Positions 1 through 64,000 of a stretch of DNA of 64,000 nt are shown here, in pieces. Under the pieces are notes generated by a model. The model was given only the letters and a program-made list of their open reading frames with translations. It was not told where the DNA came from and did not search any database. The DNA comes from Bacteroidota bacterium (lineage in GTDB: Bacteria > Bacteroidota > Bacteroidia > Cytophagales > Cyclobacteriaceae), in contig JAFEAL010000006.1 of NCBI GenBank assembly GCA_018266435.1, positions 62,001-126,000 of the forward strand, in the 5' to 3' direction. The translations under genes were made by a program, and so were the position numbers. Every line of letters starts with the position of its first letter. Positions within the stretch are counted from its first letter, which is position 1.

Positions 1-242
1 AAGCCTCGATGAAATACCCGAAAGTGCTGAAAGGCGGCAGTTATCAAGACAAAGCCCAATCCCTTCGGATCAATCACCGCATCAAATCTGATCCATCGTG
101 GAACAAACGCGACCCTCAAATCCCAAAAAGCAAATGGTGGCTTACCGATGCAGCCGATGTAGGGTTTAGAGTGGTGAGGCCGTTGAAGCAACCTACTCCT
201 GAAGAAGTTGAAGAATTTTTTAAAAAATATTTGAGTAAATAA
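1..242 (+). CDS. Formylglycine-generating-enzyme-like (SUMF1/FGE-sulfatase domain) protein, C-terminal fragment
   Basis: Only the last ~80 residues are inside the window; the reading frame is open to the left edge, so the gene is partial at its 5' end. The visible part has the hallmark end of the FGE-sulfatase fold: a 'VLKGGSY' segment followed by 'ADVGFRVVRP'. FGE-like domains either oxidise a sulfatase cysteine to formylglycine or, in many Bacteroidota lipoproteins such as GldK/GldJ relatives, serve structural roles. Which applies here cannot be told without the N-terminus. A hairpin terminator follows directly. Confidence 0.75.
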   Translation, partial: ASMKYPKVLKGGSYQDKAQSLRINHRIKSDPSWNKRDPQIPKSKWWLTDAADVGFRVVRPLKQPTPEEVEEFFKKYLSK

Positions 243-270
243 AAATACAGTTCGGCCTTCCTGTATTTTT
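241..270 (+). terminator. Rho-independent terminator after the FGE-like gene
   Basis: A perfect 10-bp inverted repeat, AAAAATACAG (241-250) and CTGTATTTTT (261-270), with a 10-nt loop and a T-run. It begins inside the stop codon of the upstream gene. Confidence 0.75.
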
Positions 271-316
271 CAATAAATTTATTTCCCTGATTATTTCAAT
301 AAAAAAATATAAAAAG

Positions 317-1654
317 ATGAATACAAAAAATACTTCTACCCGCAGAGACTTTGTTAAGCAAACAAGTTTGCTGGCAAGCGGGCTGGTGGCCGCTCCATTC
401 TTTGCCAATGCTAATTATTTTCCAACGGGTGATGAGGTTATCAAAGTAGCATTGGTTGGCTGTGGTGGCCGGGGCACCGGTGCGACAGCTCAAGCGCTCA
501 GTACTAAACAAAATGTAAAACTCGTAGCCATGTGCGATGCTTTTCGCGATAACCTTGACAATTGTTACCATGCTCTTACCTCAGATGACACCAGCGATTG
601 GTCAGGCATCTCGGGTAACCTGAAAGATAAAATCGTAGTTCCGGAAGAAAATAAATTTACAGGCTTTGAAGGTTACAAAAAAGCCATTGCTCTGGCAGAT
701 GTAGTTATTCTTACCACACCTCCCGGTTTCCGGCCTATTCATTTTGAAGAGGCCATCCATCAGGGTAAACATGTGTTTATGGAAAAACCCGTAGCCACTG
801 ACCCGGCCGGCATACAAAAAGTATTGGCCAGCGCAACAATTGCCAAACAAAAAAAACTGAATGTGGTGGTAGGGTTACAACGGCATTATCAAAACTCTTA
901 CCGTGAGTTGCTGAAGCGCAAGGACATGATTGGTGACATTACTTCAGCTCAAGCCTGGTGGAACAACGATGGCGTATGGGTACGTCCGCGCAAATACAGC
1001 CAAACCGAAATGGAATACCAGATGCGCAATTGGTACTACTTTGTGTGGTTGTGTGGCGATCACATTAGTGAGCAGCACATTCACAACATTGATGTGGTCA
1101 ATTGGTTTAAAGGCAGCTACCCCGTTAAAGCACAAGGCATGGGGGGGCGCGAGGTGCGCAAAGGAAAAGATAACGGAGAAATTTTTGATCATCACTATGT
1201 AGAGTTTGAATATGCCGATGGAAGCATACTCAATAGCCAGTGTCGCCACATTACCGGCACGATGAGCAAAGTGGATGAACTGCTGGTTGGCACCAAAGGA
1301 AAAATTCAATGTGGCGCAGCCCGCATAACTGATGCCAAAGGAAATACCCTGTATCAGTTTGATCACAAAAGTGAAAACAACCCGTACCAAACTGAGCACG
1401 ATGAGTTGTTTGCCGCCATTGCTAAACGTGAATACAAATTTGCCGATGCAGAAAACGGAGCGAAGAGCACGATGACTTCCATTCTCGGCCGCATGGCTAC
1501 GTACAGCGGGCAAGTGGTGGAGTGGGATAAGGCCATCAATTCAGGAATCAGCTTGCAACCTAAAGTGTACGACTGGGATGCGTTACCTCCGGTAGTTCCC
1601 AATGCCGATGGTTATTACCCAGTGGCTATTCCCGGGGTAACGAAGTTTGTGTGA
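317..1654 (+). CDS. Tat-exported Gfo/Idh/MocA family oxidoreductase
   Basis: A 445-residue NAD(P)-dependent oxidoreductase of the Gfo/Idh/MocA superfamily. The N-terminus has a twin-arginine signal (STRRDFVKQ near residues 7-15 and a hydrophobic stretch to about residue 30), so the folded, cofactor-loaded protein is probably exported. A Rossmann glycine-rich loop (VGCGGRG) follows at about 47-53, and the family EKP motif is at 156-158. Members act on sugars or sugar derivatives; the substrate cannot be read from the sequence. It stands alone between a terminator and a peptidase gene. A second Tat-exported member lies at 61838-63259, and such paralogues are common in Bacteroidota. Confidence 0.88.
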   Translation: MNTKNTSTRRDFVKQTSLLASGLVAAPFFANANYFPTGDEVIKVALVGCGGRGTGATAQALSTKQNVKLVAMCDAFRDNLDNCYHALTSDDTSDWSGISGNLKDKIVVPEENKFTGFEGYKKAIALADVVILTTPPGFRPIHFEEAIHQGKHVFMEKPVATDPAGIQKVLASATIAKQKKLNVVVGLQRHYQNSYRELLKRKDMIGDITSAQAWWNNDGVWVRPRKYSQTEMEYQMRNWYYFVWLCGDHISEQHIHNIDVVNWFKGSYPVKAQGMGGREVRKGKDNGEIFDHHYVEFEYADGSILNSQCRHITGTMSKVDELLVGTKGKIQCGAARITDAKGNTLYQFDHKSENNPYQTEHDELFAAIAKREYKFADAENGAKSTMTSILGRMATYSGQVVEWDKAINSGISLQPKVYDWDALPPVVPNADGYYPVAIPGVTKFV

Positions 1655-1671
1655 TAGACGGTTTTACAGAC

Positions 1672-1708
1672 TGTTGTTGGTCAGCAACCAACAACACTTC
1701 GGGGTAGA
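1672..1708 (+). repeat. Hairpin element shared in part with 4131-4171
   Basis: GTTGTTGGT (1673-1681) and ACCAACAAC (1687-1695) form a perfect 9-bp stem with a 5-nt loop just after the oxidoreductase stop. There is no T-run, so it is a weak terminator at best. The string GGTCAGCAA with similar flanks, including a downstream ACTTC and GGTAGA, recurs after the S9 peptidase gene. No convincing gene lies in 1655-1937. Confidence 0.4.
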
Positions 1709-1937
1709 GGCCTGGGGCAACGAGTGCATTTTAGGGTTGATGTCAGTAGTTGATGAATTCTGTCAGGCTCTTTGCTTTGACTGCATTAATGTTAAAAAAA
1801 TTACATTTGTTGATGATAATGAAGTGGGGCGTGTGGCAAACTTGTGACCGTAGTGGTTAGTTCATGCAGACAACTCCATCTATTTCTCTCTTTCCCGAAT
1901 AAATCTTTTCTTATTTTTAAAAAAACGATTTCAAGAA

Positions 1938-4121
1938 ATGAAAACAAATCTGCAGTTTATTTCTCTGTTCATGGTAATGCAGGCAGCGGCCTGGGCACAA
2001 ACCGGTAAAATATATACTGTTGACGATTATCAACATGCCACAGATAGGCTGGCACCCAGTGCCAATAAATTGATTGATAACCTCATTCAGCCTCAGTGGC
2101 TTTCCAACAACAAAATCTGGTACCGCAGTTTAACCGACCAACAAAAATACGTGCTGTTCAACCCGGCCGATGGAAAAAAAGTTACAACCAACACGCGAAA
2201 AGAGTTGTTTGACATGGCAGGTGCAAAGCCCGAGCCACACCAAGAGATAGCCGGAGTGGTTTCGCCCGACAAAAAATACACCGCTTATATAAAAGATTGG
2301 AATTTGTGGATGAAAGAAATTGCCACCGGAAAAGAATCCCAATTAACTACCGATGGAATAAAAGATTTTGGTTATGCCACCGACAACGCAGGATGGAAAC
2401 ACACGGAAAACCCGATTTTAAGTTGGTCGCCCGATTCAAAAAAAATTGCTACGTTTCAGCAAGACCAACGCCACGTAAGCAACATGTATTTGGTGAAAAC
2501 CAAAGTGGGGGCGCCCGAGCTTTCCCAATGGAAATATCCCATTCCCGGTGATGCCGATATTATTCGGATTTACCGCGTCATCATTGATGTGAGTGCCCAA
2601 CCTAAAATAGTTCGACTCAAAATGAATTCAGATGCAAGACGCAGCACGCAGTGCGATGACATTTCTTGCGATGGCGGTTTTGATGATGTAGCCTGGAGTG
2701 AAGACAGCAAGCAATTGGTTTTTGTTTCAACCAGCCGTGATCATAAACAAGAAAACGTAAGGTTGGCCAATACTGAAACAGGCGAAGTAAAAGATCTCTT
2801 CGAAGAAAAAGCTGCTACGCAATATGAATCTGGCCGGGGCTCGATCAGTTGGAAATATTTTTCCAAGACGAACGAAATTCTTTGGTACTCTGAGCGTAGC
2901 GATTGGGCACACTTGTATTTGTACGATGCGGCTACAGGAAAACTCAAAAACCAAATCACGTCAGGAAATTTTGTAGTGACACAAGTTTTGAAAGTGGATG
3001 AAAAAAATCGCATCATTTATTTTGAAGGAAAAGGAAAAGAAGCTGGCCGCAATCCCTACTTCGCACATTTGTATCGCGTTGATTTCAGCGGAAAGAACTT
3101 GAAACTACTTACCCCCAATGAGGGGCATCATTCGGTAAGTTTTTCACCTGATGGAAAATATTTTACCGACAGCTATTCACAGCCCAATGTTCCCCCGGTA
3201 TACGAAGTGAGAGACCTGAAAGGAAAATTAATTGCCACGCTGGAGAAAACAGATATTTCCAAACTCACGGCAACAGGCTGGAAGCCGGTTATTCCGTTCA
3301 CAGTAAAATCGGCCGACAACAAATGGGATTTGTACGGATTGATGCACGTGCCTCAAAAATTGGATAACGCTGCAAAATATCCGGTGATTGTACAAATCTA
3401 CCCCGGCCCGCAAGGAGGAAGTGTTGGCTATTGGGGATTTAGTGCAGGCCGTAGTGACTGCGAATCATTAGCAGAACTGGGGTTTGTAGTGGTGCAGTTG
3501 GAAGGAAGTTGTAACCCCAACCGCTCAAAATCTTTTCACGATGCCTGTTATGGAAACATGGGCGAGAACACATTACCTGATCAAATTGCCGGGCTGAAAC
3601 AGCTTAAAGAAAAATATTCGTACCTGGATTTGGATCGCGTGGGGATTTGGGGGCACTCAGGCGGAGGTTTTGCCACTGCGGCTGCCATGTTCAAATATCC
3701 CGATTTCTTTAAAGTTGGAATCGCTGAATCAGGAAATCACGACAATAGAAATTATGAAGACGATTGGGGCGAAAGATACATTGGCCTCGAAACCAAAAAT
3801 GATAAAGGCATTTCTAACTACGAGCAACAGGCCAATCAATTGTTCGCCAAAAATTTGAAAGGAAAATTATTGCTGGCTCATGGCGGCATGGACGACAATG
3901 TGCCGCCTTATAATACGTACTTAGTTGCAGATGCATTGATCAAAGCCAACAAAGATTTTGATTTATTGATCTTGCCCAACGCGCGGCATGGCTATGCCCA
4001 AGACAGCTACTACATGATGCGCAGACGCTGGGATTATTTTATTCAGAACCTGATGCAAGCCACACCACCAAAAGAATTTCAAATCAAGATTGCGCCCGAT
4101 ACAAGGGTGAAGAACGAGTGA
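1938..4121 (+). CDS. Secreted S9 family peptidase (DPP IV-like, prolyl oligopeptidase fold)
   Basis: A 727-residue exported serine peptidase. Residues 1-20 form a signal peptide ending AAAWAQ. The middle is a DPP IV-type beta-propeller with repeated 'WSPDSKK'/'FSPDGKY' blades. The C-terminal alpha/beta hydrolase domain has the nucleophile in GHSGGG (Ser574), with Asp652 in MDDNV and His684 in ARHGY. The Ser-Asp-His spacing of 78 and 32 residues matches human DPP IV. It probably removes N-terminal dipeptides from peptides in the periplasm or outside. I could not place the propeller double-Glu motif that fixes the substrate N-terminus in true DPP IV, so strict dipeptidyl specificity is not certain. 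Confidence 0.92.
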   Translation: MKTNLQFISLFMVMQAAAWAQTGKIYTVDDYQHATDRLAPSANKLIDNLIQPQWLSNNKIWYRSLTDQQKYVLFNPADGKKVTTNTRKELFDMAGAKPEPHQEIAGVVSPDKKYTAYIKDWNLWMKEIATGKESQLTTDGIKDFGYATDNAGWKHTENPILSWSPDSKKIATFQQDQRHVSNMYLVKTKVGAPELSQWKYPIPGDADIIRIYRVIIDVSAQPKIVRLKMNSDARRSTQCDDISCDGGFDDVAWSEDSKQLVFVSTSRDHKQENVRLANTETGEVKDLFEEKAATQYESGRGSISWKYFSKTNEILWYSERSDWAHLYLYDAATGKLKNQITSGNFVVTQVLKVDEKNRIIYFEGKGKEAGRNPYFAHLYRVDFSGKNLKLLTPNEGHHSVSFSPDGKYFTDSYSQPNVPPVYEVRDLKGKLIATLEKTDISKLTATGWKPVIPFTVKSADNKWDLYGLMHVPQKLDNAAKYPVIVQIYPGPQGGSVGYWGFSAGRSDCESLAELGFVVVQLEGSCNPNRSKSFHDACYGNMGENTLPDQIAGLKQLKEKYSYLDLDRVGIWGHSGGGFATAAAMFKYPDFFKVGIAESGNHDNRNYEDDWGERYIGLETKNDKGISNYEQQANQLFAKNLKGKLLLAHGGMDDNVPPYNTYLVADALIKANKDFDLLILPNARHGYAQDSYYMMRRRWDYFIQNLMQATPPKEFQIKIAPDTRVKNE

Positions 4122-4130
4122 TTTTTGAAA

Positions 4131-4171
4131 TGTTGCAGGTCAGCAATCACCATTGAACAACTTCTGGTAGA
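4131..4171. repeat. Second copy of a GGTCAGCAA-containing intergenic motif
   Basis: This stretch between the convergent peptidase and paaN genes resembles 1672-1708 (TGTTG, GGTCAGCAA, then ACTTC and GGTAGA in the same order). It also has a short GGTAG/CTACC dyad at 4165-4180 that could terminate either strand weakly. Confidence 0.25.
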
Positions 4172-4176
4172 TGTAA

Positions 4177-5844
4177 CTACCCTTTCACCGGCTCTCTGTG
4201 CCCAACCCACGTAAATCGTTTGGTTACGTACTCAGGGTTGGTGAATGATGCGTTGCCCGCGGGGTTTCCGCCCGTTACGTGAAAATCGGAGAAGGCTGCA
4301 TTTTGGTTCATGTAAATGCCGCCAACCAAATTGAATGAAACCGGAGTAGCAGCCAGCGCCATTTCATCGGCAATTCTTTCTTTCACTGAACTGTCGGTGG
4401 TATAAGCGGCACATGAAATTGCTCCGTGCTGCATTGCCATTTCTTGCGCAAGCTCAATTGATTGAGCGGTATTTTTTGTTTTGATCAGCAGCGCAATCGG
4501 GCCAAAAAGCTCTTTGCTGAAGATTTCTTTTTTAGAGGCATCAACTTCAACCACAATAGGTGTGGCCACACGCGCATTTTTGAATTGCGGGTTTTCAAAC
4601 GTGCGTGATTTGAGAATCACTTTTCCGGCAAGTTTTTCAGATTCAATCACCCGCTCGCTGGTCTTTTTATTTTGAATCGCGCCAAGCACAAATGGCCCGG
4701 CTTTCGGATTATCGACCAGGCCGTTGATCTGCGTCACAAACTTTTGCGCAAAATCATCGAACGAAATTTTTCCGGCAGGTGAATCAATTCCATTGGCCGG
4801 AATGTAAAAATTTTGTGGAGCTGTGCACATTTGCCCGCTGTACAAGTTTACGGAGAACGCAAGGTTAGCTGCGGCTTTGTCGGCATCATCTACCGAATCT
4901 AAAATAACAGAGTTCACGCCTGTTTTTTCGGTGAACACAATTTTGCCTGGCAATGCTTCAAGATAAGAACCAAACGCAGAGTTGCCGGTGTAGTCAATAA
5001 GTTTTACGTCACGATGTTCGGCCAATTCTTGGGTGATCATTTTATCAAAAGTATCCACCGCGAGCTGGCACGTATTCGGGTCGAGATGATTTTCGGCCAG
5101 CACAGTTTGAATTTCTGCAACGAAAATGGCGATGGGGAGGATAGCGCCCGGATGGGGCTTTACAATTACCGGATTCCCGGTCATCAGGCTTCCATAAATT
5201 CCGGTTACTGAATTCCACGTTGGAAAAGTGGAGCAACCAATTACTAATGAAATTCCTTTGGGCACGGCATGCCACTCTTTATTTAATTGTATGTTGAATT
5301 TTCCCATCGGTTTGTTCCACATTGCTTTTTCGGGGAAACGGTTCATCTCTTCATACCCTGCCGCGATCGCTTCGAGCGCACGGTCGGCTGCATGCGGACC
5401 GCTCGCCTGAAACGCCATCATATAGCCCTGGCCTGTGGTGTGCATGGTGGCATATGCGATTTCGAAAAAACGTTTTTTTGCACGGTCAAGAGATTCCATC
5501 AAAAGGCCCGCACGGTTTTGCGCAGAAACCTTGCGCCACAAATGAAAAGCGGTCTTTGAATTGGTGATGAGCGAATCCACTGAAAATAAGGGATACGAAA
5601 TATTCAGTGCTTCCTGGGTGTAAGGCGATTCTTCCTGGCCGCCCCAACTTTGCGGATTTGTTTGTTTCAGTTCTTCAAATTTTTTGCCGAGATGATTTTT
5701 GAATTTAGCCTGCCCATCGGCATCGGCAGTCTCGCCATACATAGCGGGAGCCGGGTGCTCAGGGAAAGCGGCAAAGAAAACTCTTGAATGTAAAGCCTCA
5801 ATGGCTTTGTTGAGAACGGGCTGGTGTTTTGCGAAAAGTGACAT
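4177..5844 (-). CDS. paaN: Phenylacetic acid degradation protein PaaN (aldehyde dehydrogenase family)
   Basis: A 555-residue protein matching the full-length PaaN type (N-terminal extension with 'YGETADADGQ', then an aldehyde dehydrogenase domain). The ALDH catalytic cysteine is Cys340 in SGQMCTAPQ. This type lacks the fused hydratase domain of E. coli PaaZ. PaaN/PaaZ proteins handle the ring-opened semialdehyde of aerobic phenylacetate breakdown. No paaA-K gene is nearby, so either the pathway is encoded elsewhere or the enzyme serves another aldehyde. It lies 1 nt downstream of the DUF4197 gene on the same strand, so the two are probably co-transcribed. Confidence 0.88.
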   Translation of the reverse strand: MSLFAKHQPVLNKAIEALHSRVFFAAFPEHPAPAMYGETADADGQAKFKNHLGKKFEELKQTNPQSWGGQEESPYTQEALNISYPLFSVDSLITNSKTAFHLWRKVSAQNRAGLLMESLDRAKKRFFEIAYATMHTTGQGYMMAFQASGPHAADRALEAIAAGYEEMNRFPEKAMWNKPMGKFNIQLNKEWHAVPKGISLVIGCSTFPTWNSVTGIYGSLMTGNPVIVKPHPGAILPIAIFVAEIQTVLAENHLDPNTCQLAVDTFDKMITQELAEHRDVKLIDYTGNSAFGSYLEALPGKIVFTEKTGVNSVILDSVDDADKAAANLAFSVNLYSGQMCTAPQNFYIPANGIDSPAGKISFDDFAQKFVTQINGLVDNPKAGPFVLGAIQNKKTSERVIESEKLAGKVILKSRTFENPQFKNARVATPIVVEVDASKKEIFSKELFGPIALLIKTKNTAQSIELAQEMAMQHGAISCAAYTTDSSVKERIADEMALAATPVSFNLVGGIYMNQNAAFSDFHVTGGNPAGNASFTNPEYVTKRFTWVGHREPVKG

Positions 5845-5845
5845 T

Positions 5846-6529
5846 TTATTTTTTTGTTAGAGATCCAAAAACTTTTTTCAATAAACCCGAAGTTTGTGCT
5901 GCGGGATTGGCGCGGATATTTTTTTCTTCTTCCGCAATTTTTATAAACAATCCTTTGATAGCCAAATCGGTGGTGTAAGAAACCAAATCAGGGTTTACTT
6001 TTTTTACAAACGGAATTTTATCGTATTCGCTGGCCAATTGGCTATAATATTTTGTTGCGTTCACTTTGTCAAGCGATGACTTAATGATCGGTCGAAACTG
6101 AGTTTTTAATTGCGCGGTGGTGGCTGTTTGTAAATATTGTGTGGCGGCATCAGGCTGGCCTTTTAAGATTGATGCGGCATCGGTAATGGTCATTTTTTTG
6201 ATTGCATTTAAAAATATGGGCGCGGCTTGTTTGGCGGCACCCTCGGCTCCGCGGTTGAGGGTCTGAATAAAATTATCCACATCTTTTCCCAAGCCAATGT
6301 CGCGAAGTTTCTTTTCCATTTTTTGGGCATCGGGCGGAAAAGGAATTTTTATCTTCGGGTTTTTAAAATAGCCATCCACTTTTGAAAGCGAATCTGCCGC
6401 TTTGGCAATGCCTTTGTTCAAGGCTTCTTTTAAGCCGTTGGCAATATCTGTGCTGCTAAGTTGTGCGTAAGAAAAAACAGGTACAAAAGAGATAATAAAA
6501 ACACAAAAATATAAATTGGAGAATTTCAT
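5846..6529 (-). CDS. DUF4197 domain-containing exported protein
   Basis: A 227-residue protein with a signal peptide (residues 1-22, ending FSYAQ). The DUF4197 features are present: 'SSTDIANGLKEALNKGI' at the mature N-terminus, 'DAASILKG' in the middle and 'YTTDLAIKGLFIKIAEEE' near the C-terminus. It is predicted to be all-helical and periplasmic. The family's function is unknown. Its stop is 1 nt from the paaN start, so co-transcription is likely; the upstream TPR gene is 33 nt away. Confidence 0.85.
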   Translation of the reverse strand: MKFSNLYFCVFIISFVPVFSYAQLSSTDIANGLKEALNKGIAKAADSLSKVDGYFKNPKIKIPFPPDAQKMEKKLRDIGLGKDVDNFIQTLNRGAEGAAKQAAPIFLNAIKKMTITDAASILKGQPDAATQYLQTATTAQLKTQFRPIIKSSLDKVNATKYYSQLASEYDKIPFVKKVNPDLVSYTTDLAIKGLFIKIAEEEKNIRANPAAQTSGLLKKVFGSLTKK

Positions 6530-6562
6530 CAGTAAATAGATTAAAAAAACAAAATTATAGAA

Positions 6563-7864
6563 TTAGTATTCAGTTGCTGCTGGTGTAAGTAATTTCTGTC
6601 TTCCTATTTTTTCAAGATATGTATGAATAGGCAAAATCAAAATTGCTAACACAACATTGGCTATAAGCTTGAGAGAAGGCTCTGTGCCGGAAATTTTACT
6701 CACTATGGGGTCACTCACCACAAGCAGAAATTCAAACAACAGTAGTAACCCTATTAAAATCATAGCTGACATTATGCGCTTGGAAAATAGCTTGCGGCCT
6801 GAAAAGACAACAATAAAAAAAACTAATACCGCAACAGAGATGACGAGGTATTCCATGTTATCTCTTCTGGATAACCGGGCTGCCTCTCGCAGGTCTTGCT
6901 CCTTTTTTTCTTTTTGAGATAACAAAAACTCATATTCATTAGCTATTTTTTGAACTTCAAGCCGGTAGTTATTTTGCTGCAGCGAATCTTTCAAAATAAG
7001 GCATTGTTTTAGTATGCCCAGTGCCCGGGAAGTTTCTTTACGTTGCTCAAGAAGCTCGGCAAAATCAAGGTTGGCAAGAAGTAAAGTCTGGGTATAGCCT
7101 TTTATTTTTGTTAAAGGTTCTAACGTGGTATATGCCGAGTCGGATTGGTGCATGACTAACTGCAGGTGACCGATCAATTGCTTGGCCCAGGTTGTTGCTG
7201 TGTTGTCATGAGTTGCCCGAAACTGACTTTGAGCAAGTTTAGCCAGCTTCAGGGCTTCTGGCCACTTTTCTTGCTCGTTAAGTGTTTGACTGATGTTTAT
7301 CTGGGCATAACCGGTGCCCAACGGATCTTTTGCCTGTAGCCGATAAATCAATGCTTCCTGATAGCTCTCAAGAGCTTTATCAAATTCTTTCTTTGTTAAA
7401 TAGATGTGTCCTATATTGATATGACTGAAAGCCAGACCGCCAATGTCTTTGGTTATTTTTTTATACCGAATGGATTTCAAAAAATACTCCAACGATTTTT
7501 CTTCGTTGCCGATTTCCGAATAAACCATCCCTATCGCATTCAATACTATGCCTAAGCCAAACGAATCATGGCATTGCTCGAAGTATTCCAACGCCTGGGT
7601 ATAAAACTGAAATTTTTTAAACAGTTTTCTTTCATGCCAACCCAATCCATACGAGGCATATCCTTTGCCCCGCGTGTAGGCAAGCTGGTCAGACAGTTGT
7701 CTTACTTTTTCAAGGTAGTACAATGAACTGTCGCGGTTGTTGTACCAAAATTTTTTACTCTTTGTGTAGAATTGATCGGCCTTGCTGGTATCGCTCGTTT
7801 GGCCGTAAGATTGAACAGCATATAACGGAAGAAGCCCAATCCATAAATACATCAATCGATTCAT
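6563..7864 (-). CDS. Exported TPR-repeat protein with C-terminal membrane helices
   Basis: A 433-residue protein with a signal peptide (ending SYGQ at about residue 22), about five to six tetratricopeptide repeats between residues 30 and 290, a coiled coil around 290-325, and three hydrophobic helices (about 333-352, 360-378, 395-415). The layout is that of the sensor half of Bacteroidota TPR histidine kinases or TPR-LytTR/LuxR regulators, but it stops after the membrane helices without an output domain. The start codon overlaps the stop of the hydroxy acid dehydrogenase gene as ATGA, implying translational coupling. No function can be assigned. Confidence 0.75.
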   Translation of the reverse strand: MNRLMYLWIGLLPLYAVQSYGQTSDTSKADQFYTKSKKFWYNNRDSSLYYLEKVRQLSDQLAYTRGKGYASYGLGWHERKLFKKFQFYTQALEYFEQCHDSFGLGIVLNAIGMVYSEIGNEEKSLEYFLKSIRYKKITKDIGGLAFSHINIGHIYLTKKEFDKALESYQEALIYRLQAKDPLGTGYAQINISQTLNEQEKWPEALKLAKLAQSQFRATHDNTATTWAKQLIGHLQLVMHQSDSAYTTLEPLTKIKGYTQTLLLANLDFAELLEQRKETSRALGILKQCLILKDSLQQNNYRLEVQKIANEYEFLLSQKEKKEQDLREAARLSRRDNMEYLVISVAVLVFFIVVFSGRKLFSKRIMSAMILIGLLLLFEFLLVVSDPIVSKISGTEPSLKLIANVVLAILILPIHTYLEKIGRQKLLTPAATEY

Positions 7865-9117
7865 AATAGTATGTTTTCCTTCGATATTTCTGAAACAGAT
7901 TTGCAGCCCGCCAATCCCATCGTCAATTCAAAATCAGTGATCATGTTTTGCAAAACTTCTTTTACGCCTTGTTCACCACCTGCCGCCAATCCATAGACAT
8001 ACGGCCTACCGATACAAACCGCTTTTGCACCAAGAGCAAATGCTTTAAAAATATCGGCACCCCCGCGAATGCCGCTGTCCATCAGCACAGGAATTTTATT
8101 TTGAACAGCATCAACTATTGAAGGCAATGCCGCAATCGTGCTGATGCTTCCGTCCACTTGCCGTCCACCATGGTTTGAAACAATGATTCCATTCATTCCA
8201 AAATCAACAGCTTTGCGCGCATCATCGGCATGAAGAATACCCTTGAGTAGAACGGGAAGATTAGTTACCTCTCGTAAATACTTTAAATCATCCCATGCTA
8301 AAGCGGGATTTGAATAAATGCTGATAAATTTTTGTACGGCTTTAATTTGTCTTCCGGAAAATAGTTTTGAAAAAAAACTAGTGCCCGGATAATTTTTTGT
8401 CATTTGAATAAGGCCGTTGATACTTTGCCAGGTGATTTTTCTTTTGGTTTGCGGCTCGGCTTCGTCCATCAGTTTTTGAAAAACAGGATCGGAAGTATAT
8501 TGAGCAATGCCTCTCCCTTCGAGAAATGGAAGGTATGCCATCTCCAGATCGCGTGTACGCCAGCCGAGCATCGTAGTATCAAGCGTGACAACAATGGCTG
8601 AGCATCCGCATTTTTCAGCACGCTGCACAAAACTTTTTACCAACTCGTGCGATTTACTCCAATACAATTGAAACCAACGCGGATTATTTCCCATCACAGA
8701 AGAAACTTCTTCCATCGATCGCGAAGCCTGACTTGAAAAAATATAAGGAATATTAACTGAAGCGGCAGCTTTGCCCACGGCAACATCGGCATCCTTGTGA
8801 GCTAATTCTAAAACACCAACCGGGGCAATTAAAATTGGTGAATGAAATTTTTGTCCGAACAATTCAATACTGGCATCGCGCACACTCACGTTACGCAACA
8901 TGCGTGGTATGATTTTTATTTTTTCAAAATCATTTTGATTAGCGCGAAGGGTACTTTCATTTCCGGCCCCGCCTGCAAAGTAGGCAAAGGAGTGAGGCAA
9001 TAATTTATTTTGCACAGCTTTTTCCAGTTCGCAAAACGAAACGGGTACCGTAGGCTTGATTCCAGCGAACCCATCAAGATAAATTTCGCGTTGCCGGGTG
9101 AGCGATTCTACTACCAT
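7861..9117 (-). CDS. FMN-dependent alpha-hydroxy acid dehydrogenase/oxidase (LldD / lactate oxidase-like)
   Basis: A 418-residue TIM-barrel flavoprotein. The family signature SNHGGRQVDG is present with the catalytic base His316. The phosphate-binding 'DSGIRGGADIFKA' and 'GAKAVCIGRPYVYGL' segments follow. It oxidises an L-2-hydroxy acid such as lactate or glycolate to the 2-oxo acid and passes electrons to quinone or oxygen. Sequence alone does not decide between dehydrogenase and oxidase or fix the substrate. It is the first gene of a minus-strand run and overlaps the TPR gene by 4 nt (ATGA). Confidence 0.85.
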   Translation of the reverse strand: MVVESLTRQREIYLDGFAGIKPTVPVSFCELEKAVQNKLLPHSFAYFAGGAGNESTLRANQNDFEKIKIIPRMLRNVSVRDASIELFGQKFHSPILIAPVGVLELAHKDADVAVGKAAASVNIPYIFSSQASRSMEEVSSVMGNNPRWFQLYWSKSHELVKSFVQRAEKCGCSAIVVTLDTTMLGWRTRDLEMAYLPFLEGRGIAQYTSDPVFQKLMDEAEPQTKRKITWQSINGLIQMTKNYPGTSFFSKLFSGRQIKAVQKFISIYSNPALAWDDLKYLREVTNLPVLLKGILHADDARKAVDFGMNGIIVSNHGGRQVDGSISTIAALPSIVDAVQNKIPVLMDSGIRGGADIFKAFALGAKAVCIGRPYVYGLAAGGEQGVKEVLQNMITDFELTMGLAGCKSVSEISKENILL

Positions 9118-9224
9118 GTATAGTGTATTCGTAACTAAAACTACAATAAAAGATTACAAAATCAATTGTATATTCTTTCGGATATTTGCCAGTCAAAAAA
9201 AACCTGATCTTAATTTTTTAAACA

Positions 9225-10484
9225 ATGAAACCCATCCGTGCAGAACTGCTTACCATAGGAGATGAAATTTTATACGGGCAAATTATTGATACCAATTCGC
9301 AGTGGATGAGTGCCGAGTTGGATAAAGCCGGGATAAAAATCATCCGTATGACTTCCATAGGCGATGAGGAACAGGAAATTTTAACCGCATTCGCGGAAGC
9401 CGAAAGAAGAGCCGATATCATATTGATTACAGGCGGCCTGGGGCCCACGAGCGATGATCTGACTAAGCCGATGCTGGCCAGGTATTTCAACTGTGAAATG
9501 AAACTTCATGAAGAAGCATTGAAAGAAGTGACGGCTTTTTTTAACAGCCGCGGGCGCGAGTTGACCGAGACCAACAAACTTCAGGCCGTGTTGCCGGTTT
9601 GTTGTACCAAAATTACCAACCCCCTTGGCACTGCACCCGGCATGTGGTTTGAAAAAAATGGCAAAGTCTTTATGTCAATGCCCGGAGTGCCCCATGAAAT
9701 GAAAAGAATGATGATTGATTCAGTCATTCCTAAGCTGAAAGAAAAATATAAACCTGCTGCCATCGTTCATAAAATTATCCGCACCATCGGCATAGGCGAG
9801 TCAGTATTGGCCGATAAAATTGCCGATTGGGAAAAGGCATTGCCTCCGCACATAAAGCTGGCTTATTTGCCGAGCATCGGTGAAGTAAGGTTACGGCTGA
9901 CTGGGCTGGGTAACAATGAAATTTTGTTGAACGAAGAAATTGAAGCCATTTCAAATAAGATTATTCCACTGGTTGGTGAATACATTTACGGTTATGGCGA
10001 AGAAAAAATTGAAGAGGCCATTGGCCGGATGCTACGCGAACGGAGCCTCACGCTTTCGATAGCTGAAAGTTGCACAGGCGGGTATGTTTCACACCTGGTC
10101 ACAAGCGTACCGGGTAGCTCGCAATATTTTTTGGGCAGCATGATCCCTTACGACTATCAAATTAAAATGCGACAACTCGGTGTGAAGCCCGAAGTGCTGG
10201 AACAACACGGAGCGGTGAGTGAGGCTACGATCATTGAGATGGCCAACATTGTGCGTGCCAAATTCAACACTGACATTGGTGTAGCTACCAGTGGAATTGC
10301 CGGTCCGGGCGGGGCAACACCAGAAAAACCGGTGGGTTTGGTGTGGATTGCTTACTCCGACAAACACCACACGGTGACAAAAAAATTACAACTTTCAACC
10401 GATCGGCTGCTCAACATCAAGGCCGCGTCTGTTGCGTTACTGAATTTGATTCGAACAAGTTTGCCTGCCCGGCACGTAGGTTAG
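9225..10484 (+). CDS. cinA: CinA family protein (nicotinamide-nucleotide amidase / competence-damage inducible CinA)
   Basis: A 419-residue full-length CinA. The N-terminal MoCF-like domain has 'TIGDEILYGQIIDTN' and 'ITGGLGPTSDD'; the C-terminal domain has 'SIAESCTGGYVSH' and 'ATSGIAGPGG', typical of nicotinamide-mononucleotide deamidases. CinA proteins act in pyridine nucleotide recycling (ADP-ribose pyrophosphatase and NMN deamidase activities in characterised members). The gene is divergent from the hydroxy acid dehydrogenase and has no operon partner within 180 nt downstream. Confidence 0.93.
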   Translation: MKPIRAELLTIGDEILYGQIIDTNSQWMSAELDKAGIKIIRMTSIGDEEQEILTAFAEAERRADIILITGGLGPTSDDLTKPMLARYFNCEMKLHEEALKEVTAFFNSRGRELTETNKLQAVLPVCCTKITNPLGTAPGMWFEKNGKVFMSMPGVPHEMKRMMIDSVIPKLKEKYKPAAIVHKIIRTIGIGESVLADKIADWEKALPPHIKLAYLPSIGEVRLRLTGLGNNEILLNEEIEAISNKIIPLVGEYIYGYGEEKIEEAIGRMLRERSLTLSIAESCTGGYVSHLVTSVPGSSQYFLGSMIPYDYQIKMRQLGVKPEVLEQHGAVSEATIIEMANIVRAKFNTDIGVATSGIAGPGGATPEKPVGLVWIAYSDKHHTVTKKLQLSTDRLLNIKAASVALLNLIRTSLPARHVG

Positions 10485-10621
10485 TCTAAATAATTTATTC
10501 AACTTGGCTCACCCCTAAGATAAACGCAGTTCCATTCTTATTGGCCAAACTATTATTTGATCTGCGGGTTCTTTGGGTATTTCTGCGAATTACAAAATCA
10601 AATTTGGTATGCAAACGCATG

Positions 10622-10653
10622 TTGGCAATCGGATTGAAAATAATCTAACTTTA
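10622..10653 (+). promoter_or_regulatory. Candidate Bacteroidota-type promoter for the E2 gene
   Basis: A TTG at 10622-10624 is followed 21 bp later by TAACTTTA (10646-10653), one mismatch from the TAnnTTTG -7 box. It would give a leader of about 15 nt. Confidence 0.35.
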
Positions 10654-10673
10654 CATCCCTAAAATTTTAGATC

Positions 10674-11966
10674 ATGGCACAAGCAGAATTGATCATGCCC
10701 AAAATGGGCGAAAGCATAATGGAAGCCACTATTTTGAAATGGCTGAAAAAACCAGGCGATAAAATCGAGCAAGATGAAAGCGTGCTCGAAGTAGCCACCG
10801 ATAAAGTAGATACCGAAGTGCCTTCGAGTTATGCAGGCGTGCTCAAAGAAATTCTGGCCAAAGAAGGTGAAGTAGTAAAAGTGGGCAAGCCCATTGCCAT
10901 CATTACTACTGATGCCGCGGTGGCCACCAAGAGCGGAGAACCTGCGTCGGCACCAGCTGTCACCAACTCTGCACCGGCAATAGAAAAACTTGCACCCGCT
11001 GTAGTGGCTACCAATGGCCACTCCACAACAACCGATTTTAAAACGTCATCGCGTTTTTATTCTCCACTCGTAAAAAATATTGCCAAAGAAGAAGGCATAG
11101 CAGTAGCCGAGTTGGAGGCAATTTCAGGCACAGGCCTCGAAGGCCGTGTAACCAAAAAAGATATTTTGGGTTACGTGCAAAATCGTAAACTGGGTCAAAC
11201 AGTAGTTGCCTCCCGTCAGGTTTCTTCTGCCCCACTCGTACCTGCGTCAATAAATGCTGGAGATGAAATCATCCAGATGGATCGTATGCGCAAGATGATA
11301 GCCGAACGCATGGTGGATAGCAAACGGATTTCGCCACACGTTACTTCTTTTGTAGAAGCCGATGTGTCGGGCATTGTTTATTGGCGCAATAAAACAAAAG
11401 AAGAATTTCAGAAACGAACCGGTGAGGCGCTCACCTTTACCCCTCTTTTTGTAGAAGCAGTGGTGCTGGCCATTAAAGATTACCCGATGATCAATATACA
11501 AGTAGACGGAGACAAGATCATCAAGAAAAAAGAAATTAATATCGGTATGGCTGTGGCGTTGCCTTCGGGCAATTTGATTGTGCCCGTCATACGCAATGCT
11601 GACCAGTACAGTTTGAGCGGGCTCGCCAAAGTAGTCAATGACTTAGCTAAGCGTGCACGCGAAAATAAATTGAAACCCGATGAGTTAGCGGGAGGAACCT
11701 TCAGTGTTTCAAACGTAGGCTCATTTGGTAACGTAATGGGTACACCTATCATTATGCAGCCGCAGGTAGCCATTCTTGCCTTGGGTGCTGTGCAAAAAAA
11801 ACCGGCTGTGATTGAAACACCTTATGGTGACTCAATTGCTATCCGCCACAAAATGTTTTTATCACACTCGTACGATCACCGCGTGGTGGATGGTGCCCTG
11901 GGTGGAAGTTTTGTGAGACGGGTAGCGGACTATCTCGAAAAATTTGATGTAACGAGATCGGCTTAA
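10674..11966 (+). CDS. 2-oxo acid dehydrogenase complex E2 (dihydrolipoamide acyltransferase)
   Basis: A 430-residue E2 subunit. Residues 1-76 are a lipoyl domain with the lipoylated Lys44 in TDKVDTEVPS. An Ala/Pro-rich linker follows, then a peripheral subunit-binding domain at about 124-160 (SPLVKNIAKEEG...GRVTKKD) and a catalytic domain with His402 in SYDHRVVDG. It transfers acyl groups to CoA in the pyruvate, 2-oxoglutarate or branched-chain oxoacid dehydrogenase complex. The single lipoyl domain and overall sequence favour a branched-chain (BkdB-like) type. No E1 or E3 gene adjoins it. It converges with the histidine kinase gene with only 7 nt between them. Confidence 0.9.
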   Translation: MAQAELIMPKMGESIMEATILKWLKKPGDKIEQDESVLEVATDKVDTEVPSSYAGVLKEILAKEGEVVKVGKPIAIITTDAAVATKSGEPASAPAVTNSAPAIEKLAPAVVATNGHSTTTDFKTSSRFYSPLVKNIAKEEGIAVAELEAISGTGLEGRVTKKDILGYVQNRKLGQTVVASRQVSSAPLVPASINAGDEIIQMDRMRKMIAERMVDSKRISPHVTSFVEADVSGIVYWRNKTKEEFQKRTGEALTFTPLFVEAVVLAIKDYPMINIQVDGDKIIKKKEINIGMAVALPSGNLIVPVIRNADQYSLSGLAKVVNDLAKRARENKLKPDELAGGTFSVSNVGSFGNVMGTPIIMQPQVAILALGAVQKKPAVIETPYGDSIAIRHKMFLSHSYDHRVVDGALGGSFVRRVADYLEKFDVTRSA

Positions 11967-11973
11967 AGTTCAA

Positions 11974-13323
11974 TCACCAATATTCCTGACGGAAATTTTG
12001 TGAGCGGCTTTGCGACTGTTCCTCAGTTGTGGGCAATTCAATTCTGAACTCTGTTCTTTTGGTTTCGCTTTGTTCCAGAAAAATTTGGCCACCATTGAAC
12101 TGAACAAAAAAGGCAGCCATAGCCAAACCCAGGCCGGTGCCTTTTTCCCCGTTTGTTCCCAACGTAGAGGTAATCTGATAGGTGAATAATTTTTCTTTGA
12201 AATGATCTGGAATGGGTTGGCCTTCGTTGCAAACACGGAGAATGGCCGTTCCATCGTTGGCAAAACTTTCGATAGTTACCTCGGTACCCACAGCAGAAAA
12301 CTTGATGGAGTTGGAGATCAAACTGCGGATAGCAATGCGAATCATTTCTTCATCTGCAAAAACAGTAAGATTGGGCTCAACCTTCAATTTTATGTTTATT
12401 TTTTTATTGGCAGCAGCCGGTTGAAATAAATTTACATGATCTTCAAGGTGTTTAACAAAATCAATGGATTGTTTTTCAGAAACAAAGCCTTCCATCTGCG
12501 ATCGTGACCAGCGCACCAACCCGTGCAGCAAGCCGGTAACGTTGGAGAGTTGATCTCCGATCTGATCTAAAAATGAGCGAAACTCATTTTCTTTAAACTG
12601 ACCCTGAGCTTGCATGTGCAGTAAGCTCGAAAGCGTATTGAGCGGAGAGTTTACATCGTGTGAGAGGATGGAGATGATCTTGTTCTTTTGTTGGTTGAGT
12701 TCTTCCACTTTTCTTTTCTGTTCGGCAAGGTCGGTGAACTGTAAAAAATTTTTCCGCCTGCGAAACTCCAAAACCATACCTACCAAAGCAAAGTAAATAA
12801 AGGTGATAAAAAGGTGTGGGTACTGGCTGAAGTAAAACGGATTGCGGTTGATGAACTGAGAGTAAGCAAGAAACAAGAGTAACAGCACTAAGTTTAGCAA
12901 CAGTCCGTGACGCAAATTGAGGCCGCTGGCCGCCACCACCAGTATCCAAATTAGAAATAACAAATTGGTAATATAATAACCGGGCATGTGTGCAAATGTG
13001 GCCGTCACCAGGGCTGCGGCAAAACTGATGCAGGCAATCACCACAAAACCAAGCGGAATAAAATTCAGACTTATGTTTTTCTTAAATGTGAAAACCATGA
13101 TTGCCGATGCAATCGAAAGTACGCAGATGCGCGAGAGCAGTACAATACTAAAATCAACATCACGAAAAAAATCAATGACCAAAAACGCAGACATACCAAA
13201 GAGTGTGATGAACGTTACCAGCCTGAGCAAAAGCAAATTAGAAGGCTGTACAAATCGGATGTAATCCTTCTCTTGTTGAGAGGGGAATTTCCAGATGAAA
13301 GAATATCGCGAAAAAAATTGCAA
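11974..13323 (-). CDS. Membrane sensor histidine kinase
   Basis: A 449-residue kinase. About six transmembrane helices (residues 31-185) form a membrane sensor with no large periplasmic domain. A coiled coil (195-215) leads to the HisKA H-box SILSHDVNSPLN with phospho-acceptor His222. The HATPase_c domain ends with the G-box GEKGTGLGLAM. The residue after His is Asp, as in the common HD/HE acceptor pair. No response regulator gene adjoins it, so it is an orphan kinase here. It is divergent from the cystathionine synthase-like gene with 56 nt between. Confidence 0.88.
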   Translation of the reverse strand: MQFFSRYSFIWKFPSQQEKDYIRFVQPSNLLLLRLVTFITLFGMSAFLVIDFFRDVDFSIVLLSRICVLSIASAIMVFTFKKNISLNFIPLGFVVIACISFAAALVTATFAHMPGYYITNLLFLIWILVVAASGLNLRHGLLLNLVLLLLFLAYSQFINRNPFYFSQYPHLFITFIYFALVGMVLEFRRRKNFLQFTDLAEQKRKVEELNQQKNKIISILSHDVNSPLNTLSSLLHMQAQGQFKENEFRSFLDQIGDQLSNVTGLLHGLVRWSRSQMEGFVSEKQSIDFVKHLEDHVNLFQPAAANKKINIKLKVEPNLTVFADEEMIRIAIRSLISNSIKFSAVGTEVTIESFANDGTAILRVCNEGQPIPDHFKEKLFTYQITSTLGTNGEKGTGLGLAMAAFFVQFNGGQIFLEQSETKRTEFRIELPTTEEQSQSRSQNFRQEYW

Positions 13324-13379
13324 GTTTGTGTGATTAAGTAGGTTGTGACAAAGTAAATAAAAATTTTAATCAAAAAGTT

Positions 13380-14525
13380 ATGCTGTTCGGAACGAAAGCT
13401 ATTCATGCAGGTGTAGAACCCGACCCATCCACAGGCGCAATTATGACGCCCATTTTTCAAACGTCAACGTACGTGCAAGAGTCACCGGCCCAGCATAAAG
13501 GCTATGCTTATGCACGCGGGGCAAACCCTACTCGTAACCAACTTCAGAAAAGTATTGCGGCTCTGGAGAATGGAAAGTTTGGGTTATGCTTTTCTTCTGG
13601 TATGGCCGCTACTGATGCCGTACTGCGTTTGTTGAACCCGGGCGATGAAGTAATCACCAGCAACGATTTGTACGGAGGCTCGTATCGCTTGTTTACCAAA
13701 GTATACGAGCGAGTTGGAATTAAATTCCACTTTATTGATTTGACCGATGCCAGCAATGCAGAGAAATACATCAATTCAAAAACAAAACTGTTTTGGGTTG
13801 AGACTCCTTCTAACCCGCTGATGCGTATCATTGATGTTGAGGCGTGTGTAAAAATGGCAAAAAAACACAATTGTCGGGTGGCGGTAGATAACACATTTGC
13901 ATCGCCTTATTTACAAAACCCACTCAGCCTGGGTGCAGACATTGTCATGCATTCCGTTACAAAATACTTAGGCGGCCACAGCGATGTGATCATGGGTGCA
14001 CTGATTGTAAATGATGAAAAACTACATCAGGATCTGGCTTTCATAGCCAACTCGTGCGGAGCCGTGCCGGGACCGCAAGATTCATTTTTAGTATTGCGGG
14101 GAATAAAGACCTTGCACTTGCGAATGGAGCGGCATTGCAGCAACGGCAGAAAAGTAGCCGAGTTTTTGCGCAGCCATCCAAAAGTAGGAAAAGTACATTG
14201 GCCAGGATTTGCCGACCACCCCAACCATGCCATTGCAAAAAAGCAAATGCGTGATTTTGGCGGAATGCTGTCATTTGTTTTAAAAGATGATCAGCTTGAC
14301 AAGGCAAAGACCTTGATGGAGAATGTAGAACTGTTTTCATTGGCAGAATCATTGGGCGGTGTGGAGTCGCTGATTAACCACCCGGCATCAATGACACATG
14401 CAAGCATTCCCCGCGAAGAGCGGATCAAAAACGGATTGACCGACTCATTGATCCGGTTGAGCGTGGGCGTGGAGGATGCCGAAGACTTACTGGAAGATTT
14501 GAGCCAGGCACTGAAAAAAGTATAA
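13380..14525 (+). CDS. Cystathionine gamma-synthase / gamma-lyase family PLP enzyme
   Basis: A 381-residue enzyme of the Cys/Met metabolism PLP family. It has 'FSSGMAATDAVLRLL', 'VDNTFASPY' and the PLP-binding Lys195 in HSVTKYLGGHSDV, and ends with the family's 'IRLSVGVEDAEDLLEDL'. It catalyses gamma-replacement or gamma-elimination in transsulfuration. Synthase (MetB), gamma-lyase and beta-lyase cannot be separated on motifs alone; overall it reads as cystathionine gamma-synthase. No SAM riboswitch fits in the short upstream gap. Confidence 0.9.
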   Translation: MLFGTKAIHAGVEPDPSTGAIMTPIFQTSTYVQESPAQHKGYAYARGANPTRNQLQKSIAALENGKFGLCFSSGMAATDAVLRLLNPGDEVITSNDLYGGSYRLFTKVYERVGIKFHFIDLTDASNAEKYINSKTKLFWVETPSNPLMRIIDVEACVKMAKKHNCRVAVDNTFASPYLQNPLSLGADIVMHSVTKYLGGHSDVIMGALIVNDEKLHQDLAFIANSCGAVPGPQDSFLVLRGIKTLHLRMERHCSNGRKVAEFLRSHPKVGKVHWPGFADHPNHAIAKKQMRDFGGMLSFVLKDDQLDKAKTLMENVELFSLAESLGGVESLINHPASMTHASIPREERIKNGLTDSLIRLSVGVEDAEDLLEDLSQALKKV

Positions 14526-14539
14526 TTTTATAGGTAAGG

Positions 14540-14570
14540 TTGGCTATTTATTAGCAATGCACTAATATTG
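14540..14570 (+). promoter_or_regulatory. Candidate promoter for the tRNA-Asn transcript
   Basis: TTG at 14540-14542, a 20-bp spacer and TAATATTG at 14563-14570 match the Bacteroidota TTG/TAnnTTTG promoter with one mismatch. The predicted leader to the tRNA is about 100 nt. Confidence 0.4.
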
Positions 14571-14677
14571 CACTCCCAAATTCCTCCTTACCTGTCGTAA
14601 AGGCAGGGCCGATTGATTAGAACCCTCTCTTATGGGCCTGATCCGTGGGTAAAGCAGGAATGAAATTAGAAGTAAAA

Positions 14678-14751
14678 TCCTCCTTAGCTCAGCTGGTTAG
14701 AGCATCTGACTGTTAATCAGAGGGTCCTTGGTTCAAGTCCAAGAGGAGGAG
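14678..14751 (+). tRNA. tRNA-Asn (anticodon GTT)
   Basis: The cloverleaf folds fully: 7-bp acceptor stem TCCTCCT/AGGAGGA, D-arm with AGCTGGTTAGAGC, anticodon stem TCTGA/TCAGA around loop CTGTTAA (anticodon GTT at 14712-14714), and T-arm CTTGG-TTCAAGT-CCAAG. The discriminator base is G. CCA is not encoded. Confidence 0.97.
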
Positions 14752-14752
14752 C

Positions 14753-14780
14753 AAAGCCACTGAAAAGTGGCTTTTTTGCT
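14753..14780 (+). terminator. Rho-independent terminator after tRNA-Asn
   Basis: AAAGCCACT (14753-14761), a GAAA tetraloop and AGTGGCTTT (14766-14774) form a 9-bp stem, followed by TTTGC and a further T-run. Confidence 0.85.
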
Positions 14781-14792
14781 TTTTTATACTCT

Positions 14793-14823
14793 TTTGCAAA
14801 TATGGTTAAACATTTTACCTTTG
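14793..14823 (+). promoter_or_regulatory. Bacteroidota promoter for rpsT
   Basis: TTTG at 14793-14796, a 19-bp spacer and TACCTTTG at 14816-14823 match the TTTG/TAnnTTTG consensus exactly. The start codon follows 20 nt later. Confidence 0.75.
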
Positions 14824-14843
14824 CACTCCTTTTATAAAACAGT

Positions 14844-15098
14844 ATGGCAAATCATAAATCGGCAGAAAAAAGAATCAGGGCAAACGCTAAAAAGCGCGAC
14901 AGAAACCGCTATCAGCATAAAACAACCCGTACGCATGTTAAAAAATTGCTGAGTACTACTAAAAAAGACGAAGCACAAAAACTGCTGACGGAAGTTACAG
15001 CCATGCTCGATAAATTAGCTAAGAATAATATCATTCACTGGAAAAAAGCGGCTAATCAAAAAAGCAGGCTGGCTAAGCGTGTGAACGCGATGGCATAA
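14844..15098 (+). CDS. rpsT: 30S ribosomal protein S20
   Basis: An 84-residue, highly basic protein with the family N-terminus MANHKSAEKRIRANAKKRDR and C-terminal 'IHWKKAANQKSRLAKRVNA'. S20 binds 16S rRNA early in 30S assembly. Length and start agree with the family. It has its own consensus promoter and is closed by a hairpin terminator at 15126-15158, so it is monocistronic. Confidence 0.97.
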   Translation: MANHKSAEKRIRANAKKRDRNRYQHKTTRTHVKKLLSTTKKDEAQKLLTEVTAMLDKLAKNNIIHWKKAANQKSRLAKRVNAMA

Positions 15099-15125
15099 AC
15101 CCGGTGTGACAACACATTTTATTTT

Positions 15126-15158
15126 CCCTTTCCTGCCGCGTGTGGGGGAGGGTTTTTT
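15126..15158 (+). terminator. Rho-independent terminator after rpsT
   Basis: CCCTTTCC (15126-15133) pairs with GGGGAGGG (15145-15152), with two G-T wobbles, followed by six T. Its position makes a start for the next gene at 15140 unlikely. Confidence 0.7.
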
Positions 15159-15172
15159 ATTTCTATTTTTTT

Positions 15173-16327
15173 GTGAAAAAAGAAAAAATCTATTCTAACC
15201 AGTTTTGGCTTCTGTGCGTAAGTTCGCTTTTGTTTTTTGCGAGTTTTAATATGATTATTCCCGAATTGCCTGAGTTTATTACGAAACTGGGTGGGGCAGA
15301 TTACAAAGGGTTGATTATTTCTCTTTTTACACTTACGGCCATGCTCTCGCGCCCGTTTAGCGGTAAGTTGGCCGATCGGCTCGGAAGGAAGCCGGTAATC
15401 ATTTTTGGCGGAATAGTGTGCCTCATCAGTAGTTTATTCTACCCTGCACTCACCACATTATATGGTTTTTTTATCCTCCGGTTATGCCATGGGTTTTCAA
15501 CAGGGTTTTCACCTACCGGGATTTCAACGTATGTTTCAGATATAATCCCACCTAACCGAAGGGGTGAGGCAATGGGCCTCATCGGCACGGCCGGTGCATT
15601 AGGCATGGCTTGTGGGCCCGCCATTGGCGGATTAGTGGCCAACCGGCTAAGCCTGAATTGGATGTTTTATTTGTCTTCTTTCTTTGCTTTAGTATCTGTG
15701 ATGCTGGTACTCAGCATAAGAGAGACGCTGGTCGAGCGGCAGTCCATATCGTGGGCACTTTTTAAAATTCAAAAAAGAGATTTATTTGAGCCCCGCGTTA
15801 TGGTTCCTTGTTTGGTCATGGTGCTGGCGGCTTTTGCATACGGTGCGGTGTACACATTAATGCCCGATTTTGGCAAACACCTGGGCATACAAAACAAAGG
15901 ATTACTGTTTGCCTTTCTTACAGTTGCTTCGCTGCTGGTGCGGTTGGTGGCCGGCAAGGTATCGGATAGGTATGGGCGAGTGCCCGTATTAAAAATCTCT
16001 GTTACCCTAATTACGATCTCTATGTTGATCATCGGGTTAGCTGACAAAAACTGGATGCTGATGGCAGGCGTAAGTTTGTATGGGTTGGCTCAGGGATCTG
16101 CTTCTCCCACCATGCTGGCTTGGGCCACAGATTTAAGCCATGAAGTACATCGAGGTAGAGGAATTGCCTCGTTGTACATTTCTATGGAAATGGGCATTGG
16201 TTTGGGCGCTTTTTTTACAGGTGTGGTTTATGCTAATTCGCATGAAAATTTTATTCTTTGTTTCGGTCTTTGTGCTTTGTTATCAATGGCAGCATTGATT
16301 ATTCTATTCATCAGAAAATCAGATTGA
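15173..16327 (+). CDS. MFS transporter
   Basis: A 12-helix major facilitator superfamily permease, about 384 residues from the GTG at 15173. An in-frame ATG at 15140 lies inside the rpsT terminator, so the GTG is preferred. The MFS signature in the loop between helices 2 and 3 is clear (GKLADRLGRKPV), with its second-half echo GKVSDRYGRVPV. The pattern resembles drug or metabolite exporters of the DHA1 type. The substrate is unknown. No neighbour suggests one. Confidence 0.85.
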   Translation: MKKEKIYSNQFWLLCVSSLLFFASFNMIIPELPEFITKLGGADYKGLIISLFTLTAMLSRPFSGKLADRLGRKPVIIFGGIVCLISSLFYPALTTLYGFFILRLCHGFSTGFSPTGISTYVSDIIPPNRRGEAMGLIGTAGALGMACGPAIGGLVANRLSLNWMFYLSSFFALVSVMLVLSIRETLVERQSISWALFKIQKRDLFEPRVMVPCLVMVLAAFAYGAVYTLMPDFGKHLGIQNKGLLFAFLTVASLLVRLVAGKVSDRYGRVPVLKISVTLITISMLIIGLADKNWMLMAGVSLYGLAQGSASPTMLAWATDLSHEVHRGRGIASLYISMEMGIGLGAFFTGVVYANSHENFILCFGLCALLSMAALIILFIRKSD

Positions 16328-16751
16328 GATTTTTCCTGCTCCTTAAAAATTAATTTCCGGCAAGGGAAAACGTTGCGAATACGTGACGCGAATAGATGTA
16401 AATTCAAACAGCCAGACATGATCTGGCTAACCATACAGACTCAGGAAAACCGGCTGGATGAGTTTAATAAATACAACAGGCAGCTGGCCAGTTAGGCAAA
16501 GTATTGAACTTCTTCAATGCGATTGTGCAACTAAGGTTTTGATCATCTTGTCCCTCATACACGATTTTAAAATTAAAATAGGACCAGAAGACCAAAAGAT
16601 TAAAACAAAAATGCTGAACGCTCTTGATCTGTTTTTTTATTCATTGTAACGAGAGTAATCAACCTAAGTTATAAGACACGGAGGTTAGCGTATGCATATT
16701 TTTTATCTTTTTTTGAAAAAAGAAAAACTACCTTGTCATGAAAATGATCTG
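16328..16751. other. Gene-poor gap between the MFS and YhhN genes
   Basis: About 420 nt with only short open frames. A 63-codon frame at 16458-16649 and a ~25-codon frame ending at 16495 show no family resemblance or ribosome binding site. No clear terminator or promoter was found. Confidence 0.5.
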
Positions 16752-17423
16752 ATGAAACTCTCTCCAACTCTTTTTTTCTTTGGCCTACTCTTTTTGTCTG
16801 AAATACTTATACAAATTTTTGGGGTAACGTACCTGAATTGGTTGATCAAACCTCTGATTGTGCCTGTGCTGGGTCTTTGGTATTTTCAACAAACCGGTCA
16901 TTTGAAAAATATTTTTGTAGCAGCCTTGTTTTTTTGCTGGCTTGGTGATGTCTGCTTATTGATTGAGCAAAAAAGCGAATGGTTTTTCATAGCCGGGCTT
17001 GGCTCTTTTTTACTGGCCCATGTGCTGCTGATTTTGTCCTACCGAAAATTCCGGGGTTCTTCCGGAGAAGAATTGAATATCCCGCAGAAGATGCGTGCCT
17101 CATTGCCGGTGATTTTAGCAGGCACCGGATTGATAACTATTTTATTTCCTCGCTTGGGTGGCTTGCAAGTACCGGTTATGATCTACACAACAGCCGTAAT
17201 AGTAATGGTGCTTCAGTCTTTCTTTCGCTATGGGTTGACATCAACAGGTAGTTTTTGGAGTGTTTCTTTTGGTGCAATAGCATTTCTGTTATCAGATTCA
17301 TTGCTTGCCCTTAATAAATTTCTGCACCCAATTTATCTGGCCGGAGTATGGGTCATGGCTACCTACATGGCGGCCGTATTTCTTATTGTGCGGGGTATGA
17401 TTTTGCATCCGGATAAACGGTAA
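16752..17423 (+). CDS. YhhN family protein (lysoplasmalogenase-like)
   Basis: A membrane protein of about 223 residues with seven to eight transmembrane helices. The family features 'FCWLGDVCLL' and 'SDSLLALNKF' hold the conserved acidic residues thought to form the catalytic site in TMEM86B/YhhN. Characterised members hydrolyse the vinyl-ether bond of lysoplasmalogens. I place the start at 16752 (MKLSPTLFFF), because the 20 residues upstream are charged and not family-like. Activity on lysoplasmalogen here is inferred from family only. Confidence 0.8.
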   Translation: MKLSPTLFFFGLLFLSEILIQIFGVTYLNWLIKPLIVPVLGLWYFQQTGHLKNIFVAALFFCWLGDVCLLIEQKSEWFFIAGLGSFLLAHVLLILSYRKFRGSSGEELNIPQKMRASLPVILAGTGLITILFPRLGGLQVPVMIYTTAVIVMVLQSFFRYGLTSTGSFWSVSFGAIAFLLSDSLLALNKFLHPIYLAGVWVMATYMAAVFLIVRGMILHPDKR

Positions 17424-17510
17424 TCATGCATTCTATTAAGTAATCATTTTTTGAAGATCGACCTGAATCTTTTCATTTGAAATGACGACATTTAATATTC
17501 AATTTTTTTT

Positions 17511-20500
17511 ATGAAAAAACTCAACTTCAAACGCATAGTCACAGCGGGTTTAGGTATAGTGGTTGTAGCATTGATTGTGTATTATTTTATGACCGGATCA
17601 AAAGCCGGTGCAGTTTTCTCCTCCATTGATCCTGCCTTTGGCGAGTACGTTTCCTCTTACACACCCCCGGTCATCAGTTCTGGATCATCGGTGCGCTTAG
17701 TGCTTACCAAAGATGCTATTGATTCTTCTGCAATAGGTGAATCAAGTACCCGGCTTTTTGAGTTGAGTCCTTCCACTAAAGGTACCACGGTTTGGCTTGA
17801 TAAGCGTACGGTTGAGTTTCGCCCTTCGGGCCGGATGAAGTCGGGCCAAGTGTATCGGGTTTCTTTTTTCCTCTCCCAACTCTTTAGTGTGCCTAAGGAA
17901 CTGAGCACACTCAACTATTCATTTCAGGTTATTCCACAAAATTTTGAACTGTCTATCGACAATGTAAAACCATATGTAAAAACCGAACCAGCCCGGCAAA
18001 AAATAGAAGGCACCCTTACCACTGTGGATTTTGCCGAAAATGATGCCATCGAAAAAATGCTGACAGCCAAACAGGAAAGCATGGCATTAAAAATTTCATG
18101 GACTCACGCCAGCGGAGGTAAACAGCATTCATTTGTAGTGGAGGATGTAATGCGCAAGGAAACAGTAAGCAAAGTAATCTTGAAGGCTGATGGAGGAGGA
18201 TTAAATATCAGCCACGAGGATTCACAAGAAATTGAAATTCCGGCACTCAGTGATTTTAAAGTGACCCGCATTTCCGTAGAGCAAGGCAGTAACCAGCGTG
18301 TGAAGATTCAGTTTTCTGATCCGCTCGATGAAAAACAAAATTTGAATGGGCTGGTTGCCATTGAAGGAGTAGGTACGGTAGATATTGAAGTCAAAGACAA
18401 TGAGATAAACGTGTTTCCGCCCGTGCGGCAAAATGGATCGCGTAAGCTAATCATTGAGGCGGGCGTCCGCAACCTGTTAGGCTACCAAATGAAGCAAGCC
18501 GTATCATTAGATGTGGTATTTGAACAACTTCTTCCGGCTGTACGCTTTACAGGCAAAGGAACGATACTGCCAAGCAGTGACGGATTAATATTACCCTTTG
18601 AAGCCGTAAACCTCAAATCGGTAGATGTACAGGTAATCAAAATCTATGAAAACAATATTTTACAGTTTTTGCAAAATAACGACTTTGAAGGCAACACAGA
18701 ACTCAGACGTGTGGGCAAACCCGTGCTGAAAAAAAATGTGTCGCTTGAAAATGCAGGCATTACTGATTTAGGAAAATGGAATCGCTTCACCCTTGACCTG
18801 GCCCAGCTTATCAATGCCGAGCCGGGAGCGGTCTATCAGGTGCGCATAGCCTTTAAGAAAAAATTTGTGACTTATGCCTGCGATGAAAATGAAAGTGAAG
18901 AAAATGCAAACTCTTCAGAACAAGAAGATTTTGAGATGGAGAGTGAAAAAGATGGAAGCTACTGGGATTCTTATGAAAACTATTATTACGGAGAAGGCTA
19001 CGATTGGCAGCAGCGCGACAATCCGTGCAATGCGGCCTACTACACTGGTGAGCGGAACATCAAACGAAATGTCATTGCCTCTGATTTGGGCCTGCTGGCC
19101 AAGCGGGGAGGAGACGGAAATCTAGTGGTGGTAGTCAATGATTTGAAAACCACCAAGCCGTTGTCTGGTGTAGCCTTGCAAGTGTTTGATTACCAACAAC
19201 AGCTGTTGGGCACGGCTTCTACCGGCAGTGATGGATTGGCCACCCTCAATACCAAAAAAAATCCTTTTGTGCTGGTGGCTAAATCAGGTGCACAACGCGG
19301 ATACTTGAAACTGCAGGATGGCGAATCTCTTTCGCTCAGCAATTTTGATGTAGGCGGTGAGCAGATCAAACAAGGCGTGAAGGGATTTTTGTATGGAGAA
19401 CGGGGAGTGTGGAGACCGGGCGATTCGCTATACCTCAGTTTTATTTTGGAAGATAAACTCAAATTGCTGCCGGTCGCTCACCCGGTCATTTTCGAATTGC
19501 AAAATCCACAAGGGCAAATCACCAGCCGGATTGTGCGGGCAACTTCTGAGAATGGATTTTATTCTTTTGCTACAGCTACAGCAGATGATGCACCCACCGG
19601 TTTCTGGACAGCCCGCGTGAAGGCAGGTGGTGCAGAATTTACTTCACCTGTTCGAATTGAAACAGTAAAGCCTAACCGCTTGCGAATTAAGCTGGATTTT
19701 GGTGTGGATAAAATCACTACCGATAACAACACTCTCACCGGCAGCTTGCAGGTGGACTGGCTGCACGGGGCGCCCGGCAAAAATTTAAGAGCACAGTTTG
19801 ATGTACTGCTCACCAAAGGCGAGACACGGTTTGCCAAGTACCCCGATTATGTTTTTGAAGATCCATCAAAAAATTTTACCAGCGAATCAAAATCTGTTTT
19901 TGAAGGTGTAACGGATGCAACCGGTCATGCCGTAGTATCCACCAAAATTGAAAGCACAGGCGATGCACCCGGTGTACTCAATGCTATTTTCAGAGGCAAA
20001 GCATTTGAAGAGGGTGGCAACTTCAGTATTGATAATTTTAGTTTACCTTTTTATCCGTACTCATCCTATACCGGAATCCGCACACCCCAGGGCGACAAAG
20101 CGCGTGGCATGTTGCTGACGGATACTACACACCACGTGGAGGTAGTCACCATTGATGCTAACGGAAAGCCGATTTCGCACAACGGCATTCAGATGAGCAT
20201 TTATAAAATCAACTGGCGCTGGTGGTGGGATGCAGCCGGTGACGATAACGTACATTTCATGACCGGGCAATATGCCGAGCCGATTGCCACGGGTAACATC
20301 AATACAGTAAATGGAGCCGGTGCATGGAATTTTAAAATCAAGTACCCTGAATGGGGAAGGTTTTTAATCCGGGCGGTAGATCCTGTATCGGGGCACAGCA
20401 CAGCAAAAACCGTTTACATAGACTGGCCGGGCTGGGCAGGCCGTGCCCGCAATGAAAGTAATGGTGCAACCATGCTTTCGTTTTCATCGGATAAACCCAC

Positions 20501-23081
20501 CTATGCTATAGGCGAAAAAGCGATGCTCACCATTCCCGGCAGTGAACACGGACGTGCATTAATCAGTCTTGAAAATGGAAGCCGGGTGATCAAAACATTC
20601 TGGTTGGAAACCAAAGCAGGAGACAACCCTTTTTCATTTGAAGTGAGCGAAGAAATGACTCCGAATGTTTTTGCTCACGTTACTTTGTTGCAGCCCCACG
20701 CTCAAACGGTCAATGACTTACCGATTCGGTTGTATGGTGTGATCCCCATTCAGGTGGAAAATGTCAAAACTCATTTGAACCCGGTATTGGCAATGCCTGA
20801 TGTACTTGAACCCGGAAAAGAAGTATCGATCAAAGTTTCGGAGCAAGCTAACCGTAAAATGACGTTTACCCTGGCTGTTGTAGATGAGGGGTTACTCGAT
20901 CTCACCCATTTTAAAACACCCGATGCCTGGAACCGCTTTTATGCGCGCGAAGCATTGGGTGTGAAAACATGGGATTTGTACGATCAGGTCATGGGATCGT
21001 TTGGCGGAAAAATTGAACGGCTGCTTGCCATCGGTGGCGATGCGGAACTGGCTAGGTCAAAAGAAGATGATTCTAAAACAAACCGATTCAAGGCGGTGGT
21101 AAAATACTTCGGACCTTATACATTGAATAGCGGCTCGAGAGAAATAAAATTCATAATGCCGCAATACATCGGTTCAGTGAAAACAATGGTTGTTGCAGGC
21201 TATGAAGGAGCCTACGGCAAAACTGAAAAAGCCACACCGGTGCGCAAGCCGCTGATGGTACTAGCTACGCTGCCGCGCGTACTCGGCCCGGAGGAAAATG
21301 TAAAACTGCCCGTTACGCTTTTTGCTAACGAAAAAAATATACAGTCGGCTACGGTCACAGTGAAAGTAAGCGGCCCGGTAAGTTTGTCAAATACTTCGCG
21401 AACAGTAAATTTTTCAGGCATAGGCGACATCACCACTACTTTTGATTTGAACGTAAGGGCTATGACGGGCATTGCCAAAGTGGAAGTAATCGCTACTTCG
21501 GGAAATTATAAAGCAAGCGATGTTATTCAAATTGAAGTGCGAAACCCCAATCCGCCTGTCAGCCAAGTACAAGAAGCCGTGGTGGAAGCTGGAAAAAATT
21601 GGAATGTACAGCTTATGCCAATAGGCCTGGCCGGAACCAACTCAGCCTCGCTTGAAGTTTCAAGCCTGCCACCGGTTAACTTAGGCCAGCGGTTGAAATA
21701 CCTGATTCAATATCCGTATGGTTGCATTGAGCAAACCACTTCATCTGTCTTTCCGCAGTTGTATTTATCAAATGTGAAACAACTCAGTGAGGGAGAGAAA
21801 GCGGCAATCCAGAAAAATATCAGCTCAGCCATTGTTCGCCTCAAATCATTCGTCAATCGGGATGGAGGATTTTCATACTGGCCTGGTGGAGAAGATTCTG
21901 ACAGTTGGGGCACTACTTATGCCGGTCATTTTTTACTTGAAGCTGAAGCGAAAGGTCATTTTGTCCATGCCGACTTACTGAAACGCTGGAAAAAATACCA
22001 ATGTGCCAAAGCGCAGGTCTGGCGCAAGAATGCCGAATACAGCAGTGAGTTGAGCCAGGCTTACCGATTGTACACATTGGCACTGTCTGGCGATGCCGAC
22101 CTTAGTTCGATGAACCGGTTGCGCGAGGCTTCTTCTCTTCCACCCGTGGCCGGTTGGATGTTGGCCGCAGCCTATGCCAAAGCCGGCCAACCGGAGGCCG
22201 CGAAGAAACTGATTACCAATCTTTCAACTTTAGTAAAACCGTATCAGGAAATGAGCTACTCATACGGATCAGATCTGCGCGACAAAGCCATTATTTTGGA
22301 AACATTGATCATGTTGGGTGAGCGGAAAGAAGGATTTGATTTACTGAAAGAAATTTCGACCTCACTGAGCAATGACAATTACTGGATGAGCACACAAACT
22401 GTAGCTTGGTGCTTGAAATCCATCGGTGCATTTGCCGGAGCAGAACAAAAGGGCGATATGAAATTCAAGTATACTTATAATGGAAAGGAGATCTCAGCAG
22501 GCACTGGCTTATACGTGGCACAAGCCAATTTACCTGTTGATGGTGCAAAGACCGGAAGTTTTTCATTTGCCAATGAAAGCAAGGGCGTTTTGTTTGTGAG
22601 AATAGTATCAGAAGGTACGCCTGCCCACGGTCAGGAAGAGAGTGCCAGCAATAACCTGAACATGACCCTGAGTTACACCGATACAAACGGCAATACAATT
22701 GATCCGGCATATTTGGAACAAGGAAAAGAATTTGTGGCAACGGTATCGGTCAGTAATCCCGGAATGCGGGGAGCGTATAAAAACTTGGCCTTGAAACAAA
22801 TCTTTCCTTCAGGATGGGAAATCAATAATTTGCGTTTGGATGGTGCCGAAGATAAACTCATCAGCGATAAATCAACCTATCAGGACATTCGCGATGACCG
22901 GGTGTACACCCATTTTGATTTGCAAGCTAACCAGCAAAAAATATTTAAGGTATTGCTCACGGCAAGTTATGCCGGCACATTTTATTTACCTGCCGTAAGT
23001 TGCGAGGCCATGTACGACCACTCCATCTATTCACACGAAAAAGGTAAAGTAGTCAGTGTAGTAAAGCCGGTAAGTCAGTAA
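17511..23081 (+). CDS. Alpha-2-macroglobulin family protein with intact thioester
   Basis: A 1856-residue giant protein. A short cytoplasmic N-terminus and one hydrophobic helix (about residues 10-27) without a lipobox suggest a periplasm-facing protein anchored in the inner membrane, unlike the lipoprotein E. coli YfhM. Several macroglobulin beta-domains follow. The A2M core near residues 1110-1170 includes 'VDEGLLDLTHFKTPDAW'. The thioester motif CIEQ is complete (Cys1405-Gln1408) and is followed by an alpha-helical TED-like domain. Bacterial A2Ms are thought to trap attacking proteases that reach the periplasm. Residues ~456-500 form an odd acidic and Tyr-rich insertion. The usual partner pbpC (PBP1c) is not adjacent. 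Confidence 0.92.
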   Translation: MKKLNFKRIVTAGLGIVVVALIVYYFMTGSKAGAVFSSIDPAFGEYVSSYTPPVISSGSSVRLVLTKDAIDSSAIGESSTRLFELSPSTKGTTVWLDKRTVEFRPSGRMKSGQVYRVSFFLSQLFSVPKELSTLNYSFQVIPQNFELSIDNVKPYVKTEPARQKIEGTLTTVDFAENDAIEKMLTAKQESMALKISWTHASGGKQHSFVVEDVMRKETVSKVILKADGGGLNISHEDSQEIEIPALSDFKVTRISVEQGSNQRVKIQFSDPLDEKQNLNGLVAIEGVGTVDIEVKDNEINVFPPVRQNGSRKLIIEAGVRNLLGYQMKQAVSLDVVFEQLLPAVRFTGKGTILPSSDGLILPFEAVNLKSVDVQVIKIYENNILQFLQNNDFEGNTELRRVGKPVLKKNVSLENAGITDLGKWNRFTLDLAQLINAEPGAVYQVRIAFKKKFVTYACDENESEENANSSEQEDFEMESEKDGSYWDSYENYYYGEGYDWQQRDNPCNAAYYTGERNIKRNVIASDLGLLAKRGGDGNLVVVVNDLKTTKPLSGVALQVFDYQQQLLGTASTGSDGLATLNTKKNPFVLVAKSGAQRGYLKLQDGESLSLSNFDVGGEQIKQGVKGFLYGERGVWRPGDSLYLSFILEDKLKLLPVAHPVIFELQNPQGQITSRIVRATSENGFYSFATATADDAPTGFWTARVKAGGAEFTSPVRIETVKPNRLRIKLDFGVDKITTDNNTLTGSLQVDWLHGAPGKNLRAQFDVLLTKGETRFAKYPDYVFEDPSKNFTSESKSVFEGVTDATGHAVVSTKIESTGDAPGVLNAIFRGKAFEEGGNFSIDNFSLPFYPYSSYTGIRTPQGDKARGMLLTDTTHHVEVVTIDANGKPISHNGIQMSIYKINWRWWWDAAGDDNVHFMTGQYAEPIATGNINTVNGAGAWNFKIKYPEWGRFLIRAVDPVSGHSTAKTVYIDWPGWAGRARNESNGATMLSFSSDKPTYAIGEKAMLTIPGSEHGRALISLENGSRVIKTFWLETKAGDNPFSFEVSEEMTPNVFAHVTLLQPHAQTVNDLPIRLYGVIPIQVENVKTHLNPVLAMPDVLEPGKEVSIKVSEQANRKMTFTLAVVDEGLLDLTHFKTPDAWNRFYAREALGVKTWDLYDQVMGSFGGKIERLLAIGGDAELARSKEDDSKTNRFKAVVKYFGPYTLNSGSREIKFIMPQYIGSVKTMVVAGYEGAYGKTEKATPVRKPLMVLATLPRVLGPEENVKLPVTLFANEKNIQSATVTVKVSGPVSLSNTSRTVNFSGIGDITTTFDLNVRAMTGIAKVEVIATSGNYKASDVIQIEVRNPNPPVSQVQEAVVEAGKNWNVQLMPIGLAGTNSASLEVSSLPPVNLGQRLKYLIQYPYGCIEQTTSSVFPQLYLSNVKQLSEGEKAAIQKNISSAIVRLKSFVNRDGGFSYWPGGEDSDSWGTTYAGHFLLEAEAKGHFVHADLLKRWKKYQCAKAQVWRKNAEYSSELSQAYRLYTLALSGDADLSSMNRLREASSLPPVAGWMLAAAYAKAGQPEAAKKLITNLSTLVKPYQEMSYSYGSDLRDKAIILETLIMLGERKEGFDLLKEISTSLSNDNYWMSTQTVAWCLKSIGAFAGAEQKGDMKFKYTYNGKEISAGTGLYVAQANLPVDGAKTGSFSFANESKGVLFVRIVSEGTPAHGQEESASNNLNMTLSYTDTNGNTIDPAYLEQGKEFVATVSVSNPGMRGAYKNLALKQIFPSGWEINNLRLDGAEDKLISDKSTYQDIRDDRVYTHFDLQANQQKIFKVLLTASYAGTFYLPAVSCEAMYDHSIYSHEKGKVVSVVKPVSQ

Positions 23082-23151
23082 TTTTTTTTTGAAATCACAT
23101 TGCCTTTTCGATGAGAGTCATGTTAAAAAATAAATGAGAAGACGAGAACGC

Positions 23152-24057
23152 TCATTTCATTTTAGACCGTTTGATCAGGTAAGCTTGCAGCACTTCAAAA
23201 TAGTTTTTTCTTGCATGGGCTGGCACAAAATCAATTTTGAGTTGATCGCATTTTGTTTTTACCTGCGTGTGCAGTTCCTTGAGTTCGTTCGTAAATTTTT
23301 CTTTGATTTCGACAGGGTTTAGTTTCAGTTTTTCGCCCGATTCCAAATCAATGAACTCATAAGGCCTTTCTTCAAAATCAAAATTCAACTCCGTATCGTG
23401 GTCGGTAACATGGAAAAGCAAAATTTCATGCTTGTTATGTTTCAGGTGTTGAAGTGCTTTATAGACTTCTAGTTGATCGCCATTTTCAAACATATCGCTG
23501 AAAATGATGACCAGCGAACGCTTATGAATTTTTTCTGCCAGGGTGTGAAGCACCTCGGCAATGTTGGTGGGTTGTGCGGCCGGAGGTTGATTCAGCCGGT
23601 CTTCCAGTAAATTAAAAATTTTGTCCAAATGTGCTGGAGTAGATTTTATGGCCGTAATCATCTCAAGCTGATCGGCAAACAAGGCTAACCCTACGGCATC
23701 ATGCTGATGGCTGAGCAGATAAGATAAGGCTGCGGCACAGTGAATGCTGAATTTTATTTTCTGCATTTCGGGCCTGGGGTAATACATAGAGGCTGAGCAA
23801 TCCAGGGCGATCAGGCATCGCAAATTAGTTTCTTCTTCATATTGTTTAGTGTAGAGGCGGTCGGTTCGGGCAAATACTTTCCAATCAATATGGCGGGTAC
23901 TTTGTCCTTCATTATAGAGCCGGTGTTCGGCAAATTCAACCGAAAAACCATGATAAGGAGACCGGTGGAGGCCAGTTATGAAACCTTCCACCATCTGTTT
24001 GGCCAGCAACTCCAACCCTCCGGCCCGTCTTACTTCTTGAAAGTTTAGGGATAGCAT
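23152..24057 (-). CDS. DUF58 domain-containing protein
   Basis: A 301-residue soluble protein. It has the DUF58 core 'STRHIDWKVFARTDRLYTKQYEEE' followed by a von Willebrand A-like fold with a MIDAS-type motif DCSASM. The family commonly works with a MoxR AAA ATPase and membrane VWA proteins (BatA/BatB) in Bacteroidota, but none of these partners adjoins the gene. It converges with the A2M gene. The C-terminus (IKRSKMK) is basic. Specific role unknown. Confidence 0.87.
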   Translation of the reverse strand: MLSLNFQEVRRAGGLELLAKQMVEGFITGLHRSPYHGFSVEFAEHRLYNEGQSTRHIDWKVFARTDRLYTKQYEEETNLRCLIALDCSASMYYPRPEMQKIKFSIHCAAALSYLLSHQHDAVGLALFADQLEMITAIKSTPAHLDKIFNLLEDRLNQPPAAQPTNIAEVLHTLAEKIHKRSLVIIFSDMFENGDQLEVYKALQHLKHNKHEILLFHVTDHDTELNFDFEERPYEFIDLESGEKLKLNPVEIKEKFTNELKELHTQVKTKCDQLKIDFVPAHARKNYFEVLQAYLIKRSKMK

Positions 24058-24128
24058 TTGTAAAAAATAATTAAAATAGTACCTTCGAAATACCTAAAGA
24101 CATAAACCAACCTTAAACCAAACGACCC

Positions 24129-24491
24129 GTGGAAGAGAACAAACCTAATGGCCGGGATGAAATTTACTCAGAAAAGGTGAAAGCGGGAAAGCGAACTTAT
24201 TTCTTTGATGTAAAATCTACCCGAGCCAATGACTTTTATGTGACAATCACTGAAAGCAAAAAACGCTTCAATCAGGATGGAGAGGGATTTACCTACGAGA
24301 AGCACAAAATTTTTCTTTACAAAGAAGATTTTCATAAGTTCATGGAAGCACTAAACAACACATTGAATCACGTGAAAAATGAATTGATGCCCGGGGTTGA
24401 TTTTTCGTCTTTTGAGCACACCCGTGAAGACAAAGAGATGGCCGAAACCAACCACAAACAATCAACGGATACCGAACTTCGCTGGGACTAA
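24129..24491 (+). CDS. DUF3276 / PUR-alpha-like nucleic-acid-binding protein
   Basis: A 120-residue protein starting with GTG. The PUR-like repeat is seen in 'YSEKVKAGKRTYFFDVKSTRANDFYVTITESKK' and the following helix 'KEDFHKFMEALNNTL'. This small family is widespread in Bacteroidota and spirochaetes, where a crystal structure showed a PUR-type fold that dimerises and binds nucleic acid. The tail after residue 100 is acidic and probably disordered. A strong terminator follows. Confidence 0.85.
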   Translation: MEENKPNGRDEIYSEKVKAGKRTYFFDVKSTRANDFYVTITESKKRFNQDGEGFTYEKHKIFLYKEDFHKFMEALNNTLNHVKNELMPGVDFSSFEHTREDKEMAETNHKQSTDTELRWD

Positions 24492-24521
24492 CGATTTTTT
24501 TATACCTAACCTAACCTGATT

Positions 24522-24550
24522 AATCCCGCTCTTTTGGCGGGATTTTTCTT
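24522..24550 (+). terminator. Rho-independent terminator after the PUR-like gene
   Basis: AATCCCGC (24522-24529) and GCGGGATT (24537-24544) form a perfect 8-bp stem with a 7-nt loop, then a T-rich run. Confidence 0.9.
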
Positions 24551-24600
24551 TTCTAAAAATTAGATAAGCCTCATCGTTTTTCAAAAATGAAAGGAGAATC

Positions 24601-24608
24601 TATCTTTG
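24601..24608 (+). promoter_or_regulatory. -7 box of the ychF promoter
   Basis: TATCTTTG is an exact TAnnTTTG match 18 nt before the ATG. No good -33 TTTG is evident. The box overlaps a TTG that could be misread as an upstream start, so it helps fix the start at 24627. Confidence 0.6.
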
Positions 24609-24626
24609 CGCCTCAAATTTTTATCC

Positions 24627-25724
24627 ATGGCATTAAAATGTGGTATTGTAGGGCTGCCCAACGTGGGCAAGTCAACGTTGTTTAACGCAATCTCGAACAA
24701 CAAAGCTGAGGCAGCTAATTTTCCATTTTGTACGATCGAACCCAATGTGGGCGTAATCTCGGTGCCTGATCAGCGACTCACAACCCTTAAAGAGTTGGTT
24801 AATCCACAAAAAATAATACCCACCACCTTTGAGTTTGTTGATATTGCAGGGCTGGTGAAGGGAGCTAGCAAAGGCGAAGGCCTGGGCAACCAGTTCTTGG
24901 CCAACATTCGCGAAGTAGATGCTATTGCTCATGTGGTTCGCTGCTTTGAAAATGATAACATTATTCACGTGGCCGGTAAAGTTGACCCCACAGGAGACAA
25001 AGAAGTAATAGACACAGAACTTCAGTTGAAAGACCTTGAATCGGTAGAGAAAAAAATTAGCAAAGTAGAACGCACCGCCAAAAACGGTGACGCCAAAGCT
25101 AAAAAAGAACTGGCCGCACTGATACAGTTTAAGGATGCCCTCTCGGCCGGGAAAAATGCTCGTTCAGTGCAGATGGATGCCGAAGACCGCAAAGCCATTG
25201 AAGATTTACAATTGCTTACCGACAAGCCGGTGATTTATGTTGCTAACGTAGATGAAAAATCAATTCATACGGGCAACCCCTATGTAGATGCACTGAAGGA
25301 CTTAGTAAAAAATGAAAATGCAGAAGTAGTAGTGGTTTGTGCAGCCATAGAAGCGCAAATAGCCGAACTTGAAAGCCTGGAAGACCGACAGGTTTTTTTG
25401 GAAGAGTACGGCTTAAAGGAATCAGGCCTGGACCGACTGATTCAGGCAGCGTATCATTTACTTAACTTGATCACTTATTTTACCGCAGGTGAAAAAGAAG
25501 TACGGGCCTGGACAATTCACCGCGGTTGGAAGGCTCCCCAGGCAGCAGGTGTTATCCATACTGACTTTGAAAAAGGATTTATCCGTGCCGAAGTGATTAA
25601 AATACCTGATTATCAGAAATATAAAACTGAGGTAGGCTGCCGTGAGGCTGGCAAAATGGCTGTAGAAGGCAAAGACTATGTAGTACAAGACGGTGACGTG
25701 ATGCACTTTAGGTTTAACGTATAA
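24627..25724 (+). CDS. ychF: Redox-regulated ATPase YchF (Obg-like)
   Basis: A 365-residue Obg-family P-loop NTPase, starting [17 protein letters not shown]. The G1 motif is GLPNVGKST, the G3 region is '[15 protein letters not shown]', and the altered G4 NVDE explains ATP preference in the family. A C-terminal TGS domain ends the protein (from about residue 280, '[15 protein letters not shown]...'). YchF binds ribosomes and is linked to stress and redox responses. Family length is about 363. An upstream in-frame TTG lies in the promoter box and is rejected as start. Confidence 0.96.
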
Positions 25725-25855
25725 CGACCAAATTAAAATAATACTTACACCAAATAGGTCAATTTCATTGACTTTTAGTAATTTAGCTATCCCTTTTATT
25801 GTTGATTTTTTATAAAAGGTTGTTAAAAAAATATTTTTTGGCCTAATCATAAGCA

Positions 25856-26653
25856 GTGAGGATCAGGATCGTTTTTTCCCTGAAAAACCGTGGGGCATAC
25901 GTGCCCTTTCATCATCAGTTTTTACTTGCCCAAACGGTAAAGGGCTTGGTCATGCTCGGGGCAAAACCCGAATTTTACTCTTTTAACCAATACAATTTCT
26001 CAGGTCTTAAGGGGCAAATTAAGATCAGCCGCAAGGGCCTGCATTTTTATTCGTCACGGGTTACCCTGGTTTTTTCATCGCCTAGCCGTGAATTTGTTGA
26101 ATATTTTCTGTCTACACTTTTCGCTCAAAAAGAATTGATGATCGGCAATTTGCAGTTAGTGCCAGAGTCGCACGATTTAGAAAACCCCATTCTATTTACA
26201 GACAGCATGAGGTATTTGTGTATTTCGCCTGTCGTGTTACTGCCCGCTACGTTCAATGACGAGCAAGGCAAGCGTTTCATTTCTCCTGAAAGTGATGAAT
26301 TTTCTGATTTGCTCTACAACAATACGATTGAACGAATGGAAGCGAGTCAAAAATTTCTTCCCGACACGCTTTCCAGTTTCTATAAATTCCAGTTGGTGGC
26401 CGATAAAGATTATTTGACCAAGATTCAATCAACTCATAAAAAATTTGCCCGCATCTACCCGCTTTATGATTCTGATGTAAAATACGAGGCGCGCGGTTAT
26501 ACCTTTCCGTTTGTTTTGTACGCTCCTCTACCCGTGCAGCAGTTCGTGTATGAAAACGGATTGGGTTTGTATTCGCACAAAGGTTTTGGTATGCTCGATG
26601 TAGCTCACGCCAGTTCAGCATCAAATGAAGAGAGTATTGTAATGTATGCATAG
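25856..26653 (+). CDS. cas6: Solitary CRISPR-associated endoribonuclease Cas6
   Basis: A 265-residue protein starting with GTG (MRIRIVFSLKNRG). It has the Cas6 layout of two ferredoxin-like halves: an N-terminal 'VPFHHQFLLAQTVKGL' helix and the C-terminal glycine-rich loop GLGLYSHKGFGML that defines the family. Cas6 cleaves CRISPR precursor RNA within the repeat. No repeat array and no other cas gene lies in this window, upstream (ychF) or downstream (BNR exoprotein). Candidate general bases include the His residues near the N-terminal helix. It may serve an array elsewhere in the genome or have another RNA target. Confidence 0.85.
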   Translation: MRIRIVFSLKNRGAYVPFHHQFLLAQTVKGLVMLGAKPEFYSFNQYNFSGLKGQIKISRKGLHFYSSRVTLVFSSPSREFVEYFLSTLFAQKELMIGNLQLVPESHDLENPILFTDSMRYLCISPVVLLPATFNDEQGKRFISPESDEFSDLLYNNTIERMEASQKFLPDTLSSFYKFQLVADKDYLTKIQSTHKKFARIYPLYDSDVKYEARGYTFPFVLYAPLPVQQFVYENGLGLYSHKGFGMLDVAHASSASNEESIVMYA

Positions 26654-26919
26654 CCACTCATCTAATGTTGGCTCCCGGCATTGCCGAAAGATGCACACAT
26701 CATCTTGACAGGTTACAAGAAGCGAAGATGTTGATCAAGAAAAGCAAAGGGGTATAAGTAATTAATTCGCGGAGTTATTGGAAAGATGCGTGAGAGTTAT
26801 CATCACGTGCTTGCAAAAAGTATTTTGCCCGTTGATCATTTCATTTTGTTTTTGCTGTAATTTCTTGTTTTTGCCGCACGGCATTTATAATACCTTTTTA
26901 GAAAGTTAATTTTTCATCC

Positions 26920-29900
26920 ATGAAAAACTGCGCATTGATATTTTTCTTTCTGCTGTCCCTTTGCATAGAATCAAACGCACAGAGCCAGACCGCTTCTTCT
27001 ACGTATGACCCTGTGTTCTTTAACAAAATGAAGTGGCGCAACATAGGCCCTTCCCGGGGAGGCCGATCGTTAGGCGCCACCGGAAGTCCGGGGCGACCGA
27101 ATGAATATTATTTTGGAGCAACCGGTGGTGGTCTTTGGAAAACCACCGATGGTGGAACCGAGTGGGCTCCGGTAACCGATGGGCAAATAACCTGTTCCTC
27201 AATTGGGGCAGTAGCTGTTGCAGAAACAAACCCCGACATTGTTTATATCGGAGGCGGAGAGACTCAACTCCGCGGCAGCATCACACAAGGAGACGGAGTT
27301 TATAAAAGCACGGACGGTGGAAAAACATGGCGCTCGCTTGGATTGAAAGAAACACAATCCATTTCCCGCATTCGGGTTCATCCTACCAATCCTGACATTG
27401 TATATGTGGCTGCACTCGGCCACCCGTATGGAGACAACGAAGAACGCGGAGTGTTCAAATCAACGGATGGCGGCAATACCTGGAAGAAAATTTTATATGT
27501 CAGCCCCAAAGCCGGAGCGGCTGATTTAATCATTGATCGCACCAACCCAAAAATTCTGTACGCTTCCACCTGGCAAGTTTATCGTAAAACATGGAAGATG
27601 TGGGGCGGTGGACCGGACTGTAAATTATGGAAATCGGAAAATGGTGGCGAGACCTGGAATGAGCTGACCAAAAATCCCGGCATGCCCGATGGGCCACTCG
27701 GAAAAATAGGAATCACGGTTTCGCCAGCAGATAATAAAAGACTTTGGGCAATTGTAGAGGCCAATGATGGAGGTGTGTATCGAAGTGATGATGCCGGAGC
27801 TACCTGGAAAAAAACAAACGATGATCGCAAACTTCGTCAACGTGCATTTTATTATACGCGTATTTATGCCGACCCATTTGACCGCGAGACAGTCTATTGC
27901 CTAAATGTGGATTTCTGGAAGTCCACAGATGGAGGAGTAACATTCGGTACTCAAATACATGTTCCACACGGTGACAACCATGATTTGTGGATTGACCCAA
28001 ACAACCCTCAACGCATGATTGCTGCCGATGACGGGGGCGGAACGGTGTCTATAAACGGAGGCAAAACCTGGACTGCACAAGATTATGTAACGACTCAGTT
28101 TTACCATGTTACCACCACCAATCATGTTCCGTATCATGTGGCCGGTGCGCAGCAAGACAACACAACTATTGCTGTACCGAGCGATGGATGGGACCACATG
28201 AACGTGCTCGGCCCATGGGGTTATGATGTGGGGGGCGGAGAAAGCGGCTACATCGTTTCACATCCCCTGCATCCGGATGTGTATTATGCCGGAAGCCAAG
28301 GTGCGTTGCTCACCCGCTATGACCGGGTTACCGGACAAGTGCGCGACATTCAGGTTTATCCAAGATTTTTTTCAGGAGAACCGGCCAGCGAATTGCCGGA
28401 GCGCTGGCAGTGGACTTTCCCCATTGTCTTCTCACCGAAAGATCCCAACATCATGTACACTTGTTCTCAACATGTTTGGAAAACGACAGATGATGGACAA
28501 AGCTGGCAGGCTATAAGTCCGGATTTAACCTATGCCGACCCTGAAACGCTGGGTATATCAGGCGGGATCATCACCCGTGATATGAATGGCCCCGAAATTT
28601 ATGCCACTGTTTTTGCCTTGGCTCCTTCTTTTCATGATGTCAATACGATTTGGGCCGGATCAGACGATGGAAAAATAACAATCACTCGTGATGGTGGAAA
28701 AAACTGGACAGACATTACTCCCAAAGACCTTCCTAAAAATTCTGTGGTAGCAATTATTGACGAGTCGAGGCATGCGCCAGGAACGGCTTATGTAGCGGCC
28801 TTTCGGTATCAGGTAGATGATCGCCAACCCTATGTTTATCGAACCAAAGATTATGGCAAGACATGGATTAAAATTATTACAGGAATTAAGGACGGACATT
28901 TTGCCCGGTCAGTGCGAGAAGACAGGGTGCGTCAGGGGCTATTATTTTTAGGTACCGAACATGGCGTATATGTTTCGTTCAATGCAGGTGATAATTGGCA
29001 GCCGCTTCAATTGAATCTGCCCGATACGCCCATCCGCGATTTGGTGGTGAAAGACAACGATGTAGTACTCGGAACACACGGCCGGGGATTTTGGATTCTC
29101 GACGACATTCAACCGTTGCGGCAACTTACCCCGGATAATATGAAACAACACGCCATACTCTTTCAACCGGGTGATGCCATACGAGGAGTGAATAATGTGG
29201 TAATTCAGTACTACTTAAAAAATGAAGTAGATACAGTGACGATTGAAATACTCGATACACAAGGAAAAGTTGTTCAAACATTCAAAGGCGATAAACCCGA
29301 ATATAAATCCGACCCGAATATTCCAAGATGGGAACGTGAGCCAGCCAGACCCACTACGGCTTCGGGGCTCAATACTTTTTCGTGGAACTTGCGTTATCCC
29401 GGAGCCACGGTTTTTGAAGGAATGATTTTGTGGGGCGCGAACGCGAAGGCCGGACCAAAAGCACCGATCGGGAAATATCAAGTACGGTTTACGGAGGGAA
29501 GTTACTCACAGGTTTATCCGTTTTCAGTGTTGATTGATCCGAATTTGAAAGGCGTAACAGAGTCAGACTTGAAAGAAACATTTGACTTTGCTGTAAAAAT
29601 CCGCGACCGCGAAAGCGAGTGTAATCAGGCAGTGATTCAAATCAGAAAAATCAAAAAGCAAATTGAAGATGGATTGAAAAACACGAACGATCCATCCATT
29701 GCCAACCCATCGAAAGAGTTGATCGCAAAACTGACAGCCATCGAAGAAGAGTTATACCAAACCAAAAATCGCAGTGGTCAAGACCCGCTTAACTTTCCAA
29801 TTAAGTTAGGCAACCGCATTTCTGCTGTGCGCAGAAGTTTGGAAACAGGCGATGCCAAACCTACGGCCGGCTCCTATAAAGTTTTTGGAGAACTATCAAA

Positions 29901-29988
29901 AGAACTGGATGTGCAATTGACGAAACTGAAAGCGGTGTTGAATGATGGGTTGCCTCCGTTGAAGCAGAAATTAAATTTAGATCGTTGA
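26920..29988 (+). CDS. Secreted BNR/Asp-box repeat protein (sortilin/VPS10-like propeller)
   Basis: A 1022-residue exported protein. The signal peptide runs to about residue 21 (ESNAQ). Residues 40-740 form beta-propellers with at least ten Asp-box motifs such as KSTDGGKTW, KSTDGGNTW, KTTDDGQSW and ITRDGGKNW. A C-terminal part (from about 760) has a small beta-domain and then a helical region. These proteins are often auto-annotated as glycosyl hydrolases or sortilins, but no catalytic residues of a sialidase are evident. There is no recognisable T9SS C-terminal sorting domain. Likely periplasmic or surface binding protein, function unknown. Converges with the plug gene with 7 nt between. Confidence 0.85.
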   Translation: MKNCALIFFFLLSLCIESNAQSQTASSTYDPVFFNKMKWRNIGPSRGGRSLGATGSPGRPNEYYFGATGGGLWKTTDGGTEWAPVTDGQITCSSIGAVAVAETNPDIVYIGGGETQLRGSITQGDGVYKSTDGGKTWRSLGLKETQSISRIRVHPTNPDIVYVAALGHPYGDNEERGVFKSTDGGNTWKKILYVSPKAGAADLIIDRTNPKILYASTWQVYRKTWKMWGGGPDCKLWKSENGGETWNELTKNPGMPDGPLGKIGITVSPADNKRLWAIVEANDGGVYRSDDAGATWKKTNDDRKLRQRAFYYTRIYADPFDRETVYCLNVDFWKSTDGGVTFGTQIHVPHGDNHDLWIDPNNPQRMIAADDGGGTVSINGGKTWTAQDYVTTQFYHVTTTNHVPYHVAGAQQDNTTIAVPSDGWDHMNVLGPWGYDVGGGESGYIVSHPLHPDVYYAGSQGALLTRYDRVTGQVRDIQVYPRFFSGEPASELPERWQWTFPIVFSPKDPNIMYTCSQHVWKTTDDGQSWQAISPDLTYADPETLGISGGIITRDMNGPEIYATVFALAPSFHDVNTIWAGSDDGKITITRDGGKNWTDITPKDLPKNSVVAIIDESRHAPGTAYVAAFRYQVDDRQPYVYRTKDYGKTWIKIITGIKDGHFARSVREDRVRQGLLFLGTEHGVYVSFNAGDNWQPLQLNLPDTPIRDLVVKDNDVVLGTHGRGFWILDDIQPLRQLTPDNMKQHAILFQPGDAIRGVNNVVIQYYLKNEVDTVTIEILDTQGKVVQTFKGDKPEYKSDPNIPRWEREPARPTTASGLNTFSWNLRYPGATVFEGMILWGANAKAGPKAPIGKYQVRFTEGSYSQVYPFSVLIDPNLKGVTESDLKETFDFAVKIRDRESECNQAVIQIRKIKKQIEDGLKNTNDPSIANPSKELIAKLTAIEEELYQTKNRSGQDPLNFPIKLGNRISAVRRSLETGDAKPTAGSYKVFGELSKELDVQLTKLKAVLNDGLPPLKQKLNLDR

Positions 29989-29995
29989 AGGTAAG

Positions 29996-31255
29996 TTACC
30001 GCGGGTTTACCGGGATGAGCATATAGCCAATTAATAAATCTGCGTTGGGGCGAAAGGGATGATTGTAAACAGCCACTTCATAGGTATTCTCCGTTTCAAA
30101 GTGCGAGCCTTCAATGGTAAAGGGGTTTAGGGTTTTAGATTCAATCACATACTGGTATTCGTAGTATCCTTGTTTCAAATATTGTCGTGACTCATACAGC
30201 CCGGTGGTGGCATTGTACTTCATTTTATTTTTGTCACTTCGTTCATAGTTGTTGAATTTTCCAATCAGGTATACATCTCCATCGTAAGGGACATCGGCTT
30301 TCAAAGAAAAATTAACATACAAATAATTTCCATTGGTGGCCGGCTCACCGTAGTCAGTATTGTCGATTATGAAGTTTCCATCCATATCATTAGTTTGTGA
30401 GTACACATCGTTGCCGCGCGATGCATCGGTGAGTACATACAATTCAAACGGTTTAAGGTTGCGTACCATTTTGCCGGTGTTCACACCCGGTGCATTGAGC
30501 GAACGAAAATCCACAAACCGAAATTCACTGCCTCCATAAAATTGTTTGGAGTCATCGAGGTTTCGGTATTCGAGTTGGCTTTGGTCATCGCGCACAAACG
30601 AAGGCTGCACATTGAACTTGGCATTGTCCCATCGTTGGTTCTGCCTGATGTTGACATGGATCATTTCTGTAGGGTTCAATATTTCTACATCATTATAGCT
30701 AATTACAAAATTGAACAGTTGTTTCTGCCAGTTAAGTGTGCCGGCACCAATTTGCTGGTCATCTTTAGTTACGGCTATCTGGGTATCAAACACCATCATC
30801 CGTTTGGATAAAATGATATTTTGTACATCATCGCGATAAGCCACCAGCAAATAGTTACCCGGATATTTTACGGCAGGAACTGGCACCCGATAGTGAATGT
30901 ATCGCTCATGGGTATTGCCTGACAGGGCATAGTCCGTGATGGGAAATTCATTGTAGGCATCCATAAATTCCAGATCAGCCAGGGTTGATTTGGTCCAGTC
31001 ATAGTTGCAGTGAATCAGTTTGATGTAATAATTATTTCTGCGGTCTTGAAAGTCGTCAAACTCCAGCAATAGGTTTTGTCGTTGCACGGGCGTGGAAGAA
31101 GGCTGCAAAAAATCCTGTGCTCCGCCCATGGAGGGATAAAGTTGCACCGTTCTGATTTGTGCTTCGTAAATTTTATCTTCGAATAAGAGTGTAGGCTGGG
31201 CGGCTAAGTGCTGCAGAGAATACACAAGGCAGGTAAACAAAAGATATTTCATCAT
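29996..31255 (-). CDS. Type IX secretion system plug protein (DUF5103)
   Basis: A 419-residue exported protein with a signal peptide (ending HLAAQ at about 19-20) and the DUF5103 pattern: 'VQLYPSMGG', 'LLLEFDDFQDRRNNYYIKLIHCNYDW' and 'VKYPGNYLLVAYRDD'. In Flavobacterium johnsoniae this family supplies the Plug that closes the periplasmic end of the SprA translocon of the T9SS. The gene is monocistronic and unlinked to sprA here, which is usual for T9SS genes. With porX at 39083 it implies a working T9SS in the organism. Confidence 0.82.
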   Translation of the reverse strand: MMKYLLFTCLVYSLQHLAAQPTLLFEDKIYEAQIRTVQLYPSMGGAQDFLQPSSTPVQRQNLLLEFDDFQDRRNNYYIKLIHCNYDWTKSTLADLEFMDAYNEFPITDYALSGNTHERYIHYRVPVPAVKYPGNYLLVAYRDDVQNIILSKRMMVFDTQIAVTKDDQQIGAGTLNWQKQLFNFVISYNDVEILNPTEMIHVNIRQNQRWDNAKFNVQPSFVRDDQSQLEYRNLDDSKQFYGGSEFRFVDFRSLNAPGVNTGKMVRNLKPFELYVLTDASRGNDVYSQTNDMDGNFIIDNTDYGEPATNGNYLYVNFSLKADVPYDGDVYLIGKFNNYERSDKNKMKYNATTGLYESRQYLKQGYYEYQYVIESKTLNPFTIEGSHFETENTYEVAVYNHPFRPNADLLIGYMLIPVNPR

Positions 31256-31322
31256 GTAAGGATTAATAAATAACCGGATTTACGAAGCTAACGAAAAAAA
31301 TAGTTAACCTATTACAACCTTT

Positions 31323-31471
31323 ATGGTAGAAAATGATACTTACTCATTAGAGGTTCAATACCCGCGGGAAATGAACCGATTAAAAAGCGTATTAACGAAG
31401 AGCGCCAGACACAGCACACGCTCTACGACAGATACTGCCGCGGGCTGATGGCTGCTTGCCTGTGGTATTAA
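31323..31471 (+). pseudogene. ECF sigma factor remnant (sigma-70 region 2)
   Basis: Two frames together read as the beginning of an extracytoplasmic-function sigma factor. An ATG at 31323 gives MVENDT, then one frame shift leads to 'LLIRGSI', and the frame to the stop at 31469-31471 contains 'RQTQHTLYDRYCRGLMAACLWY', the typical AQ..LYDRY...LM..CLRY of region 2.1. The rest of region 2 and all of region 4 are missing. This is decay rather than a short functional gene. Confidence 0.6.
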
Positions 31472-31768
31472 CGCAACCAGGCGACCATTAAATAAGTAAA
31501 CCGGGTAAGAGTCTATTCCAAAAATTATAACTCCGGGGTTTCTATGCCGATTCGGTAAAAGGCATTGTGACTGCCTGGCAAAGAATAGTATGGTTTCAAT
31601 TCAGAAAAATAATTGTGGCATTTAGGTATTGCAATCTTGGGGAGGCATTTACTACAACAGGTTGCCCTATCGGTGAATTATTGGTGCAATGTGTCAACGG
31701 ACTTATCAATACGATTACTCAAATCTTGCCAGTATTAAGTTGCTCCGTAAAATTGAAATTGTAAAGCA
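31472..31768 (+). other. Degenerate stretch between two gene remnants
   Basis: About 300 nt without a supported gene. A 65-codon frame (31567-31764) shows no family features. Another frame ends with 'NLASIKLLRKIEIVKQ' and a stop overlapping the next ATG as in a coupled gene pair, so a decayed small gene, perhaps an anti-sigma or linker protein, may once have lain here. Confidence 0.4.
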
Positions 31769-32287
31769 ATGAAACCCAAGCATTATTATTTTTTGGTAGG
31801 CTTTCATTGGTGAGCTATACACAAAACTCTGCCGACACAACGAGCTACCCATCTATCAAAAAAACTTCGCCAAACAAACGCTGCCGATAAATTGACTGGC
31901 TATTTTTTCAATGTGCAGACCGGTGCGCTGATTGACAACAAAAACAAAAATGCACTGTTTGTAAAAGTTTCGTAGGGGGGCACATCCGTTGTTTGTGCGA
32001 AGTAGCGCTAATTATAGCACCGATTCATTTTCGGAGGTGAGTAGCGGAAGAACCATTAACCCGCTGATCGGCTACCGGCTGAAGCACCACGACCTGAGTA
32101 TGAGCATGGCCTTAGGGTATATAAATACCAGCAGATATTCTATAAACAGTCTCCGTATTATATATATCCGGGTTGCTGGGTTATACCACAATCATCTTTT
32201 GCACCGTATCCGTATAGGTCAGGTGTGCAAGAGGTAACACAAGACCTGAACCGGGTGCAGGTGATGGTGTCGGCAGGGTGGAAGTAA
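31769..32287 (+). pseudogene. Decayed outer-membrane beta-barrel-like protein
   Basis: Fragments in different frames read as one exported protein. An ATG at 31769 opens a signal-peptide-like 'MKPKHYYFLVGFH'. Frame shifts then give 'QNSADTTSYPS', 'TGYFFNVQTGALIDNKNKNALF', 'NPLIGYRLKHHDLSMSMALGYI' and finally 'EVTQDLNRVQVMVSAGWK' before the stop at 32285-32287. Alternating polar/aromatic strands ending in a W-K terminus suggest a small outer-membrane barrel. At least three frame shifts are needed. Together with the sigma remnant upstream it looks like a dead sigma/OMP locus. Confidence 0.5.
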
Positions 32288-32289
32288 TG

Positions 32290-34203
32290 TTATTTTCCTT
32301 CTATTTCCTCAATTTCCAACGCCACGGATTCCCACCGTTTGTTTTCTTCTTCAAGTTGCAAATCTACTTTTTCAAAGAGTTGTTGCTGGGTCATCAGTTT
32401 TTCAGCGTTAGAATATACCTCAGGCTTGGTCAACTCACTTTCGATAGACTCTTTTTCTTTAACCAAACGCTGAACGGCCTCTTCAATTTTTTTTAACTCT
32501 TTGTTGAGAGCTTTCAATTTGTTTTCAGCAGAAGGATTGGTGTCTCTTTTAGATTCTTTCTTGGGCGATTCTTTTTTGGCTGTGTGAGCTTCGGGAAGTT
32601 TGCCGGCTTCGTTTTTCTTGTGCCAGTATTCGTATTCTTCATACGTGCCAGGGTATTCTTTGATCTGGTGATTTTCAATGTACCAAATCTTGTTAGCTAC
32701 CTGACTCACAAAGTGGCGGTTGTGACTCACCACCACAAAACTTCCCTGGTATTGTTGCAGAGCCTGGATCAAAATGTTTTCTGAAATAAAATCGAGGTGG
32801 TTGGTGGGCTCATCGAGCAGCAAAAAATTGGCTTCTGAGATCAGGGTTTTAGCCAGGGCCACACGTGATTTTTCTCCGCCCGAAAGCACCTTTATTTTCT
32901 TAAACACCTCTTCATCTGAAAACAAAAAGCAACCGAGTACACTGCGTAATTCCAACTCGGTCTTGCCACTTCCGGCTTGTTTCAGTTCATCTAAAATTTC
33001 ATTATCCACGTGGAGCGACTCCAACTGGTGCTGTGCGTAAAACCCGTAGATCACATTGTAACCAATCGTCCGCTCGCCTTCCACCGGCTCGGTGTTGGCC
33101 AGGATTCGCAACAGCGTGGACTTTCCTTTTCCATTGGCCCCAATCAGGGCAATCTTGTCACCCCGCTCAATGTTGGCACTGGTCTTTTGTAAAATATCAA
33201 GCGAGCCGTATGATTTTGAAATTTCTTTTAGTGTAACCACATGCCGGCCTGATGGCTGCTTGAATGTAAACTTGAAATTAATCTCAGCCACATCGTTCAC
33301 CACCTCTTCAACTTTTTCCATCCGGTCAAGCGCCTTTACACGTGATTGCACCTGTCGTGCTTTAGTGGCTTTGGAGCGGAATCGCTCAATGAATCGCTCG
33401 GTCTGTCGGATTTTTGCTTGTTGGTTTTCAAATGCGTTTTGCTGAATCTCCTCGCGCAATTCTTTTTCCTGCAAATAGTAAAAATAATTTCCTTCGTACG
33501 TCACCAATTGTTGGTTGGTAACATCTACGGTTTTGTTGATGATGTTATTCAGAAAGGTACGGTCGTGCGATACAATGATTACGGCACCTTCATAAGTGCG
33601 CAAATAATTTTCCACCCACTCAATGGAGGGAAGGTCCAAGTGATTGGTTGGTTCATCGAGCATTAGGCAAGATGGTTTTTCCAATAACAGTTTGGCCAGC
33701 ATGACGCGCATGCGCCATCCACCCGAAAACTCGCGCAGCGGGCGATGCAAGTCTTGAGTTGAAAATCCAATCCCTTCTAAAATTTCTTCGGCTTTGGCTT
33801 GCATGGTGTAGCCATCGAGGTGTTCAAACTTTTCCTGCAGTTTGGTTAGTTTTTCAACTAAGTCATCGCTGTATTCGGTTTCCAGTTGATGAAGAATTTT
33901 TTCAATCTGCCGTTGGGTATCCACGGCTTCTTTAAATGCGCCCATCGCCACGGTAAGAATGGCATCGTCTGTTTGGTAGGAGAGGAGGTCTTGGTTGAGA
34001 AACCCGATGGTGCAATCTTTGGCTTTGCTGATGGAGCCTTCGTTCACGCTCATCTCACCGTTGATAATCTTGAGCAGCGTGGATTTGCCCCGGCCATTCA
34101 GCCCGATGAGGCCGATCTTGTCGTTGGGGCGAATGAACATGGAGGCATTTTCATAAAGCGCGCGGCCACCAATGAAATAGGAGATGTTGGAAATTGAAAT
34201 CAT
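32290..34203 (-). CDS. ABC-F family ATP-binding cassette protein
   Basis: A soluble protein of about 637 residues with two ABC ATPase domains and no membrane helices. Walker A motifs are GLNGRGKST and GANGKGKST, signatures FSGGWRMR and LSGGEKSR, and Walker B segments end in LDEPTNHLD in both halves. A charged inter-domain linker and a C-terminal coiled coil (about 545-637) fit the ABC-F translation factors (Uup/EttA/YheS), which act at the ribosome. Start at 34203 (MISISNISYFIGG), since the upstream 19 codons are not family-like. Confidence 0.93.
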   Translation of the reverse strand: MISISNISYFIGGRALYENASMFIRPNDKIGLIGLNGRGKSTLLKIINGEMSVNEGSISKAKDCTIGFLNQDLLSYQTDDAILTVAMGAFKEAVDTQRQIEKILHQLETEYSDDLVEKLTKLQEKFEHLDGYTMQAKAEEILEGIGFSTQDLHRPLREFSGGWRMRVMLAKLLLEKPSCLMLDEPTNHLDLPSIEWVENYLRTYEGAVIIVSHDRTFLNNIINKTVDVTNQQLVTYEGNYFYYLQEKELREEIQQNAFENQQAKIRQTERFIERFRSKATKARQVQSRVKALDRMEKVEEVVNDVAEINFKFTFKQPSGRHVVTLKEISKSYGSLDILQKTSANIERGDKIALIGANGKGKSTLLRILANTEPVEGERTIGYNVIYGFYAQHQLESLHVDNEILDELKQAGSGKTELELRSVLGCFLFSDEEVFKKIKVLSGGEKSRVALAKTLISEANFLLLDEPTNHLDFISENILIQALQQYQGSFVVVSHNRHFVSQVANKIWYIENHQIKEYPGTYEEYEYWHKKNEAGKLPEAHTAKKESPKKESKRDTNPSAENKLKALNKELKKIEEAVQRLVKEKESIESELTKPEVYSNAEKLMTQQQLFEKVDLQLEEENKRWESVALEIEEIEGK

Positions 34204-34496
34204 ACCATGAAAAAACCGCGCAAAGATAACTTTTTGAAACTTTAATACTCTATTTTTCACCCTAATGAAAGTGTTTCCTTTTCTTTTTCAGAATTACGGC
34301 CACTTAGCCGGAAAATGATCTTGGTTTTAGTGATCAGCGCGTTATGCTTTCCGCATAGGTACACTGCAGAACAAAGCCATGGCGTAAGTAAGAATGTGCT
34401 GAGTTTAAGGCAGCAGCATTTGCTTGGCTACCGATCTTCAAAACACGCTTGACAGTGCCTGACTTTTATTGTAGGTTTAAATTAAAACAGATAATT
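34204..34496. other. Gap between divergent ABC-F and sorbosone dehydrogenase-like genes
   Basis: Contains one small plus-strand frame at 34315-34452 (45 codons, hydrophobic N-terminus MILVLVISALCF) with no recognised family. It may be a short exported peptide or chance. No clear promoter box was identified. Confidence 0.3.
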
Positions 34497-35651
34497 ATGA
34501 AATCCCGACTGATTCAATTTGCTTTTCTTTTTTTGATTATTGGACTGACACAGTCAGCTTTTGCACCACACCCTGCCTGGTCACCGGCTATTACGGCTAT
34601 GAGTGCCTCGCTTCCATTGGAGAAAATTAAATTACCCAAAGGTTTTTTCATTTCGGTTTTTGCCGAAGTAAACAATGCACGTTCGATGGCGATGAGCCCA
34701 AACGGAACCATCTTTGTTGGAAACCGCGAGGGTGATAAAGTGTATGCGGTAAAAGATGAAGATGGCGATGGTAAAGCAGATAAAAAATGGGTGATTGCAT
34801 CCGGACTGAATATGCCCAATGGGGTGGCTATTCACAATGGCGATTTATATGTAGCAGAAGTGAACCGTATTCATAAATTTCCGGGTATTGAAAGCAAACT
34901 TGATAACCCGGGCCAATCACAAATCATATACGATAAATACCCGACTGATACTCACCACGGGTGGAAGTACATTGCTTTTGGTCCTGACGGAAAACTATAT
35001 GTACCGGTGGGGGCTCCCTGCAACATCTGCGAACCAGAAAAACCGGTGTATGCCAGCATCACACGCATGAATGCCGATGGCACTGGCCTGGAAATTTTTG
35101 CTCATGGCGTGCGTAACACAGTTGGGTTTACGTGGCACCCGGTAACCAAAGAAATATGGTTTACCGATAATGGCCGCGATTTGCTGGGCGATGATGTACC
35201 GCCTTGTGAATTAAATACGGCACCCAAGGCTGGCTTGCATTTTGGATATCCGTATTGTCACGGTGGGTTTTTAAAAGATCCGGAGTTTGGCAGTAAAAGA
35301 CCGTGCAGTGATTTTGTGAAGCCGGCTCAAAATCTGGGAGCCCATGTGGCCCCGCTCGGGTTAAAGTTTTATACCGGTAAAATGTTTCCTGCCGAGTATC
35401 ATAATCAAATTATTTTAGCTGAGCATGGCTCATGGAACCGCTCCAAAAAAAGCGGATACAAACTCAGCTTGGTAAAAGTAGATGCCAACAGCAAAGCTAC
35501 GAGCTACACTACCTTTGCTTCGGGATGGATGGATGATGCCACCCAAAAAGTATGGGGCAGACCCGTGGATGTATTGCTCTTACCCGATGGCTCCATGCTG
35601 GTAAGCGATGACAATGCCAATGTAATTTACCGCATCGTGTACAAAGGCTGA
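34497..35651 (+). CDS. Exported PQQ-dependent sugar dehydrogenase-like protein (sorbosone dehydrogenase family)
   Basis: A protein of about 384 residues from the ATG at 34497, with a signal peptide (MKSRLIQFAFLFLIIGLTQSAFA). The six-bladed propeller of soluble glucose/sorbosone dehydrogenases is seen in 'GNREGDKVYAVKDEDGDGKADKK', 'YIAFGPDGKLYVPVGAPCNICEP', 'HGVRNTVGFTWHP' and 'EIWFTDNGRD'. The Cys pair in the CNIC segment may form a disulfide. PQQ binding is a family inference. The stop is 2 nt from the GTG of the dipeptidase gene, so the two are co-transcribed. Confidence 0.85.
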   Translation: MKSRLIQFAFLFLIIGLTQSAFAPHPAWSPAITAMSASLPLEKIKLPKGFFISVFAEVNNARSMAMSPNGTIFVGNREGDKVYAVKDEDGDGKADKKWVIASGLNMPNGVAIHNGDLYVAEVNRIHKFPGIESKLDNPGQSQIIYDKYPTDTHHGWKYIAFGPDGKLYVPVGAPCNICEPEKPVYASITRMNADGTGLEIFAHGVRNTVGFTWHPVTKEIWFTDNGRDLLGDDVPPCELNTAPKAGLHFGYPYCHGGFLKDPEFGSKRPCSDFVKPAQNLGAHVAPLGLKFYTGKMFPAEYHNQIILAEHGSWNRSKKSGYKLSLVKVDANSKATSYTTFASGWMDDATQKVWGRPVDVLLLPDGSMLVSDDNANVIYRIVYKG

Positions 35652-35653
35652 GT

Positions 35654-36714
35654 GTGGACAGGAGAGGGTTCGTAAAAAAATCTGCAATAGCAGCTTTTGC
35701 AGCTTCATGGGTTAGTCTTGAAGGCAAGGGCAACGGGTTACTTTCGGCTGATGAATTTCTTTCCTTCGATTTTCACGCGCATCCCGGTTTGTTTTTTGCA
35801 AAAAACATAGACTCAGTCTCAGGAGATGCGGCCTTAGCCAAAACGATTGCTGAAATGAAGGAGGGAAAATTGAGCGGAGCTTTCTTTAGCCTGGTGGCAG
35901 ATTGGAAGCTGATAAAAATTGGCCCTGATGGAGTTAAGCCGGCACGTTCTTTTGCACCTAATGAAGCATGGAACGATTATACAAACCAGGTACAAATTCT
36001 GAAAACGATCATCCAACATCACGCGCTGAAACTGGCAACCCGGGGCAGCGACTTAGAGTCGTCATTAAAAAAAAATGAAATTGCCGCCTACCTTTCATGT
36101 GAAGGTGGAGATTTTTTAGAGGGACAAGTTGATCGATTGGAAAAAATGTATGAAGATGGGGTGCGGTCTGTTCAGTTAGTTCATTATACCCCAATGAATT
36201 AGGCGATTTACAAACTGAACCGCCACAACACAATGGCCTTTCATCGGTTGGGAAAGATGTGGTGCGGAAAATGAATCAGCTAAAAATGATTGTAGATGTG
36301 GCTCACGCCACGTTTGAAACAACCAAACAAACGGCTGAACTTTCAACCTCGCCCATTATTCTTTCACACAGCATTTTACAGAGAGACGAGGGCAGGCCGG
36401 TAGCCAGACGCGCCATTTCAGTTGATCATGCCAAAGTAGTTGCCCAAACCGGAGGAGTGATCGGAGCGTGGCCTTCCGGTTTCAACAAAAGTTTTGATGA
36501 ATTTATTGACAATGTAAAACGGCTGGTAGATGCAGTAGGAATTGACCACGTAGGGCTTGGCACCGATATGGACGGTAATTTTAAACCGGTATTTTCCAGT
36601 TACCTTCAGCTTCCGCAATGGATCGCGGCACTGCGGTCCAGAGGATTCAGTACAGAAGAAACAAAAAAAATAACAGGAGAAAATGCCGGCCGCGTGTTGA
36701 CCAAAGTGTTGTGA
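35654..36714 (+). pseudogene. Membrane dipeptidase (peptidase M19) split by a frameshift
   Basis: Two adjoining frames (35654-36202 and about 36203-36714) together give a full M19 dipeptidase of roughly 353 residues. The N-terminus is Tat-like (DRRGFVKKSAIAAF). Zinc ligands are HAH (41/43), the Glu of 'SCEGGD', and in the second frame the His of 'VDVAHAT' and 'LSHS', with the Asp of 'GLGTDMDG'. The break is at a run of four C (36190-36193): restoring one base gives the expected 'HYTPNELGDLQ'. Either a real single-base deletion or a consensus error. Intact enzymes cleave dipeptides, often with D-residues. It follows the sorbosone dehydrogenase-like gene by 2 nt. Confidence 0.85.
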
Positions 36715-36720
36715 GAAATA

Positions 36721-37794
36721 TTACCCTTCGTTAGCCTCCCGCGCTTCAGTCACTCCGTTGGCTTGGTTGACTTTCTTTTCCAGTTCGCGGAGACGGTCAT
36801 TAAGATCGGGCAGTCGCTTGAACACGGCATACGACCGAAAATACTCTTTGATATCAAAAGCAGGATAGCCAAGAATGCGCTGTCCTTCTTCTTTGATGGA
36901 TTTGCTGATGCCTGCCTGTGCACCTATGCTGGTGTTGTTGGCAATGATTAAGTGGCCGGCTATGCCCACTTGCCCGGCAATCATGTTGTTTTCGCCAACT
37001 TTGGCTGAACCCGATACTCCGGATTGTGCAGCGATTACCGTGTTCTTACCAATTTCCACATTGTGGGCAATCTGGATCAGGTTATCCAGTTTTACTCCTT
37101 TTCGTATGATGGTGGCATCGCCAAATAACGTGGCGCAGTCAATTACGGTGTTATTGCCGATGGATACATTGTCTTCAATCACTACGTTACCCATTTGAGG
37201 GATGGATTTATACGACCCATCTTCCTGTGGGGCAAAACCAAATCCATCGCTGCCAATCACCGCTCCGGAGTGGAGTACACAATTGCTGCCGATTTTTGTA
37301 TCGGCATATAAGGTTACGTTTGGGTGCAGAATGGTGTTGTTGCCAATCACCACATTGTCGCCCACATATACATGAGGATAAATTTTTACGTTGTCACCAA
37401 TTTTTACATGGTTGCCGATGTAAGAAAAAGCACCACGGTAACAGTCTTTTCCTATCGTAGAATTTTTTCCGATGAAACTCGGTTCTTCAATGCCTGATTT
37501 TTGAAAACTGATGGCCCGGTGATATTCTTCCAGCAATAAAGTGAAACTACTGTAAGGGTCTTCCACCAGAATCAATGTAGTGCTGATTTCTTTTCTAGCC
37601 TGAAAATCTTTTTTGACGATGACTGCGCTGGCTTGCGTGGTGTAGATGTATTGTTCGTATTTGGGGTTAGCGAGAAATGCAATCTGCCCTTTTTTGGCAT
37701 CTTGTATTTTGCCGAGCATGTTGATTTTCTCCTGGCCATTGCCACGTACCTCTCCCTTCAACATGCCCGCTATTTGTTGGATGGTAAATTCCAT
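36721..37794 (-). CDS. lpxD: UDP-3-O-acylglucosamine N-acyltransferase
   Basis: A 357-residue LpxD. The N-terminal uridine-binding domain ('[21 protein letters not shown]') precedes a left-handed beta-helix of hexapeptide repeats (about 105-310, e.g. IGKDC, IGDNV, IGNNT), with the acyl-transfer His in '[22 protein letters not shown]', and a C-terminal helix. It adds the second acyl chain in lipid A synthesis, so the cell has a lipid A outer membrane. It lies 4 nt downstream of the HD-domain gene. The lpxC/fabZ-lpxA genes are not next to it. Confidence 0.94.
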
Positions 37795-37798
37795 GCAG

Positions 37799-39040
37799 TC
37801 AATCAGGGTTTGGCAAAGGTAAGTTTTTAGGCCAGCATAAATAATTTTTTTTCACGATTTTGCTCATGGCCTGAATGGTGGGCAGGTCGCTGGCTTGTGC
37901 GATATCAAGGGTTTTGCCTGATTTCATCAAAATGGTAATCGGTTGCCCGCTGGAAACGTATCCTTCGTTAGAAACCGTGCCGTGCGAAAAATAATAACTC
38001 GCTTCTTTTTTAAGCAAACCCAGTTCGTGTTGAATAGCCTCGCGCACCTTCTCTACCTTCGTTTTTTTAGTAAGCGAGGGTGTGAGTTCTATCTGAAACA
38101 GTTCACGGTGCAGCAACCGTTTAGATAAGTCACTTAAAATTTTATCAGGATAGGTACACCACAGTTTAATAGCGCCCCACAGATCATTATCGTCCAGTTG
38201 TCCAAATGAACCAAGCAGCTCAGGTTGACGGGTCATCTCATCCGATGAATGATTTCTGGCCAAAAAAGTAAGCAATGAATCACTGCCCGGTATTTTTTCT
38301 CCAGCACCGGCCAGGTACTGTGCCCGCTTCATGATGTTCACCATCATTCGCTCGGCACTTACTGTAGTTTTGTGCAGGTACACTTGCCAGTACATCAGCC
38401 TTCGGGCGTGTAAGAAATTTTCGATGCTGAAAATCCCTTTTTCTTCTACAACTAATTGATCATGATGAACGTGGAGCATGGCTATAATCCGGTCAACGCC
38501 CACGGTTCCTTCCATCACGCCAGTAAAAAAACTGTCGCGGTTGAGGTAATCCAGCCGGTCAATATCCAACTGGCTGCTGATCAGTTGATGAAAAAATTTT
38601 CGAGAATAGCTGTTTCTGAAAATTTTCAGTGCCAGGTCCAACTGTCCGTGAAACTGCTCATTGAGCAACCGCATCAATAAGTATGAAATACTTTCATGCT
38701 TAACGCCCGGTAACAAAATTTCTTCGAGCGAATGCGAAAAAGGTCCGTGCCCGATGTCGTGCAACAATATGGCAATTTGGGCGGCCTCACACTCTTCGTT
38801 ACTGATTTCTATTTTCTTTTGTCGCAAGGTTTCCAGCGCGCGACCCATCAAGTGCATGGCACCCAGCGCGTGGTGAAAGCGTGTATGCACCGCCCCGGGG
38901 TAAACAAAATCACTCACCCCCAATTGTTTGATGAAACGGAGTCGCTGAAAATATGGATGAGCTATCAAATCAAATAACAACTCACCGGGAATTGAAACAA
39001 ACCCATACAACGGATCGTTTATGATTTTGTGTTTGTTCAA
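37799..39040 (-). CDS. HD domain phosphohydrolase
   Basis: A 413-residue protein beginning '[40 protein letters not shown]'. The metal-binding HD motif is in [16 protein letters not shown], preceded by the His of 'HTRFHHALG'. This is the SAMHD1/YdhJ-like group, whose members hydrolyse nucleotides (dNTPs in some). Biochemical role here is not known. It is divergent from porX and 4 nt upstream of lpxD, an arrangement common in Bacteroidota. Confidence 0.87.
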
Positions 39041-39082
39041 AAAAGGTTGACTTTAAAAATTGTAAATTAGGATTTTTATTCC

Positions 39083-40642
39083 ATGCAAAGATACACCATC
39101 CTTTGGGCTGACGATGAGATTGACCTATTGAAGCCCCACATTTTATTTCTGCAACAACGAGGCTATGACATCACCCCAGTCAATAACGGAGCCGAAGCAG
39201 TAGAACTTTCTGAAGCCAAACACTTTGATGTGGTTTTTTTAGACGAGCACATGCCCGGCATGAGTGGGCTGGAGGCACTCAGTCTAATCAAAAATAATAA
39301 GCCCAATCTGCCTGTGGTGATGATCACCAAAAACGAAGAAGAACGGATAATGGAAGAGGCTATCGGGGCAAAGATTGAAGACTACCTGATCAAGCCGATC
39401 AATCCAAGTCAGGTCTTGCTATCTATAAAAAAAATTCTGGATAATAAACGGCTGGTAAACGAGAAGACCACGCACAGCTATCAACAAGAATTTGGGAAGA
39501 TCGGGATGGCACTGCTGGATAACATGAATCACAAACAGTGGGCCGAGATCTACAAAAAGCTGGTATTTTGGGAACTGCAGATGGCCGAAGCAGAAAATAA
39601 CGATATGGCCGATGTGCTGGAAAGCCAAAAAGTAGAGGCCAATACCAACTTCTGCCGGTTCATAAAAAAAAATTATGACAGTTGGCTCAACAACCCCAAC
39701 GTAGAACGGCCGATGCTCTCGCACCAACTGATGAAAAAAGTAGTTTTTCCCGAATTGCAAAATCACGCGTGCACATTTTTAATTGTAATTGATAATCTTC
39801 GCTACGATCAATGGAAAGTGCTTGAACCCGTGATCAGTGAATTTTTTAATGTGGATAATGAAGACGCCTACTACTCCATTCTGCCCACCACTACAGCGTA
39901 TGCACGCAATGCTATTTTCTCGGGCTTGTTGCCCTCAGAAATGGAACGCGCACACCCTGACCTTTGGAAAGGTGAAGAGGATGACGAAGGGAAAAACAAT
40001 TTTGAAGAAGATTTTTTGGCCAGACAGTTGAAGAGAAATAATATCAACATCAAATTCTCGTACCATAAAATCAAGCAAATGGAAGAAGGCCGCGATTTGG
40101 CCGACTCCATAAATAACCTGTATGGCAATAAACTGAACGTGATCGTTTACAATTTTGTGGATATGCTTTCGCACGCCCGTACCGACATGGCCATGATCCG
40201 TGAGTTGGCTCCTGATGAAGCTGCGTACCGATCGCTTACCAAGTCATGGTTTATCCATTCGCCTTTGCTGGAGATCATCAAAAAAATATCAGAGAAAAAA
40301 GTCAAACTGATCATCACTACAGACCACGGCACTATTCGCGTGAAGCGGGCTTTTAAGATTGTTGGAGATAAAACGGTGAATACCAACCTGCGGTATAAGC
40401 AGGGCAAGAATCTCGGCTACGAAGGCGACAAAGTGATGGAGGCATCCAAACCCGAGCGTTTTTTTCTACCCAAACAAAATGTTTCTACCGCCTATGTTTT
40501 TGCCATTGAAGATCAGTTTTTTGCCTACCCAAACAACTATAATTACTATGTGAATTTTTATAAGGATACATTTCAACATGGTGGAGTGAGTTTGGAAGAA
40601 ATGATAATCCCTATAATTTCACTATCTTCGAAGAATGGCTGA
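39083..40642 (+). CDS. porX: PorX, T9SS two-component response regulator with PglZ domain
   Basis: A 519-residue protein. Residues 1-120 are a receiver domain with phospho-acceptor Asp54 (VFLDEHMPG), the acidic pair Asp10/Asp11 and the conserved Lys in 'YLIKP'. A helical linker leads to a PglZ-type alkaline-phosphatase-superfamily domain (from about residue 215; 'IDNLRYDQWKVLEP', 'SILPTTTAYARNAIFSG', 'TDHGTIRV'). In Porphyromonas gingivalis PorX works with the kinase PorY and sigma factor SigP to control T9SS genes, and its effector domain hydrolyses oligonucleotides. Its 3' end overlaps tsaE by 8 nt. Confidence 0.95.
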   Translation: MQRYTILWADDEIDLLKPHILFLQQRGYDITPVNNGAEAVELSEAKHFDVVFLDEHMPGMSGLEALSLIKNNKPNLPVVMITKNEEERIMEEAIGAKIEDYLIKPINPSQVLLSIKKILDNKRLVNEKTTHSYQQEFGKIGMALLDNMNHKQWAEIYKKLVFWELQMAEAENNDMADVLESQKVEANTNFCRFIKKNYDSWLNNPNVERPMLSHQLMKKVVFPELQNHACTFLIVIDNLRYDQWKVLEPVISEFFNVDNEDAYYSILPTTTAYARNAIFSGLLPSEMERAHPDLWKGEEDDEGKNNFEEDFLARQLKRNNINIKFSYHKIKQMEEGRDLADSINNLYGNKLNVIVYNFVDMLSHARTDMAMIRELAPDEAAYRSLTKSWFIHSPLLEIIKKISEKKVKLIITTDHGTIRVKRAFKIVGDKTVNTNLRYKQGKNLGYEGDKVMEASKPERFFLPKQNVSTAYVFAIEDQFFAYPNNYNYYVNFYKDTFQHGGVSLEEMIIPIISLSSKNG

Positions 40643-41081
40643 AACAGAACAGGTTACCGATCGGATTACCTATTCGCTCGAAGCAATCCGTGATGCTGCT
40701 AAACACTTACTTACGGCCGGCCGGTCGGCAACTGTGTGGGCGTTGTACGGTGCGATGGGTTCGGGTAAAACTACTTTGGTGAAAGCACTGATGCAAGAAC
40801 TGGGTACCAACAAATTTGTAGCGAGTCCTACGTTTTCTATCGTGAACGAATACCGCGATAGCCAAAACCAACCGATTTATCATTTCGACTTTTACCGGAT
40901 CAAAGACGAAACCGAGGCTTTTGATATTGGAGCAGACGAGTACTTTGACTCAGGAAAGTTATGTTTGGTAGAATGGCCAGAAAAAATTCCTTCCCTTATG
41001 CCCCGCGATCATTTTGAAATTCACATTGGTGTAACAGACAACCACACCCGAACACTACATTACCGAAACCATGGCGGATAA
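40635..41081 (+). CDS. tsaE: tRNA threonylcarbamoyladenosine biosynthesis ATPase TsaE
   Basis: A 148-residue P-loop ATPase with Walker A YGAMGSGKTTLVKALM, 'SPTFSIVNEY', 'HFDFYRI' and 'LVEWPEKI', all typical of TsaE. It assists TsaB-TsaD in making t6A37 in ANN-decoding tRNAs. It overlaps porX by 8 nt and the next gene by 11 nt, so its translation is coupled to both. Confidence 0.95.
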   Translation: MAETEQVTDRITYSLEAIRDAAKHLLTAGRSATVWALYGAMGSGKTTLVKALMQELGTNKFVASPTFSIVNEYRDSQNQPIYHFDFYRIKDETEAFDIGADEYFDSGKLCLVEWPEKIPSLMPRDHFEIHIGVTDNHTRTLHYRNHGG

Positions 41082-42294
41082 AAAAAAATCAGGCTTTGAA
41101 GCACTGGCCAAAACCAGCCTTTCGCCCCAAGAGCAGTTAGTAAAAATAAAAAAAGGAAAACATTCTTTTTTCGTAGGCTTGCCAAGGGAAACGGCATTGC
41201 AGGAAAACCGCATAAGTCTGACTCCCGATGCCGTAGCACTACTCATTAATAATGGCCACGAGGTATGGGTAGAAAGCAATGCCGGTGCAGGGAGTAAATT
41301 TACCGATCATGCGTACAGCGAAGCCGGAGCCAAGGTGGTCTATTCTCCACAGGAAGTTTACACCGCTGATTTTATCATGAAGATAGAGCCGCCCACGATG
41401 GAAGAAATTGAATACTTCCGTCCTGGGCAGACACTGATTTCTGCGCTGCAATTAGGATACCTGGGCGAAGAACGGATGCAGGCCTTGCTCAGAAAAAAAA
41501 TTACCGCTCTTGCATACGAATTAATTGAAGACAAAGTAGGAGGGATGCCGATCATTCGCGCCATGAGTGAGATTGCAGGCAGCACGGTAATGTCTATCGC
41601 TGCCGAATACCTCAGCACGATTAAAAACGGCCCCGGAATTATTCTGGGAGGAATTACGGGTGTGCCACCCACCAAGGTCGTGATTATTGGGGCGGGCACC
41701 GTGGCAGAGTATGCCGCCCGGGCTGCACTGAGCCTGGGTGCAGAGATTCAGGTGTTTGATAATCATATATATAAACTGAGAAGAATTAAACACACACTCG
41801 GTCATCAAATTTATACGTCAACCATTGACACGGTTATGCTAAGTGAAACGTTGAAGAGCGCAGATGTAGTCATCGGAGCTTTGCGTGCAGAAAAAGGCCG
41901 CACCCGGCACGTGATCAGCGAAGACATGGTAAAAAACATGAAACCCGATTCGTTGATCATAGACATCAGCATTGATCAGGGTGGGTGTGTGGCCACCTCA
42001 GAAATTACTTCGCATACCAAACCTGTTTTCAGAAAATACGATGTTATTCACTACTGTGTGCCCAACGTAGCTTCACGGGTAGCCAACACCGCTACCACTG
42101 CCCTGAGTAATATTTTCACACCCACCATTTTACGGGCTGCCGAAGAGGGAGGAATTGAAGAAATGATTTTTGCACATAAGTGGTTTATGAAAGGCGTGTA
42201 TGCGTACAAAGGAAGTTTGACCAACGAAAGCGTGGCAAGAAAATTTGGAATGAAACACAAGAACATCGAACTCTTATTGGCTGCCCGGGTCTGA
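41071..42294 (+). CDS. ald: Alanine dehydrogenase
   Basis: A 407-residue AlaDH/PNT-family enzyme. The N-terminal domain has 'GLPRETALQENRISLTPDAV'; the NAD-binding domain has 'TKVVIIGAGTVAEYAARAA'; and 'SIDQGGC' with 'YCVPNVASRVANTAT' matches the family. It interconverts L-alanine and pyruvate with NAD. The first ~30 residues are a Bacteroidota-specific extension. Overlaps tsaE by 11 nt in the porX-tsaE-ald set. Confidence 0.88.
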   Translation: MADKKKSGFEALAKTSLSPQEQLVKIKKGKHSFFVGLPRETALQENRISLTPDAVALLINNGHEVWVESNAGAGSKFTDHAYSEAGAKVVYSPQEVYTADFIMKIEPPTMEEIEYFRPGQTLISALQLGYLGEERMQALLRKKITALAYELIEDKVGGMPIIRAMSEIAGSTVMSIAAEYLSTIKNGPGIILGGITGVPPTKVVIIGAGTVAEYAARAALSLGAEIQVFDNHIYKLRRIKHTLGHQIYTSTIDTVMLSETLKSADVVIGALRAEKGRTRHVISEDMVKNMKPDSLIIDISIDQGGCVATSEITSHTKPVFRKYDVIHYCVPNVASRVANTATTALSNIFTPTILRAAEEGGIEEMIFAHKWFMKGVYAYKGSLTNESVARKFGMKHKNIELLLAARV

Positions 42295-42374
42295 GCGCAT
42301 ACTTTTAGAGTTGTTAATACATGGTAAATCCTGTTCCTCGATGTAATTGATACCTCGATAAAATTTCAAATGAT

Positions 42375-42382
42375 TACATTTG
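42375..42382 (+). promoter_or_regulatory. -7 box upstream of the small protein and metal efflux genes
   Basis: TACATTTG is an exact TAnnTTTG match, 8 nt before the ATG at 42391. It overlaps the frame of an earlier ATG at 42370, which favours the later start. Whether transcription continues into the RND gene is open. Confidence 0.4.
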
Positions 42383-42390
42383 TGCCTGAA

Positions 42391-42756
42391 ATGATAAAGA
42401 AACCCCATAATTCGTTCGAAAAAGCAACCAGGCTACTTCTCTGCTTGGCCTTGCTTTGCTGTTCGCTGCTGAGTTTTGAGGTTTACTCGTTTCAGGAAGA
42501 AACCCAACCTTCGTTTGTTGAGTCAGTTTTTTTTATGGCTGACGAAGACCCCATCTCGGGCCCCGCACGACAACTTGAGATCGTACGCGATTCACATTTT
42601 CAAAAGAGAAACCATATCAGGGAATGGGCTTGCACACCTTCGTGGTTAACACTAAAAACAAAACCCAATCGGAAAAAGAACCTGGTCACATCTTCCGGTT
42701 ATACGTTTTTTTCTCCTGCCGACTACACAATTCTCTTCTGTACATTCCGAATCTGA
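42391..42756 (+). CDS. Small exported hypothetical protein upstream of the RND pump
   Basis: A 121-residue protein, not recognised. A hydrophobic segment (about residues 14-33, RLLLCLALLCCSLLSFEVYS) looks like a signal peptide. The remaining part is polar with basic residues and no metal-binding His or Met cluster. It lies 106 nt upstream of the RND gene on the same strand, so a role with the pump is possible but unproven. An earlier ATG at 42370 would place the promoter box inside the gene. Confidence 0.5.
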   Translation: MIKKPHNSFEKATRLLLCLALLCCSLLSFEVYSFQEETQPSFVESVFFMADEDPISGPARQLEIVRDSHFQKRNHIREWACTPSWLTLKTKPNRKKNLVTSSGYTFFSPADYTILFCTFRI

Positions 42757-42829
42757 TTTTTCTTTTCGGCTATTGAGTTCTTATCACTAGCAAATTTATT
42801 CTGCTAACCCTTAGCAATGTTTTTTCTGT

Positions 42830-42843
42830 GCACGCAAGCGTGC
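42830..42843. promoter_or_regulatory. 14-bp palindrome GCACGC-AA-GCGTGC upstream of the RND gene
   Basis: A perfect dyad 20 nt before the RND start. It could be a repressor operator or a small leader hairpin (5-bp stem with a CAAG loop). No T-run follows. Confidence 0.35.
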
Positions 42844-42862
42844 CTAATTAATTCTATATACT

Positions 42863-45800
42863 ATGATTGATAAACTAATCGTATTCTCAGTTCGAAATAA
42901 ATTAGTAGTGACAGCAATAGTGGCGGTCATGGCGATTGGGGGTTGTATGTCATTGCTAAAACTTCCCTTAGATGCCGTGCCCGATGTAACGGGCAACCAG
43001 GTTGATGTGATCACCAGCAGCCCAAGTTTGGCTTCGCTTGAGATTGAGCGGTTCATAACGGCACCGTTGGAGATGGCCATGTCAAACATTCCCGGTTTGG
43101 TTGAGATGCGCTCGACTTCCAAGTTTGGATTATCGGTGGTGAAATTGGTATTTGATGACGACACAGATGTGTACTGGGCTCGCCAGCAAGTGTTTGAAAG
43201 ACTGGAGGCAGTGAAGTCAGAAATTCCACAAGAACTGGGTAAACCTTTTATGGGGCCGGTATCAACCGGCTTAGGAGAAATCTATCAATACATTATCCGG
43301 CCTAAAAACCCTGACGATCAATCTTATTCCTTGATGGAGATCCGTACGCTTCAGGATTGGATGATCAGAAAACAACTGCTGAGCATAAAAGGGGTGGCTG
43401 AGGTAAGTGGCTTTGGCGGTTACAAAAAAGAATATCAGGCCATGCTCAATCCCGAACGTATGCGAGCTCTGGGAGTTACCATTGACGAACTTTTTAATGC
43501 GCTGAGCACGGGTAACAGCAACACGGGTGGAGCCTACATTGAAAAAGAGAATAAGGCATTTACCATTCGGGGAATTGGCCTAGCCACCTCTTTAGAAGAA
43601 ATTGGAAACACGGTGATCAAGGTAAACAACCGCATACCGATACTTGTAAAAGACGTAGCCGACATTAGTTTGGGGCATAGCATTCGTTACGGAGCCATGA
43701 CAGCCGATGGCACAGGCGAAACCGTAGGAGGAATTATCATGATGGTGAAAGGAGAAAACGGCAGCCAGGTAATTCAGCGCATCAAAGAAAAAATGAAAAC
43801 AATTCAGGCAAGCCTGCCCGAAGGATTAGTTATTGAACCATTTATTGACCGGGCTAAGATTGTTTACAAAGCCATTGCAACGGTAGCTAAAAACCTGATT
43901 GAAGGAGCAATTATTGTTGTGTTGGTAATTCTCGTTTTTCTGGGCAACTGGCGCGCAAGTTTGTTAGCAGCCTCGGTGATACCGCTATCGATGTTGTTTG
44001 CATTTATCTTGATGAGGTGGTTTGGCGTAGCCGGAAACCTGATGAGCCTCGGGGCCATTGACTTTGGGTTACTGGTAGACCCGTCTATCATTGTGGTGGA
44101 GTCGGCTGTGTTTTTTCTTACCTACGAAATGAGAAAACGATCGAAAGACGAGAACTGCTCCCAACTTGAAAAAGAGGAGATTGTGATCAAGGCTGCACAA
44201 GAAGTAAAGAAATCGGTGGTGTATGGAGGCTTGATTATTTTGATCGTTTATTTTCCCATACTTACGCTTTCAGGAATCGAGGGCAAGATGTTTAGCCCTA
44301 TGGCCAAGACCGTGAGCTTTGCAATTTTAGGAGCCATTATTTTAGCGCTCACCTATGTACCGATGGTAGGATCGCTGATTTTAAAACCTTCGGCCAGCCA
44401 CGATCACGGCATATCAGAGAGAATAGTACAATATTTCTTTGCCAGGTATAAACCCATCATCCGGTTTGGATTGAATAACCGAAAAATGATCCTGATGGTT
44501 TCCGGTGCTTTTTTGTTGAGCGGTATCATCGGCTTTAAGTTTATAGGCGGGGAATTTATTCCAAAACTGGCGGAAGGAGATTTGGTGGTTGAAACCCACC
44601 ACCCCGTTGGCACTTCAATGACCGAGACGATAGAATTCAGTAACCGGATTCAAAAGATGTTACGCAATACATACCCGGATGAAATTCAGCGGGTGGTTTC
44701 AAAAATCGGAACATCCGAGATTCCGGTTGACCCGGTGCCGATGGAATCGCAGGATATCGTTATCACCCTAACCGACAAAAAATACTGGACAAAAGCAAAA
44801 GATCAGGAAGAGTTGATGGGGCAAATTTCCCGGCTGTTTCAGCAATATCCCGGAATACTTTATTCCATTCAACAACCTATTGAAAACCGTGTGAACGAAC
44901 TGATGAGCGGTGCCCGTACGGATGTGGTAGTAAAACTTTTTGGCCCCAATCTCGATTCATTGGTTTCAACAGGCAACCGGATTATTTCGGTGCTCAAAAC
45001 AGTGCCCGGTGCTACTGAAATACAAGACAAAAAAATATTTGGCCTGCCACAAATTAACATCCGGTACGAACGCAGAGCAATGGCTACTTACGGAGTTACC
45101 GTGGCTCAAATTAACCGGGCCATTCAAACCGCATTTGCCGGAGCCATGGCCGGTATTATTTATGAAAACGACAAACGATTTGATCTGACGCTCAGACTTT
45201 CAGGAAACGAGCGAGCCAAAATGGAGAACATCCGCAACCTGATGATCAACGACAAAAATAACACGCCCATCCCCTTGAAAGAACTAGCCGAGATTACCGA
45301 AGAGATTGGCCCCTCTGAAATCAGCCACGAAAACTTGCAAAGAAAACTCAACATCGGGTTTAATGTGCGTGGGCGCGACCTGGAGTCGGTGGTAAACGAG
45401 GCCATGAAAAAAATTGATGAAAAATTGATATTGCCTGCGGGGTATTCAATTGATTTTGGCGGTGAGTTTGAAAACTTCAGAAGGGCAAAAACCAGGTTAG
45501 CTATTGTGGTGCCTGTCTCACTGGTAGTCATCCTGGGGTTGCTCTTTGCCACCTTTGGCAACCTGAAGGACAGTTTATTAATTTATTCGGTGGTTCCCTT
45601 GTCGGCCGTGGGCGGAGTATTTTCTCTTCTGCTTCGCGGAATGAATTTTAGTATCTCCGCAGGTGTGGGGTTTATTGCATTGTTTGGCATTGCCGTTTTG
45701 AATGGAATTTTAATCATCACCCGGTTTAATGAATTAGAAAAACTCGGAGTTACCGATGTGCACGAGCGTGTACTTCAGGGATTGAATGATCGCTTCCGTC

Positions 45801-47179
45801 CGGTGCTGATGACGTCTGCAGTAGCTGCCTTAGGGTTTTTACCCATGGCACTTTCAACCAGTGCCGGTGCGGAGATACAAAAACCATTGGCCACTGTGGT
45901 AATCGGTGGCTTGTTTACTTCTACGCTTCTTACACTTTTAGTATTGCCGGTAATCTATACACTCTCCCTACGCAAAAAAAAATTGCCCCCCGGCAAATGG
46001 ATAGTGGTTGCCCTTGTATTGTTGCTGATGGTTCCATCGGCACACGCACAACAACCCGTTTCAATTTCACTGGATGAGGCAGTAAAAATAGCCTTGACAA
46101 AAAGCCCTGAGATGACGCTGGCTCAAGAACGGATTGATCAACAAGCGGCATTAAAGCCCACGGCATTTAATCTTCAAAACCCTGATTTGGTGTTTGAAGC
46201 TCCTGCCGGTCAGGGCTTTCGCCCGGGTGTGTTGCAGATCATTGATTATCCCGGCATATACACCGCACAAAGTCAAGCACAAAAGAGCAAAATAGAAATA
46301 GCAAAAACCGAACGGGCGGTTTCATCAAACAACCTGGTGTACCGGGTGCGCACGGCATATTTTCAGTTACAATACCTGATTTTGAGAACTAAACTATTAC
46401 AAAGCCAGGATTCGGTGTTTGACGATATCATTAAAGTAAACGAGGTGCGTTACCGCGTAGGGCAAATTTCTTCACTCGAAAAACTAAACGGGGAGTCGCA
46501 GTATAAACGCATTCTTTTTAATCTGAAAATATCACGATCAGAGTTACAAAATGTAAAATACCAGTTTAACCTTTTACTTGGCAGACCAAACGATACTCTC
46601 TACACACCCAATGAAGCACTGAAAAAATTTGAGCATTCGTTGATAACTACTACTACGATTGATACTTCACACGTAACCAATAATCCTTTAATGGAATGCA
46701 GCCGCAGCCAGGAAGTGTACAGCCAGCATTTTTTAAAAGTGGAAAAAAGAAAACGGCTGCCGGGCGTTGTTCTGGGTTTTTTAAATCAAGGATCATACGG
46801 AGTGCCCATCGCAGGGATTACCTTGCCCTTGTGGCAATGGACATACCAGGCCAATATCAATGCCGCTCAAAAAGGATTGGAGATGGCACAAACACAAAAG
46901 ACCATCACGGCATATCAGCTCAATACAGAATATGCCAAAGCACTTACGACTTTTGCACAACACAAAGACAATCTTAATTACCTGGAAACCATAGGCCTGG
47001 CCGAGGCCGATGAGGTTCTCCGCAGTTCACGCGAAAGCTTTCGGTTAGGAAGCATTACGTATTACCAATTCATTCAAAACCTGGAACTCTCGTACACCAT
47101 CCGGCAAAATTATTTGGAGACCCTGCGCAATTACAATCAGTCGATAAACAGTTTGATTTACCTGAAAGGAGAATATTGA
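42863..47179 (+). CDS. Heavy-metal efflux RND transporter (CzcA/CusA type) fused to a TolC-like outer membrane channel
   Basis: A 1438-residue fusion. Residues 1-1040 are a full heavy-metal RND pump with two sets of transmembrane helices. The proton-relay acidic residues Asp400, Asp406 and Glu413 in DFGLLVDPSIIVVE follow the CzcA pattern (divalent cations such as Zn, Co, Ni) rather than the single Asp of CusA. After a hydrophobic segment with a signal-peptide-like end (VPSAHAQ, about 1060), residues 1065-1438 are an outer-membrane efflux protein with 'SLDEAVKIALTKSPEM' and coiled-coil repeats. The adaptor gene follows 9 nt later. Such fusions occur in Bacteroidota. Metal specificity is inference. 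Confidence 0.92.
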   Translation: MIDKLIVFSVRNKLVVTAIVAVMAIGGCMSLLKLPLDAVPDVTGNQVDVITSSPSLASLEIERFITAPLEMAMSNIPGLVEMRSTSKFGLSVVKLVFDDDTDVYWARQQVFERLEAVKSEIPQELGKPFMGPVSTGLGEIYQYIIRPKNPDDQSYSLMEIRTLQDWMIRKQLLSIKGVAEVSGFGGYKKEYQAMLNPERMRALGVTIDELFNALSTGNSNTGGAYIEKENKAFTIRGIGLATSLEEIGNTVIKVNNRIPILVKDVADISLGHSIRYGAMTADGTGETVGGIIMMVKGENGSQVIQRIKEKMKTIQASLPEGLVIEPFIDRAKIVYKAIATVAKNLIEGAIIVVLVILVFLGNWRASLLAASVIPLSMLFAFILMRWFGVAGNLMSLGAIDFGLLVDPSIIVVESAVFFLTYEMRKRSKDENCSQLEKEEIVIKAAQEVKKSVVYGGLIILIVYFPILTLSGIEGKMFSPMAKTVSFAILGAIILALTYVPMVGSLILKPSASHDHGISERIVQYFFARYKPIIRFGLNNRKMILMVSGAFLLSGIIGFKFIGGEFIPKLAEGDLVVETHHPVGTSMTETIEFSNRIQKMLRNTYPDEIQRVVSKIGTSEIPVDPVPMESQDIVITLTDKKYWTKAKDQEELMGQISRLFQQYPGILYSIQQPIENRVNELMSGARTDVVVKLFGPNLDSLVSTGNRIISVLKTVPGATEIQDKKIFGLPQINIRYERRAMATYGVTVAQINRAIQTAFAGAMAGIIYENDKRFDLTLRLSGNERAKMENIRNLMINDKNNTPIPLKELAEITEEIGPSEISHENLQRKLNIGFNVRGRDLESVVNEAMKKIDEKLILPAGYSIDFGGEFENFRRAKTRLAIVVPVSLVVILGLLFATFGNLKDSLLIYSVVPLSAVGGVFSLLLRGMNFSISAGVGFIALFGIAVLNGILIITRFNELEKLGVTDVHERVLQGLNDRFRPVLMTSAVAALGFLPMALSTSAGAEIQKPLATVVIGGLFTSTLLTLLVLPVIYTLSLRKKKLPPGKWIVVALVLLLMVPSAHAQQPVSISLDEAVKIALTKSPEMTLAQERIDQQAALKPTAFNLQNPDLVFEAPAGQGFRPGVLQIIDYPGIYTAQSQAQKSKIEIAKTERAVSSNNLVYRVRTAYFQLQYLILRTKLLQSQDSVFDDIIKVNEVRYRVGQISSLEKLNGESQYKRILFNLKISRSELQNVKYQFNLLLGRPNDTLYTPNEALKKFEHSLITTTTIDTSHVTNNPLMECSRSQEVYSQHFLKVEKRKRLPGVVLGFLNQGSYGVPIAGITLPLWQWTYQANINAAQKGLEMAQTQKTITAYQLNTEYAKALTTFAQHKDNLNYLETIGLAEADEVLRSSRESFRLGSITYYQFIQNLELSYTIRQNYLETLRNYNQSINSLIYLKGEY

Positions 47180-47188
47180 TTTTTAAAA

Positions 47189-48361
47189 ATGAAGATTATG
47201 AAAGATACCATGAAAAATATTTTAAGCGTGTGTTTTGGTCTGGTGTTGGCCGCCTGTTCTGATAAAAAACAAATGGATCACGTCATCCCTAACGAATCCA
47301 ATTCAATAACCATCAGCGATAGCTTACTAACCTTGATGGATGTGAGAGTTACCGCTCCGGAAATGAAATTGATCGAAACTAATATTTACCTGGCCGGTAA
47401 GGTAGTAACCGCACCCAACAACCGCGCCTCGGTGAGCAGCGACATTGAAGGAAAAGTAGAACACATTTATGTAAAGGAAGGAAATTTTATAAAGAAAGGA
47501 ACTCCGTTAATGACTTTGCGAAGTATGGAACTGATCGAATTGCAAAACCAATATACGGAAGCAAAGAGTCAGTTGGATTTTCTGGTGCTGGAATATAAGC
47601 GGCAAGAAGAATTGATAAAAAACAGAATCGGGGCACTGGTTGATTTTCAAAACACCAGCTCGCGCTATCGGGCAGCTGAAAGCAAAGTGAATGCGCTTCG
47701 GGCTAAGCTGGGTGTTTTAGGTTTTTCAAAAGAATTTATTAACACACAGGAAATAGCCACTCAATTAACAATTTACTCACCGATAGATGGGTATGTGTTT
47801 CAGTTGCCGGTGCAACTGGGTATGCTCGCTACCAACCAAATGACACTGGCCGAAATTGTAAACCTAGAAGAATTGTGGGCCGATGTTTTTGTGTACGACA
47901 AAGACCTTGATAACATAGTTGAAGGCCAGGCAGTTGAAATTGACTTTATTACCCATTCATACCCTTCGGTGATCGGAACCGTAGCCCACCTTTCAAGAGC
48001 GATTGATCCGCTAACGAAAGCCATTACGGCTCACGTTAAATTCAAAGCACCTGCCGGTAAACTTGTTTTGCCCGAGATGAGCATCCGGTGTGTAATTATA
48101 AAAAGAGAAAGCCAGCAAGCCAAACTGGCGGTACCCCGTTCGGCTGTTTTGGATGAGGCCGATCATTCATACGTTTATCTTTGGTTTCCCCAACGGTCAA
48201 CTCCTAACAAAAAAACATTATACAAATCGCGGATAACCAAAGGAAGCCAAAATGAAGAATGGGTACAAATTACATTTGCCAATGAGCCCGATGAAAAATA
48301 TCAGGTAGTATCAAAAAATGCAATGATTGTAGAGAATGAACGGAGGAAACGTGTTGATTGA
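47189..48361 (+). CDS. Efflux RND periplasmic adaptor subunit (CusB/CzcB-like lipoprotein)
   Basis: A 390-residue membrane-fusion protein. The N-terminus is a lipoprotein signal with lipobox LAAC (Cys23). The barrel-sandwich halves are seen in 'VSSDIEGKVEHIYVKEGNFIKKGTPLM' and 'IYSPIDGYVFQLPVQLGML', with a helical hairpin between. The beta-barrel domain follows ('DKDLDNIVEGQAVEID'). No N-terminal His- or Met-rich metal motif is present. It joins the fused pump to form a tripartite efflux system and is co-transcribed with it. Confidence 0.92.
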   Translation: MKIMKDTMKNILSVCFGLVLAACSDKKQMDHVIPNESNSITISDSLLTLMDVRVTAPEMKLIETNIYLAGKVVTAPNNRASVSSDIEGKVEHIYVKEGNFIKKGTPLMTLRSMELIELQNQYTEAKSQLDFLVLEYKRQEELIKNRIGALVDFQNTSSRYRAAESKVNALRAKLGVLGFSKEFINTQEIATQLTIYSPIDGYVFQLPVQLGMLATNQMTLAEIVNLEELWADVFVYDKDLDNIVEGQAVEIDFITHSYPSVIGTVAHLSRAIDPLTKAITAHVKFKAPAGKLVLPEMSIRCVIIKRESQQAKLAVPRSAVLDEADHSYVYLWFPQRSTPNKKTLYKSRITKGSQNEEWVQITFANEPDEKYQVVSKNAMIVENERRKRVD

Positions 48362-48416
48362 AATTTTATTCCTGCCCGCCATGTAAGCACGAATAATTAC
48401 TCAACCATTTCTTTTT

Positions 48417-51077
48417 TTATTTCAATGAGGCTAATCTTTCTTCCAATGATTTGATCTTGGTTTCAGAATCTGCCTGTTTTTTGCGCTCCATTTCCAGCAC
48501 GTGTGCCGGGGCACCCGCTACAAATTTTTCGTTGGAAAGTTTTTTCATAACAGAAGCAAGGAAGCCTTTTTGATATTCTAAGTCTTTGAGGATTTCGTCC
48601 TTTTCTTTTGATAGATCAATCTTACCTGCCAACGGAATGAAAAACTCCTGCGTGCCAACCAGAAATGAAGTGGCCGATTGAATTTTGCTTTCGGTAGTAT
48701 TAATCTCTTTTACATTCGCTAGTTTTTTTACCAATGAATTGAATGTAGCCGATGTCTTTGAAGAACAGAAAACATTCATAGCCTCTTTTGGTGATATACC
48801 TTTTGAGTTGCGTACGTTTCGAATTTCTGTCACTGCGTTAAAAGCAGTTTGTGCTTCATCTAATATTGCTGAGTTGAATTCATTCGCTAGTGGCCAAGAT
48901 GCTATAATGATATTTCTCTTTTCATCACGAGTTTTCAATTCACTCCATAGTTCTTCCGTAATGAAAGGGATAAAAGGATGAAGCACCTTGAGAAGGTTTT
49001 CAAAAAACAAAATAGTTTGGTCGTATGTTTTTTTATCAATGGGTTTGCCAAATTCGGGCTTAATAACCTCCAGGTACCAGGCACAGAAGTCATCCCATAC
49101 CAATTTGTACACACACATCAACGCATCTGACAAGCGATACTTGCCGAAGAGATCATTCAACTCAGTCAATGAGTAGTTGAATGTTGATTCAAACCATTCA
49201 ATAGCAATTTTGTTTTCTTCGGGCTGAGGTATATTTTCTGTGTTCCAGCCTTTCACCAACCGAAATGCATTCCAGATTTTGTTGTTGAAGTTTCTTCCCT
49301 GCTCGCACAGTTTTTCATCAAACAATAAATCATTTCCGGCCGGGGAACTGAACAGCATTCCGGTGCGTACGCCATCGGCTCCGTACACTTTCATCAGCTC
49401 AATCGGATCGGGTGAGTTTCCCAGGCTCTTGCTCATTTTTCTTCCCTGCTTATCACGGACAATGCCGGTGAGGTACACATCGCTGAAGGGTTTTTTGCCA
49501 AGATATTCATACCCGGCTATAATCATGCGGGCCACCCAAAAGAACAAAATCTCGGGTGCCGTTACCAGTACGCTGGTTGGGTAGAAGTAATTGAGGTCGG
49601 CATTTTGCGATACATTGATTTTTCCTTCGGCCTTATTAAAATATTTTTCATTGAATCCGTCAAATACTTCAATAGGCCATAGCCAGCTGGAAGCCCACGT
49701 GTCGAGCACGTCAGGGTCTTGATTGATTTCTTCTAATTTTAAATTGGGGTTTTTTGATTGAAGAACCTTGAATGCCTCTTCTTGTGTTTCAGCAACAGCA
49801 AACGATCCGTCAGGTGCATACCATGCCGGAATGCGGTGCCCCCACCACAATTGCCGTGAGATGCACCAGTCGCGCACATTCTCCATCCAATGGCGATAAG
49901 TGTTCTTGAATTTGGGTGGATGCAGTTTTATTTCATCACTTTCCACAGCTTCTTTTGCGCGTACAGAAATTTCTTTCATCTTGATGAACCACTGCAAGGA
50001 TAGCTTTGGCTCAACAACCGTGTTGGTTCTTTCTGAGCGCCCGATGCGGGTGATGAATTCTTCTTCTTTTACTAAGAGCCCGGCTTCGCGCAAGTCTTTT
50101 ATAATTTCTTTGCGCACGACAAAGCGATCTTTACCAAAAAATTTTTGAATCTCACACTTCTCATTCAACGTTCCATCGTCATTGATGGTGTCAATCACCG
50201 GAAGCTGATGACGCAAGCCAATCTCATAGTCATTCACATCATGAGCAGGTGTTACTTTCAGGCAGCCTGTTCCAAATGCTTTGTCAACATAGTCATCGGC
50301 AATTACGGGAATCTCGCGTTTGATAAATGGAACCAATACTTTTTTTCCGATAAGATTTTTGTAACGCTCGTCAGTAGGGTTTACGGCAATGGCTACATCG
50401 CCCATAATGGTTTCGGGGCGCTGTGTGGCAATCACTACGTAACCATCGTGGTCTTTTATTTTATATTGAACTGAATACAGAATGGATTTTTCACCGTCTT
50501 CTTTATAAAGTACTTCTTCGTTGCTGAGGGCTGTCTTCGCTTCGCAGTCCCAGTTGATCATGCGCAGGCCGCGGTAGATGTAACCTTTATTGTAAAGATC
50601 TACAAACACACGGATTACGGCTTGGTAATAATGCTTGTCCATGGTGAAGCCGGTACGCTCCCAATCGCAGCTTGCTCCGAGTTTTTTTAGTTGCTCCAAA
50701 ATAATTCCCCCGTATTTCTCTTTCCACTCCCAGGCATATTTCAGAAATTCATCGCGTGTGAGCGAAGATTTTTTAATTCCTTTTTCGCGGAGCATGGCCA
50801 CTACCTTGGCCTCGGTAGCAATGGAGGCATGGTCGGTGCCGGGTACCCAGCAGGCTTCTTTGCCTTCCATGCGCGCCTTGCGGATGAGTACATCCTGAAT
50901 GGTGTTGTTGAGCATGTGGCCCATGTGCAGCACACCGGTTACGTTGGGCGGAGGGATAACGATACAGTACGGTTCTTTGTTAGGGGTGGGTGTAGCATGA
51001 AAAAAACCATTTTCCATCCAGTGGCTATACCATTTTTCTTCTACTTCGGAAGGATTGTATTTGGTTGAAAGCGACAT
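48417..51077 (-). CDS. valS: Valine--tRNA ligase
   Basis: An 886-residue class I aminoacyl-tRNA synthetase. The HIGH-type motif HMGH is in 'PPNVTGVLHMGHML'; the KMSKS motif is in 'GRKMSKSLGN'. The editing domain (about 200-340) and the C-terminal coiled coil that grips the tRNA (about 820-886) are both present. Length is typical for bacterial ValRS. It is a single-gene unit between the efflux operon and the AraC regulator. Confidence 0.97.
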   Translation of the reverse strand: MSLSTKYNPSEVEEKWYSHWMENGFFHATPTPNKEPYCIVIPPPNVTGVLHMGHMLNNTIQDVLIRKARMEGKEACWVPGTDHASIATEAKVVAMLREKGIKKSSLTRDEFLKYAWEWKEKYGGIILEQLKKLGASCDWERTGFTMDKHYYQAVIRVFVDLYNKGYIYRGLRMINWDCEAKTALSNEEVLYKEDGEKSILYSVQYKIKDHDGYVVIATQRPETIMGDVAIAVNPTDERYKNLIGKKVLVPFIKREIPVIADDYVDKAFGTGCLKVTPAHDVNDYEIGLRHQLPVIDTINDDGTLNEKCEIQKFFGKDRFVVRKEIIKDLREAGLLVKEEEFITRIGRSERTNTVVEPKLSLQWFIKMKEISVRAKEAVESDEIKLHPPKFKNTYRHWMENVRDWCISRQLWWGHRIPAWYAPDGSFAVAETQEEAFKVLQSKNPNLKLEEINQDPDVLDTWASSWLWPIEVFDGFNEKYFNKAEGKINVSQNADLNYFYPTSVLVTAPEILFFWVARMIIAGYEYLGKKPFSDVYLTGIVRDKQGRKMSKSLGNSPDPIELMKVYGADGVRTGMLFSSPAGNDLLFDEKLCEQGRNFNNKIWNAFRLVKGWNTENIPQPEENKIAIEWFESTFNYSLTELNDLFGKYRLSDALMCVYKLVWDDFCAWYLEVIKPEFGKPIDKKTYDQTILFFENLLKVLHPFIPFITEELWSELKTRDEKRNIIIASWPLANEFNSAILDEAQTAFNAVTEIRNVRNSKGISPKEAMNVFCSSKTSATFNSLVKKLANVKEINTTESKIQSATSFLVGTQEFFIPLAGKIDLSKEKDEILKDLEYQKGFLASVMKKLSNEKFVAGAPAHVLEMERKKQADSETKIKSLEERLASLK

Positions 51078-51207
51078 AATAAATTAGTGGACCGCAAAAA
51101 TAGGAATTAGTAATGTGCTATTGAAGCGGAAATTTGTCCGGATACTTTTGGGTGTTAACCCCGAAAAACAAATGAAACCGGATGAGGTAACGCACAGTAG
51201 TTGGGGT

Positions 51208-52050
51208 TTAGCTTTTTAATGATTGACGAAAACTTCGGGGTGTGCGGCTCTTTTTTTTTAAAAACACCCGGTTAAAATATGTCAGGTTTTCAAAACCGGT
51301 TTCGTATGCTATTTCGCTTATGGCTTTGTCAGTCTCGGTCAGTAAAAAGCAAGCCTTGCCTATGCGGATGTCATTGACATAATCAGAAAATGTTTTTCCG
51401 GTAGCGCGTCTAAAAAACTTGCTGAATGCACTGCGCGAAAGATGAACCAGGCCGGCTACATGCTCCAAGGTTATTTCTTGGGACGAATGCTTTTGAATGT
51501 GCTGACATACTTTATTGATCCGGCTTTCTGTTTCCACACCTTTCATGGCACGAAAATATTCTGACGAAAGTTTATTATGCTTTTGGGTAGTCAGTTTTTG
51601 CAGCAGGTTCAGAAGGGTGGTTACTTTTTCAACACCCGCCAGTGCAGGTAGTTGCTCCAGTTCTTTGCTGAATTTGTCTGAGTCTGAAAAAGACAATCCC
51701 CGGTCAGCCAAAGTAAGCAAAGACGAAATTTTATCAAACTCATCCAATTCCAAAAAACGCTGAATAAAATTTTCTGAAAACTGGGTAACAACGGCAGATA
51801 CGGTTGGGTATTCAGCACTATCGCTCGACCAAGTGTGAGGCAGGTTGGGACCAAGCAACACCAAGTCTCCGGTTTCAAAGTTTTCGTAACTGTCACCCAC
51901 CAAACGTTTTCCTTTTCCTCGCGTGATAAGAGTTAACTCATACTCGGGATGGTAGTGCCACTTGAATTCAAAAAGAGGAAGGGTAAGTGTGTAGGCCAAA
52001 AATGATTCACTCCCTTTTTTGCTGGCAATGTCTTCGTAAGTCGCTTTCAT
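51208..52050 (-). CDS. AraC family transcriptional regulator
   Basis: A regulator of about 280 residues from the ATG at 52050. The N-terminal cupin has 'FKWHYHPEYELTLITRGKGKRLVGD' and 'GDLVLLGPNLPHTW', as in sugar-sensing AraC proteins. The C-terminal double helix-turn-helix (about 175-275) includes 'LEHVAGLVHLSRSAFSKFFRRATGKTFSDYV' and 'ISEIAYETGFENLTYFNRVF'. It is divergent from the PhyH-isomerase-GH127-GH13 genes and most likely controls them. The intergenic region holds matching repeats. An upstream ATG at 52080 is less likely. Confidence 0.9.
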   Translation of the reverse strand: MKATYEDIASKKGSESFLAYTLTLPLFEFKWHYHPEYELTLITRGKGKRLVGDSYENFETGDLVLLGPNLPHTWSSDSAEYPTVSAVVTQFSENFIQRFLELDEFDKISSLLTLADRGLSFSDSDKFSKELEQLPALAGVEKVTTLLNLLQKLTTQKHNKLSSEYFRAMKGVETESRINKVCQHIQKHSSQEITLEHVAGLVHLSRSAFSKFFRRATGKTFSDYVNDIRIGKACFLLTETDKAISEIAYETGFENLTYFNRVFLKKKSRTPRSFRQSLKS

Positions 52051-52130
52051 TAATACTATTATAGTGTAAAATAAATACAAATGTTAAATACAATGTCAAT
52101 ATAGTATTAAAATATGCGCTTTTAGTGTAA
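52051..52130. promoter_or_regulatory. Putative AraC operator region with paired repeats
   Basis: TAATACTA (52051-52058) and TAGTATTA (52102-52109) are an 8-bp inverted repeat. ATAGTGTAA (52061-52069) and TTAGTGTAA (52122-52130) are near-identical direct repeats 61 nt apart. Both sit between the divergent AraC and PhyH genes, where AraC-type half-sites are expected. Confidence 0.4.
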
Positions 52131-52151
52131 GTCTTGTGGTGGGGGATTGGG

Positions 52152-52159
52152 TATTTTTG
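52152..52159 (+). promoter_or_regulatory. -7 box of the PhyH operon
   Basis: TATTTTTG matches TAnnTTTG and lies 17 nt before the ATG at 52177. It supports that start over the in-frame ATG at 52147. Confidence 0.5.
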
Positions 52160-52176
52160 CTTTTTATTTTCAATTT

Positions 52177-52995
52177 ATGGCAATACCTGCTTCAATTCTA
52201 AAAGCACTTGACGAACCGTGTGTAATTACGCGGGAGCAAGTTGACTTCTACCAGAAAAACCGTTTCATCAAAGTAAAACAGGTGTTTAACGAGGAAACAT
52301 TGGATTACTTTAACACCATCATTTCTGATAAAGTATCGGAGTTAAATCGTATTGAAACAAAACTGGAAGATCGCAGCACTTACGGAAAAGCTTTTCTTCA
52401 GCTGTTTAACCTTTGGCGTGAAGATGAGCGCATTAAGCAACTTATTTTTAGCAAACGATTGGCAAAAATAGCTACCGACCTTATGCAAGTTAGCGGAGTG
52501 CGGTTGTACCACGATCAGGCTTTATACAAAGAAGGTGGCGGAGGCATAACGCCCTGGCATGCCGATCAATACTACTGGCCTTTAGAAACCGACAAGACCG
52601 TTACTGCCTGGATTCCGCTGCAGAAAACTCCGCTGGAAATGGGGCCGCTGGAATTCAGTGCGGGCAGTCATCAAATAGTTGAAGGACGAGAACTTGAAAT
52701 AGGTGATGAGAGCGAAGTACAGATTCAACAACGGTTGCGAGTCACAGACTTCAAGCATGTGATAGAGGCTTTTGATCTGGGAGAAGTGAGTTTCCACTCT
52801 GGCTGGGTGTTTCACCGCGCTGGCGCAAACACAACCAATCAGACACGAAAAGTTATGACTATCATTTATATGGATAAAGAAATGCGATTGAAGCAACCCG
52901 AAAATAAAAACCAGATCAATGACTGGAATACCTGGTGCCCGGGCGTGTCGGTAGGCGAGGTAATCAATTCTTCCATTAATCCGGTGCTGTACTGA
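52177..52995 (+). CDS. Phytanoyl-CoA dioxygenase (PhyH) family protein
   Basis: A 272-residue Fe(II)/2-oxoglutarate oxygenase. The facial triad is His128 and Asp130 in WHADQYYW and His213 in 'VFHRAGANTT'; 'TRKVMTIIY' supplies the Arg for 2-oxoglutarate. The fold is full length. PhyH-family enzymes hydroxylate diverse small molecules. The context (sugar isomerase, two glycosidases, AraC) points to a carbohydrate-derived or glycoside substrate, but this is inference. Its stop overlaps the next start as TGATG. Confidence 0.88.
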   Translation: MAIPASILKALDEPCVITREQVDFYQKNRFIKVKQVFNEETLDYFNTIISDKVSELNRIETKLEDRSTYGKAFLQLFNLWREDERIKQLIFSKRLAKIATDLMQVSGVRLYHDQALYKEGGGGITPWHADQYYWPLETDKTVTAWIPLQKTPLEMGPLEFSAGSHQIVEGRELEIGDESEVQIQQRLRVTDFKHVIEAFDLGEVSFHSGWVFHRAGANTTNQTRKVMTIIYMDKEMRLKQPENKNQINDWNTWCPGVSVGEVINSSINPVLY

Positions 52996-53846
52996 TGCGC
53001 ATTTGTTATACGTGCCCGTATTGGGGGCAGGAGGGGGTAAAGGCTTCATCTTTTCTGGATCGTGTATTGGAAGAAGGATATCAGGGTGCCGAGATTAATT
53101 TACCTGCTTCAGAAGAGTTTGTAACCAATTTTTTAGCAACACTGGATTGCATTCGCTCCAGGAATAAAAATTTTTTATTTATTGCCCAGCAAGTGCTTAA
53201 TCCAGCCCATGAGTCGGTAAATGAGTACATAATCCGCATGAAAGCCAGGCTTACTTACCTCGTTTCCACTAAACCTGATTTTATTAACAGCCACACCGGA
53301 AAGGATTATTATTCGTTTGATGATAATTGCCGCATCATTGAAGCAGCTGAAAACATAAGTCAACAATCAGGCATACCCATTTTACATGAAACACATCGCG
53401 GGCGGTTCACTTTTCATGCCTCAGGTTTGCTTCCGTATCTTTGGCACTTTCCGCAATTGAAACTTACAGGAGATTTCTCACATTGGTGCATTGTGTCAGA
53501 AAGTATGCTGGAAGATCAGATGGATATTATTGAAAGAATTATCCCCCATGTTCATCATATCCATGCGCGTGTTGGACACGAACAGGCCCCCCAGGTAAGT
53601 GATCCGTTTGCTCCTGAGTGGAAAGAGCATGTAGACCGGTTTATTCAATGGTGGAAAAAAATTATTTCTACACACTTAAATAATGGAAGCACTCACCTGA
53701 GCATTACACCGGAGTTTGGCCCCGTGCCCTATATGCCTACATTTCCCTATTCGCAAAAACCCGTAACCGATCAATGGCTGATCAATACACAGATGAAAGA
53801 ATTACTAAAAAATTTGCTAGTTGAATTAAGCCTTGAGTACAATTGA
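52995..53846 (+). CDS. Sugar phosphate isomerase/epimerase family protein (xylose isomerase-like TIM barrel)
   Basis: A 283-residue TIM-barrel protein. 'GYQGAEINLP', 'INSHTGKDYYSFDD', 'ILHETHRGRF', 'LTGDFSHWCIVSE', 'HIHARVGHEQAP' and 'ITPEFGP' carry the Glu, Asp, His and Glu residues that bind the metal in AP_endonuc_2/sugar epimerase enzymes. The substrate is unknown. It overlaps the PhyH gene by 1 nt (TGATG), so the pair are probably translationally coupled and may act in sequence. Confidence 0.82.
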   Translation: MRICYTCPYWGQEGVKASSFLDRVLEEGYQGAEINLPASEEFVTNFLATLDCIRSRNKNFLFIAQQVLNPAHESVNEYIIRMKARLTYLVSTKPDFINSHTGKDYYSFDDNCRIIEAAENISQQSGIPILHETHRGRFTFHASGLLPYLWHFPQLKLTGDFSHWCIVSESMLEDQMDIIERIIPHVHHIHARVGHEQAPQVSDPFAPEWKEHVDRFIQWWKKIISTHLNNGSTHLSITPEFGPVPYMPTFPYSQKPVTDQWLINTQMKELLKNLLVELSLEYN

Positions 53847-53850
53847 TAAA

Positions 53851-55806
53851 ATGAAAAAGTCTTTTTTTTTAGTATTAACAATCCTGGCTGTAACAGGCTG
53901 CACAAACCGGAATTCTGTTAAAACGAACTCTCCATTTAATAAGATCGAGGCCATAGAAGAGAAGTACCAACCTCTGCCCTTAACCGAAGTAAAACCCCAG
54001 GGATGGATCAACGAACAAATTCGTAAAAACCTGGATGGCTTTGTAGGCAGGCTGGATACGCTCGTTCCTCAACTCATCAGGGATGATAAAATTTACGGAG
54101 AAAGCCGCTTGACGAAAAAAGTAAAAAATAAAGAGGTGGGGGCGTTGGGCGATGCCGGAGACTGGCAGGTGCAGTTTTTATGGTGGAACAGTGAAACACA
54201 AAGTAACTGGCGTGACGGCTACCTGCGCAGTGCTATTTTATTGAACGACAAACAACACCTGAGTAACTTGCAGAAGTACGTAGATTACATTTTGTCCACG
54301 CAAGATAAAGACGGCTACCTGGGTATTTATGACAAAGACTTACGTTATCGTTTTGATAATGAAAACGGAGAGCTTTGGGCAAAAGCCACGTTACTGCGGG
54401 GGTTGCTTGCCTGGTACGAACAAACAAAAGATCAAAAAATTTTATCCGCCATTGAGCGGGCGGCCCAAAATGTGATAGATAATTATCCGGCATTTCACTC
54501 ACATCCGTTTTATTCAAAACAACCCAATGTGGGCGGCACTTCACACGGGCTCATGATTACCGATGTTTTTGAAAATCTTTTTCGAATCACAGGAAAAGAA
54601 ACCTATCGGGAATATTGCTTGTTTTTGTATCAAGACTTTTCAGAACAAGAGCTGAACGAAAGTGCGCAGTACAAAAAACTGATGAATGATACGCTCTTGT
54701 TAAGTTCACATGGCGTGCATGTGTACGAGCACTTGCGTAGTGTAGCCGCAGCTTACTACGCATCCGGCAATCCACAATTAAAAATAGCCTTGGATAAATT
54801 TTTGAATAAAATTAATGATGAGACAACGGCATCAGGCGCAGGTGTGGGCGATGAATGGATTGGAGGAAAAAAAGCCGATGCCACAAAGCGAGGATATGAA
54901 TATTGTTCATTGCAGGAATTGATGCACAGCTACCTTGAGTTGCTGCTGAAGACAGGCAACAACGCTTTTGCCGATCAAGCAGAAACAATTTTTTTTAATG
55001 CCGCTCAAGGAGCGCGACACCCTTCAGAAAGTTGCATCGCTTACCTAAAAAGCGACAACTCCTATTATATGACAGGCGGGCTGAATGGCGACAACTCCAA
55101 TAAAAAGCAAACCCGCTATACGTATTCACCGGTGCATCAGGAAGCAGCGGTATGCTGCGTACCCAATGCGGGACGCATTGCACCTTACTATGTTCAGCAC
55201 ATGTGGATGAAGCACAATCAATCATTGGTTGCTTCGCTGCTTGGCCCATGCGTAGTGACCACAACCGTGAACAGCCACCGGGTAACCATTACCGAAAAAA
55301 CCAATTACCCGTTTGAAAACACAATTGAGTTTGTGGTTTCGGCCGATTCAGAATTTGATTTAAAAATCCGTAAACCCGGTTGGGTAACAAAATTTTCTGT
55401 AGATACGGAGTACATCGAAGAAGATGGATATGTAGTTATCCGTAAAAACTGGAAAGGATCACAATCGGTAAAAATCAATTTTATTCCTGAAATTGTAGAA
55501 AGAAAAGACATTAACCATGAAAATTATTTTACCTACGGAGCACTGGTACTGGCTTCGCCTTTGGCTGCTCGGGAAGAAAAAACAAAAACATTTGCAATTC
55601 CAGGGTTTTATAATTTTAAATACTCACCCAAACACTTGAAGACTTATTGGTACGCAGGTTACCCCGTTGTAGCCGTGCAAAATAATCCCCTGATTTTTAA
55701 AACAATTCTGTTAAACGACAGTACACATCAAAAAGAAACGGTTGAATTAGTTCCGATGGGAAACACTATTTTACGACAAGTAACTTTTAAAGACCCACCT
55801 CACTAA
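53851..55806 (+). CDS. GH127-like glycoside hydrolase lipoprotein (beta-L-arabinofuranosidase family, DUF1680)
   Basis: A protein of about 651 residues. The start at 53851 gives a lipoprotein signal with lipobox VTGC near residue 16. The (alpha/alpha)6 barrel and beta-sandwich domains of GH127 follow. The catalytic metal/nucleophile cluster known from Bifidobacterium HypBA1 is kept: Glu393 and Cys395 (HPSESC) and Cys435/Cys436 (CCVPNAGR). It should remove terminal L-arabinofuranose-like sugars in the periplasm or at the outer membrane. The exact sugar is not fixed by sequence. It starts 4 nt after the isomerase gene. Confidence 0.85.
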   Translation: MKKSFFLVLTILAVTGCTNRNSVKTNSPFNKIEAIEEKYQPLPLTEVKPQGWINEQIRKNLDGFVGRLDTLVPQLIRDDKIYGESRLTKKVKNKEVGALGDAGDWQVQFLWWNSETQSNWRDGYLRSAILLNDKQHLSNLQKYVDYILSTQDKDGYLGIYDKDLRYRFDNENGELWAKATLLRGLLAWYEQTKDQKILSAIERAAQNVIDNYPAFHSHPFYSKQPNVGGTSHGLMITDVFENLFRITGKETYREYCLFLYQDFSEQELNESAQYKKLMNDTLLLSSHGVHVYEHLRSVAAAYYASGNPQLKIALDKFLNKINDETTASGAGVGDEWIGGKKADATKRGYEYCSLQELMHSYLELLLKTGNNAFADQAETIFFNAAQGARHPSESCIAYLKSDNSYYMTGGLNGDNSNKKQTRYTYSPVHQEAAVCCVPNAGRIAPYYVQHMWMKHNQSLVASLLGPCVVTTTVNSHRVTITEKTNYPFENTIEFVVSADSEFDLKIRKPGWVTKFSVDTEYIEEDGYVVIRKNWKGSQSVKINFIPEIVERKDINHENYFTYGALVLASPLAAREEKTKTFAIPGFYNFKYSPKHLKTYWYAGYPVVAVQNNPLIFKTILLNDSTHQKETVELVPMGNTILRQVTFKDPPH

Positions 55807-55847
55807 AGCGCAAGCACAATTCTTTGGCCACATAATCATAAATAAGT

Positions 55848-57386
55848 ATGAAAAACTTCATTGTTTCAGTCTTGTTATTTTTTGGTTTTCAGACGCAAGC
55901 ACAGGAAGTGATTTATCATGTATTTCAACGCAGCTTTTTTGATAGTAATGGTGATGGACACGGAGATTTGAAAGGCATGCAACAAAAGCTTGACTACCTG
56001 CAAGATTTGGGGGTGACTTCAATCCTGCTGACTCCACTATACCAATCAGAATTCTATCATAATTACTTTGCCACAGATTTTGAAAAAATTGACTCCAAAT
56101 ACGGAACGTTGGACGAATACCTGAGCTTGGTAAAAGAAGTACACAGGCGTAACATGAAAATTTACCAAGATGTGGAAATGCAATACGTTACCCATGAACA
56201 CGCATGGTATAAAAGCTCATACGGGCATCCTCACTCGCCTTATTCAAACTATGTGTATTACGAGGACAGCCTAAATCTAAAGCCATTCTTTTTTTATAAC
56301 ATACCTGAGTTTACTACCTATAACAACCTGAAGCAAAAAATTGCCGTGGTGAATATGAATAATCCGGCTGTAAGAAAATATACATTTGATGTTTTAAATT
56401 TTTGGGTTGACCCCAACAAAGACGGAAGATTTGATGATGGCGTAGATGGGTTTCGGCTCGACCACATGATGGATGACCTGGATAATTTCAAAAAATTACC
56501 ACACCTCTTTAAAAATTTCTGGACACCAGTGCTTACCAGCCTAAAAAAAACAAACCCCAGCATTAAGATTATTGCCGAGCAGGCCAACTGGTTTTCACTT
56601 GGCCGGGAATATTTTCGCGAAGCAGCCGTAGACCGGGTATTTGCATTCTACTTAAGCTGGGCCATTGAAAAAATGGATAAGAAAGAACTCATCAAAGCAG
56701 CCGATAGCACACTCACTAAAAACTATGAAGGCAAAGAACAAATTGTATTTATTGAAAATCATGACACCCGCAGATTGGCATCCGTTTCTGGCATGAATCA
56801 GGGAAAATTAAAAATTGCGGCTACACTTAATTTATTGCTGGGCGGAATTCCCTTGATTTATTACGGTCAGGAGATAGGCATGACGGGCAAACAGCTAAAA
56901 GGCAAGACCGATGGGAACGATATTCCTATTCGCGAAGCTTTTGAATGGACTGCCAATGCAACGGGTAAAGGCATGACTTTTTGGTACAAAGGCACCGGGC
57001 CATGGTGGGACAGTACCCATGTTAAGCCATTTGATGGAATTTCGGTAGAAGAACAACGGAACGACCCGCAGTCATTGTTCAACTATTATAAAAAAATGAT
57101 TCAGTTGAAGAAGTCATACCCGGCATTGGCACAGGGAAAATATCAAGACGTAGAAAATGATAACAACAAAATATTTTCTTTTTTGAGGTACACCCATACT
57201 GAAAAATGTTTGGTTGTAGTAAACTTGTCAGATAAACCACAACAGACTATCATTAGCTCAGGGAATGAAAAATTTAAGACTGCAAAAAGCTTATTGAGTA
57301 ACGAAAATCTAAAACTGATAAATAACGAAAGCCTATCTCTTGCCATGCCTCCTTATGGAGTACAAGTTTATAAATTAGCCCGATAG
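55848..57386 (+). CDS. Secreted alpha-amylase family (GH13) glycosidase
   Basis: A 512-residue exported enzyme with a signal peptide (ending QTQAQ at about 19). The GH13 barrel has the nucleophile Asp205 in DGFRLDHM, the acid/base Glu244 in 'IIAEQANW' and the third carboxylate Asp306 in ENHDTRR. Region I is unusual ('YQDVEMQYVTHEH' instead of DxxxNH). A calcium-type loop 'DSNGDGHGDLKGM' is near the N-terminus. A C-terminal beta-domain ends the protein. Specificity (amylase, glucosidase or trehalose-type) is open. It lies 41 nt after the GH127-like gene in the same operon. Confidence 0.88.
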   Translation: MKNFIVSVLLFFGFQTQAQEVIYHVFQRSFFDSNGDGHGDLKGMQQKLDYLQDLGVTSILLTPLYQSEFYHNYFATDFEKIDSKYGTLDEYLSLVKEVHRRNMKIYQDVEMQYVTHEHAWYKSSYGHPHSPYSNYVYYEDSLNLKPFFFYNIPEFTTYNNLKQKIAVVNMNNPAVRKYTFDVLNFWVDPNKDGRFDDGVDGFRLDHMMDDLDNFKKLPHLFKNFWTPVLTSLKKTNPSIKIIAEQANWFSLGREYFREAAVDRVFAFYLSWAIEKMDKKELIKAADSTLTKNYEGKEQIVFIENHDTRRLASVSGMNQGKLKIAATLNLLLGGIPLIYYGQEIGMTGKQLKGKTDGNDIPIREAFEWTANATGKGMTFWYKGTGPWWDSTHVKPFDGISVEEQRNDPQSLFNYYKKMIQLKKSYPALAQGKYQDVENDNNKIFSFLRYTHTEKCLVVVNLSDKPQQTIISSGNEKFKTAKSLLSNENLKLINNESLSLAMPPYGVQVYKLAR

Positions 57387-57409
57387 CTTTCTGAGTTAAT
57401 GCCAGGCTA

Positions 57410-57439
57410 AATACAACTAGTTAAACGCTTGTTTGTATT
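57410..57439. terminator. Possible bidirectional terminator
   Basis: AATACAA (57410-57416) and TTGTATT (57433-57439) flank a 16-nt loop between the convergent amylase and Crp/Fnr genes. It is weak, with no long T-run on either side. Confidence 0.25.
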
Positions 57440-57441
57440 GC

Positions 57442-58122
57442 TTACTTAAGGTTTTCCAAATCGTAAATAAGGATTCTTCTCCGATCAAAGTTTAAAAATT
57501 TCTTTTCTTGTAAATCATTGAGCACCGTAGTAACAGTTTGCCTTGATGTACCGGTGAGTGTGGCAATATCTTTATGTGTGAATTTTGTATAGATGATGGT
57601 TTCGTAGCCGGCTTTCAGACCCTTCCATGCGGCAGCATCTTTGAGAAACTCTACAATTCTTGTTCGTGCGTCTTTGAATACAAGCGATTCTAATTTCCGT
57701 TCAACTTTCATTAATCTCAAACCAATTAATTTAATGATTTTGAAATTTAATTCACGGTCCTTATACATTAATTGCTGCAGTTCGTGAATGCTCAACGTGC
57801 ATGCAACCGTGTCTTGTTCGGCAAGGGCAAAATCATTTCTTTTTTCTTCTCCGGCAAGCGCCAATTCACCGAATATTTCACCCCGCACTAATATGGCGTT
57901 GGTTACTTCTTGCCCACCGGCTAAGTAATGACCAATTCGCACTTGACCTTCTGATATCAAATAAATATGTGTAGAGTGATCTTTTAAAGAGTAGATGTTT
58001 TGACCCTTTTTATATTTTTTAAAAACATGTGTATGTGTTTGGTTCATCTTCTTCACTTTGTGTGGGCAAAGAATGTTGTATAAATCAACACACTCAAAAT
58101 ACCATATTGCGGATGGGTTCAT
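57442..58122 (-). CDS. Crp/Fnr family transcriptional regulator
   Basis: A 226-residue regulator starting MNPSAIWYFECVDLYNILC, the usual Bacteroidota N-terminus, with Cys and His residues (ECVDLYNILCPHK) that may bind metal or sense redox state. A cyclic-nucleotide-binding-like domain ('GQNIYSLKDHSTHIYLISEGQVRIG', 'GEIFGELAL') precedes a helix-turn-helix 'HKDIATLTGTSRQTVTTVLNDL'. It is divergent from the YHS-DoxX-DinB-ATP-grasp-LysE operon with 111 nt between and is its likely regulator. The longest frame starts 24 codons earlier, but that extension is not family-like. Confidence 0.88.
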   Translation of the reverse strand: MNPSAIWYFECVDLYNILCPHKVKKMNQTHTHVFKKYKKGQNIYSLKDHSTHIYLISEGQVRIGHYLAGGQEVTNAILVRGEIFGELALAGEEKRNDFALAEQDTVACTLSIHELQQLMYKDRELNFKIIKLIGLRLMKVERKLESLVFKDARTRIVEFLKDAAAWKGLKAGYETIIYTKFTHKDIATLTGTSRQTVTTVLNDLQEKKFLNFDRRRILIYDLENLK

Positions 58123-58170
58123 GGCCCTAAAATTAGAGCATTTATAAATAAATATAAAGCAAATGTCGGC

Positions 58171-58193
58171 TGCATTACATTTAGATAAATGCA
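58171..58193. promoter_or_regulatory. Candidate Crp/Fnr operator
   Basis: TGCATT (58171-58176) and AATGCA (58188-58193) form an inverted repeat, and inside it CATTTA-GA-TAAATG (58178-58191) is a tighter 14-bp dyad. It sits between the divergent regulator and the YHS operon. TACATTTA at 58177-58184 is one mismatch from a -7 box. Confidence 0.4.
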
Positions 58194-58233
58194 AACCTCG
58201 TTATTTAGCGCGAACGTTATTACCAAAACATTT

Positions 58234-58710
58234 ATGAATAGTAAAATTTGTTTTCTCATAACATTGATGGTGTGTGCAACCGGTCTGATGGCACAGTCGG
58301 TAGAGGTTCGAAAAAAACAATTTAATATTGAAGAGTCGGGGCTTGCTCTTCAAGGGTATGATCCGGTTGTGTACTTTGTAAACAATAAAGCGGCTAAGGG
58401 CAAACCTGAAATCTCAATCCTAGTTGAGGGTGTCATATACCGATTTACATCAGAGAAAAATAAAAACACTTTTTTAACGAACCCATCAAAGTACGAACCG
58501 CAATACGGAGGATGGTGTGCTTATGCCATGGGATCAAATGGAAACAAAATAGAAATTGATCCTGAAACTTTTAAAATAACCGATGGCAAACTATACCTGT
58601 TTTATAACAAATTTTTTACTAACACTTTAAAAGAGTGGAATAAAAATGAAGTGCCGTTAAAAACAACAGCTGATAAGAATTGGGAAATATTTATTCACCA
58701 CAAGCCATGA
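58234..58710 (+). CDS. Exported YHS domain-containing protein
   Basis: A 158-residue protein from the ATG at 58234, with a signal peptide (MNSKICFLITLMVCATGLMAQ). The YHS region is 'ALQGYDPVVYFVNNKAAKGKPEI...YRFTSEKNKNTFLTNPSKYEPQYGGWCAYAM'. YHS domains are linked to metal binding and are often found next to redox or thiol systems. First gene of a five-gene operon. Its stop overlaps the DoxX start as ATGA. Confidence 0.85.
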   Translation: MNSKICFLITLMVCATGLMAQSVEVRKKQFNIEESGLALQGYDPVVYFVNNKAAKGKPEISILVEGVIYRFTSEKNKNTFLTNPSKYEPQYGGWCAYAMGSNGNKIEIDPETFKITDGKLYLFYNKFFTNTLKEWNKNEVPLKTTADKNWEIFIHHKP

Positions 58711-59117
58711 CTACAAAGCAAAAAAATTTGATCGGTTGGATTTTTAGAATAGCAGCAGCAGCTATTCTGTTACAAACATTGTTTTATAAATTTACCGCAG
58801 CACCCGAATCGGTTTATATTTTTTCAACTTTGGGAATGGAACCATGGGGAAGAGTTGGTATTGGTGCGATGGAGTTGGTAGCTTCCGTTTTACTGATAAT
58901 ACCAGGGGCTACCGTGTTCGGTGCAGGTTTAGCAATTGGCCTGATGAGCGGTGCAATTTTTTTTCACCTGACTAAACTAGGCCTTGTTGTGCAAAATGAC
59001 TCAGGTTTATTGTTTGCTTATGCCTGTACCGTATTATTTTGTTGTTCGGTTCTCGTTTTTATGGACAAGGCAAAACTATTTTTTATCATAATGAAACTCA
59101 AGAAAAAATTATTTTGA
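58707..59117 (+). CDS. DoxX family membrane protein
   Basis: A 136-residue protein with four transmembrane helices. The DoxX-type N-terminus is 'GWIFRIAAAAILLQTLFYKFTAAPES', and 'MELVASVLLIIPG' is in helix 2. The family includes thiosulfate:quinone oxidoreductase subunits and many uncharacterised redox-linked membrane proteins. Start at 58707 (ATGA overlap with the YHS stop). The DinB-like gene follows after 2 nt. Confidence 0.8.
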   Translation: MTTKQKNLIGWIFRIAAAAILLQTLFYKFTAAPESVYIFSTLGMEPWGRVGIGAMELVASVLLIIPGATVFGAGLAIGLMSGAIFFHLTKLGLVVQNDSGLLFAYACTVLFCCSVLVFMDKAKLFFIIMKLKKKLF

Positions 59118-59119
59118 AT

Positions 59120-59641
59120 ATGGAACTTACCCATCTGCTGACTACAATTATCAACCAATTGAAACAATTGCTGCTTGCTGTAACCAATGAGCAATATTGT
59201 GAGCAAATACCTGTGTTGTCACACGCTACCATTGGGCAACACACACGCCACATTATTGAATTTTTTATTGAACTTAATCATGGGTACAAAACAGGCCGCG
59301 TAAATTATGATGCCAGAAAACGGGATATAAAAATTGAAACGGATAAAAATTGTGCATTATCACAGTTACAATTGATAATAGAAAATTTAAAAAAAGAAAA
59401 CAAAGCATTGATGCTTATTGCTGATTTTAATTTGAATAATAAATCTTCTTACGCCATACCAACTAATTTTGAACGTGAACTGGTGTACAATCTTGAGCAC
59501 ACCATTCATCACATGGCGCTTATTCGCATAGGTGTGCCCGTTATTTCATCCATTGTTTTACCTGATAATTTTGGTGTAGCGGTGGCTACAATAAAACACA
59601 GGTCAGTATCTTCTCATAGTAATGAACACGTATATGCTTGA
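59120..59641 (+). CDS. DinB-like four-helix bundle protein
   Basis: A 173-residue protein. 'SHATIGQHTRHIIEFF' and 'NLEHTIHHMALIRIGV' supply a plausible metal-binding His triad (His41, His127, His131) as in the DinB/YfiT-like superfamily. 'GRVNYDARKRDIKIETD' is a distinctive motif. DinB-fold proteins include thiol S-transferases (bacillithiol, mycothiol) and enzymes such as EgtB's N-terminal part; the reaction here is unknown. The start at 59120 follows DoxX by 2 nt. The ATP-grasp start lies within its last codons. Confidence 0.75.
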   Translation: MELTHLLTTIINQLKQLLLAVTNEQYCEQIPVLSHATIGQHTRHIIEFFIELNHGYKTGRVNYDARKRDIKIETDKNCALSQLQLIIENLKKENKALMLIADFNLNNKSSYAIPTNFERELVYNLEHTIHHMALIRIGVPVISSIVLPDNFGVAVATIKHRSVSSHSNEHVYA

Positions 59642-60695
59642 CGCTGTTCGTTGGAAGCTCAGACGCTTTTTTATCCGGTTGCTGCATTGGGAATATTGGC
59701 CAATGAAAATCACGTATTTTCCGTTGCTTCCCTATTGGTGTTGGCTCAGCATCAAGGCGCGGTCATTTTTCTTCTTCAGTGCTGCTAATCCGAGCATTCA
59801 ATACGCTGGGTTCATACAAGAACGTAAGAGCAACATTTACAAATTAATTCCCCAGCAATTTTATCCCCAAACTGTTTTCTGCTCAGCAAATGCAACACTC
59901 CATGAAATTGAATTACAGTTGCAAAAACAAAATTTTACTTTTCCATTAATTGCCAAACCTGATATTGGCGAACGTGGCGTGCAAGTAAAACTGATTCATT
60001 CACTCGATGATTTGAAGTTGTACAGCCGGCAAAGTAAAGTTGATTTTTTGTTACAAGAATTTATTGATTACGACTATGAAGCAGGTATTTTTTATTACCG
60101 GATTCCCGGAGAAAATCAAGGTCACATTTCAGGCATTGTAACGAAAGATCTTTTAGCCGTAACGGGTAATGGCCAGTCGAATATAGAAGAGTTGCTTCAA
60201 CGAAACGACCGATCGGTGTTACAAATACCAACATTAAAATCCATATACGGAGATTACCTCGAAACGGTATTGCCTGAGGGGAAAACGCAAACGCTTGTGC
60301 CGTACGGCAATCATTGTAGAGGAGCAAAATTTGTTGACGAAAGTTTCAGAATCAATAATAAGCTCAGCAACAGCATAGATCAAATTTGTAAACGGATACC
60401 GGGATTCTACTTTGGAAGATTAGACATCAAATTTAAAAGCTGGGAAGATCTGGAAAACGGAAAACATTTTTCCATCATCGAACTCAACGGGGCAGGAAGC
60501 GAGCCTACACACATTTATGACCCGTCACATTCGCTGTTCTATGGCTGGGCTGAAATATGCAAACATTGGAAACTACTTTATCAAATAAGCCTGATCAATT
60601 CGCAGCAGTTAAGTATACCGTTAATGTCCTTTACACAAGGAATGGAAATGAAAAAAGCACACGAGCTACATTTAGCATTAATGACACAGGTATGA
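59622..60695 (+). CDS. ATP-grasp enzyme (D-Ala-D-Ala ligase-like)
   Basis: A 357-residue protein with an N-terminal hydrophobic segment (about 25-55). The ATP-grasp fold is shown by 'FPLIAKPDIGERGVQVK' with Lys112, 'LLQEFIDYDYEAGIFYYR' for the adenine-linker region and 'IIELNGAGSEPTHIYDP' with the Mg-binding Glu287 and Asn289. Such enzymes join a carboxylate to an amine via an acyl phosphate. A second start at 59634 is possible. The LysE-like exporter gene begins in an ATGA overlap with its stop, suggesting product export. Confidence 0.8.
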   Translation: MNTYMLDAVRWKLRRFFIRLLHWEYWPMKITYFPLLPYWCWLSIKARSFFFFSAANPSIQYAGFIQERKSNIYKLIPQQFYPQTVFCSANATLHEIELQLQKQNFTFPLIAKPDIGERGVQVKLIHSLDDLKLYSRQSKVDFLLQEFIDYDYEAGIFYYRIPGENQGHISGIVTKDLLAVTGNGQSNIEELLQRNDRSVLQIPTLKSIYGDYLETVLPEGKTQTLVPYGNHCRGAKFVDESFRINNKLSNSIDQICKRIPGFYFGRLDIKFKSWEDLENGKHFSIIELNGAGSEPTHIYDPSHSLFYGWAEICKHWKLLYQISLINSQQLSIPLMSFTQGMEMKKAHELHLALMTQV

Positions 60696-61333
60696 AGCCC
60701 AACGCAAAGCTTTTTTTTACTACGATGGCCATAAGCTTTTTAGGTTCATTACCCTTGGGTATTCTCAATATAAGTGTTGCCAATTTTACGTCTCATGATG
60801 ATCTTGCTTCAGCATTTGGTTTTTCTGTCGCAGCCATTTTTGTAGAAATGGCGTTCGTTCGTATCGCGCTAACGGCAATCAAACAATTTGAAAAGCTGAA
60901 GCGTTATTTGCGTTTTTTCAGTTTACTCACCAGTTTTTTATTGTTGATGTTGTCGTTTAACACACTGGCTGCTGCTTACCAGAGCGAACCGTTTCACTCT
61001 GATTTACCTTTATCGGCCGGTAATCCCGTTTTATCAGGGTTATTGCTTAGCGTTATGAATCCATTGCACTTACCTTTTTGGATGAGTTGGATTGTCCTAT
61101 TGAAATCGAACAGATTATTAAATGATAAGCCTTCTGCATACAATTATTTTATATGCGCAATTGGTATAGGCACAGCCGCAGCTTTTTTTCTTTATGGCAT
61201 TGCCGGGAGTTATGTAGTCAGGCTATTCAGGAGTCAACAAACAGGACTTAATTGGGTTGTAGGAATAATTTTATTGGTTTCTGCTTTGATGTTACTTTAC
61301 AAAAATCACATCAAGACTTTCTACAAACTCTGA
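60692..61333 (+). CDS. LysE-like membrane transporter
   Basis: A 213-residue protein with about six transmembrane helices. 'SFLGSLPLGILNISVANFTS' resembles the LysE/RhtB N-terminus (the 'PGP' region reads 'LPLG'), and 'NPVLSGLLLSVMNPLHLPFWMSWIVLLK' matches the internal repeat. The family exports amino acids and small dipeptides. Last gene of the operon. Start at 60692 overlaps the ATP-grasp stop (ATGA). The longer in-frame start is inside the ATP-grasp gene and not family-like. Confidence 0.75.
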   Translation: MKPNAKLFFTTMAISFLGSLPLGILNISVANFTSHDDLASAFGFSVAAIFVEMAFVRIALTAIKQFEKLKRYLRFFSLLTSFLLLMLSFNTLAAAYQSEPFHSDLPLSAGNPVLSGLLLSVMNPLHLPFWMSWIVLLKSNRLLNDKPSAYNYFICAIGIGTAAAFFLYGIAGSYVVRLFRSQQTGLNWVVGIILLVSALMLLYKNHIKTFYKL

Positions 61334-61837
61334 TGTCTATCCAGGAGGCAAATGAATACTTGGCCCATATAACCGGATAATGAAAGGTGATAGTATTAAT
61401 TATTTCAGTGGCGTATCAATTTTTTAAACTGCGGAATATTCAATCCTGCATTGTACCAAATGTAGAGCAGTAGTCACCTGTGATGTATTTTTTTCAGACC
61501 TGTGTCCGGTGAGAAATACCAAGTACAGCAATATTCTGATATCCCAAATTCAGTAAGCGATGAGCTATAAACGATTGCGTTCACCAATGTCAAAGATCCT
61601 GGCAGTTGCCAGCAAGCTAAACGTATTAATTAAGCTAAGTGAAGTAACCGGTGTAGGTTGATCGGCTTACTTCTAAAGGTGATTTGGTTTGATAGATATG
61701 TTTCTAGTGTTTTTGTTGGTTAAAATTTTCCAGAGTATTCCGGGCCAGCTTGATAAAACATAATTTGTAGCAAGGGCAAAACTACAGCAGATAATTTTTT
61801 AGTTCAGATACTATGACCATGCTATAGTCATCCAGTC
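61334..61837. other. 500-nt non-coding gap
   Basis: AT-rich sequence between the LysE-like gene and the convergent Gfo/Idh gene. Only short frames occur, none with family features. No clear terminator, tRNA or repeat was seen. It may hold decayed sequence. Confidence 0.5.
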
Positions 61838-63259
61838 TTACAAACTCCATCCTTGCCTGTATTCTCTTTTTACAAAGGCATTGGCTTCATCAAAGTTGGT
61901 AATCTTCATGTTCTTGGCATCCCACAATAATTTTTTTCTTCCTGGATATGAAAACCCACGGCCGTTTTCGTTTTGTTTTTGAAACTGGTAACTGCGTACG
62001 GCCAGGTTGCCCATGAGCACGGCCTCGGTCATTGGTCCGGCATATTCAAAAGGAGAGCTCAATTGTTTTTTACCATACCCGGCCAGACAGGCATCTACCC
62101 ACTCAGTGTAGTGTCCTTTTTCACCGCCAGTAATGCGAGGAATGGTTGGTTTCGGCAACCTCACTTCCTTCATTCGTTTGGTGGGCAACAAGGTAGGAGG
62201 CATGTTATAGTCGCCCATCAGTTTTCCTTTCGTGCCGTGAAAAATATAGCCTCCGGCCGAGTCGCCCAGTTGCTCATCGGGCAAGAGTTCTTCGGGTCGC
62301 TCGGGCAACAATCCTCCGTCCATCCAAGTAAATTTGATTTCGCCTTTTCCATCTTTGCGTGGAAACTTCAAGTGAATGATGGAAGAAGATGGGCATGCAT
62401 CGGCATAATTAGCTACTTTAAAAAAATCTTCCCAAGCCGTGGTGGTGCTGCACTCTACTTCGCTCGGGTAGTCAATTGGCAAAATACGGAATGCGGCATC
62501 CATGATGTGGCAGGCCATGTCGCCTAGCGCACCGGTGCCAAATTGCCACCACCCGCGCCAGTTAAAAGGAACATAAGCGGGGTTGTAGTCAATATATGGT
62601 GTGGGGCCAAGCCATAACTCCCAATCGAGTTCTTTAGGCACATCATATTTTCCTGTTGGCTTGGGTATGCCCTGCGGCCACACGGGCCGGTTGGTCCAGG
62701 TTTCTACGCGCGTTACTTTGCCGATAAGCCCGGCATCTACATATTCTTTTGCGGTTCTAACGAAATCGGCAGAAGCATACTGGTTTCCCATTTGTGTTAC
62801 TACTTCATATTTTTTGGCTGCCTCGGTAAGCATGCGTGCTTCATAGATATCATGGGTCAATGGTTTTTGTACATAGACATGTTTTTTGCGGCTCATGGCC
62901 GCCATGGCAATGACTGCGTGTGTATGATCAGGGGTAGAGACGGAAACAGCATCAATGTTTTTTTCTTCCTTGTCGAGCATCTCGCGGAAGTCTTTGTAGT
63001 ACTTGGCTTGTGGGAAATTCTTTACTGACTCTGTGGCCTGGCGGTCGTCTACATCACACAAAAAAGCAATTTTGGCTTTGGGGTTAGCCGCAAAACCGGT
63101 AAGGTCGCTGGTGCCTTTGCCGCCCGCACCGATGCCGGCAACATAGAGTGTGTCGCTGGGTGGGGTGAATCCGTTGCCTCCCAACACAAAGCGGGGAAGG
63201 ATGGTGAAAGCGGTGGCGGCTGTGGCAGCCTGTGTGATAAATTTTCTGCGGGAGATCAT
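61838..63259 (-). CDS. Tat-exported Gfo/Idh/MocA family oxidoreductase
   Basis: A 473-residue oxidoreductase with a twin-arginine signal (MISRRKFITQAATAATAF), a Rossmann loop 'GIGAGGKGTSDL' and the family 'VQKPLTHD' (the EKP motif as QKP). The C-terminal half carries 'WRGWWQFGTGALGDMACHIMDAAF', typical of the exported Bacteroidota branch. It is larger than the member at 317-1654 and not a close copy. Substrate unknown, probably a sugar or glycoside. Monocistronic. Confidence 0.88.
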   Translation of the reverse strand: MISRRKFITQAATAATAFTILPRFVLGGNGFTPPSDTLYVAGIGAGGKGTSDLTGFAANPKAKIAFLCDVDDRQATESVKNFPQAKYYKDFREMLDKEEKNIDAVSVSTPDHTHAVIAMAAMSRKKHVYVQKPLTHDIYEARMLTEAAKKYEVVTQMGNQYASADFVRTAKEYVDAGLIGKVTRVETWTNRPVWPQGIPKPTGKYDVPKELDWELWLGPTPYIDYNPAYVPFNWRGWWQFGTGALGDMACHIMDAAFRILPIDYPSEVECSTTTAWEDFFKVANYADACPSSSIIHLKFPRKDGKGEIKFTWMDGGLLPERPEELLPDEQLGDSAGGYIFHGTKGKLMGDYNMPPTLLPTKRMKEVRLPKPTIPRITGGEKGHYTEWVDACLAGYGKKQLSSPFEYAGPMTEAVLMGNLAVRSYQFQKQNENGRGFSYPGRKKLLWDAKNMKITNFDEANAFVKREYRQGWSL

Positions 63260-63500
63260 AGTAAGTTTTTAGTCTGAATCTTTACAATTCTAAAGTCAGA
63301 ACTTTTGTTGGGTATTGCAAGTATAATTTTTCGGCATTCTCGCTGCGCAATAGTTAAAACTCATCCCCGCATAAGCATGCTTTTTTCTCCTGCCGTCAAC
63401 ACTCTCTATAAATGGGTGATTTAGAAAAAAGTACAGAGCCTTACAGATAATGACTGTAGGCTTCTCAAGAAATGAAAAATGTGATTGAAATGATCAAAGA

Positions 63501-63521
63501 ACCCAACCAGGCCGGTTGGGT
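63501..63521 (-). terminator. Terminator-like hairpin after the head-GIN gene
   Basis: ACCCAACC (63501-63508) and GGTTGGGT (63514-63521) form a perfect 8-bp stem 5 nt past the stop on the minus strand, followed on that strand by TTCTTTG. Confidence 0.55.
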
Positions 63522-63526
63522 AGTTT

Positions 63527-64000
63527 TCAATATGCCCGGTCAATAGACCCAGAGCCGTATACTTTTTTAGTTACTTCTTTTGTACTGCCTTTGTGTTTGA
63601 TCGTGCCACTACCCAACACAAGCGCATCTAAATTCTGTGTTACATTTACCTCGCAGTTGCCTGATCCGCTGATTTTCACTTTTGCTTTTTCCAGTTCGCA
63701 GGCAAAAGCATTTAAACTTCCGCTCCCGCTAATGTAGATGTCGTTAGAAGTGGCATAGCCCTTTAAGGCAACAGTTCCTGAACCACTCACCTCGGTTTTA
63801 ACATTATTTCCTTTCAGGTCAATATCCATTGAACCGCTGCCTGAAACGGCCAGACTAACATAATCCGTTGCAATTGAATTTTCTGAAACTATTTTCCCGC
63901 CACTATTCACTTGCAGTTCGTTAATGTTTTTCATGCTGACATAGACCTTCATTACGGCTTTCAGCTTGATATCATCAATTTTTGACCAGATGCTTTTATT
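63527..64000 (-). CDS. Head-GIN domain (DUF2807) protein, C-terminal part
   Basis: The frame is open to the right window edge, so the gene is partial at its 5' end; about 157 residues are visible. The DUF2807 'putative auto-transporter adhesin head GIN' repeats are obvious: VSGSGSMDID, VSGSGTVAL, ISGSGSLNA, ISGSGNCEV, VLGSGTIKH and VYGSGSID. These build a right-handed beta-helix. The family is exported and of unknown function. A Met at 63952 is internal, as in-frame coding continues upstream of it. Confidence 0.85.
   Translation of the reverse strand, partial: NKSIWSKIDDIKLKAVMKVYVSMKNINELQVNSGGKIVSENSIATDYVSLAVSGSGSMDIDLKGNNVKTEVSGSGTVALKGYATSNDIYISGSGSLNAFACELEKAKVKISGSGNCEVNVTQNLDALVLGSGTIKHKGSTKEVTKKVYGSGSIDRAY

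Follow-up and report, generated by a model that had tools for sequence, protein, structure and literature searches.

The operon described here has its closest known counterparts in separate systems: the DinB/YfiT proteins (BstA, mycothiol S-transferase, the N-domain of EgtB, and ClbS), the ATP-grasp domain of the cyanophycin synthetases CphA1 and CphA2, the OlsB/OlsA (GlsB/GlsA) aminolipid loci, and the TANGO2/NRDE family (PF05742; HtpA in Shewanella). Mutations in human TANGO2 are reported to lead to metabolic disease, and the activity of the protein is disputed, the proposals being heme transport, binding of acyl-CoA and a hydrolase function. TANGO2 is described as binding acyl-CoA, with acyltransferase activity ruled out (PMC11867700), and as having the structure of a Cys Ntn-hydrolase (PMC13044924).

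Results

The window, a 64,000-nucleotide stretch of a Bacteroidota contig, contains five closely packed forward-strand genes. These encode a YHS-domain protein (58189-58710), a DoxX-like membrane protein (58707-59117), a DinB/YfiT-fold putative metalloenzyme (59120-59641), a putative ATP-grasp amide ligase (59622-60695) and a LysE-type translocator (60692-61333); a Crp/Fnr-family regulator gene diverges from them on the reverse strand (57442-58122). YHS and DoxX overlap by 4 nt (ATGA), as do ATP-grasp and LysE; DoxX and DinB are separated by 2 nt, and DinB overlaps ATP-grasp by 20 nt. The ORF coordinates thus confirm the positions and tight spacing given in the initial annotation, with two corrections. 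Position 58123, where it began the whole feature, borders the Crp gene and is no operon gene boundary. The YHS start at 58189 is also probably wrong: Met16 of this ORF is conserved in 97% of the 73 YHS sequences found near the operon and opens a signal-peptide-like segment, which makes 58234 the likelier start.

The family names given in that annotation hold as well. LysE (PF01810, 29.8 bits, cut-off 25.6), DoxX (DoxX_2, PF13564, 27.5 bits, cut-off 26.3) and Crp (cNMP_binding, PF00027, 59.7 bits; HTH_Crp_2, PF13545, 45.8 bits) all pass Pfam. The YHS protein falls under its Pfam cut-off (21.7 vs 30.3) and passes NCBIfam NF041384, the YHS-domain (seleno)protein family (129.5 bits, cut-off 70). 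DinB (20.8 vs 24.8) and ATP-grasp, whose only Pfam match is a weak one to RimK (15.1 vs 21), lie below threshold and are identified by their predicted folds. The YHS protein is probably exported, and its G-G-x-C motif has Cys110 in 73/73 aligned sequences. Hydropathy gives DoxX four hydrophobic segments, with His96 and Asp107 present in 67/67 aligned sequences, and LysE five above threshold, as in a multi-span translocator.

The predicted structure of the 357-residue ATP-grasp protein has an ATP-grasp fold over its catalytic domain. The best PDB fold matches were cyanophycin synthetase, bifunctional glutathione synthetase, LysX/ArgX, RimK and Ddl, and the sequence profile agrees with them. The protein therefore has the fold of amide- or peptide-bond ligases, and a ligase activity is what this fold would suggest. 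K112, K175, D268, E287 and N289 are invariant in 54 ATP-grasp sequences; these conserved Lys and Asp/Glu/Asn residues would form the ATP/Mg site.

DinB was harder to place by sequence. Searched singly against the PDB, it returned only viral fusion-protein matches (E 0.08 or worse), and its profile gave one DinB-like match at E 0.13; we therefore turned to fold comparison. Foldseek alone found no DinB match to the model at E <=0.001 (best 0.0036). Predicted fold and alignment together nevertheless show the DinB four-helix arrangement and invariant His residues of a metal-binding kind, which presumably hold a metal, as elsewhere in the family. The suggested link to low-molecular-weight thiols stands at the level of the fold, which includes bacillithiol and mycothiol transferases.

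To test the grouping against chance, we compared ORFs within four genes of ATP-grasp (997) with those further away in the same loci (920). DinB (110/997 vs 3/920), LysE (72/997 vs 0/920), DoxX (67/997 vs 9/920) and YHS (73/997 vs 32/920) were all commoner nearby, which argues for grouping beyond chance. The cluster is present in many Bacteroidota, and the five genes recur as a group in several families, all in one run in 10/49 phylum-draw loci and 29/80 named loci; the possibility that the order is unique to the window genome is thereby rejected. ORFs came from a crude longest-ORF script, and runs were defined as same-strand genes with gaps <250 bp, a rule that may split real operons: one locus (L144) has DinB and NRDE directly upstream yet is counted as lacking them. 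Of 74 non-window places, 51 were covered, in 50 regions; the other 23, of which 22 have long frames in more distant families, were left out. One locus (L079) was omitted as a weak match not recovered by the profile, and three pairs of loci (L031/L087, L035/L122 and L038/L156) each represent a single contig, counted in both sets.

These counts bear on a reading in which the operon is a low-molecular-weight-thiol redox module. DinB would be a bacillithiol-type S-transferase, ATP-grasp would build or extend a thiol peptide, and LysE would export the conjugates in detoxification; YHS, DoxX and, in some relatives, AhpC/TSA, thioredoxin, MsrB (SelR), DM13 and YceI would belong to the same stress response. 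However, DM13 (13/997 vs 10/920), AhpC/TSA (5/997 vs 10/920), CMD (5/997 vs 7/920) and thioredoxin (2/997 vs 7/920) are not enriched near ATP-grasp, and the DinB fold also includes ClbS and proteins of unknown function. BshC, found in 384/395 genomes, is so common that it offers no test of bacillithiol as a specific partner and is uninformative on the operon. We consider this reading unlikely.

In most relatives examined the operon has a usual sixth gene, encoding a TANGO2/NRDE Ntn-hydrolase (80/997 near vs 2/920 far), which the initial annotation had overlooked. Two operon copies scored 51.1 and 36.6 bits against PF05742 (cut-off 22.6). Standalone copies have Cys2 in 80/80, Asn18 in 73/80 and Arg-Asp-Glu in 80/80; 20/21 fused copies begin M/V-CTV. 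The window operon has no such gene: DinB and ATP-grasp overlap, with no ORF between them, and the sole PF05742 match of the window genome lies on another contig (C23) and reaches 26 bits with the operon-type profile. Most simply, the window copy has lost its NRDE gene. Elsewhere, the overlap between DinB and the start of NRDE is exactly 13 nt in 92/99 pairs, and NRDE and ATP-grasp are fused in a single frame in 21/130 loci.

ATP-grasp is also fused to transporters. LysE and ATP-grasp form one frame in L071 (565 aa) and in a second cluster, P0242 (567 aa, 78% identical). This fusion ties the ligase to the exporter and upholds, in one lineage, the pairing proposed at the outset. In five loci (L055, L065, L069, L070 and L071) LysE adjoins or is fused to ATP-grasp in a run without DinB or NRDE; in L055 these two are found a few genes off, on the opposite strand.

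The packing might instead reflect co-expression only: the genes would form a loosely assembled, co-regulated stress cluster and share no product. Membership does vary, since YHS is found in 71/130 and DoxX in 72/130 runs, and 9/130 loci have ATP-grasp with no DinB, NRDE, LysE or VTT. Co-regulation alone, however, poorly explains the repeated hydrolase and transporter fusions and the fixed DinB-NRDE overlap, and we judge it very improbable.

A further set of fusions raises the possibility that ATP-grasp acts on an acyl-amino-acid lipid, extending or capping its head group, with LysE or a VTT domain flipping the lipid. In 8/49 phylum-draw loci, ATP-grasp follows an alpha/beta-hydrolase and a VTT domain in one frame; all 8/8 runs include an OlsB-type GNAT acyltransferase and 7/8 a PlsC-type acyltransferase, with Pfam PF13444 and PF01553 run on one of them (L077). 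The acyl-CoA binding and Cys Ntn-hydrolase structure described for TANGO2 (PMC11867700; PMC13044924) would fit a lipid substrate; the reported exclusion of acyltransferase activity (PMC11867700) speaks against it. So do the absence of OlsB or PlsC labels from all named runs (0/80) and an ATP-grasp N-terminus with no clear membrane segment by hydropathy (4/101 above 1.6). The window genome has no PF13444 match, in a search that was positive in Escherichia coli and Bacteroides ihuae, which makes an OlsB-type lipid substrate unlikely in this organism. Beyond the title of a reference in a review, the literature search found no link between ornithine lipid and ATP-grasp. Overall, we regard the lipid reading as quite improbable.

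Control of the operon by a redox or metal signal through Cys/His near the Crp N-terminus had been proposed. Among 34 Crp relatives within eight genes of ATP-grasp, 33 cover the N-terminal part (one is a fragment), and in 0/33 is a Cys or His found at any of the three aligned positions; among the proteins compared, these residues are specific to the window copy. In the wider N-terminal region, 22/33 have a single Cys elsewhere and 0/33 have two; these 33 relatives thus lack the conserved Cys cluster of an Fe-S FNR-type sensor, and the alignment lends no support to an Fe-S or redox sensor. Nor are Crp genes enriched near ATP-grasp (6/997 vs 35/920). The divergent protein probably regulates the operon, on weak grounds. 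An inverted repeat in the intergenic region, TTACATTTA-GA-TAAATGCAA (58175-58194, no strand), is a weak candidate operator; a genome-wide search found no further site with <=2 mismatches, so that no regulon is visible, and at least one match with <=3 mismatches occurred in 30/100 window shuffles. Promoter- and terminator-like sites were likewise no commoner than in shuffles.

Discussion

Overall, these data are consistent with the operon encoding a unit that makes and exports a small amide-linked compound, a conclusion we hold with about even confidence. This part of the original proposal is supported by co-occurrence, the ligase fold and the LysE fusion; the redox or metal signal through Crp is not supported. 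ATP-grasp would use ATP to link a carboxylate with an amine, as its fold group suggests, and LysE would move the product across the inner membrane. DinB may modify either the substrate or the product, perhaps with the help of a thiol cofactor, and in most relatives examined the N-terminal-Cys TANGO2/NRDE Ntn-hydrolase may edit or trim an amide. From family and location, the exported YHS protein and membrane DoxX could be redox-type accessories that sit at the inner membrane or beyond it, with the Crp/Fnr protein perhaps in control.

A broader proposal, which we advance tentatively and would sooner doubt than accept, is an undescribed pathway, widespread in Bacteroidota, in which an amide-linked stress metabolite is made, trimmed and exported, a TANGO2-type Ntn-hydrolase being one of the enzymes; ATP-grasp fusions annotated as Rhodothermales and Acidobacteriota proteins would be its relatives. 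If the make-and-export reading is right, it adds a conserved system of that kind and, through fusion and fixed gene overlap, links TANGO2-type proteins to an amide ligase. Their activity would become testable in bacteria, and on the broader proposal the NRDE-ATP-grasp fusion would be a tractable clue to the cleavage target of TANGO2-fold enzymes. Literature searches, with preprints and most subscription papers outside their coverage and absence accordingly weak, found no pairing of TANGO2/NRDE with ATP-grasp, no paper that names at least three of NRDE, DinB, DoxX and ATP-grasp, nothing for a YHS domain with DoxX or a VTT domain with ATP-grasp and, among the matches listed for NRDE/DinB operons in Bacteroidetes, no title that concerns this operon.

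How, then, does the operon compare with known systems? The cyanophycin synthetase ATP-grasp domain is about 14% identical to the window protein, over model residues 29-321 only; those chains have some 585-877 residues, and by length and Pfam the window ORF lacks their additional domains. To our knowledge, none of the other operon gene families is part of cyanophycin metabolism. The OlsB/OlsA (GlsB/GlsA) loci are approached by the distant homologous ATP-grasp-VTT fusions, which adjoin OlsB-type and PlsC-type acyltransferases, whereas the window operon has neither. The window DinB shares its predicted fold and conserved His set with the DinB/YfiT proteins but is only 7-17% identical to the chains compared, and Arg43, Arg66 and Arg119 are invariant in its operon subgroup. 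Finally, the sixth gene of the relatives has the Met-Cys start and NRDE motif of the TANGO2/NRDE family and forms a divergent subgroup of it, matching the human TANGO2 structure only at E 0.48; it is found next to, or fused with, an ATP-grasp enzyme, a pairing that the literature searches did not turn up.

Conservation of the ATP-grasp operon

The initial annotation treated the YHS, DoxX, DinB, ATP-grasp and LysE genes as one functional unit, and these five families do indeed recur together. The ATP-grasp is present in 73 of 395 genomes of a phylum-wide draw (the window's genome counted), from which 50 regions were fetched; L079 has no ATP-grasp by profile, leaving 49 loci. A second, named set holds the best 80 of at least 587 relatives confirmed with an alignment query; it was chosen by similarity to the window and shares three loci with the first. 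All five families occupy one run (same strand, gaps under 250 bp) at 10/49 phylum-draw and 29/80 named loci, the latter including Chitinophaga, Puia, Pedobacter, Mucilaginibacter, Parachryseolinea and Flavobacterium, and three or all four of the partners share the ATP-grasp run at 18/49 and 50/80, respectively. Across 130 loci, the window counted, this run contains DinB in 110, NRDE (a TANGO2/NRDE-family Ntn-hydrolase) in 101, DoxX and LysE in 72 each, YHS in 71 and Crp in 24. When the 997 ORFs within four genes of the ATP-grasp were compared with the 920 further out in the same loci, DinB, LysE, NRDE and DoxX were strongly enriched close to it and YHS more weakly; Crp showed no enrichment. 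Redox-type genes (AhpC/TSA, DM13, YceI, SelR, thioredoxin, DUF1223) are neighbors in some relatives. By the same comparison YceI is enriched (17/997 near, 3/920 far), and DM13, AhpC/TSA, CMD and thioredoxin are not.

Many Chitinophaga-type operons (L082-L085, L087-L090) carry a tandem pair of YHS genes (about 156 and 147 aa) upstream of DoxX, whereas the window operon has a single one. A stand-alone DFP domain gene (CoaB-type phosphopantothenate-cysteine ligase), assigned by a Pfam run on L094, lies inside the run at 5/130 loci, including L094:5614-6297, L085:5644-6312 and L160:5562-6215, and could point to a substrate of the pantothenate or cysteine type. At four loci of family f7 (L058, L061, L064, L067), the ATP-grasp has none of its usual partners and is close to a sugar-isomerase-type gene, which we take to resemble MurQ. 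On either side of the window operon lie an alpha-amylase-family gene (55848-57386) and a GFO/IDH/MocA oxidoreductase gene with a signal-like N-terminus (61838-63259), both identified by Pfam and, as far as seen, unconnected with it in function.

Among 35 Crp genes within eight genes of an ATP-grasp, eight, the window's counted, are divergent and 27 co-directional. The seven proteins from the fetched loci that match the window Crp best share 31-34% identity with it. At its Cys/Cys/His positions, neither Cys nor His occurs in any of the 33 relatives covering the region; one Cys lies elsewhere nearby in 22/33, and two in 0/33. A 20-bp dyad at 58175-58194, with weak statistics, is a possible operator.

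Probable loss of NRDE and origin of the window copy

In most of these relatives, a gene assigned to the TANGO2/NRDE family by a PF05742 run on two copies lies between DinB and the ATP-grasp. Standalone copies invariably have an N-terminal Met-Cys (80/80) and the Arg-Asp-Glu of the NRDE motif (80/80). The end of DinB overlaps the NRDE start by exactly 13 nt in 92/99 pairs, reading ATGTGYACAGTAA in four examples.

The window operon lacks this gene. In a 131-row tree built by a quick method, its ATP-grasp falls within a 14-row branch (SH-aLRT 94, below the starred level of 95) made up of ten NRDE-fused proteins and four without NRDE, the window among them; because of this nesting, gene loss is the simplest reading of the absence. 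NRDE is likewise absent from L088 (Parachryseolinea), where the end of DinB (7447-7953) keeps an altered copy of the 13-nt overlap sequence, ATGCGCACAGTAA, which we interpret as a fossil of NRDE loss. The end of the window DinB has no trace of the overlap. The sole PF05742 match in the window genome, L081, is on another contig (G000:C23:126401-127129) and starts with Met-Cys; at 250.7 bits to the general TANGO2 model and 26 bits to the operon type, it is predicted to be an ordinary TANGO2-type gene, closer to the former. Its neighbors, named by eye, are a thioesterase-like gene on one side and a lumazine-synthase-like gene on the other.

The ATP-grasp family occurs in 72 of 118 genomes sampled from the taxonomic family to which the window belongs. 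The best near-full-length identity to the window protein among these 118, the window itself aside, is 46%, and a 226-aa same-family fragment reaches 48%; identity to Chitinophaga filiformis is 61-63%. The other four window proteins are nearer to fetched-set operons than to the same-family loci compared, which are few (four). The operon was likely acquired by transfer from a donor resembling Chitinophagaceae or Sphingobacteriaceae, the loss of NRDE preceding or following that event.

Fusions suggest a ligase paired with an exporter

Three types of single-frame fusion carry the ATP-grasp domain at their C-terminus. NRDE-ATP-grasp proteins occur at 2/49 phylum-draw and 19/80 named loci. LysE-ATP-grasp is a 565-aa protein at L071, with a 78% identical counterpart in a second cluster, P0242. 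Alpha/beta-hydrolase-VTT(DedA)-ATP-grasp proteins of 826-905 aa occupy a single tree branch and 8/49 phylum-draw loci (L072, L073, L074, L075, L076, L077, L078, L080); protein names with this architecture include Rhodothermales, Acidobacteriota and Thermoanaerobaculia. Across the three types, the ATP-grasp is joined to a hydrolase of the Ntn or alpha/beta kind, to LysE or VTT as a membrane translocator or lipid-transport-type domain, or to both.

The VTT-fusion loci, whose neighbors include OlsB-type GNAT (8/8), PlsC-type acyltransferase (7/8) and DinB (6/8) genes, look like a separate lipid-modifying locus, and the OlsB-type and PlsC-type genes make a lipid substrate possible in those lineages. 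For the window operon, an OlsB-type aminolipid substrate is disfavored because PF13444 (OlsB-type acyltransferase) has no match anywhere in the window genome.

The fusion pattern, together with LysE beside or fused to the ATP-grasp without DinB or NRDE, leads us to favor a ligase paired with its own exporter. LysE adjoins or is fused to the ATP-grasp with neither DinB nor NRDE in the run at L055, L065, L069, L070 and L071, although at L055 both genes lie a few genes off on the opposite strand; L144 was left out of this count because both are directly upstream. Against this reading, 37/130 runs contain DinB and NRDE but no LysE, and 9/130 contain none of DinB, NRDE, LysE and VTT. What is observed for the operon is how its genes are ordered and conserved, which fusions they form, what folds are predicted for them, which residues are invariant and that NRDE is missing. 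In the mechanism proposed from this, the ATP-grasp would form an amide bond and LysE would act in export, with NRDE possibly editing, DinB perhaps contributing chemistry and YHS and DoxX putatively serving a redox role.

Relation to known systems

TANGO2 has been described, by structure, as a Cys Ntn-hydrolase (PMC13044924). Another report describes it as binding acyl-CoA, with acyltransferase activity absent (PMC11867700); it has also been described as a heme-trafficking protein (PMC10470608), a role that is disputed (PMC12782551). In the literature searched, no description of this operon's family pairings was found, and a review found for ornithine lipid and ATP-grasp does not contain that pairing. 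The combination of families appears to be undescribed in that literature; the component families are already known.
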